Shown here one piece after another: positions 1 to 29,694 of a stretch of 29,694 nt of DNA. The translations under genes and the position numbers were made by a program. The notes beneath the pieces were generated by a model. It saw only the letters and a list, made by a program, of their open reading frames with translations, was not told the origin of the DNA and did not search any database. The stretch is from IMG/VR virus record IMGVR_UViG_3300024255_000107, positions 1-29,694 of that record, one strand, 5' to 3'. Each line of letters begins with the position of its first letter. The stretch's first letter is position 1. The DNA is from a virus.

Positions 1-1
1 T

Positions 2-406
2 GCAATCACCCTCATTCAAGATCAAGCACTTCTACTCAAGGGTGGTAAACCTGGTCAAGCAAGAATTGTAAAAGGCGTCGATGATTCGACAGCAGATTAT
101 CAACTTGGTACAAATCTTGGTGAGTTGTCAAACACCCATCCATTCTCAGTAGATGACTTCATTGCTGTAGAGGATGCCAGCACATCTCCTGCAATTAATG
201 CTGCTTTCTTGTCAGCAGGAACAGTAGGTAAGAAAGTTACTGCAGTAACTTCTAATTCTATTAGTACTGATATTGATTCATCTGCCGCACCTGCAGATTA
301 CACTTATGCTTACAGCGGACCTCAAGCAGTAGTCAAGCGTTGTGTAAGTATTGCTGCAACTGGTAACGCAATCGTCGTTGAAGAAGTACAAGTTGTAGGC
401 GGTTAA
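2..406 (+). CDS. C-terminal part of an unrecognised phage protein (5' end outside window)
   Basis: The reading frame is open from the first bases of the window to a TAA at 404-406, giving at least 134 residues, so the gene starts upstream. A TTG at 125 is an internal possibility, but the frame stays protein-like before it. The product is rich in Ala, Val, Ser, Thr and Gly with alternating hydrophobic residues, suggesting a beta-rich fold, and it ends in VVGG. There are no Cys-rich or catalytic motifs. The composition and the position just ahead of virion genes would fit a structural or decoration protein, but that is inference. The stop is followed directly by the ATG of the next gene at 408. 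Confidence 0.6.
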   Translation, partial: AITLIQDQALLLKGGKPGQARIVKGVDDSTADYQLGTNLGELSNTHPFSVDDFIAVEDASTSPAINAAFLSAGTVGKKVTAVTSNSISTDIDSSAAPADYTYAYSGPQAVVKRCVSIAATGNAIVVEEVQVVGG

Positions 407-407
407 T

Positions 408-1715
408 ATGGCGCAAGGTTTTGCATCAGATATTCCACCTGCCCTTAATGGCACCGCTAAGAAATACATTAGAGGTATGATGAAGGGTAAGCACAGGTGG
501 AATAAACTCTATGGAAATCGCTCCAAAGAGGTGATGCATAAGACTGCAAACAAAATGGCTATGGGAGAGATGTCTAAAATGCCACCAACATACAAAGATG
601 TATTTGGAGAAGCAAACAAGTCTGGAGATAATTCTCTTCGCGACTGGTTTGGTAAGAGTAAATCATCTGATGGAACACCTGGTTGGGTACAACTTGGTGG
701 TAAGTATGCAGGAAAACCTTGTGCAAAGCAACCTGGTCAGACTACTAAACCTAAATGTGGGTCTAGTAAGATGAAAAGGAACCTAAATAAAGGCGAAGAG
801 GAAGCAGCATTCCGTCGCAAAAATGCTGAAGACCCAAATCCAGATAGAAAAGGGAAGGCAAAAAACGTGAAGACAGAAGAAAATATGCTAGAGCGTGCCG
901 ATATGTGGCATCCCGATCCTGAGAAGGATAAGAAACTGGGTGGTCCTGGTGCTAATGCTCGTGCCCGTGAAGATGGTGCTAGTTCTAAACCAAAACCTAA
1001 GGAAGATCCTAAGAAACTGAAGAAGGGTGAGTCCTACATGGACTACTCCAAACGTCAGAAGGCATCAAGGCAAAAGTCTGGTACTGCTGCTAGCAGATTA
1101 GCAGCGAAAGGTGCTAAGACTGGATCTGGTGCAAAACCAAAAGAGCGTAAGCGCGACAAGATTGGCAGAGCACTTGGCAATGCACTAGATCGTGTTGCTG
1201 GTATTAAGAAAGAAGAATTTGTAAATGAAGAAGGCAAGAAAGATGCTTGCTATAAGAAAGTAAAAGCAAGTGCAAAGGTTTGGCCTTCTGCATATGCTAG
1301 TGGTAGATTAGTCCAGTGCCGTAAGAAGGGTGCTGCTAGTTATGGTAATAAGTCTGAAGGAATGTCATTCCAACAGTTTCAAGAGAAGTGTTGGCAGGGA
1401 TATAAGCGTGTTGGTATGAAGAAAAAAGGTAATAAGATGGTTCCTAATTGTGTCCCAGAAGAAGTGCAAACCGAAGGAGCAGCCTGGACAAAAAAGTCAG
1501 GAAAGAACTCCGAAGGAGGACTTAACGAAAAAGGACGAAAGTCTTATGAAAAGGAAAATCCAGGATCTGACCTTAAAGCACCAAGCAAGAAGGTTGGAAA
1601 TCCCAGGAGGGCATCCTTCTGCGCTAGAATGAAGGGCATGAGAAAGAGACAGAAACCTTCTAACAACACTGGAGATGACCGTCTGTCGAAGTCATTGCGT
1701 GCTTGGAATTGCTGA
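408..1715 (+). CDS. Lys/Cys-rich modular protein with several small conserved modules (DUF5872/DUF6321-like)
   Basis: 435 residues, strongly basic, low-complexity linkers (about 125-275) between short conserved blocks. Block 1 (about 12-54) contains KKYIRGMMKGKHRWNKLYG. Block 2 (about 75-124) has GWVQLGGKYAGKPCA then KPKCGSSK and resembles DUF5872. Block 3 (277-312) has DACYKKVKASAKVWPSAYAS and LVQCRKKGA. Block 4 (about 320-350) has CWQGYKRVGMKKKG and VPNCVP. Block 5 (359-435) runs from WTKKSGKN to the C-terminal SLRAWNC and resembles DUF6321. Modules of this kind recur, as I recall, in cyanophage and large algal-virus proteins. Function is unknown; a DNA- or capsid-associated protein is a guess from the charge. 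The start at 408 follows the upstream stop with one base between. Confidence 0.75.
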   Translation: MAQGFASDIPPALNGTAKKYIRGMMKGKHRWNKLYGNRSKEVMHKTANKMAMGEMSKMPPTYKDVFGEANKSGDNSLRDWFGKSKSSDGTPGWVQLGGKYAGKPCAKQPGQTTKPKCGSSKMKRNLNKGEEEAAFRRKNAEDPNPDRKGKAKNVKTEENMLERADMWHPDPEKDKKLGGPGANARAREDGASSKPKPKEDPKKLKKGESYMDYSKRQKASRQKSGTAASRLAAKGAKTGSGAKPKERKRDKIGRALGNALDRVAGIKKEEFVNEEGKKDACYKKVKASAKVWPSAYASGRLVQCRKKGAASYGNKSEGMSFQQFQEKCWQGYKRVGMKKKGNKMVPNCVPEEVQTEGAAWTKKSGKNSEGGLNEKGRKSYEKENPGSDLKAPSKKVGNPRRASFCARMKGMRKRQKPSNNTGDDRLSKSLRAWNC

Positions 1716-1719
1716 TCAA

Positions 1720-1752
1720 TTGACAAATTGCATCACTGTGTTACAATAAATA
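1720..1752 (+). promoter_or_regulatory. Sigma70-like promoter overlapping a late-promoter-like motif
   Basis: TTGACA at 1720-1725 and TACAAT at 1742-1747 are separated by 16 bases, a good sigma70-type promoter. The -10 hexamer overlaps AATAAATA (1745-1752), close to the T4-type late element TATAAATA, so the site could serve both early host polymerase and gp55-directed late transcription. CAATT-GACA-AATTG (1717-1730) forms a short inverted repeat around the -35. It sits in the only sizeable gap of this block and should drive the small Cys protein and petE. Confidence 0.55.
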
Positions 1753-1783
1753 GGTAAAACTATACCACGAGGATACTGCAGCA

Positions 1784-2077
1784 ATGACTGATCCAAAAGA
1801 AGTCTCATCTTTTTCTATGGAAAGAAAAGAGTGTGAGAAGTGTGGTGCTGTTTGGTTAAATGGGCAGCACATGTGGACTGGTACTGGAAAGACGGGGAAT
1901 GAATTAGATCTTGCTGGTTTGGTTTGCAACAATATTAGTAGAGAAAATCCAGATTATAATAAGTGTATTAACTCCAAGAGGGGTGAAATTGGTGGTCAAA
2001 CTTGGGAGTATAGAAGAGGATATGTTGAGGGTCAATTGGATGGTCTGATGAAGAAGTCAGCGATGCCTGACAGTTAA
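1784..2077 (+). CDS. Conserved hypothetical small protein with a CxxC pair
   Basis: 97 residues, ATG preceded by GAGGA in the leader at about 1770. The N-terminal half has MERKECEKCGAVWLNGQHMW, in which Cys17 and Cys20 form a CxxC knuckle. Two further Cys (in GLVCNN and NKCIN) could complete a metal site. The C-terminal half is polar and ends in an EGQLDGLMKK helix-like stretch. No signal peptide or membrane segment. It is the first gene behind the promoter at 1720 and precedes petE. I recognise no function; a small zinc-binding protein is the most that can be said. Confidence 0.65.
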   Translation: MTDPKEVSSFSMERKECEKCGAVWLNGQHMWTGTGKTGNELDLAGLVCNNISRENPDYNKCINSKRGEIGGQTWEYRRGYVEGQLDGLMKKSAMPDS

Positions 2078-2128
2078 AAGACATGCATTAAAAGTCTAGT
2101 CATAGATAGTGTAGTTACAGTTTTTTTT

Positions 2129-2452
2129 ATGAAAATTTTAATTGCTTTGATTGCATCATTCTTTATCGCTTTACCTGCATGGGCGGTAGATGTATCGATG
2201 GGTGCTGGTGGCAATTTAGTATTTGAACCGAATGAGATTACAATCTCTGCAGGTGATACTGTGCATTTTATTAATCAAGCACTACCTCCTCACAACATTA
2301 TTGTTGAGGCACGTCCAGATCTCTCTAGAGAATCATTACTATTTGCTCCAGGAGAAACACAAGACGTTGTATTTGCTGACGCAGGGGACTATAATTTCTT
2401 TTGTGGTCCTCACCAGGGCGCTGGCATGACTGGCGTTGTTCACGTAAATTGA
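2129..2452 (+). CDS. petE: Plastocyanin (type I copper electron carrier)
   Basis: 107 residues. The N-terminus is a signal peptide (hydrophobic core to ALPAWA, probable cleavage after Ala19), so the mature protein of about 88 residues would go to the thylakoid lumen or periplasm. Type I copper ligands are all present: His55 (in LPPHN), Cys92, His95 and Met100 in FCGPHQGAGM, the classic C-x2-H-x4-M spacing of plastocyanin. It carries electrons from cytochrome b6f to photosystem I. Phage petE genes are known auxiliary metabolic genes in cyanophages, thought to keep electron flow running during infection. No Shine-Dalgarno is visible: the ATG follows a run of eight T (2121-2128). It is followed after 9 bases by the 6PGDH-like gene. 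Assignment is firm. Confidence 0.95.
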   Translation: MKILIALIASFFIALPAWAVDVSMGAGGNLVFEPNEITISAGDTVHFINQALPPHNIIVEARPDLSRESLLFAPGETQDVVFADAGDYNFFCGPHQGAGMTGVVHVN

Positions 2453-2461
2453 GTTAATTAA

Positions 2462-2938
2462 ATGAAAGTTGGAATGATTGGTCTAGGTCGTACTGGCGAA
2501 GGTATGGCTCGCCGTATGATTGAGAAAGGGATTGAAGTTTGGGGTTACAGTAGTACTAACTATGAGAATGCCTGTGGTCAATATGAAGCAGGACATATTA
2601 GTGGATGTGTAACTTCACTAGAGTATCTTGTCCAAGCAGTTAAATCTGACCGCAACCAATATACTAGTGCTGGGAGAATTCCTGGTATCTTTCAAATTAC
2701 ACTCCCAGAAGTAAAGGTAGAAGACACACTTGATGAGTTACTACCATTACTTGAGGGGGGTGATATTATTATTGATCATAGCACCATTGACATCTCAAAA
2801 TGTCAGGAACTAGAAAAGTATTGTAGTAAGTTAGGTATCTCATATATCTTCTCTGGAGTATATGGGGCAACCCATGCTGTCAATGCATGTTCTAAAATTT
2901 TCCAATCGCTATCACCAGGTAATGCCACACGAATTTGA
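2462..2938 (+). CDS. Truncated 6-phosphogluconate dehydrogenase-like protein, NAD(P)-binding domain only
   Basis: 158 residues with a clear Rossmann N-terminus: MIGLGRTGEGMARRM has the GxGxxG nucleotide loop (Gly7, Gly9, Gly12). Further on, LDELLPLLEGGDIIIDHSTI matches the domain end of the 6PGDH / beta-hydroxyacid dehydrogenase superfamily. Family members are about 290-340 residues (short type) or more; here the protein stops after NACSKIFQSLSPGNATRI, before the all-helical domain that completes the active site and dimer. No continuation of the helical domain is visible in the next frames, so this looks like a 3' deletion. A full cyanophage gnd would feed NADPH production through the pentose phosphate pathway; this copy is probably inactive for that or repurposed. 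It overlaps the next gene by 17 bases. Confidence 0.75.
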   Translation: MKVGMIGLGRTGEGMARRMIEKGIEVWGYSSTNYENACGQYEAGHISGCVTSLEYLVQAVKSDRNQYTSAGRIPGIFQITLPEVKVEDTLDELLPLLEGGDIIIDHSTIDISKCQELEKYCSKLGISYIFSGVYGATHAVNACSKIFQSLSPGNATRI

Positions 2939-3116
2939 TCCATGCGAAGCACCTGTAGAAGGTGAAGTTGATAAGTGGGGGTTTACTATTAAACCTACTA
3001 TTAGTGATGATGAATTAATTCTTATGTGTCTTAAGAATGCTCCTTGTGGTAGTGATAGAAAACAGGCAATAAAGTTAATTAAAATTTACGAGGAAAAAAT
3101 CAATGACTTTATCTGA
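2922..3116 (+). CDS. Hypothetical 64-residue protein
   Basis: Starts at ATG 2922 inside the end of the 6PGDH-like gene, after an AGG in the upstream AGGTA. The product begins MPHEFDPCEAPVEGEVDKWG, has a central hydrophobic helix-like ELILMCLKNA and a charged C-terminal helix (KQAIKLIKIYEEKIN). No match to the missing helical domain of 6PGDH, so I treat it as an independent gene that follows the truncation. The frame extends upstream to 2862, but that would place the start deep inside the neighbour. Function not recognised. Confidence 0.55.
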   Translation: MPHEFDPCEAPVEGEVDKWGFTIKPTISDDELILMCLKNAPCGSDRKQAIKLIKIYEEKINDFI

Positions 3117-3234
3117 TGTCTTACTTTTCGGATCACTACCATTCATATGTGCCACCATTTATTTCGGGCACAGAAGAGGTGAGAATGTCTATTATGAAAG
3201 TGACAAATATGACGGAAATGGAACAGCGCATTAA
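3103..3234 (+). CDS. 43-residue single-pass membrane protein
   Basis: ATG at 3103 is preceded by a good GAGG ribosome site (CGAGGAAAAAATCA), and the frame runs to TAA at 3232-3234. The product starts MTLSDVLLFGSLPFICATIY, one hydrophobic segment (about residues 6-21) followed by a basic HRR stop-transfer and a polar tail. It overlaps the genes on both sides (starts 14 bases before the upstream stop). Probably a small inner- or thylakoid-membrane protein; role unknown. Confidence 0.5.
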   Translation: MTLSDVLLFGSLPFICATIYFGHRRGENVYYESDKYDGNGTAH

Positions 3235-3424
3235 GATGAGACATGCGTTCGCCATGTCATCATTTGCTAGAATGTTCACCCCAAACAGATTAACAAGTGA
3301 AATGAGGAGTCTTTGTCATGAATGGTCTAAGATTGAAGAACAACCACCTACAGGTGATTTGTATCAAGTAGATCGTTATTTTTTAGAACTTTGGAAAACA
3401 TGGTCATTGAAATCGGCATTATAG
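3185..3424 (+). CDS. Hypothetical 79-residue protein
   Basis: The preferred start is ATG 3185, preceded by AGAGGTGAGA. The frame is open back to 3116, but the extra N-terminal residues would overlap the 43-residue gene completely. ATGs at 3209 and 3218 are alternatives. The product is Met-rich near the start (MSIMKVTNMTEMEQRIKM), then mixed helical, with one Cys and several Trp (HEWSKIEEQ, LWKTWSLK). No membrane segment. Function not recognised. Confidence 0.45.
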   Translation: MSIMKVTNMTEMEQRIKMRHAFAMSSFARMFTPNRLTSEMRSLCHEWSKIEEQPPTGDLYQVDRYFLELWKTWSLKSAL

Positions 3425-3480
3425 TAATCTATTGTTTATTTGGATTAATTCTATTCACCTTATCGGTTTTACAAGAATGA
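3400..3480 (+). CDS. 26-residue membrane microprotein
   Basis: ATG at 3400, TGA at 3478-3480. The product is almost entirely one transmembrane segment: MVIEIGIIVIYCLFGLILFT plus six further residues. It overlaps the end of the preceding gene, and its TGA overlaps the ATG at 3477 of the next one (ATGA), the coupling pattern used all through this block. Whether it is translated is uncertain because it is so short. Confidence 0.35.
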   Translation: MVIEIGIIVIYCLFGLILFTLSVLQE

Positions 3481-3629
3481 TGTTGCAATTTGCTAGGTTT
3501 TGTGGGACTGTACTTAACAACCCATATGGATTAGGAATCATGGCATGGTGCCTCGTTTTCGTTCCCATTATAGGAATGTGGGCAGTTCACAAATATGATT
3601 GGCAACATTGGGAACCTTTCAAAAAATGA
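3477..3629 (+). CDS. 50-residue single-pass membrane protein
   Basis: Begins at ATG 3477 (ATGATG), overlapping the upstream TGA; a TTG-initiated extension to 3432 is possible but less likely. Residues about 17-37 (GLGIMAWCLVFVPIIGMWAV) form a transmembrane helix, flanked by a short N-terminal helix and the polar C-terminal tail HKYDWQHWEPFKK. Its TGA overlaps the ATG of the next gene. Role unknown. Confidence 0.5.
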   Translation: MMLQFARFCGTVLNNPYGLGIMAWCLVFVPIIGMWAVHKYDWQHWEPFKK

Positions 3630-3823
3630 ATTTATTATTACGACCTCTAGATAATGTTGCTGATCCTGTGTGGTCAGTGATTATATGTGTGATACTAGCA
3701 GTTGCTGGTGCTTTGTTTGTAGTCATATACATACTAAGAGAAGCATTTGCAGAGTTAGAAAATGGGAGCAATGACACCACCGAGCAGGAAGAGCTGCTAC
3801 AACTTCAGAGTAACGGAGATTAA
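3626..3823 (+). CDS. 65-residue single-pass membrane protein
   Basis: Starts at ATG 3626 in an ATGA overlap with the previous stop. After a short N-terminal stretch a long hydrophobic segment follows (about residues 15-37, VWSVIICVILAVAGALFVVI), then a strongly acidic, Gln-rich tail. The tail region overlaps the start of the nuclease gene at 3762. Small membrane protein of unknown role, part of the run of small membrane genes upstream of the terminase. Confidence 0.5.
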   Translation: MNLLLRPLDNVADPVWSVIICVILAVAGALFVVIYILREAFAELENGSNDTTEQEELLQLQSNGD

Positions 3824-4223
3824 TCGTGTTCTTGATGGTGACACTATTGACGTTACAATTGATCTCGGGTTTGATTTATACAAGAAAGAAAGAGTTAGAG
3901 TTGCAGGAGTTGATACGCCAGAGAAAAGGACGAAGAACTTAGAGGAGAAAGCTCTTGGAATCGAAGCAACCAACTGGATGAAAGAAAAACTAGAAGGTGC
4001 TATTGCTGGTGAAGATGAGTTATCTGTCAGAACTGAGTTAGTTGGTGGTCAGGGTAAGTATGGTCGCCTTCTTGGTTGGTTGTATATCGGAGATGAAGAA
4101 TTGTCTCTCAATGAGCAAATGATCGAGGAGGGTTATGCTCACGCTTATGATGGTGGAACCAAGGATATGAACTTAGAAGCACTAAGAGAAATTCGTAGAC
4201 AGCATGGTACGTTAGTAGAATGA
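3762..4223 (+). CDS. Staphylococcal-nuclease-like (thermonuclease) protein
   Basis: 153 residues of the SNase fold. The catalytic set matches Staphylococcus nuclease: RVLDGDTI gives the metal-binding Asp (Asp27, equivalent to D21), RVAGVDTPE gives Arg46, Asp51 and Glu54 (R35, D40, E43), and KYGRLLGWLY gives Arg102 (R87). Expected activity is Ca2+-dependent endonucleolytic cleavage of DNA and RNA. There is no signal peptide, so it would act in the host cytoplasm, possibly on host DNA for nucleotide recycling; that role is inference. ATG 3771 is an alternative start. Its TGA overlaps the start of a 28-residue membrane peptide (ATGA). Confidence 0.85.
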   Translation: MGAMTPPSRKSCYNFRVTEINRVLDGDTIDVTIDLGFDLYKKERVRVAGVDTPEKRTKNLEEKALGIEATNWMKEKLEGAIAGEDELSVRTELVGGQGKYGRLLGWLYIGDEELSLNEQMIEEGYAHAYDGGTKDMNLEALREIRRQHGTLVE

Positions 4224-4306
4224 TGAGTGGATTATTTGTATTTGGATTTATGATATTGATTACAATAGGAATGGAAATGACTTGGCCTGTGAAGAATAAC
4301 AAATGA
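4220..4306 (+). CDS. 28-residue membrane microprotein
   Basis: ATG 4220 overlaps the nuclease stop (ATGA), and its own TGA at 4304-4306 overlaps the terminase ATG at 4303. The product begins MMSGLFVFGFMILITIGMEM, one hydrophobic helix followed by a short basic tail (KNNK). The exact 4-base coupling on both sides is the main argument that it is translated. Function unknown. Confidence 0.4.
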   Translation: MMSGLFVFGFMILITIGMEMTWPVKNNK

Positions 4307-5952
4307 GTACAACTGAACAGTATCTTGGTAATCCCAATCTAAAGAAAGCAAACGTCGCTACAGAGTTTTCTCCTGAAGAAGTGCAGGAGTATCTTAAGTG
4401 TGCGGATGATCCTGTATATTTCATTCAGACATATATTAGAATTGTTTCTCTGGATAGGGGTTTGATTCCTTTTGACATGTATGATTTTCAGGTTGATATG
4501 ACCAGAAAGTTTCATGACAATAGATTTAATATTGCCAAGTTGCCTCGTCAGTCTGGTAAGTCTACTATCGTTACTTCATACCTTCTCTGGTATGTTCTTT
4601 TTAATGCGAATGTTAATGTCGCAATCCTAGCAAACAAAGCAGCAACCTCCCGCGAGATGCTGCAGAGATTACAACTTAGTTATGAAAACCTCCCAAAATG
4701 GCTCCAGCAAGGTATCCTCCAATGGAACAGGGGCAGTCTGGAATTGGAGAACGGCAGTAAAATCATGGCTGCCTCTACTAGTTCTAGTGCCGTCAGGGGC
4801 ATGTCTTTTAATGTCATATTTCTGGACGAGTTCGCGTTTGTTCCGAACCATATTGCTGACCAGTTCTTTTCATCTGTCTATCCTACTATATCTTCTGGTA
4901 AAAGCACAAAGGTAATTATCATCTCCACGCCACACGGGATGAATATGTTCTACAAGTTATGGCATGATTCCGAGAGAGGTAAGAATGAATATATACCAAC
5001 AGAAGTTCATTGGTCTGCTGTTCCTGGTAGAGATACTGCGTGGAAAGAACAGACTATCAAGAACACTTCAGAACAACAGTTCAAGGTTGAGTTTGAATGT
5101 GAGTTCCTTGGTTCTGTTGATACCCTGATTAGTCCTAGTAAGTTGAGGACTATGCCGTACATAGATCCCATTGCACAGAACAAAGGACTTGCAATTTATA
5201 AACGTGTTGAACCTGAACATAATTATATCATAACAGTTGACGTTGCTCGTGGCACAAGTCAAGATTACTCGGCGTTTTGTGTTATGGATACTACGACAGT
5301 ACCATATGAACTAGTTGCTAGATATAGGAATAATGAAATCAAACCTATCATCTTCCCCAATGTTATTATAGATGTGGCGAGAAATTATAACTATGCGTAT
5401 ATTTTATGTGAGGTAAATGATATTGGTGGACAGGTTGCAGATATTATCCAGTTTGATTTAGAGTATGAAAATCTTCTGATGGTAGCAATGCGTGGTCGTG
5501 CTGGTCAACAACTTGGTCAAGGTTTCTCTGGAAAGAAAACACAACTGGGTGTCAAGATGTCTAGTGCGGTTAAGCAGGTTGGATGCTCTAATCTTAAAGC
5601 ATTGATTGAGGAAGACAAACTCATCATTCCTGATTATGAAACTATTGCAGAACTAACTACTTTTATTGTTAAAGGTCAATCATTTGCTGCAGAAGATGGA
5701 TGTAATGATGACCTTGCTATGTGTCTTGTCATTTTTGCCTGGATGGCGATGCAAGAATACTTTAAACAGATGCACGATAATGATATAAGACAACGTATCT
5801 ATGATGACCAAAGAGAAAATATTGAACAGGATATGGCACCGTTTGGATTTATGTCAGACGGATTAGAAGATGATCATATTATTGATGCTCAGGGTGAGGT
5901 GTGGCAGGTTGCGGAATACGGCGATAAATCCTATATGTGGGAGTTTAGGTAA
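4303..5952 (+). CDS. gp17: Terminase large subunit (packaging ATPase/nuclease)
   Basis: 549 residues, slightly shorter than T4 gp17 (610). The N-terminal ATPase domain has a Walker A-type RQSGKST (82-88) and Walker B VIFLDEF (171-177), followed by the motif III-like IIISTPHG (about 205-212). The C-terminal RNase H-like nuclease has VDVARG (Asp313) and later acidic residues in LCEVND and NDDLAM. It pumps DNA into the prohead and cuts the concatemer at headful. No gp16 (small subunit) candidate is recognisable next to it. It is translationally coupled to the microprotein upstream, and gp18 follows after a 62-base gap with a late promoter. Confidence 0.97.
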   Translation: MSTTEQYLGNPNLKKANVATEFSPEEVQEYLKCADDPVYFIQTYIRIVSLDRGLIPFDMYDFQVDMTRKFHDNRFNIAKLPRQSGKSTIVTSYLLWYVLFNANVNVAILANKAATSREMLQRLQLSYENLPKWLQQGILQWNRGSLELENGSKIMAASTSSSAVRGMSFNVIFLDEFAFVPNHIADQFFSSVYPTISSGKSTKVIIISTPHGMNMFYKLWHDSERGKNEYIPTEVHWSAVPGRDTAWKEQTIKNTSEQQFKVEFECEFLGSVDTLISPSKLRTMPYIDPIAQNKGLAIYKRVEPEHNYIITVDVARGTSQDYSAFCVMDTTTVPYELVARYRNNEIKPIIFPNVIIDVARNYNYAYILCEVNDIGGQVADIIQFDLEYENLLMVAMRGRAGQQLGQGFSGKKTQLGVKMSSAVKQVGCSNLKALIEEDKLIIPDYETIAELTTFIVKGQSFAAEDGCNDDLAMCLVIFAWMAMQEYFKQMHDNDIRQRIYDDQRENIEQDMAPFGFMSDGLEDDHIIDAQGEVWQVAEYGDKSYMWEFR

Positions 5953-5963
5953 GGTTTCAAAAA

Positions 5964-5971
5964 TATAAATA
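5964..5971 (+). promoter_or_regulatory. Late promoter for tail sheath gene
   Basis: A perfect TATAAATA, the T4-type late -10 element recognised by gp55 with host RNA polymerase, lies 43 bases before the gp18 ATG in the gap after gp17. Confidence 0.75.
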
Positions 5972-6014
5972 ATCTTAGACAACCGATGTTGAAATCACCT
6001 AGGAGCATTTAAAC

Positions 6015-8279
6015 ATGGCAGCCAACCAATCCTCGCCAGGGGTAGTCTTTCAGGAAAGAGACCTGACGACTATCACAACACTATCGACCGCTAATGTCGG
6101 TCTACTTGCAGCACCATTTGCTGATGGTCCAGTAGAGCAAATTGTAGAAATTGCTAATGAGAGAGAACTTGCCAATGTTTTTGGTAAGCCAAATGAAAAT
6201 AACTATGAGTATTGGTTTACTGCATCGCAGTTCCTTGCTTATGGCGGAACACTGAAGACTGTTCGCGTTGCATCATCTTCTCTTAAAAACGGAATATTTG
6301 ATCACACTGGTTCTGTTGATACCATTCTGATTAAAAACTTGGACGAGTATGAGGGAACTCATGAAACGTCTGGTAGCAATACCTTTACTTGGGCAGCAAG
6401 AACTCCTGGTTCTTTAGGTAACTCCATCGGTATTTTTGTAACCGACGCTGGTGCAGATCAAATTTTGGCGCTTACTGCTCCTTCAACTGGTAACGAGCAT
6501 GAGTTTGTTGCTGATGAAGCAGTAACTGCTACATCTGGTGCCGCAGGTAAAGTCTTCAAGTACAGCATTGTTCTGTCGATTGATACCATTGTTGGTTCTT
6601 TCTCTCCAGGAGTAGCAACTACCATTAATATTAGTGGTTCTGAAGAATCAGTTACTGTTCTTTCATACGATGCTCCTAATAAGAAACTGGAAATTGCTCT
6701 TCCTGGTGGCGGTGTTACTGGCATTCTTGGTGATGGTCAAGTAATTACTCAGGGAACTAATACTGCAGCAATTGATACAACGATTAGTCGTCGTCTGTTC
6801 GTTGGTTTAGACAACGGTAGTATTGAATTCGCTGCTTCTGATAGCGTTGCAGATACCAACTCAACTGCAGTTGTAGCTACATCTGTAGTCGATGAGTATA
6901 CAGAGCGTGAGTATCTTCCTGGTTTGAAGTGGATTAATGTTGCTGGTCGTCCTACTACTACTAATTGGACATCTAATGCTGGCGGTAGTAATGATGAACT
7001 GCATGTTTTAGTTCTTGACATTGATGGTAAAATTACTGGCACAACTGGTGCTGTACTTGAACGTTTCATTGGTCTTTCTAAAGCAAGTGATGCTAAGACA
7101 ACCATTGGCGAAACTAACTATTACGCCACTGTTATTAAGCAGCGTTCTCAGTATATTTACTGGGGATCTCATGAGACTCAAGTATTCGCTGCAACTGCTA
7201 CAGCAGCTGATGGTAACTGGGGTCTGACTGCATCATCCAGATACTTTAATCGTCTTCGTAGTGCTGCTGGTACTACATCGTATCCTACTAATGCAATTAC
7301 ATTAAATAGTACGAATAACGCCACCTACTACTATCGTCTTACTTCTGGTGCTGACTACGCTACTGGTGCTGGTCAATATACTGTCACTAATACCGATTTG
7401 GTAAGTGCGTATGAATTAGGAGAAGATCCTGAATCCCAAGTTGTAGATTTCATCTTAACAGGTCCTTCTGGTGCTGATGATTCAGCTGCAATTGCTAAGA
7501 TTACTTCGCTGGTAAATATTGCCGAAGAGCGTCGTGACTGCATGTTGTTTGTATCTCCCCGCAGAGGTAACATTGTTGGTGTAAGTAGTGCTACTACTGC
7601 TACCGATAACATCATCGATTTCTTCAATCAGTTACCTAGTTCTTCTTACGTAGCATTTGATTCTGGTTATAAGTACATCTACGATAAGTACAATGATGTC
7701 TATCGTTATGTTCCTTGTAACGGTGACGTTGCTGGTCTTTGCTTGCAGACAACCGAAGTCGCAGAACCTTGGTTCTCTCCTGCTGGTTTCCAACGTGGTA
7801 ACTTGAGAAATGCAATTAAACTTGCATTTACTCCCACCAAGTCTCAACGTGATCGTCTCTATGGTGCTCGCGTTAACCCGATTGTTTCCTTCCCTGGTCA
7901 AGGTGTTGTTCTTTACGGAGACAAGACTGCTCTCGGATTTGCTTCTGCATTCGATAGAATCAACGTTCGTCGTTTGTTCTTGACTCTGGAGAGAGTTATT
8001 AGTGGTGCTGCTAAGTCACAACTGTTTGAACAGAATGATGAATCACAGCGTTCACTCTTCCTGAACATTGTCGAACCTTATCTGCGCGATGTTCAAGGTC
8101 GTCGTGGTGTTACTGACTTCCTTGTCAAGTGTGACACTGACAACAACCCTCCTGAAGCCGTTGATCGTGGTGAGTTCTATGCAGAAATCTTCGTAAAACC
8201 AACCCGTACAATCAACTATATCACACTGACGTTTGTTGCAACCAGAACTGGTGTTGCATTTACTGAAGTTGCTTCCTGA
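6015..8279 (+). CDS. gp18: Contractile tail sheath protein
   Basis: 754 residues (T4 gp18 is 659). The start MAANQSSPGVVFQERDLTTI is typical of T4-like sheath N-termini, and the C-terminal third (PCNGDVAGLCLQTT; GDKTALGFASAFDRINVRRL; TRTGVAFTEV) matches the conserved core domain that packs on the tail tube. The middle (about 110-420) is Ser/Thr/Gly-rich and variable, as expected for surface-exposed inserted domains. The ATG is preceded by GGAG at 6002-6005. It polymerises around the gp19 tube and contracts at injection. A strong terminator follows 20 bases after the stop. Confidence 0.96.
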   Translation: MAANQSSPGVVFQERDLTTITTLSTANVGLLAAPFADGPVEQIVEIANERELANVFGKPNENNYEYWFTASQFLAYGGTLKTVRVASSSLKNGIFDHTGSVDTILIKNLDEYEGTHETSGSNTFTWAARTPGSLGNSIGIFVTDAGADQILALTAPSTGNEHEFVADEAVTATSGAAGKVFKYSIVLSIDTIVGSFSPGVATTINISGSEESVTVLSYDAPNKKLEIALPGGGVTGILGDGQVITQGTNTAAIDTTISRRLFVGLDNGSIEFAASDSVADTNSTAVVATSVVDEYTEREYLPGLKWINVAGRPTTTNWTSNAGGSNDELHVLVLDIDGKITGTTGAVLERFIGLSKASDAKTTIGETNYYATVIKQRSQYIYWGSHETQVFAATATAADGNWGLTASSRYFNRLRSAAGTTSYPTNAITLNSTNNATYYYRLTSGADYATGAGQYTVTNTDLVSAYELGEDPESQVVDFILTGPSGADDSAAIAKITSLVNIAEERRDCMLFVSPRRGNIVGVSSATTATDNIIDFFNQLPSSSYVAFDSGYKYIYDKYNDVYRYVPCNGDVAGLCLQTTEVAEPWFSPAGFQRGNLRNAIKLAFTPTKSQRDRLYGARVNPIVSFPGQGVVLYGDKTALGFASAFDRINVRRLFLTLERVISGAAKSQLFEQNDESQRSLFLNIVEPYLRDVQGRRGVTDFLVKCDTDNNPPEAVDRGEFYAEIFVKPTRTINYITLTFVATRTGVAFTEVAS

Positions 8280-8296
8280 TAAAAACTAACATAATT

Positions 8297-8324
8297 AGGA
8301 GACCCTACGGGGTCTCTTTTTTTT
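8297..8324 (+). terminator. Rho-independent terminator after gp18
   Basis: GAGACCC (8299-8305), tetraloop TACG, GGGTCTC (8310-8316) and a run of eight T: a 7-bp GC-rich stem with a U tract, placed just behind the gp18 stop. Confidence 0.9.
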
Positions 8325-8343
8325 GTCTGAAAATATTGTTTCT

Positions 8344-8351
8344 AATAAATA
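8344..8351 (+). promoter_or_regulatory. Late promoter for tail tube gene
   Basis: AATAAATA, one change from the TATAAATA late consensus, lies 31 bases upstream of the gp19 ATG and downstream of the gp18 terminator, so gp19 needs its own promoter here. Confidence 0.6.
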
Positions 8352-8381
8352 CTAGCGACGGAGACACTGAGCATAAAAACC

Positions 8382-8963
8382 ATGGCAAAAAGAGGAACAA
8401 TTGACGATTTTAAAGCAAATGTCGTAGCGGATTTTGCACGTCCCAATCTATTCCAAGTAGACCTCAACTTTCCTACTGGAATCATCAACAATTCAGCATT
8501 GATTGAACTTGGTAAGTTTACTGTTCGTGCAGCAAATCTTCCTGCTTCTAACATCGGTGTTATTGAAGTTCCTTTCAGAGGAAGAGTCCTGAAGATTGCA
8601 GGCGATAGAACGTTTGAACCCTGGACTATCACTGTTCAGAACGATAGTAGATTTGTGTTGCGTGATGCATTTGAAATCTGGGCATCCAGTATTCAAGCAT
8701 ACAACGAGAACTTTACTTCTGCTGCTGGTCTTGGTGATCAAGATGACGCAACAGGTTACTTCGCTGACATGACTGTTCACCAGTTAGCACGCGATGTTAA
8801 AGATGGCGACCAACCCAAAATTCTTAAGTCTTACAGATTCTATAACGTATTCCCCAGCAATATTGCTGCAATCGATCTTGATTTCGGTAGCAATGATGCG
8901 ATTGAAGAGTTTACTGTTGAACTTCAGACTCAATATTGGACTCCTGTTAATGCCAATTCCTAA
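8382..8963 (+). CDS. gp19: Tail tube protein
   Basis: 193 residues (T4 gp19: 163). The sequence shows the T4 tube pattern: DFARPNLFQVDLNFP near the N-terminus, FTVRAANLPASNIGVIEVPF, then EPWTITVQND with RDAFEIWA, and a C-terminal beta strand ending FTVELQTQYW. The protein forms the inner tube of stacked hexamers through which DNA passes. It sits between the gp18 terminator and gp20 as in T4. Confidence 0.95.
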   Translation: MAKRGTIDDFKANVVADFARPNLFQVDLNFPTGIINNSALIELGKFTVRAANLPASNIGVIEVPFRGRVLKIAGDRTFEPWTITVQNDSRFVLRDAFEIWASSIQAYNENFTSAAGLGDQDDATGYFADMTVHQLARDVKDGDQPKILKSYRFYNVFPSNIAAIDLDFGSNDAIEEFTVELQTQYWTPVNANS

Positions 8964-8968
8964 TGGTT

Positions 8969-8976
8969 GATAAATA
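8969..8976 (+). promoter_or_regulatory. Possible late promoter for portal gene
   Basis: GATAAATA, one mismatch from TATAAATA, lies 28 bases before the gp20 ATG in a 40-base gap. Confidence 0.5.
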
Positions 8977-9003
8977 GAACAGGACCAATAACTCAAGAAT
9001 ATA

Positions 9004-10614
9004 ATGTCTCAGCTCTTCGGTTTTTCACTGGAAAGAGCAAAGAAGGTCCCCAAGGGGCCTTCTTTTGTTCAGAAGGATAACATGGATGGTTCGCAACCTA
9101 TTGTAGGTGGCGGATACTATGGATACTCCATCGATATTGATGGTACTGTCCGTAATGAATACGAACTAATTTCTCGTTACAGAGAAATGGTTCTACAACC
9201 AGAGTGCGATAGTGCAGTTGACGATATTGTCAACGAGACTATTTGCGGAAACTTTGATGATGTACCTGTTGAGTTAGAACTTTCCAACTTGAAGGTATCA
9301 GATAAAATTAAAAAATTAATGCGTCAAGAATTTTCGGAAGTTCTCCGTCTTCTTGATTTTGAAAATCGTTCTTACGAAATCTTTCGTAGGTGGTATGTTG
9401 ATGGAAGACTATTTTATCATAAAATTATTGACCCTAAAAATCCTGCTGACGGGTTGTTGGAACTTCGTTTTATCGATCCTCGTAAGATTCGTAAGGTTAC
9501 TGAGTATGAGCAGAAGAAACCTGAGCAATTACGTGGAACAGATTTAAATACTCAACTGACACAAAAGTCGGCAGAATATTTCTTATACAATCCAAAGGGA
9601 TTAAAGAACTCGACTAATCAGGGTATGAAAATTACTACTGATTCTATCACATATTGCCACTCTGGAATTCAAGACTTAAACAAAAACATGACTCTTAGTC
9701 ACCTGAATAAGGCGATTAAGGCAGTCAACCAACTGAGAATGATTGAAGATTCTCTGGTCATCTATCGTTTAAGTAGAGCACCAGAACGTAGAATTTTCTA
9801 CATTGATGTTGGTAATCTTCCTAAGAACAAAGCGGAGCAATACCTCCGTGAAGTTATGGGACGCTATCGTAATAAGATGGTTTACGATGCAAACACTGGT
9901 GAGATTAAAGACGACAAGAAGTTTATGTCCATGATGGAAGACTTCTGGTTACCTAGACGCGAAGGTGGTCGTGGTACAGAAATCTCCACACTCCCTGGTG
10001 GTCAGAACCTTGGAGAACTGGAAGACGTTAAGTATTTCCAGAAGAAACTCTACAAAGCACTCAACGTTCCTGGTTCACGTTTAGAAACAGAAACGACTTT
10101 CAACATTGGTCGTGCTGCTGAAATTACTCGTGATGAAGTTAAGTTCCAGAAGTTTATTGCTAGATTGCGTAAGCGTTTCTCAGAACTGTTCATTGATTTA
10201 CTAAAAACTCAACTCATTCTAAAGGGTGTTATTACATTAGAAGAGTGGGAAGAGATGAAAACTCATATCCAATTTGATTATATTGCGGATAACTACTTCA
10301 CAGAACTGAAGGAGATTGAAATTCGTAATGAGCGCATGAATCAAATTAACGTTATGGATCCCTACGTTGGTAAATATTTCTCTGTCGAATATATGCGTCG
10401 TCAGGTTCTCAAGCAAACTGAGCAGGAGATAATGGAAATTGACGAGCAAATCGCCTCTGAAATGGAAGCAGGTATTATTGCTGATCCTGCAGCGGAAATG
10501 GATCCTGCTATGGATACTGGCGTTGAAGGAGCAGGAGGAGCACCAGCAGCAGAGGTAGCATCCAACGAAGAATCCGCACCTGAACCTAGTGATGTACGTA
10601 GGGGAGAATTCTAA
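9004..10614 (+). CDS. gp20: Portal vertex protein
   Basis: 536 residues (T4 gp20: 524). Characteristic T4-portal stretches include YGYSIDIDGTVRNEYELISR, AVDDIVNETI, YFLYNPKG, SRAPERRIFYIDVGNLP, and the wing/stem region with MMEDFWLPRREGGRGTEIS and NVPGSRLETE. It forms the dodecameric portal, the nucleus of prohead assembly and the docking site for the terminase. The C-terminal tail (after about 485) is acidic and Ala/Pro-rich. The order portal, core protein, protease, scaffold, capsid follows T4. Confidence 0.97.
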   Translation: MSQLFGFSLERAKKVPKGPSFVQKDNMDGSQPIVGGGYYGYSIDIDGTVRNEYELISRYREMVLQPECDSAVDDIVNETICGNFDDVPVELELSNLKVSDKIKKLMRQEFSEVLRLLDFENRSYEIFRRWYVDGRLFYHKIIDPKNPADGLLELRFIDPRKIRKVTEYEQKKPEQLRGTDLNTQLTQKSAEYFLYNPKGLKNSTNQGMKITTDSITYCHSGIQDLNKNMTLSHLNKAIKAVNQLRMIEDSLVIYRLSRAPERRIFYIDVGNLPKNKAEQYLREVMGRYRNKMVYDANTGEIKDDKKFMSMMEDFWLPRREGGRGTEISTLPGGQNLGELEDVKYFQKKLYKALNVPGSRLETETTFNIGRAAEITRDEVKFQKFIARLRKRFSELFIDLLKTQLILKGVITLEEWEEMKTHIQFDYIADNYFTELKEIEIRNERMNQINVMDPYVGKYFSVEYMRRQVLKQTEQEIMEIDEQIASEMEAGIIADPAAEMDPAMDTGVEGAGGAPAAEVASNEESAPEPSDVRRGEF

Positions 10615-10617
10615 TCT

Positions 10618-10625
10618 ACTAAATA
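10618..10625 (+). promoter_or_regulatory. Weak late-promoter-like element
   Basis: ACTAAATA lies 23 bases before the next ATG. It matches six of eight positions of TATAAATA; its place in the short gap is the main support. Confidence 0.35.
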
Positions 10626-10647
10626 ATAGGACAGTGGGAACATTATT

Positions 10648-10926
10648 ATGCCTAGTGATATTGCAAAACAAATCGTTCAACAAATTTATAGTAACGATAA
10701 AGCAGCAGCAATAGATTCAATGAATGATGCATTAGCTGCTTCTACATATGATGCTATCCAACAGCAAAAAGTTAATTTTGCTAAACAGATGGGATTTGAG
10801 TTGGATGATACTGGTCAGAAAACTGCAGATGAAGTTGCGGATCAAATTCCCGACAACACTGAAGTAGCCCAAGAAGTTGAAGTTGATGAACGCCAACCTC
10901 ACGAACCACCTACTGAAGAACAATAA
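10648..10926 (+). CDS. Small prohead core-type protein (positional equivalent of T4 gp67/gp68)
   Basis: 92 residues. The N-terminal half is helical (MPSDIAKQIVQQIYSNDKAA; NDALAASTYDAIQQQKVNFA), the C-terminal half acidic and disordered, ending in PPTEEQ. In T4 the genes between 20 and 21 encode the small internal core proteins 67 and 68, so by position and composition this is a prohead core component likely to be cleaved by gp21. No sequence identity with T4 proteins can be claimed by eye. Confidence 0.6.
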   Translation: MPSDIAKQIVQQIYSNDKAAAIDSMNDALAASTYDAIQQQKVNFAKQMGFELDDTGQKTADEVADQIPDNTEVAQEVEVDERQPHEPPTEEQ

Positions 10927-10942
10927 GAGGAACCTGTAACCG

Positions 10943-11590
10943 ATGAAACTGATAGCTGAAGAAATCACATCTGTTGACTTTATCACTGAAGCAACTGAAG
11001 ATGGTAAAAAGAATCACTTTATTGAAGGTATCTTTTTGCAAGCCGAAGTAGAAAATCGCAACAATCGTAAGTATATGTTTAAAACATTACAACGCGAAGT
11101 TGCTAAATATGATGAAAACTTTATTCAAAAAGGGCGGGCCCTTGGTGAATTAGGTCATCCCGATGGTCCTTCTATCAACTTAGATAGAGTATCACACAAG
11201 ATTGAATCTCTCAAAGAAGATGGAAACAACTTCATTGGTAGAGCAAAAATCCTTGATACTCCTATGGGGAACATTGCTAAGAGTCTTATCGGAGAAGGTG
11301 TCAGACTTGGCGTTTCTTCAAGAGGTATGGGTTCTTTAATTAAAAGGGAAGGATGTAGTATCGTTGCAGACGACTTCATGCTTGCCACTGCTGCTGATAT
11401 TGTAGCAGATCCTTCTGCTCCTGATGCATTTGTTGATGGAATTATGGAAGGAAAGGAATGGGTTTGGGATAATGGCATCCTCAAAGAGGCTGCAATTGCT
11501 CAAATCAAAACTGAAATTGATCAAGCAACTCTTATTAACTTGCAGGAACGAAAAGTTTCCGCGTTTTCCCAGTTTCTTAAGAGTCTGTAA
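10943..11590 (+). CDS. gp21: Prohead core protease
   Basis: 215 residues, the same size as T4 gp21 (212). It has the serine-protease hallmarks of the family: GELGHPDGP with likely catalytic His72, and GVRLGVSSRGMGS with the nucleophile Ser at 125 or 126. It is made as a core-associated zymogen, then cleaves scaffold, core and capsid proteins after (L/I)-x-E motifs and finally itself. The ATG follows a GAGGA site at 10927-10931. It is followed after 48 bases by the scaffold gene with its own late promoter. Confidence 0.94.
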   Translation: MKLIAEEITSVDFITEATEDGKKNHFIEGIFLQAEVENRNNRKYMFKTLQREVAKYDENFIQKGRALGELGHPDGPSINLDRVSHKIESLKEDGNNFIGRAKILDTPMGNIAKSLIGEGVRLGVSSRGMGSLIKREGCSIVADDFMLATAADIVADPSAPDAFVDGIMEGKEWVWDNGILKEAAIAQIKTEIDQATLINLQERKVSAFSQFLKSL

Positions 11591-11592
11591 TT

Positions 11593-11600
11593 TATAAATA
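11593..11600 (+). promoter_or_regulatory. Late promoter for scaffold and capsid genes
   Basis: A perfect TATAAATA, 39 bases before the gp22 ATG, immediately followed by a second AATAAA. It should drive gp22 and, by read-through, gp23. Confidence 0.75.
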
Positions 11601-11638
11601 AATAAAGACAACGCTAATGCATAACGGAGTTCAAACAA

Positions 11639-12664
11639 ATGGCTGAGACCTCACTCGATAAAGAGTTAGATAACATGGAAGAAGTGACCGAAGGTTCTAA
11701 CGCAGTTACTAAAGATGCCAAACCTGGCGAGAAGATTAATACTTCTGGCGGTGGTGCAGCAAAAGTAGTTGATGTTACCTCGGATTCCATGGAAGGTGCA
11801 AAGGGCACCAAAAATGCAGGAGCATCTGCTGCTAAGACAGTAGGTAAAGCACCTGTTCCTGGCACCAAGCCAAGTGACGCATCTGCTAAAATGGAGGACG
11901 TAGAGGAAGATGGCGAAGAAACGATCGCTGAAGCCGAGTACGACTTTACTGAAGATGTTGACGCTCTTGTCGCTGGTGAAGAACTCTCAGAAGAGTTCCG
12001 TTTAAAAGCAGCAACTATTTTTGAAGCGGCAGTAACCTCTAAGGTTAATGCTGAAGTTGCAGCGTTACAAGAAGCATTTGAATCTACACTGACTGAAGAA
12101 GTCGAAAAGATTCAAACAGAATTGGCCGAGAAGGTAGACGATTACCTCACTTATGCCGCTGAATCATGGATGAAAGAAAATTCTCTCCAGATTGAGCATG
12201 GCATTAAGACTGAGATGGCAGAGTCTTTCTTCAACGGCCTAAAAGGTCTTTTCTTAGAGCACAACTTTACGGTGCCCGAAGAAAAGTTCAACCTGCTTGA
12301 CGGCATGGTTGAAGAGATTGATGATATGGAAGCTAAACTCAACGAGCAAATCGACGCTAACGTCTCCTTGAATAAGAGAATTGGCGAGTTTGTCAAAATG
12401 GAAATTGTGAACGAATGCGCTACTGGTCTTGCCGAAACCCAAAAGGAAAGGCTTCACCAACTAGCAGAGGGTGTTGAGTTTGAAACTGAAGAAGACTTTC
12501 AACAGAAGGTCGAAACGATTAAGGAATCCTACTTCACTAGAAAGGCTGAACTTGCAGAGTCTGTAAGCGACCCCAGTGTAGAAGCAGCGGAACCCCTTGT
12601 CGAAGAAACAACGAGCGGCTCGATGTCGAAATACGTCGATGCAATTGCCCGTTGGTCCAAATAA
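11639..12664 (+). CDS. gp22: Prohead scaffold (major core) protein
   Basis: 341 residues, highly acidic, almost free of Cys, with long Glu/Lys/Ala helices typical of a coiled-coil scaffold (for example ESTLTEEVEKIQTELAEKV and EEIDDMEAKLNEQIDANVS). Many L-x-E tripeptides are available for cleavage by gp21. The N-terminal 100 residues are Gly/Ala/Lys-rich and probably disordered. Placed between protease and capsid gene as in T4 (T4 gp22: 269 residues). It directs prohead shape and is degraded to peptides during maturation. Confidence 0.9.
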   Translation: MAETSLDKELDNMEEVTEGSNAVTKDAKPGEKINTSGGGAAKVVDVTSDSMEGAKGTKNAGASAAKTVGKAPVPGTKPSDASAKMEDVEEDGEETIAEAEYDFTEDVDALVAGEELSEEFRLKAATIFEAAVTSKVNAEVAALQEAFESTLTEEVEKIQTELAEKVDDYLTYAAESWMKENSLQIEHGIKTEMAESFFNGLKGLFLEHNFTVPEEKFNLLDGMVEEIDDMEAKLNEQIDANVSLNKRIGEFVKMEIVNECATGLAETQKERLHQLAEGVEFETEEDFQQKVETIKESYFTRKAELAESVSDPSVEAAEPLVEETTSGSMSKYVDAIARWSK

Positions 12665-12698
12665 TTGTAAACTCTATCTACTAAAACTGGAAATTAAA

Positions 12699-14072
12699 AT
12701 GTCTATTAAACACCTCCAGGAGAAGTGGGCACCCGTTCTGAATCACGATGCTCTTCCTGAGATCACCGATTCCCACAAGCGCGGCGTTGTTGCACAACTC
12801 CTTGAAAACCAAGAAAGAGCACAAGTTGAAGAGTCCCAGATTCTTAACGAAACTCTCCAAACAACTGGCTACACTGGTGGCGCTACAGCAACTGGTCCTG
12901 TTGCAGGTTTCGACCCTGTACTGATCAGCCTCATCCGTCGCTCCATGCCTCAGCTTATCGCTTATGATATTGCTGGCGTTCAACCGATGACTGGTCCTAC
13001 TGGACTTATCTTCGCAATGCGTACCAACTACGGTAGCGAGCGTGCTCCTGCTGCATCTGGTTACGACGAAGCATTCTTCAACGAGCCTAACGCTGGTTTC
13101 GCTGGCGGTCCTGGTGCATACGATCCTGGCGCTTCTGACGCCACCAACGATGCCCAAGGCAACAACCCTGCACTTCTCAACGATTCCCCTGCTGGAACCT
13201 ATGAGCAAGCAGACGACGCCACTGGCATGTCCACGGCAACTGTTGAAGCACTTGATGATTCTTCAAGCAGCACGGCATTCCGTGAGATGGGTTTCTCCAT
13301 CGAGAAGGTTACAGTAACTGCTCGTGCTCGCGCCCTGAAGGCTGAGTACAGTTTAGAACTGGCACAAGACCTCAAGGCAATTCATGGTTTGGATGCCGAG
13401 CAAGAGCTCAGCAACATCCTCTCCACTGAGATCCTTGCTGAAATCAACCGTGAGGTTGTTCGTACCGTCTACACAAACGCTGTTGCTGGTGCTCAGAACA
13501 ATACCGCTACTGCTGGTATCTTTGACCTTGACGTTGACTCCAACGGTCGCTGGTCTGTTGAGAAGTTCAAAGGACTTCTGTTCCAAATCGAGCGCGATTC
13601 TAACGCTATCGGACAGCAAACTCGTCGTGGCAAGGGCAACATCCTGATCTGTTCTGCCGACGTTGCTTCTGCACTGGGCATGGCTGGTGTACTTGACTAC
13701 ACTCCTGCTCTTGCTGGTAACAACGGTCTTGCAGGTGTTGATGATACCTCCAGCACACTGGTTGGTACTCTCAACGGCAAGATCAAGGTCTATGTTGATC
13801 CTTACTCTGCTAACGTTGCTGACAAGCACTTCTACGTTGCTGGTTATAAGGGCACTTCACCTTATGACGCTGGTCTGTTCTATTGCCCATACGTTCCTCT
13901 TCAGCAGGTTCGTGCAATCAACCCTGACACCTTCCAACCAAAAATTGGATTCAAGACTCGCTACGGCATGGTCTCCAATCCTTTCTCTGGTGGTCTTACC
14001 CAAGGCAGTGGCGCTCTTACCGCCAACGCTAACAAGTACTACCGTCGTGTACAGGTTACGAACCTTATGTGA
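12699..14072 (+). CDS. gp23: Major capsid protein precursor
   Basis: 457 residues from ATG 12699 (MSIKHLQEKWAPVLN); the frame is open to 12597, but that overlaps gp22. Typical gp23 stretches: DPVLISLIRRSMPQLIAYDI, GVQPMTGPTGLIFAMRTNYG, KAEYSLELAQDLKAIHGLDA, and the C-terminal KIGFKTRYGMVSNPF. The N-terminal 50 residues are the delta domain removed by gp21; LNE at 49-51 fits the (L/I)-x-E cleavage rule. Codons end in C more often than in neighbours (AAC, TTC, TAC, ATC), as expected for the most abundant virion protein. A terminator follows. Confidence 0.97.
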   Translation: MSIKHLQEKWAPVLNHDALPEITDSHKRGVVAQLLENQERAQVEESQILNETLQTTGYTGGATATGPVAGFDPVLISLIRRSMPQLIAYDIAGVQPMTGPTGLIFAMRTNYGSERAPAASGYDEAFFNEPNAGFAGGPGAYDPGASDATNDAQGNNPALLNDSPAGTYEQADDATGMSTATVEALDDSSSSTAFREMGFSIEKVTVTARARALKAEYSLELAQDLKAIHGLDAEQELSNILSTEILAEINREVVRTVYTNAVAGAQNNTATAGIFDLDVDSNGRWSVEKFKGLLFQIERDSNAIGQQTRRGKGNILICSADVASALGMAGVLDYTPALAGNNGLAGVDDTSSTLVGTLNGKIKVYVDPYSANVADKHFYVAGYKGTSPYDAGLFYCPYVPLQQVRAINPDTFQPKIGFKTRYGMVSNPFSGGLTQGSGALTANANKYYRRVQVTNLM

Positions 14073-14094
14073 TCCATCAGGATACACAACTACT

Positions 14095-14117
14095 GGACCC
14101 TTCGGGGTCCTTTTTTT
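14095..14117 (+). terminator. Rho-independent terminator after gp23
   Basis: GGACCC (14095-14100), UUCG tetraloop, GGGTCC (14105-14110), then seven T. A C(UUCG)G-capped stem is exceptionally stable. Confidence 0.93.
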
Positions 14118-14172
14118 ATGCCTAGGTATAAGTTAGTAGGCAATAATATTCGTTGCATAAAGTCAGTAATTC

Positions 14173-14201
14173 CTGACATACTAACCTAGATAGTATAGAA
14201 T
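14173..14201 (+). promoter_or_regulatory. Sigma70-like promoter of the small-gene island
   Basis: CTGACA (14173-14178), 17 bases, TAGAAT (14196-14201). An inverted repeat, GTTAGTA at 14132-14138 and TACTAAC at 14179-14185, places one arm in the spacer, so it might be an operator or fold into a leader structure. It lies directly after the gp23 terminator. Confidence 0.5.
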
Positions 14202-14215
14202 TACGAGGTGAACAA

Positions 14216-14287
14216 ATGACCCCAAATTTGAACTACATTATGAATCGCAGTTACACACAGAAAAACCATGAACAATCTCGCTTCTAG
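14216..14287 (+). CDS. Possible 23-residue leader-type peptide
   Basis: ATG 14216 has a good GAGG site (ACGAGGTGAACAA) and the frame ends at TAG 14285-14287. The peptide (MTPNLNYIMNRSYTQKNHEQ and three more residues) is polar and matches nothing I know. It overlaps the start of the 52-residue gene, so its translation could couple to that gene. Weak call. Confidence 0.25.
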   Translation: MTPNLNYIMNRSYTQKNHEQSRF

Positions 14288-14426
14288 AAATCAATTATAC
14301 GAATGGTCACACTTTGAGGATTCTACCGAATTAGAAAAAATAAACGATTACTACGAATGTCTAATTGAATGTACCGATACGCACCAAGCATCATGTAAAC
14401 GAATCTGTAAGGAAGTGCTTATGTAA
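14268..14426 (+). CDS. 52-residue small protein with twin CX3C motif
   Basis: ATG 14268 to TAA 14424-14426. The N-terminal half (NQLYEWSHFEDSTELEKI) is acidic and aromatic. The C-terminal half contains CLIEC, seven residues, then CKRIC: two CX3C pairs on predicted helices, the layout of disulfide-linked helical hairpins or a small metal site. It is the only substantial gene in the 450-base island between two terminators. No function recognised. Confidence 0.5.
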   Translation: MNNLASRNQLYEWSHFEDSTELEKINDYYECLIECTDTHQASCKRICKEVLM

Positions 14427-14463
14427 ATTGCATACATACTATACCGTGTGAAGGAAGTATAAG

Positions 14464-14489
14464 GAGGTCCAATATGGACCTCTTTTTTT
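14464..14489 (+). terminator. Rho-independent terminator before gp3
   Basis: GAGGTCC (14464-14470), loop AATAT, GGACCTC (14476-14482), seven T. It closes the small island and separates it from gp3. Confidence 0.92.
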
Positions 14490-14492
14490 GCA

Positions 14493-14500
14493 CCTAAATA
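14493..14500 (+). promoter_or_regulatory. Weak late-promoter-like element before gp3
   Basis: CCTAAATA, six of eight matches to TATAAATA, 24 bases before the gp3 ATG and directly behind a terminator, where a promoter is needed. Confidence 0.4.
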
Positions 14501-14523
14501 CTATTGTTGAATATCGGAATTGA

Positions 14524-15072
14524 ATGGCCAATTGGTACGAAGACCAAATTACAAATAGAAATTTTCTTTCTCCTATTGGATTTTTGTTTATCCTTGATAA
14601 GGCACAGAAAGTTTCATTTTTATGTCAGAAAGCAGAGATTCCAACCATCCAACTAGGAGATGTTCAGATTCCAACTAGAGGATTGGTTCCTATTCCAGTA
14701 GAAGGGAACATGAGATATAGTGATTTCAGTATTGAATTTATTGTAGATGAAGACCTTGAAAACTATATGCAAATTCATAATTGGATGCGAGCATTAGGTA
14801 CTCCCCAAGAACTTAAAGAAAGAAAAGTTTGGAGAGAGAAGCATGCACTTACCGCAACTCAAGATCCAAGATTTTCAGATGCAACACTTCAAGTTTTAAA
14901 CAATAACAATATTGCAAACTTTGATGTTGTCTTTAAAGATTTATTCCCATCAGACTTATCTACACTAGCATTTGATGTTACTGGGAGTGATAATGATTAC
15001 TTTACAGCAACGGCAACATTTAAGTATACTCTATATGAAATCAGAAACGTCAACAGTCAGACTAGAAGATGA
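14524..15072 (+). CDS. gp3: Tail completion and sheath stabiliser protein
   Basis: 182 residues (T4 gp3: 176). FSIEFIVDEDLENYMQIHNW matches the conserved FIVDEELKSWIGMYEWM region of T4 gp3, and the C-terminus has the family's FKDLFPSDLSTLAFD and TATATFKYTLYEI strands. The fold is tube-like, related to gp19. The protein caps the tail tube end at the neck and is needed to stabilise the sheath. Location directly after gp23 and before uvsY is usual for cyanomyoviruses. The TGA overlaps the next small frame. Confidence 0.88.
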   Translation: MANWYEDQITNRNFLSPIGFLFILDKAQKVSFLCQKAEIPTIQLGDVQIPTRGLVPIPVEGNMRYSDFSIEFIVDEDLENYMQIHNWMRALGTPQELKERKVWREKHALTATQDPRFSDATLQVLNNNNIANFDVVFKDLFPSDLSTLAFDVTGSDNDYFTATATFKYTLYEIRNVNSQTRR

Positions 15073-15242
15073 ATAGTTGGAAGACAAGAGCATTAGCAGA
15101 CCCCAATTTAAAATACAAATATGCTAGACTAATAATGAACGGACCCAAGTCCTTATCACAGGCTTGGATTTTACAAGGACTTAAATTTAAATATTGTCAT
15201 GAATTTGGAAACACTACAGGAACAGTGGAGAACGGATTGTAA
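15069..15242 (+). CDS. 57-residue hypothetical protein overlapping uvsY
   Basis: ATG 15069 overlaps the gp3 TGA (ATGA); the frame ends at TAA 15240-15242, 44 bases inside uvsY. The product starts MNSWKTRALADPNLKYKYAR, basic and aromatic, and fills the otherwise empty 126-base gap between gp3 and uvsY. The last 15 residues, encoded in the overlap, look unstructured. Function unknown. Confidence 0.5.
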   Translation: MNSWKTRALADPNLKYKYARLIMNGPKSLSQAWILQGLKFKYCHEFGNTTGTVENGL

Positions 15243-15627
15243 ACTAGATGATGATTTGCATGACAATGACTCTATAGCAATTCCACAACTTCATATGAAA
15301 TATATGGAGTTTCATAATATGTTTTCTCTTATGAAAAAGGAGAGGGCGATTGAAATGAAACGTCTCATTAAAGATAAATGGTTGTATTACAAAGGTAAAG
15401 CACCCTCAACCATATACAAAGAGATGCCGTTTGATCTCAAACTTACAACTAAAGAAGAAATCTCAATGTTCATCGAAGCAGATGAAGAGATTGGAAAACT
15501 ACAATTTAAAATAGACTATATAGAGCAAGTCCTCTTCTTTCTAGATGGTGTGCTGCGGATGATTAACAACCGTACATATCATATTAAAAATGCTATTGAA
15601 TGGAAAAGGTTTCAATCTGGTATGTAA
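15199..15627 (+). CDS. uvsY: Recombination mediator protein
   Basis: 142 residues (T4 UvsY: 137). The start MNLETLQEQWRTDCKLDD parallels T4 MRLEDLQEELKKDV, the middle has KDKWLYYKGKAP, and the C-terminus DGVLRMINNRTYHIKNAIEW parallels the T4 helix before the end. UvsY displaces gp32 and loads the UvsX recombinase on single-stranded DNA. Stop TAA and the next ATG share one base (TAATG). Neither uvsX nor gp32 is in the window. Confidence 0.93.
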   Translation: MNLETLQEQWRTDCKLDDDLHDNDSIAIPQLHMKYMEFHNMFSLMKKERAIEMKRLIKDKWLYYKGKAPSTIYKEMPFDLKLTTKEEISMFIEADEEIGKLQFKIDYIEQVLFFLDGVLRMINNRTYHIKNAIEWKRFQSGM

Positions 15628-16178
15628 TGAATTACGGTCTATATTATAAAGAAGTTTCTTTTAATCGCCAGTCGATGCAGGTAGTCAATACTGCATTAAC
15701 TGGCAGTTCTTTTAAGTGGGAAGATGGTCGGTTGTACGACCAAAGAAATGAAACAAAACGAAAATCTAAAATAGCATGGGTAAAAGACGAGCAGTTATAT
15801 ATCATGCTACTGAAGATGGTCAAGCAGGTTAATAGAAACGCTGGATGGAACTTTAATATTACTGGAGTTGAACCTATTCAATATGGATTATATGAACCAG
15901 GAGGTACATATAATTGGCACGTAGATCAACACCCAAGACCTGTTAGAGGTAACGTAAGAAAGATTAGTATGTCACTCTTCCTAAACGATGACTACGAGGG
16001 AGGGGAGTTTGATTTGGAGATATATAGTCCAGGGGTAGAACCTAGGTATAAATCGTTTAAAACAAAACCAGGAACTGCCGTCTTTTTTCAAGGTGATCAA
16101 TGGCACAGGGTTAGACCTGTATCATCAGGATTGCGTAAATCTCTTGTAGCATGGTTTTATGGACCTCCGTATTCGTAA
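15627..16178 (+). CDS. 2-oxoglutarate/Fe(II)-dependent oxygenase
   Basis: 183 residues from ATG 15627, which overlaps the uvsY stop; an earlier ATG at 15600 would intrude further into uvsY. The double-stranded beta-helix signature is complete: NWHVD (His98, Asp100), distal His160 in DQWHRVRPV, and Arg170 in GLRKSLVAWF to bind 2-oxoglutarate. Supporting strands are YGLYEPGGTYNWH, MSLFLNDDYEGGEFDLE and KPGTAVFFQGD, as in prolyl-hydroxylase-like enzymes. The substrate is unknown (protein, nucleic acid or metabolite). Such genes are common in marine T4-like phages. It overlaps uvsW by 20 bases, so it is expressed with recombination genes. Confidence 0.88.
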   Translation: MNYGLYYKEVSFNRQSMQVVNTALTGSSFKWEDGRLYDQRNETKRKSKIAWVKDEQLYIMLLKMVKQVNRNAGWNFNITGVEPIQYGLYEPGGTYNWHVDQHPRPVRGNVRKISMSLFLNDDYEGGEFDLEIYSPGVEPRYKSFKTKPGTAVFFQGDQWHRVRPVSSGLRKSLVAWFYGPPYS

Positions 16179-17625
16179 AAAGAATGAAGTTTATCTTAAG
16201 ATTGAGGCAGAACCTCACATTAATTATGAACTAGCAGATTATTTTTGTTTTGAAGTTGAGTCTGCAAAGTATATGCAGAAGCAACGCCGTTGGAAAGGGT
16301 GGGACGGAAAGATTCGTTTATACTCACCTGCAACAGGAGAAATCTATTGTGGTCTCTTAGACTATCTTTTAGAGTGGGCAGATGAAAAGAAGTACAAATA
16401 TAAATTTGATGACTGTAAGTTCTTTGGTCACCCATTAGAACAGAATGAGATGATCACTCCTCGGGGCGTTGCAGGTTTTGTAAAATCTCTTCGCTTACCA
16501 TATCCCGTTCGGGATTATCAATATAAAGCAATATACGAGGCACTAAAATATAATAGGCGACTTTTATTGTCACCAACAGCTTCTGGAAAGTCTCTGATGA
16601 TTTATGCATTAGTACGCTTTCATGCAAATGCAGACAGAAATATTTTAATTGTTGTTCCAACTACATCTCTAGTAGAGCAGATGTACAAGGACTTTCATGA
16701 ATACGGATGGATGTGTGCCGAAAACTGCCACAAAATATATGCGGGGGCAGAAAAATATACGGACCATCAGGTGGTAATTACCACTTGGCAATCTATCTAT
16801 AAGGAACCTCGTAAGTGGTTTGACAGGTTCGATGTAGTCATCGGTGACGAGGCACACCTTTTCAAAGCTAAATCTCTTACGTCTCTGATGGGTAAGTTGC
16901 ATGAATGTAAATATCGTATTGGATTTACAGGAACTCTTGACGGTGCAAATGTCAATCAGTTAGTTCTGGAAGGTGTGTTCGGTAGATGCTCACAAGTGAC
17001 ACGAACTGCACAATTAATGCAAGAAGGGCATGTTGCTAAGTTGAAGGTAAAGATTGTTCTATTGAAGCATGAAGAGAAACTGTTTGAAGGTTATCAAGAT
17101 GAGATCGGATATCTTGTAGAACATGAAGGTAGAAATAAATTTATTCGCAATCTTGCCTGTGATTTAAAGGGAAACACTCTAGTCCTTTTCAACTATGTAG
17201 AACGCCATGGAGTGCCTCTTTACGAGATGATAAATAGTTACACCGAAAGACCAGTACATTTCGTACATGGTGGAGTAGATGTTAATGACCGTGAAGACAT
17301 CAGACTATTAACCGAACAATCTGATAATGCCATCATCGTTGCTTCATATGGTACGTTTTCTACAGGAATCAACATCAAAAGATTACACAACGTTATCTTC
17401 GCAAGTCCTTCAAAGTCCAGAGTTCGCAACCTACAATCTATTGGTCGTGTTCTAAGGAAAGGCGAAAATAAATCTCAAGCAACGTTATACGACCTTGCAG
17501 ATGATATCTCTACTGACAGAGGTAACAACTATACACTCAACCATTTAATGGAAAGAGTTAAAGTCTATAACGAAGAAAAATTTAACTACGAAATCATAGA
17601 TGTAAAAGTAAAAACTTATGATTAA
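16159..17625 (+). CDS. uvsW: Recombination DNA-RNA helicase
   Basis: 488 residues (T4 UvsW about 500). An N-terminal double-psi-like domain (RWKGWDGKIRLYSPATG) is followed by SF2 helicase motifs: RDYQYKAI (Q-like), SPTASGKS Walker A (139-146), VPTTSLVEQM (Ia), DEAH (230-233), FTGTL (III), and VASYGTFSTGINI with QSIGRVLRKG (V and VI). It unwinds R-loops and branch-migrates recombination intermediates, shifting T4 from origin- to recombination-dependent replication. ATG 16159 gives an N-terminus like T4 (MDLRIRKKNEVYLKI versus MDIKVHF). It overlaps the next gene by 8 bases. Confidence 0.95.
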   Translation: MDLRIRKKNEVYLKIEAEPHINYELADYFCFEVESAKYMQKQRRWKGWDGKIRLYSPATGEIYCGLLDYLLEWADEKKYKYKFDDCKFFGHPLEQNEMITPRGVAGFVKSLRLPYPVRDYQYKAIYEALKYNRRLLLSPTASGKSLMIYALVRFHANADRNILIVVPTTSLVEQMYKDFHEYGWMCAENCHKIYAGAEKYTDHQVVITTWQSIYKEPRKWFDRFDVVIGDEAHLFKAKSLTSLMGKLHECKYRIGFTGTLDGANVNQLVLEGVFGRCSQVTRTAQLMQEGHVAKLKVKIVLLKHEEKLFEGYQDEIGYLVEHEGRNKFIRNLACDLKGNTLVLFNYVERHGVPLYEMINSYTERPVHFVHGGVDVNDREDIRLLTEQSDNAIIVASYGTFSTGINIKRLHNVIFASPSKSRVRNLQSIGRVLRKGENKSQATLYDLADDISTDRGNNYTLNHLMERVKVYNEEKFNYEIIDVKVKTYD

Positions 17626-18064
17626 CTACGCAAAACATGATGAAGAATTCCATGCAGTGATCAAACTTCTTAATGGTGAAGAAGTTCTAGGTAAAGCAGT
17701 TCTCACTGAAGATGCAGGTGAAAGTCTGTGCTTCATTTCTAGACCTGTACAAATACAAAGTGTAACCAAAGAACTTCCTGATGGTAAAATTATCAAGGGA
17801 ATGGGATTTGCTGAATGGATGCAACTTTCTGATGAAGACTTTTTTATTATTAGAGAGAAAGATATCGTTGCCGTTGCTTCTATGAGCAAAGCGGTTCAAA
17901 TGATGTATCAATCTTATATTGATGATGAAGAAGATCTTACAGAGAGTGTCAGACAAAAAAACTTAAGAGAGAATAAACTTCATGTAGATCCTGATACCAA
18001 AATGGGTTATCTAGGAAAGATTAATGAAGCAAGAAAACTCTTTGAAAGAATCTATAAGAGCTAG
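17618..18064 (+). CDS. Sm-like fold protein (first of two paralogues)
   Basis: 148 residues. The N-terminal 95 residues fit a small Sm/Lsm-like beta barrel: AVIKLLNGEEVLGKAVL, SLCFISRPVQIQSV, KGMGFAEWMQLSDED, IVAVASMSKAVQMMYQSYI. The same pattern recurs in the protein at 28943 (LIRLISGEEIIAEV, GQVGFAPWATVID, VIYSVEVAPDVIRQYSKL). This copy has an additional charged C-terminal tail of about 50 residues (DDEEDLTESVRQKNLRENK onward). As I recall, an Sm-like protein of putative cyanophage origin has been described structurally; function, perhaps RNA binding, is unproven. It lies between uvsW and the gp55 promoter. Confidence 0.65.
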   Translation: MINYAKHDEEFHAVIKLLNGEEVLGKAVLTEDAGESLCFISRPVQIQSVTKELPDGKIIKGMGFAEWMQLSDEDFFIIREKDIVAVASMSKAVQMMYQSYIDDEEDLTESVRQKNLRENKLHVDPDTKMGYLGKINEARKLFERIYKS

Positions 18065-18103
18065 ATCAACCTCTGAACCCTTACAGTGTTATTCTACAGG
18101 CAT

Positions 18104-18131
18104 TTGACAAACTTGTCAAGTGTGTTATAAT
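18104..18131 (+). promoter_or_regulatory. Consensus sigma70 promoter of gp55 with palindromic -35
   Basis: TTGACA (18104-18109), 16 bases, TATAAT (18126-18131): both hexamers perfect. The -35 is the left arm of an exact palindrome TTGACAAACTTGTCAA (18104-18119), a plausible repressor or activator site. The gap of 87 bases before gp55 contains nothing else. Confidence 0.85.
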
Positions 18132-18151
18132 GTATATAAAGTAAAGTACAT

Positions 18152-18616
18152 ATGAAACCTTCTAAAAAACAACACTACGTAAACAACCAAGATTTTTTGG
18201 AAGCAATCATAGTGTACAAATCAAAAGTAAAAATCGCTAAAGAGAAAGGTCTTCCTAAACCTAGAGTGAATAATTATATTGGTGGATGCTTTTTAAAGAT
18301 CGCAACTCATCTCTCATATCGTCCTAACTTTATTAACTACATGTATAAAGATGATATGGTATGTGATGGTATTGAAAACTGTATTCAATACATAGATAAC
18401 TTTGATCCAGAAAAATCAAGAAACCCCTTTGCATATTTTACTCAAATTGTATATTATGCTTTCTTAAGAAGAATTGCAAAAGAGAAAAAGCAACTAGAAA
18501 TCAAGGATAAAATTCTTGAGAAGTCTGGATATGACCATGTATTTACTGTTGACGGCGACGTAGATTCAGGGTATAATCAAATCAAATCTCGTGTAGAAAT
18601 AAATTCCAAACGATGA
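18152..18616 (+). CDS. gp55: Late-transcription sigma factor
   Basis: 154 residues (T4 gp55: 185). The N-terminal KQHYVNNQDFLEAIIVYKSK matches T4 YNYVNNKELLQAIIDWK, and DGIENCIQYIDNFDPEKSRN with PFAYFTQIVYYAFLRRIAKE matches the sigma region 2-like core that recognises TATAAATA. It directs host RNA polymerase core to late promoters such as those before gp18 and gp22. The C-terminus ends QIKSRVEINSKR and lacks the hydrophobic sliding-clamp-binding tail of T4 gp55. Stop overlaps the next ATG (ATGA). Confidence 0.93.
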   Translation: MKPSKKQHYVNNQDFLEAIIVYKSKVKIAKEKGLPKPRVNNYIGGCFLKIATHLSYRPNFINYMYKDDMVCDGIENCIQYIDNFDPEKSRNPFAYFTQIVYYAFLRRIAKEKKQLEIKDKILEKSGYDHVFTVDGDVDSGYNQIKSRVEINSKR

Positions 18617-18753
18617 CTAAGAAAAATGATCGGGAACGACTGCAAGATGCAGTTCAAAGAGATAGTCCCTGTAGAGATGACAATGAGCGCGGTTACTGGC
18701 GCAAGAGACTTCGTGATTTAGAACCTAAGAATGAAAATCCTTCTGATAACTGA
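18613..18753 (+). CDS. 46-residue highly charged protein
   Basis: ATG 18613 overlaps the gp55 TGA; TGA at 18751-18753 lies 23 bases inside gp47. The product (MTKKNDRERLQDAVQRDSPC, then RDDNERGYWRKRLRDLEPK) is almost half charged residues with one Cys and one Trp, consistent with a short amphipathic helix. It exactly fills the gap between gp55 and gp47. Role unknown. Confidence 0.5.
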   Translation: MTKKNDRERLQDAVQRDSPCRDDNERGYWRKRLRDLEPKNENPSDN

Positions 18754-19765
18754 TCAACACTTTGGTGTTCGTAATGACAATCAAAATTTCATCGATCACT
18801 ATAAAAGATTTTATGGTGAAGTAGTTCTCCCATACATTGATGCACATAACATTAAAGATGTTATTTGTCTGGGTGATACCTTTGACAAGAGACGATCCAT
18901 TAACTTTATGTCTCTTGAGGCAGCAAAGGACATGTGGTTCACACCTCTCCAAGATAGGGGTGTTACGATGGACATGCTTGTAGGAAATCATGATATTTAT
19001 TACAAGAATACTCTACGAGTTAACGCCCCAAGTGAGTTACTTGGAGAATACAACAACATCAACGTCATCACAGAACCTACCACTTCTGTTTACGATGGTC
19101 TTCCTATACTCCTTCTCCCTTGGATTTGCGATGAAAATCGTGCAGAGGTTCTGGAAAAAGTAGGAACTACTGAAGCAAAAGTATGCATGGGTCATCTTGA
19201 ACTCAATGGATTTGAGGCACACCCTGGTCATATAATGAATTCGGGTATGGATGTGAATGTCTTTTCTAAATTTAAAAAGGTATTCTCTGGACACTACCAT
19301 ATGAAATCAACCAAGAAAAATGTTACGTATCTTGGTAATCCATATCAGTTGTACTGGAATGATTATGGATGTAAGAGAGGATTCCATGTCTTTGATACGG
19401 ATACTCTAAAGACATCTTTTTATCGTAATCCATTTGATATTTTTCATAAGTTGTACTATAATGGTGGAGTTACTTTACCCGATGAAAAAAATATTAAAGG
19501 AGCATATGTAAAACTTATCGTAGAACAAAAACAAGACTACGCTAAGTTTGATTATGTTGTGAATCAACTTCAAGATATGGGTATTGGTGATTTAAAAATC
19601 ATCGAAGATCTTAGTATTGAACTTGAATCTGGTAAAGGAGTTCTGGAAACCGAAGATACTATGACTCTTCTAGATAACTACATAGATGAAATAGATTTAA
19701 AAGTTAGTAAAACTAATGTTAAATCTGTAATGAGGTCTTTGTATATGGAAGCTTCCGAACTCTAA
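18731..19765 (+). CDS. gp47: Recombination nuclease subunit (SbcD/Mre11-like)
   Basis: 344 residues (T4 gp47: 339). Metallophosphoesterase motifs in order: TDQHFG (Asp8, His10), LGDTFDKRRS (Asp49), VGNHDIY (Asn86, His87, Asp88), MGHLELNG, and SGHYHMKS. With gp46 it forms the Mre11/Rad50-type complex that resects double-strand ends for recombination-dependent replication and host DNA breakdown. The TAA shares its last base with the ATG of the DUF3110-like gene (TAATG). Confidence 0.95.
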   Translation: MKILLITDQHFGVRNDNQNFIDHYKRFYGEVVLPYIDAHNIKDVICLGDTFDKRRSINFMSLEAAKDMWFTPLQDRGVTMDMLVGNHDIYYKNTLRVNAPSELLGEYNNINVITEPTTSVYDGLPILLLPWICDENRAEVLEKVGTTEAKVCMGHLELNGFEAHPGHIMNSGMDVNVFSKFKKVFSGHYHMKSTKKNVTYLGNPYQLYWNDYGCKRGFHVFDTDTLKTSFYRNPFDIFHKLYYNGGVTLPDEKNIKGAYVKLIVEQKQDYAKFDYVVNQLQDMGIGDLKIIEDLSIELESGKGVLETEDTMTLLDNYIDEIDLKVSKTNVKSVMRSLYMEASEL

Positions 19766-20022
19766 TGTACGTCCTAACAGAAAAAGAAAGCGGTGGAGTA
19801 TATGCCGCACAAACTAAATCTGGTGTGCAAGCAGTACAAGTCTTTGAAAATGAAGACGATGCTGTCAGATACCATGAGCAATTAAAAGCAGAGAGTTATT
19901 TTAAAGAATTGGAAATTCTTGAAGTAGATCCAAAAATAATTGCTTTAAATTGTGAGACTTATGGTTACGCTTTTTCTATCATTAGTTCTGATGAATTAAT
20001 TATTCCACCTTCAATTTTATGA
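19765..20022 (+). CDS. DUF3110-like small protein inserted between gp47 and gp46
   Basis: 85 residues: MYVLTEKESGGVYAAQTKSG, then VFENEDDAVRYHEQL, a short helix, LEILEVDPKIIALNC and a C-terminal SDELIIPPSIL. This alternating strand/helix pattern with an N-terminal YVL and final DELIIPP matches DUF3110, a family of cyanobacteria and plastids. It is joined to gp47 by TAATG and to gp46 by an ATGA overlap, so it is made in step with the two nuclease subunits. Molecular role unknown. Confidence 0.7.
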   Translation: MYVLTEKESGGVYAAQTKSGVQAVQVFENEDDAVRYHEQLKAESYFKELEILEVDPKIIALNCETYGYAFSIISSDELIIPPSIL

Positions 20023-21740
20023 TTACGTTTGAAACTATCCGCTGGAAAAACTTCCTTTCGACAGGAGACCAGTGGACTGAGATTGATTTTTGCGAATCAT
20101 CCTCAACACTTATTATAGGTTCTAATGGCGCAGGGAAGTCTACTATGTTAGACGCCCTGTGTTTTGCTTTGTTTGGGAAAGCATTTCGTAAAATTAATAA
20201 ACCCCAACTAGTAAACAGTATTAATGAAAAGGATGCCAAAGTAGAAGTTACCTTTACTATTGGTAAAGATTCTTATCGTGTATTCAGAGCGATTAAACCA
20301 AATGCATTTGAACTTTACAAAAATAATAAACTGGTTGACCAGGACGCAGCAACCAAAGACACCCAAAAATATCTTGAGCAATCCGTACTCAAACTTAACT
20401 ATAAGTCATTTACCCAAGTCGTCATTCTTGGGTCCAGCACCTTTGTTCCCTTCATGCAACTCCCTGCCGCCCATAGACGGGAGGTAATAGAAGATTTGTT
20501 AGATATCAATATCTTCTCTAATATGAATAGTCTCTTGAAAGATCGTATTCGTACAGCTCAAAATCAGAGTACTGATTGTGGGCATATGCTTCGCCTAACA
20601 AAAGAAAAGGTTGATGGGCAACAGAAGTTAATTAATTCTTTAAAAGAAGTAAATCGAAATCGTCAAGAAGAAAAACGAGATACTTATAATGCAAATGTAG
20701 AACGTATTCAAGAACTGCATACACACCATAAATTAAAAAAAGATGAAGTTGTTATCCTAGAAGAGCAAATGGGTGACATCGAATCACAGAAAAAATTTGT
20801 TCGTAAACTTCGTCAATGTCAATCAGATAGAAAGTCTGAACTAAAATTGATTGCAAGAAACATGAAGTTCTTTAAGGACCATGATGTTTGTCCTACTTGT
20901 AGTCAAGATATAAACACTGAGTTTAAGAAGGAGAAAGTTACTCTGATGTCTTCATCAGGTAAAATTCTTGCAAGTGAGATTGAAGGTTTTACTAAAGATA
21001 TTACTGATGCAGTAGATGTTGTTACTAAGATGGAGGATACATCTGCTCAACTCTATGAAGTTCGTAGTGACGCATCTGCATTTGAACGAGAGATTGTTCG
21101 TGTTGAAATGGAGAATCTTCGTGTTTCAAATGAAATTCTTGAACTTCAAAAGAGTACGCCCAATATTGATCAAGAAGATAATATTTTACTTGAATATCAA
21201 AAGGAGCATAGTAAAACTGAGGAGGACTGTTCTGCAGTTAGTATGCAACTAGATGAGTTTCACATTGTTAGTTCTCTTCTTAAAGACTCTGGTATCAAGA
21301 GTCAAATTATTAAAAAATATATTCCAATCTTTAATCAACTAATTAACAAGTATCTCCAATCGATGGACTTTTTTGTTAACTTTACACTGGACGAAGAGTT
21401 CAATGAAGTTATTAAGAGTCGCTTTAGGGATGAGTTTTCCTATGCATCATTTTCTGAAGGTGAGAAACAGAAGATTGATCTAGCACTGCTCTTTACTTGG
21501 CGCGAAGTTGCTCGCATGAAAAATAGTGTTGCTACCAACCTACTCATTCTCGATGAAGTTTTTGATAGTTCTCTTGATTCTTCTGCTACAGCAGAACTCC
21601 TGAGTATTCTTAGAAGTCTCGGACACGAAACTAATGTCTTTGTTATCTCACATAAAGGAGACATTCTTGTCGATAAGTTCTTGCGAACACTGAAGTTTGA
21701 AAAGATTAATGATTTTTCCAAGATGTCTGATGAGTCATAA
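20019..21740 (+). CDS. gp46: Recombination nuclease ATPase subunit (SbcC/Rad50-like)
   Basis: 573 residues (T4 gp46: 560). Walker A GSNGAGKS (34-41), Q-loop region ILGSSTFVPFMQL, two coiled-coil arms around the zinc hook CPTC (residues 291-294), ABC signature FSEGEKQKIDLALLF, Walker B LLILDEVFDSSLD, and the switch His in VISHKGD. It partners gp47 in end resection. The ATG overlaps the preceding TGA. The stop region contains CATAAATA, a possible but unconvincing late promoter match. Confidence 0.95.
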   Translation: MITFETIRWKNFLSTGDQWTEIDFCESSSTLIIGSNGAGKSTMLDALCFALFGKAFRKINKPQLVNSINEKDAKVEVTFTIGKDSYRVFRAIKPNAFELYKNNKLVDQDAATKDTQKYLEQSVLKLNYKSFTQVVILGSSTFVPFMQLPAAHRREVIEDLLDINIFSNMNSLLKDRIRTAQNQSTDCGHMLRLTKEKVDGQQKLINSLKEVNRNRQEEKRDTYNANVERIQELHTHHKLKKDEVVILEEQMGDIESQKKFVRKLRQCQSDRKSELKLIARNMKFFKDHDVCPTCSQDINTEFKKEKVTLMSSSGKILASEIEGFTKDITDAVDVVTKMEDTSAQLYEVRSDASAFEREIVRVEMENLRVSNEILELQKSTPNIDQEDNILLEYQKEHSKTEEDCSAVSMQLDEFHIVSSLLKDSGIKSQIIKKYIPIFNQLINKYLQSMDFFVNFTLDEEFNEVIKSRFRDEFSYASFSEGEKQKIDLALLFTWREVARMKNSVATNLLILDEVFDSSLDSSATAELLSILRSLGHETNVFVISHKGDILVDKFLRTLKFEKINDFSKMSDES

Positions 21741-21765
21741 ATAAACTTGATTGAGGAGAAAACTC

Positions 21766-22080
21766 TTGCTTTCTACACAGTACAGACTGCGCTTAGAATT
21801 TATTTGTAAACGTATCGCAAATAATGATGATGTGAAACTAGATGACATGATCTGGGCACAGAAACTTGCAAAAGCAAATACATCTGCTAACGAGATGTTA
21901 AAAATGGCAAGACGCCAAGCATCCCAAAACATTGAGGAGGGTAGCACAGACGATTTTCTGAATAGGATGGGTTTAGGCGATCCCGACCCATCCAATCATA
22001 AAAAGGGATTCACTGATGCTGACGATATCAAAAGTTGGTTTCAGCAAGACAAACCTGATGACTGGAGACAACGTGACTGA
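21766..22080 (+). CDS. Hypothetical 104-residue protein with TTG start
   Basis: GAGGAG at 21753-21758 sits 7 bases before TTG 21766, the best ribosome site nearby, so translation probably begins MLSTQYRLRLEFICKRIANN; a TTG at 21751 lies within the ribosome site itself. The rest is helical (DDMIWAQKLAKANTSANEML) with a polar C-terminus (GDPDPSNHKKGFTDADDIKS). Conserved in cyanophages after gp46 as far as I recall. No known domain. Confidence 0.6.
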   Translation: MLSTQYRLRLEFICKRIANNDDVKLDDMIWAQKLAKANTSANEMLKMARRQASQNIEEGSTDDFLNRMGLGDPDPSNHKKGFTDADDIKSWFQQDKPDDWRQRD

Positions 22081-22204
22081 TTATGTCTGTATCCCCATGT
22101 GGGATCCTATTTACGAGATGATGCGCTATCATTGGGTACATAAGTCAGAAAAGGATCCTGAGCAATTCGTGAAAAATCTCAACCCAGAGCAAAAAGTGCT
22201 ATGA
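22073..22204 (+). CDS. 43-residue hypothetical protein, GTG start
   Basis: GTG 22073 overlaps the preceding TGA (GTGACTGA) and has GGAG six bases upstream. ATG 22058 is an alternative without a ribosome site. The product MTDYVCIPMWDPIYEMMRYH is aromatic- and Met-rich and ends in a charged tail. Its TGA overlaps the next ATG. Function unknown. Confidence 0.5.
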   Translation: MTDYVCIPMWDPIYEMMRYHWVHKSEKDPEQFVKNLNPEQKVL

Positions 22205-22500
22205 GTAGTAAGATGCTATTCCTAGTTGACATTGGTAATGGTAGATGTGTCAGTCATGATGGATACATTCAAATTGGTATCTTCTCTCATAGCGTAGAGA
22301 AGCATCTTGAGTTATGTCCTGAACAGGAATGGCAGGTTACTTATTGGATGCCCGATCCATTCTGTATTAGATATCCAAGACCAAACTACCAGCATACTAT
22401 GAAGGCAAATGAAGGGTCTCCTAAAACTGATAATGCTTTAGATAGTCGTCCTAGAGATTTTCCAGACCAAGCAACGAATAGACTTGAGAGAACATTATGA
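22201..22500 (+). CDS. Hypothetical 99-residue protein
   Basis: Starts in an ATGA overlap. The N-terminal half looks folded (MLFLVDIGNGRCVSHDGYIQ; SVEKHLELCPEQEWQVTYWM), the C-terminal half (after YPRPNYQHTM) is polar and probably disordered. Two Cys are too far apart for an obvious site. Part of the chain of coupled small genes between gp46 and the CobT-like gene. No function recognised. Confidence 0.55.
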   Translation: MSSKMLFLVDIGNGRCVSHDGYIQIGIFSHSVEKHLELCPEQEWQVTYWMPDPFCIRYPRPNYQHTMKANEGSPKTDNALDSRPRDFPDQATNRLERTL

Positions 22501-22646
22501 AGATGTGGGAAACGGAATGCTCTGGGTGTCAAAAGATGATACCAGCAAATAAGTGTCCTCAAGTTGGATGCTATGTTCCATCTGATAATAAATATAAAAA
22601 TTCACTATGCAAACCCTGTTGGTTAAAACAAAAATGCAAGCAGTAA
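22497..22646 (+). CDS. 49-residue Cys-rich, probable zinc-binding protein
   Basis: ATG 22497 overlaps the previous TGA; TAA at 22644-22646. Seven Cys in 49 residues: CSGC (8, 11), Cys20, Cys25, CKPC (38, 41) and Cys47. The two CxxC knuckles about 27 residues apart fit a small zinc ribbon. The C-terminus is basic (LKQKCKQ). It overlaps the glutaredoxin-like gene by 13 bases. Confidence 0.5.
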   Translation: MKMWETECSGCQKMIPANKCPQVGCYVPSDNKYKNSLCKPCWLKQKCKQ

Positions 22647-22876
22647 TCTATTCTAACGGTAGTCAAGAGTGTGAGCGTATGGCAGCACTATTAGATTCTC
22701 TTGGTGGAGAGTTTTTAGAGTATAAACTCAATCATCACTTCACTCAAAGATCATTTGAAAATGAATTTGGCGAAGGGGCGACTTATCCTCAAGTATCTTT
22801 GGGTTACAAGCATGTTGGAAATATGCACGACACGCTACATTTCATGCAAGAGAAAGGGATGCTTGTAGGACAGTGA
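22634..22876 (+). CDS. Glutaredoxin-like protein with altered active site
   Basis: 80 residues from ATG 22634 (MQAVIYSNGSQECERMAALL); the frame is open to 22607, but the fold starts at this Met. Strand-loop-helix, then ATYPQVSLG (cis-Pro strand) and HVGNMHDTLHFMQE match the thioredoxin/glutaredoxin fold. The usual CxxC is S10-Q-E-C13: the first, nucleophilic Cys is Ser and only the second Cys remains, so normal dithiol or monothiol Grx chemistry is doubtful. T4 NrdC-type reduction of ribonucleotide reductase is therefore uncertain. Confidence 0.7.
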   Translation: MQAVIYSNGSQECERMAALLDSLGGEFLEYKLNHHFTQRSFENEFGEGATYPQVSLGYKHVGNMHDTLHFMQEKGMLVGQ

Positions 22877-22893
22877 CGAAAGTGTCCCATCGG

Positions 22894-22923
22894 TTGTCCA
22901 GCAGCAGGAATCTCTGCTATAAT
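22894..22923 (+). promoter_or_regulatory. Sigma70-like promoter of the CobT-like gene
   Basis: TTGTCC (22894-22899), 18 bases, TATAAT (22918-22923). CTGCTATAATTACA followed by xxGTAAxCAA, beginning at 22914, is repeated before the CobS-like gene at 25726, each time exactly 33 bases before the ATG. Confidence 0.7.
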
Positions 22924-22946
22924 TACAGGGTAACCAAGAGAGACGG

Positions 22947-25058
22947 ATGAACACTCAGGAAGTCAAAGGCACTCTCGCCAAACTGCTTGCTACGGAGAAT
23001 CTCACTGTAGAGCATCGTAAGGTCAGTACTGCCTGCTTTGATGTTGATAGTAGGACTCTCATCCTTCCTATTTGGAAGACTGCCTCTAACACGGTGTATG
23101 ACCTTCTGGTAGGGCATGAGGTGGGACATGCTCTCTACACACCTAATGTGGACTTCGGTAATGTATCAAAGGCGTTTGTGAATGTCTTAGAGGACGCTCG
23201 TATTGAGCGTATGATGAAAGTAACATATCCTGGTCTTCGACGTTCTTTCTTTGAAGGTTATAGACAACTATGGGATGCAGATTTCTTTGGAGTTAAAGGT
23301 GAAGATCCTGAAACTCTTGCACTAATTGACCGTATCAACCTTTACTTTAAGGGTAACCCCAACATTCCATTTAAACCTGAGGAGATGGTATGGGTTGAAC
23401 GTACAGAAAATACTAAAACGTTTGAAGACGTTACTACTCTGGCTAAAGAACTGTTTGAATATTGCTGTGAAAAGCAAGAAGAAAAAGAAGAAGATATGAT
23501 GATGCCATCATCATCCGATGGTAGTAACCAAGCAGACCGTCAAGAAACAGTTGATACATGTTCTGAAGACGGTGAGGAGAAAGATGAGTATATGACCCAT
23601 GAAGAGATGCTTGAAGAAGCATCTAAACGGGAAAAGGATAATTCGGACCTTGAAACACCTTCTTATCAAGGTGGTGCTGATGAAACTAAATCCGTTACTG
23701 ATGATGCATTGACAGAGGCACTAGAAACTCTTGTAGATGACAATTCTAAGGAGTGGGTATATCTTACAATTCCCGATCCTAAAGTAGAAGACTATATTGT
23801 TCCGTTCAAAACCATTCAAGAAAATCTTGAGGGTCATTTTTACAATCCTATTGTAGATAGTCAGTGGCAAGAGCATGTTCATTATTCTGTAGTTCACTAT
23901 CAAGAATTTAAAAAATCTGCTCAGAAGACTGTTAACTATCTGTGCAAGCAATTTGAAATGAAGAAGTCTGCTGATGAATACAAACGTGCGGCAACTTCTA
24001 AGACAGGTGTTCTTGATACTAACAAACTACATACTTATAAATTTAATGATGATATCTTTAAAAAGATAACTACTGTCCCTGAAGGTAAGAGTCATGGTCT
24101 AGTAATGTATCTTGACTGGTCTGGTTCAATGCAGAATCAATTACTTGATACTCTAAAGCAAACTTATAATTTGATTTGGTTTTGTAAAAAATGTGGCATT
24201 CCTTTTAGAGTATATGCTTTCCAGTCTGGATTTGGATACAATGATATCAATTCAGATCCCCCTTCAGAAGTAAAGAATGAACTGAGTCTTGCTTCGGACT
24301 TTCGTTTGTTTGAGTTCTTTTCTTCTCGTCAAAACAAACAGTCTCTAGACAAGTCTATGCAACTTGTATATACTCAAGTGTTTGCTATGCGTGGGTGGAG
24401 ACTTATTCCCCACAGTCCATATACTCTTGGTGGTACTCCTCTTGCTGAAGCGATCTACTGTACACGCAGTATCGTAGATAATATTAAACGTGTTGAGCGT
24501 ATTAGTAAAGTAAATGTTATCTGTTTGACTGATGGTGAAGCAAATCCAATAAGTTATATCCAGAAGTTTCCTGAAGATCATTCATATTATCCTGGTCAAT
24601 ATCGATATCAGTATCTTTGTCATACTCGGGGACTTATATTTTTTCTCCGTGATCCTAAAACAGGTTACACTCGTAAACTCTCAAATGACCCTAGGATTAC
24701 CACGAAAGAAATTGTGTCTTTCTATCGTGAGATTACAGATTATAATTGGATTGGTATTCGTATTTGTGCAAAAACTGACTTAACAATACTAGTGCGTCAG
24801 TTTGCTATTGATCAAGTTGATGAAATTGACAGGCAATGGAAGAAGGAAAGATTTGCTTCCATCAAAGGTAATATGGGATTTACTGAAGCATTCTTTATGC
24901 CTGATAAAAATATTGGTGATGGGACTCAAGATATTGAGGTTAAAAATAAAAAAGAAGTTGCAACTAAAGCAGAACTCACTCGTGCATTTAAAAAGCATAT
25001 GGGTTCTAAAATGACAAACAAGACCATCCTTAACGCATTTATTGAGCAAATCGCATGA
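22947..25058 (+). CDS. CobT-like protein: zinc-metallopeptidase motif plus VWA (MIDAS) domain
   Basis: 703 residues. N-terminal part: LLVGHEVGHALYT contains HExxH (His57, Glu58, His61), and VNVLEDARIERMM supplies a likely third ligand (Glu82); NxLExxRIE is also a CobT-family trait. Residues about 173-260 are an acidic, disordered linker. The C-terminal part begins like CobT (GVLDTNKLHTYKFNDDIFKK) and carries a complete metal-ion-dependent adhesion site: DWSGS (Asp390, Ser392, Ser394), Thr497 in GGTPLAEA, Asp529 in LTDGEANP. VWA proteins of this type work with a MoxR/CobS AAA+ ATPase, and one is encoded at 25759 behind a matching promoter. Whether it serves cobalt chelation or another target is unknown; it may also be annotated as a peptidase. 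Confidence 0.85.
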   Translation: MNTQEVKGTLAKLLATENLTVEHRKVSTACFDVDSRTLILPIWKTASNTVYDLLVGHEVGHALYTPNVDFGNVSKAFVNVLEDARIERMMKVTYPGLRRSFFEGYRQLWDADFFGVKGEDPETLALIDRINLYFKGNPNIPFKPEEMVWVERTENTKTFEDVTTLAKELFEYCCEKQEEKEEDMMMPSSSDGSNQADRQETVDTCSEDGEEKDEYMTHEEMLEEASKREKDNSDLETPSYQGGADETKSVTDDALTEALETLVDDNSKEWVYLTIPDPKVEDYIVPFKTIQENLEGHFYNPIVDSQWQEHVHYSVVHYQEFKKSAQKTVNYLCKQFEMKKSADEYKRAATSKTGVLDTNKLHTYKFNDDIFKKITTVPEGKSHGLVMYLDWSGSMQNQLLDTLKQTYNLIWFCKKCGIPFRVYAFQSGFGYNDINSDPPSEVKNELSLASDFRLFEFFSSRQNKQSLDKSMQLVYTQVFAMRGWRLIPHSPYTLGGTPLAEAIYCTRSIVDNIKRVERISKVNVICLTDGEANPISYIQKFPEDHSYYPGQYRYQYLCHTRGLIFFLRDPKTGYTRKLSNDPRITTKEIVSFYREITDYNWIGIRICAKTDLTILVRQFAIDQVDEIDRQWKKERFASIKGNMGFTEAFFMPDKNIGDGTQDIEVKNKKEVATKAELTRAFKKHMGSKMTNKTILNAFIEQIA

Positions 25059-25198
25059 AGTGTAAAGTACAACTATTCAAAGCAGGAACAGTTTTCGATG
25101 AAATTGTTATTGCTACAGACTATGACGATGCTAGGAAAGTTGCCTTGGCACGAAACCCTGGAGCAACTATTGTGGGAGTAACGGCAGTATTTGAATGA
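25055..25198 (+). CDS. 47-residue hypothetical protein
   Basis: ATGA overlaps at both ends (with the CobT-like stop and with the next start at 25195). The product, MKCKVQLFKAGTVFDEIVIA then TDYDDARKVALARNPGATIV, looks like a compact beta-beta-alpha-beta unit; the phrase ATDYDDARKVALARNPGA resembles small proteins that follow in many cyanophages. Lies between the CobT-like gene and the 170-residue gene. Function unknown. Confidence 0.6.
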   Translation: MKCKVQLFKAGTVFDEIVIATDYDDARKVALARNPGATIVGVTAVFE

Positions 25199-25707
25199 AC
25201 ATCTTTGTCACCGACGAATCACCTTGGCGGTCTGCTGCTGTCCTACCAGACAAGCACATCGTCAAGATGCCTCTAGAGACCTGCCAGATGCTCGCTATAG
25301 TCGCCTCAGACAAGTGGGGACATGGTTATGGTACTTTGCCTAAGGCAGACGGTACACCTTATGCTACAGAGAAGGGAGCATTCCGTAATCACCCTTGCAC
25401 CAAGTGGGCAAATGAGACTGTAGCAAACTCTAGATGGTTGCTTGAGCATGGTATGGCATTATGTGAAGAGTACTTTACTCGGTACGGTAAAATCCATACT
25501 TGCTTTAAGACTCTCCTTGCTGCTGATGAAATCATTCCTTATGTAAAATATAAAGATCATACTCCTTTTGTCTTTGCAGGACCTGACGAGTATAAGTATG
25601 ATACCAGCATTGATATCTTCACTGCTTATAAGATGTATGTTGCATCTAAACCATGGGTGGCATCCAACTATCTGCGTGTGCCAGATAAAAAACCGTCCTG
25701 GGTTTGA
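25195..25707 (+). CDS. Conserved phage protein of unknown function (HxxKMxLE...NHPCTKW...RYGK family)
   Basis: 170 residues. Recognisable conserved blocks: MNIFVTDESPWRSAAVLPDK, HIVKMPLETCQMLA, NHPCTKWANET, WLLEHGMALCEEYFTRYGKI, YLRVPDKKPSW. I have seen this pattern in many phage proteins without a proven function; the invariant His, Asp, Lys, Glu and Cys residues suggest an enzyme acting on nucleic acid or nucleotide, but that is inference. Some annotations may call it a pyrimidine-dimer glycosylase; it does not resemble T4 DenV by eye. It is coupled to the upstream small gene and ends just before the CobS-like promoter. Confidence 0.6.
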   Translation: MNIFVTDESPWRSAAVLPDKHIVKMPLETCQMLAIVASDKWGHGYGTLPKADGTPYATEKGAFRNHPCTKWANETVANSRWLLEHGMALCEEYFTRYGKIHTCFKTLLAADEIIPYVKYKDHTPFVFAGPDEYKYDTSIDIFTAYKMYVASKPWVASNYLRVPDKKPSWV

Positions 25708-25735
25708 CCTAAAACGACCCCAAACCTGCTATAAT
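25704..25735 (+). promoter_or_regulatory. Sigma70-like promoter of the CobS-like gene
   Basis: TATAAT (25730-25735) in CTGCTATAATTACA (from 25726), the same element and the same 33-base distance to ATG as at 22914. A TTGACC at 25704-25709 is 20 bases upstream, too far for an ideal -35, so an activator or a weaker -35 may be used. Confidence 0.6.
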
Positions 25736-25758
25736 TACAAAGTAAACAAAGGAACCCA

Positions 25759-26829
25759 ATGCCTCGTAAGTCTGAAGTCACTACAGCAACCCTTGTCAAT
25801 CATCTGACTGAACTGTATGGTTGTGAAGTTGATACTATGCAGGTTCGTAGTTCTGCAGAATCTCTTGGTGTATCATACGCTACTGCTGCTAAACGACTTG
25901 ACTCTTATAAATCTGGTAGGGGTAAATGGAACCTAACTGTTCAAGAAATTGAGCAAGCATATGAAGCACCCTCTGCAATACCCGTAGATAATTACATTCC
26001 TACAAAAGATGATTCCTATGTCCCTTTTGGTAACTATGCATCTGTTCGCAAAGTTATCACCTCTAATAAATTTTATCCTGTCTTTATCACAGGTCTTTCA
26101 GGCAATGGTAAGACCCTCTCAGTTGAGCAGGCATGTGCAACAGCAAAGCGAGAGTTGATTCGTGTCAACATCACAATCGAAACTGATGAAGACGATCTTA
26201 TTGGTGGTTTTCGTCTTGTCAATGGTGACACTGTTTGGCATAATGGTCCAGTCATCGAAGCTCTGGAACGTGGAGCTGTACTTCTTCTAGATGAGATTGA
26301 CCTAGCATCTAATAAAATCTTGTGCCTGCAATCTGTGCTGGAAGGTAAGGGTGTCTTCTTGAAGAAGACTGGTAAATATGTAACTCCTAAGGAAGGATTC
26401 AATGTTATTGCAACTGCAAATACTAAAGGTAAAGGCAGCGATGACGGTCGCTTTGTTGGAACTAATATTCTCAACGAAGCATTCCTCGAACGTTTTCCAA
26501 TTACATTCGAGCAAGATTATCCAACTGCATCGGTAGAAGAAAAAATTCTACGAAATATGGGTTGTGATACTATTTTTGCAGAGAACCTTGTGAAGTGGGC
26601 AGGTGTCATTCGCAAGACTTTCTTTGACGGTGGTGTTGATGAAGTAATCACAACACGTCGTTTAGTGCATATTGCACAAGCGATGGAGATTTTTAGTGAC
26701 CGTCTTACTGCTGTCAACATGTGTATCAATCGTTTTGATGACGACACTAAACAATCTTTCCTAGATCTCTATACAAAGGTTGACGCTGGAGAAGATTCCG
26801 AGTACAATGAAGACGAAGAAACCATTTGA
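25759..26829 (+). CDS. cobS: CobS-like MoxR-family AAA+ ATPase
   Basis: 356 residues. The N-terminal 65 residues look like a helix-turn-helix-type domain (SSAESLGVSYATAAKRLDSY). The AAA+ core follows: Walker A GLSGNGKT (112-119), Walker B VLLLDEID (174-181), sensor 1 VIATANT (216-222), and arginine-finger candidate LERF (243-246). The acidic C-terminus (DAGEDSEYNEDEE) resembles a flexible tail. CobS works with CobT and CobN in aerobic cobalt insertion; cyanophages carry cobS widely. No CobN is visible here, so the CobT-like protein at 22947 is the natural partner. Ribosome site AAAGGA at 25748-25753. It ends three bases before the DUF3310-like start. Confidence 0.88.
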   Translation: MPRKSEVTTATLVNHLTELYGCEVDTMQVRSSAESLGVSYATAAKRLDSYKSGRGKWNLTVQEIEQAYEAPSAIPVDNYIPTKDDSYVPFGNYASVRKVITSNKFYPVFITGLSGNGKTLSVEQACATAKRELIRVNITIETDEDDLIGGFRLVNGDTVWHNGPVIEALERGAVLLLDEIDLASNKILCLQSVLEGKGVFLKKTGKYVTPKEGFNVIATANTKGKGSDDGRFVGTNILNEAFLERFPITFEQDYPTASVEEKILRNMGCDTIFAENLVKWAGVIRKTFFDGGVDEVITTRRLVHIAQAMEIFSDRLTAVNMCINRFDDDTKQSFLDLYTKVDAGEDSEYNEDEETI

Positions 26830-26831
26830 TT

Positions 26832-27113
26832 ATGAAGTACAATGAAGATGCGCTTCTCAAGGAGTTGCGCGATTACATTTCTGGAACTTACGGTCAGCAC
26901 TATTCTGCTGGCAACGATGAGATTCAAACGTTAGATTTGATTGAAGCATGTGGTGATGCAGAAGCATTCTGTAGAAGTAACATTCTAAAGTATGCTTCTC
27001 GCTATGACCGTAAAGGCACTGCCCGTCGTGACATTATTAAGATCTTACACTACGGATTACTCCTCCTACATTTTTCCGATAAAACTAAAGTTACCGAAAC
27101 CTACCCTCAATGA
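26832..27113 (+). CDS. DUF3310-like protein
   Basis: 93 residues from ATG 26832 (MKYNEDALLKELRDYISGTY); TTG 26826 is less likely. The core QHYSAGNDEIQTLDLIEACG, FCRSNILKYASRYDRKGT and RRDIIKILHYGLLLLHF fits DUF3310, a phage family of the form HY...EviD.ie..g...F..gN.iKYl.R.g.K....DL.Ka..Yl. Some relatives are annotated as nucleotide kinase-like, without proof. Its stop overlaps the gp45 ATG (ATGA). Confidence 0.75.
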   Translation: MKYNEDALLKELRDYISGTYGQHYSAGNDEIQTLDLIEACGDAEAFCRSNILKYASRYDRKGTARRDIIKILHYGLLLLHFSDKTKVTETYPQ

Positions 27114-27778
27114 CAGTAATTTCACGTCCAACAATTGAAGTCCTTAAGAACTTCTGTTCTATTAACAAGTCTATTGTCATCAAACCTGGCAACCAAGTTT
27201 CTACTCTGAGCATCAACAAGAACATTCTTGCTATTGCTGATGTTGAAGAATCGTTTGATTCTCAAATTTCTATTTACGATCTGGGTGTATTCTTAGGTGG
27301 TCTGTCTCTGTTCGACGTACCAAAAATTGATACTACTCAGTCTAATTACGTCACTGTGAGTGATCAGATTGGAAGGTCAAAGACTCGTTTCTTTTATGCA
27401 GACCCCGACATTATCACTCAACCTCCAGAGAAAGAGATTACACTTCCCTCTGTCGATTGTGATTTTGAACTGAGTGCAGATATTCTTCAGCAACTTCAAC
27501 GTGCTGCTGCTGTGTATCAACTACCAGACTTGTGTCTTTTTGGGCATGAAGGTTCTGTTCAAATTATGGTTACTGATAAAAAGAACGATACCTCTAATAG
27601 TTACTCTGTCGAACTTCCTAGTGCTGTAATTGGTGATGAGGAATTCTGCTTCTGCTTTAAGGTTGAGAACTTGAAACTACTTCCTGGTTCTTATCATGTT
27701 ATGATTAGTAAGAAGAATGTTGCTGAATTCCGAGGCAACGGCATCAAGTATTTTATTGCTCTCGAACCTAACAACTGA
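27110..27778 (+). CDS. gp45: DNA polymerase sliding clamp
   Basis: 222 residues (T4 gp45: 228). The start LKNFCSINKSIVIKPGNQVS aligns with T4 LLKNFATINSGIMLKSGQF, followed by ISIYDLGVFLGGLSLFD (T4 VAIYDLNGFLGILSLV), FSIKVENLK-type strands and a C-terminal KYFIALEPNN. It is a trimeric ring that tethers polymerase and, in T4, activates late transcription. The next ATG follows from the last base of the stop. Confidence 0.94.
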   Translation: MTVISRPTIEVLKNFCSINKSIVIKPGNQVSTLSINKNILAIADVEESFDSQISIYDLGVFLGGLSLFDVPKIDTTQSNYVTVSDQIGRSKTRFFYADPDIITQPPEKEITLPSVDCDFELSADILQQLQRAAAVYQLPDLCLFGHEGSVQIMVTDKKNDTSNSYSVELPSAVIGDEEFCFCFKVENLKLLPGSYHVMISKKNVAEFRGNGIKYFIALEPNN

Positions 27779-28719
27779 TGAATGATTTTTTATGGGTAGA
27801 GAAGTATCGTCCTCAGACTGTTGAGGAATGTATTCTTCCTGCCAATGTGAAAGAAACCTTCCAGAGTTTCATTGACCAAGGTGAGATTCCCAATCTTCTC
27901 CTTTCTGGAACTGCTGGTGTTGGTAAAACTACCATCGCCAAAGCACTCTGCAGAGAATTGGGTGCTGATTATTATGTTATCAATGGATCTGATGAAGGTA
28001 GATTCCTGGACACTGTACGCAATCAAGCAAAATCCTTTGCTTCTACTGTGTCTCTCACTGCTTCTGCTCGTCACAAAGTTCTTATCATTGATGAGGCAGA
28101 TAACACAACCCCAGATGTCCAACTTCTACTTCGTGCAAGTATCGAAGAGTTCCAAAAAAACTGTAGGTTCATATTCACTTGTAACTTCAAAAACAAGATT
28201 ATTGAACCACTACATAGTAGAACGACGGTTGTAGAGTTCAATGTCCGTGGACAAACAAAACAAGAACTTGCTGGTGCGTTTTTTAAAAGGTGTCAGGATA
28301 TCCTCAGGCGCGAGGAGGTCTCCTTCGCTCCTAGAGTTCTTGCAGAAGTCGTCCAGAAATACTTCCCAGACTTCCGAAGAACTCTCAATGAGTTGCAGCG
28401 ATATGCCAGCACAGGGTCTATCGACACTGGTATTCTGGCGGCGTTAGGTGATGCTAATCTAGATACTCTTGTAGCAGCATTGAAAGATAAAAAATTCAAT
28501 GATGTTAAGAAGTGGGTAACACAAAATCTAGATGCTGACCCAACATCTATTATGCGTAAACTTTATGATAGTTTGTCCAATGTGATGGATGGTCCTAGTG
28601 TTGCTGCTGCTGTTTTAATTATTGCTGAGTATCAATATAAGTCTGCTTTTGTTGTAGATCAAGAAATCAATCTGCTCGCTTGTTTGACTCAACTAATGCT
28701 GGAGTGTAATTTCAAATGA
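27778..28719 (+). CDS. gp44: Clamp loader large subunit
   Basis: 313 residues (T4 gp44: 319). WVEKYRPQTVEECILP at the N-terminus is a clamp-loader signature. Walker A GTAGVGKT (44-51), Walker B LIIDEAD (102-108), sensor 1 FIFTCNF, and the SRC-type motif as HSRTTVVEF. It forms the ATPase that opens gp45 onto primed DNA together with gp62. The stop overlaps the ATG of a 78-residue gene, not a recognisable gp62. Confidence 0.95.
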   Translation: MNDFLWVEKYRPQTVEECILPANVKETFQSFIDQGEIPNLLLSGTAGVGKTTIAKALCRELGADYYVINGSDEGRFLDTVRNQAKSFASTVSLTASARHKVLIIDEADNTTPDVQLLLRASIEEFQKNCRFIFTCNFKNKIIEPLHSRTTVVEFNVRGQTKQELAGAFFKRCQDILRREEVSFAPRVLAEVVQKYFPDFRRTLNELQRYASTGSIDTGILAALGDANLDTLVAALKDKKFNDVKKWVTQNLDADPTSIMRKLYDSLSNVMDGPSVAAAVLIIAEYQYKSAFVVDQEINLLACLTQLMLECNFK

Positions 28720-28952
28720 TGCAATTTTCTATTAATGCAATATTTAAAGATGTTCCTAAGGGAGTGGTAAGAAACATTCTTTTGGGTGGATGTCAAGAAT
28801 ATTATACAAAATATTTAGACCCTATGGACGATGGGGAAGAATACGAACAACTTTTTGGCGAGTTCCTTGAGGTATTTTCTGAAATTTCTAATGCACTTGC
28901 CGATGATTCTATGTACATTTCTGAAGAAGGAGTTATGCCAAAATGGATGTAA
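28716..28952 (+). CDS. Hypothetical 78-residue acidic protein after gp44
   Basis: ATGATG start overlapping the gp44 TGA. The product begins MMQFSINAIFKDVPKGVVRN, then GGCQEYYTKYLDPMDDGEEY and an acidic helix FGEFLEVFSEISNAL. It occupies the place where T4 has gp62 (187 residues), but neither length nor sequence fits. It overlaps the second Sm-like gene by 10 bases. Function unknown; a replisome accessory is only suggested by position. Confidence 0.6.
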   Translation: MMQFSINAIFKDVPKGVVRNILLGGCQEYYTKYLDPMDDGEEYEQLFGEFLEVFSEISNALADDSMYISEEGVMPKWM

Positions 28953-29233
28953 AACTGATTCGCCTTATCAGTGGTGAAGAAATTATTGCAGAAGTTACTG
29001 ATTGGAGTAATGGTATTCTTACTGTAAAGAATGCCTTGGTAGTCATTCCCCAACAAGGTCAGGTTGGATTTGCTCCATGGGCAACCGTCATTGATCCTGA
29101 GCATCCTGAAATTGCTCTTGATATGAAGCATGTAATTTATTCTGTTGAAGTTGCACCCGATGTAATCAGACAGTATTCTAAACTATTTGGTGGTCCTGAT
29201 ATTATTACTCCTGATAAGAAACTGATCCTATGA
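28943..29233 (+). CDS. Sm-like fold protein (second paralogue)
   Basis: 96 residues: KLIRLISGEEIIAEVTDW, ILTVKNALVVIPQQ, GQVGFAPWATVID, IALDMKHVIYSVEVAPDVIR. Strand order and the signature L(I/L)xGEE(V/I) ... Gx(G)FAxW match the N-terminal domain of the protein at 17618, without that protein's charged tail. The ATG lies inside the end of the previous gene, and the TGA overlaps the methylase ATG. Likely an oligomeric small beta-barrel, by analogy with Sm/Hfq rings; RNA binding untested. Confidence 0.7.
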   Translation: MDVKLIRLISGEEIIAEVTDWSNGILTVKNALVVIPQQGQVGFAPWATVIDPEHPEIALDMKHVIYSVEVAPDVIRQYSKLFGGPDIITPDKKLIL

Positions 29234-29694
29234 CATCGTTAAAGACACCTCTTCGTTATCCTGGTGGCAAGTCTCGTGCTACCAAAAAGATGGCAGAGTT
29301 CTTTCCACTATTCAAAGACTATACTGAGTTTCGGGAACCCTTTGTTGGTGGAGGTTCTGTTGCTCTTTATATCACTCAGATGTATCCTCACCTGGATATC
29401 TGGGTGAATGATTTGTATGAACCATTATATAATTTCTGGAAAGAACTTCAGTATGATGGGCGCAAACTTCGTGATGAGTTGGTTCAACTTAAGAATCGTC
29501 ATCCAGAACCTGTATCAGCAAAACTATTATTTCTAGATGCCAAGGAGAAAATAAACGATGATTCGATATCCAACCTATCTCGTGCTGTTAATTTTTACAT
29601 TGTTAATAAGTGCTCTTTCTCTGGTCTCACTGAGTCCAGTTCCTTCAGCAAACAAGCGTCAGAGTCTAACTTTAGTATGCGAGGGATTGACAAA
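29230..29694 (+). CDS. dam: DNA adenine methylase (N6-A, Dam-type), 3' end outside window
   Basis: 155 residues before the window ends, no stop. LRYPGGKSRATKKM is the N-terminal AdoMet-binding signature of the D12 class, FREPFVGGGSVAL (about 34-46) is motif I, and VNDLYEPL (59-66) supplies the next AdoMet-binding Asp. SRAVNFYIVNKCSFSGL also fits the family. The catalytic DPPY would lie downstream. It methylates adenine in a short site, often GATC; in phages this may block host restriction. ATG overlaps the previous TGA. Confidence 0.92.
   Translation, partial: MTSLKTPLRYPGGKSRATKKMAEFFPLFKDYTEFREPFVGGGSVALYITQMYPHLDIWVNDLYEPLYNFWKELQYDGRKLRDELVQLKNRHPEPVSAKLLFLDAKEKINDDSISNLSRAVNFYIVNKCSFSGLTESSSFSKQASESNFSMRGIDK

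Follow-up and report, generated by a model that had tools for sequence, protein, structure and literature searches.

A core gene of marine cyanophages is often filed as part of a vitamin B12 enzyme, and the protein family to which it belongs carries the name 'peptidase'. Which of these labels describes the gene product? Peptidase genes were mentioned by Sullivan et al. (2010), and Liu et al. (2021; PMC8651126) judged the 'peptidase' annotation to be a mistake for CobT. The copy of the gene considered here lies in a 29,694-nucleotide stretch of DNA (IMG/VR virus record IMGVR_UViG_3300024255_000107; termed the window), the rest of which is that of a T4-like cyanophage, with genes for terminase, tail sheath, portal, capsid, UvsY, helicase and gp46. 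A first-pass annotation, made from the letters alone, described the product as a zincin-like HExxH domain joined by an acidic linker to a VWA domain, and the residues that it named (HEVGH at 57-61, Glu82, Asp390, Ser392, Ser394, Thr497 and Asp529) are all found at those positions. The gene, its parts and its presumed partner are as follows.

22947..25058, + strand: open reading frame of 703 amino acids with an ATG start, encoding the zincin-like and VWA protein (phrog_459 'peptidase', CobT-related)
22947..23486, + strand: N-terminal domain, zincin-like by prediction, residues 1-180 (mean pLDDT of the model 90.7; Foldseek matches to metallopeptidases)
23115..23129, + strand: HEVGH, residues 57-61, within helix 48-64 (H57, E58 and H61 invariant)
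23181..23207, + strand: NVLEDARIE, residues 79-87, with the candidate third metal ligand (D83 or E82) and supporting residues, from conservation
23466..23684, + strand: acidic linker, residues 174-246, largely disordered, from composition and prediction
24093..24767, + strand: VWA domain, about residues 383-607, from secondary structure and Foldseek matches to NorD and other VWA proteins
24114..24128, + strand: MIDAS motif DWSGS, residues 390-394, from motif and conservation
24435..24437, + strand: MIDAS Thr497, from motif and conservation
24531..24533, + strand: MIDAS Asp529, from motif and conservation
25759..26829, + strand: CobS-like MoxR/AAA+ ATPase of 356 amino acids, the presumed motor partner (phrog_249; Pfam AAA_5 and CbbQ_C)

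The 703-residue protein matches the phrog_459 profile over its full length (residues 1-703 to profile positions 1-736, E 0, 1063.5 bits). It is matched in 463 phage records, mostly those of Synechococcus and Prochlorococcus phages, and its closest relative, in Synechococcus phage ACG-2014b, is 99.3% identical. A Pfam search with the protein gave no match, PF13203 (DUF2201_N/DUF2201, putative metallopeptidase plus VWA-like) included; no credible relative emerged when PDB sequences were searched, whether the query was the protein or a 52-row profile, and none of the entries in a defence-system library was matched by the protein. The reverse complement contains several stops in the frame of the gene, and small reverse-strand open reading frames are present inside it.

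When this protein is shuffled, a lone HExxH is expected about 2% of the time, and conservation is therefore the deciding evidence on whether the motif has meaning. The zincin proposal had been made with the caveat that the motif might not recur in homologues. It does recur: H57, E58 and H61 are kept in 79 of the 79 IMG/VR homologues covering the site, which were fetched by search patterns lacking the HExxH motif. Furthermore, ten columns are invariant in a 70-row alignment of the N-terminal domain (A29, P41, H57, E58, H61, T65, E82, D83, E87 and G96), whose rows are 14-84% identical to the query protein. A chance HExxH was rejected because of this invariance in the 79 homologues and the 70-row alignment. 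One wider HExxH count is partly ascertained, as one of its search patterns was VGHEVGH, and one pattern of another relative search adjoins the motif; the conclusions rest on the motif-free set and on relatives obtained by other routes. When IMG/VR was scanned with the Methylobacter and Ochrobactrum proteins, no relatives emerged. Judged by sequence conservation, the HExxH site in the cyanophage-type protein is real.

A fold search with the full-length protein was dominated by VWA domains, that of NorD bound to the MoxR-type ATPase NorQ among them, and for this reason the N-terminal domain was modelled alone. The predicted layout comprises a helix, three strands, a single helix (48-64) bearing HExxH and a second helix (75-93) that carries E82 and D83. 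The zincin proposal would also have failed had the model set these residues apart; with HExxH and the candidate ligands on successive helices, neither this condition nor that of conservation refuted it. When this model was compared with the PDB by using Foldseek, the first 21 matches were all metallopeptidase-type folds, individually weak (E 0.2 and up), with selecase, jannalysin, abylysin, ArdC, leukotriene A4 hydrolase, M1 aminopeptidase, myroilysin and PprI represented. In the viral fold library BFVD, the ranks below the protein's own family are rich in SprT, M48 and IrrE proteins, and V5UNV5, which is a phage protein annotated as 'Putative metallopeptidase domain-containing', shows a match in fold alone (E 0.1). 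CobT in PDB 9uka did not appear among the Foldseek matches. The N-terminal domain thus has, by prediction, a zincin-like fold. Minimal zinc metallopeptidases and their relatives (selecase/jannalysin, ArdC, PprI/IrrE and SprT/Wss1) likewise place an acidic helix after the HExxH helix, but the searches revealed no significant sequence similarity between them and the phage domain, which differs also in being fused to a VWA domain and tied to an AAA+ gene. DUF2201_N, a putative metallopeptidase family considered as a bridge, was set aside because it is too rare in the sampled phylum for comparison. Another BFVD entry that matches the zincin-like domain by fold is R4T663, a 355-residue protein of the haloarchaeal virus HHTV-2. 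The cobT of this virus has been reported as a split gene, and the domain may thus function as a polypeptide of its own.

The comparison with zincins upheld the fold that had been proposed, within the weakness of the individual matches, and left Glu82 as third ligand unsettled, since D83 tracks HExxH better. E82 is present in 116 of 117 HExxH-positive rows and also in all 47 HExxH-negative rows. By comparison, D83 occurs in 117/117 positive versus 4/47 negative rows, and N79 in 115/117 versus 2/47. In phage ICP2, position 82 is V, and HExxH and D83 remain. These patterns lead us to lean toward D83 rather than E82, which is a preference and not a proof because the rows are not independent of one another and there are few losses.

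The remainder of the protein also agrees with the first-pass annotation. The linker is acidic (26 Asp or Glu versus 7 Lys or Arg in residues 174-246), and its core is predicted to be disordered, with residues 188-217 and 228-242 below pLDDT 50 in the model. The MIDAS is intact: D390, S392, S394, T497 and D529 are invariant in the rows of the 79 homologues, and a single row of a 150-row set has S in place of T497. The AAA+ partner that had been envisaged is encoded downstream, in the same orientation, in every one of the 83 cyanophage-type loci for which at least 3.5 kb of downstream sequence is available, and in the window it retains both its Walker A (GLSGNGKT at 112) and Walker B (VLLLDE at 174) motifs. 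Among loci of the Rhizobium-phage type, an immediate AAA+ neighbour is present in 30 of 35, and several of the others reflect contig ends or partial matches. The window carries a pyrimidine-dimer glycosylase-like gene in the interval that separates the zincin-VWA gene from cobS (25195-25707; PF03013, E 4e-14), and in Roseobacter phage CRP-810 a pyrimidine dimer glycosylase gene directly follows cobST (locus L172, 5277-5771).

A VWA domain with a MIDAS beside a MoxR-type AAA+ protein is likewise the arrangement of known MoxR-VWA pairs such as NorQ-NorD, and the VWA domain of NorD ranks with the closest fold matches to the phage protein. Unlike the phage protein, the pairs reviewed in PMC7159879 have no N-terminal zincin described. 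We consider it somewhat more probable than its opposite that the two cyanophage genes encode a MoxR-VWA machine with a complete zincin site, which acts as a protease or remodeller in phage DNA replication, recombination or repair. The 703-residue protein would be the substrate-handling half of this two-gene machine. The VWA domain would receive the CobS-like AAA+ ring at its MIDAS, giving a physical complex in which ATP would be spent on presenting or remodelling a substrate protein. Cleavage of the presented substrate would then fall to the zincin, putatively metal-bound and tethered by the flexible acidic linker.

The same parts could also serve a chaperone-like remodeller of complexes that does not cleave its substrate, with the metal at HExxH serving structure or docking. 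Known MoxR-VWA pairs are indeed described as remodellers and not as proteases (PMC7159879). Also, both histidines are missing from cellular CobT and from three phage or phage-plasmid relatives, namely those of an Acinetobacter phage-plasmid (L168, 2984-4906), a Stenotrophomonas phage (L173, 2975-4960) and Pseudomonas phage nickie (L176, 2831-4915). These apparently separate losses left in place the Glu at position 58, the E82 helix, the gene itself and its AAA+ partner, so in these elements the machine can work without the site, and it is this observation that makes the remodeller the strongest rival. In contrast, in motif-bearing sequences the catalytic-type Glu58 varies no more than the two histidines do (117 of 117 HExxH-positive rows), and this residue would be dispensable if the metal had a structural role only. 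On balance we regard remodelling without proteolysis as rather doubtful, and prefer the motor-driven protease.

How, then, does the phage protein relate to cellular CobT? A profile of the cyanophage domain matches IncC-type plasmid proteins at 98% (E 7e-15) and Rhizobium-phage types at 97.5%. Profiles of the IncC type and of the Roseobacter-phage type match cellular CobT at 87% and 95%, respectively, and the direct match between cyanophage and CobT profiles is weak (10.7%). Cellular CobT (PF06213/PF11775, TIGR01651; PDB 9uka) shares with the phage protein the N-terminal framework with E82 and E87, the acidic linker, the VWA domain and the AAA+ CobS neighbour. It differs in having no HExxH and mostly no D83, both of which the phage protein has. 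When the alignment is read by eye, mobile forms with [QR]GF[IV]D-HEVAH stand against RGxAD-[SA]x-AL-[RK] in cellular proteins at the motif, and N[IV]xEDxxIE stands against DAVE[QTS]AR[VI]E in the second helix. At this place HExxH occurs in none of 82 CobT open reading frames (taken from megaplasmids, or from loci retrieved by using Sphingomonas CobT) and in none of 36 strongly matching Pseudomonadota CobT proteins. Thus, the remark in the first-pass annotation that CobT is not known as a peptidase fits every bona fide cellular copy checked. Four weaker chromosomal matches do carry the motif (L332, L333, L335 and L336), and phage and plasmid forms mostly retain it.

In a tree built from VWA columns only, cellular CobT forms one starred clade among HExxH-bearing branches, with five changes of the HExxH label, and one of these reflects a row whose motif contains an additional residue. 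Several long branches leave the deep placements uncertain. Because the tree has no established root, the case for a loss of HExxH in cellular CobT, as opposed to a gain elsewhere, is a parsimony argument. As far as these alignments go, cellular CobT looks like a relative that has kept the framework and lost the active site.

Homology to CobT through such intermediates, together with the CobS-like neighbour, is what speaks for an ordinary viral CobT, which with phage CobS would join host CobN and raise B12 during infection. This is the published opinion (Liu et al., 2021; PMC8651126). However, similarity scores place the phage genes far from the enzyme. A VWA domain with MIDAS does stand beside a CobS-like AAA+ gene, as in CobT, yet the partner scores 66 bits against the CobS profile (cut-off 558.55). 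The 703-residue protein has no match to the CobT equivalog TIGR01651, and its relatives reach 32-179 bits against a cut-off of 759. With scores below the CobS and CobT equivalog cut-offs, and an HExxH unlike cellular CobT, plain membership of the cobaltochelatases was rejected.

The distribution of CobN bears on the same question. No CobN was found in any of 11 phage and plasmid records tested, and an E. coli control genome gave no CobN match, though relatives of the phage protein ride on E. coli plasmids. A CobN-family gene is present in a cyanobacterial control genome, so cyanophage CobST could still act with a host CobN; the large subunit of magnesium chelatase also belongs to the CobN family. 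Seven of the 11 records encode the small subunit of class I ribonucleotide reductase, an enzyme that does not need B12, which also counts against a role in raising B12. An ordinary viral CobT is therefore unlikely in our view, and the phage protein is probably homologous to CobT but not a cobaltochelatase. Among CobT-bearing Pseudomonadota genomes, CobT and CobN occur together in 64 of 84. The other 20 (G014, G022, G081 and 17 others) have no CobN match, and hence even cellular CobST may act beyond cobalt insertion, or these genomes may be incomplete.

The company that the gene keeps points to DNA replication and recombination, not to any identified host complex. In T4-like phages the neighbours are gp46/47, UvsW, UvsY, the sliding clamp and the clamp loader, and members of phrog_459 from T4-like cyanophages and pelagiphage HTVC008M, the window's protein included, share one anatomy and one order with CobS, gp46/47 and clamp. 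Other phages and phage-plasmids have DNA polymerase III alpha (DnaE) and sometimes a sigma factor nearby, and ICP2 has primase and helicase. On IncC plasmids the relative lies beside ssb, bet, exo and a DUF3150 gene (L170, 3951-5747), with no AAA+ match recognized within the 10.7 kb IncC stretch examined. Related domains occur on about 1,635 plasmid records from many hosts, including IncC conjugative plasmids and E. coli plasmids, and relatives are also found in phages of Vibrio, Salmonella, Rhizobium and Pelagibacter. Proteins labelled 'CobT/VWA' in phages and plasmids (SSU5, Rhizobium phages, and IncC, Cupriavidus and Halomonas plasmids) likewise combine HExxH, an N..ED helix and a VWA domain, most with an AAA+ neighbour as here, but their sequences are divergent and their neighbourhoods different. 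A replication role drawn from neighbours is guilt by association, and because cyanophage genomes are densely packed, neighbours need not share function.

This spread also bears on a host-takeover protease, with the same anatomy as in the preferred reading, that would cleave or dismantle a host complex such as the polymerase or the photosynthetic apparatus rather than serve phage DNA metabolism. A substrate outside replication is compatible with all of the results. However, relatives are carried by conjugative IncC plasmids and by plasmids from many hosts, for which shutting off the host would be hard to understand, and the neighbours are genes of replication, recombination and repair. We consider host takeover very unlikely; phage DNA replication, recombination or repair would be the most likely setting of the proposed machine.

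The family and its 'peptidase' name are already known, and the reinterpretation is the new part. The CobT homology seen by Liu et al. is supported; at the level of sequence, the phage form bears a real peptidase signature, which the cellular form lacks. In open-licence papers we found no report of the HExxH site, of its absence from cellular CobT or of the phage and plasmid spread of the intact form.

Why cobS is a core gene of cyanophages has so far been guessed at, and the guesses have revolved around vitamin B12. The gene that constantly accompanies it encodes a protease-type site not seen in genuine CobT, and this offers a different and directly testable answer: with an intact zinc-protease-type site that true B12 enzymes appear to have lost, this core gene may encode a motor-driven protease that serves the copying of phage DNA. 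Given that related domains reside on many plasmids and in other phages, the answer would reach well beyond cyanophages. It is possible, and we propose it tentatively, that phages and conjugative plasmids share an unrecognized class of two-component ATP-dependent metalloprotease, composed of a MoxR-type AAA+ ring and a zincin-VWA protein and active in genome replication or recombination, from which CobST descends by loss of the protease site. If true, this would also hint at the origin of a metal chelatase subunit.
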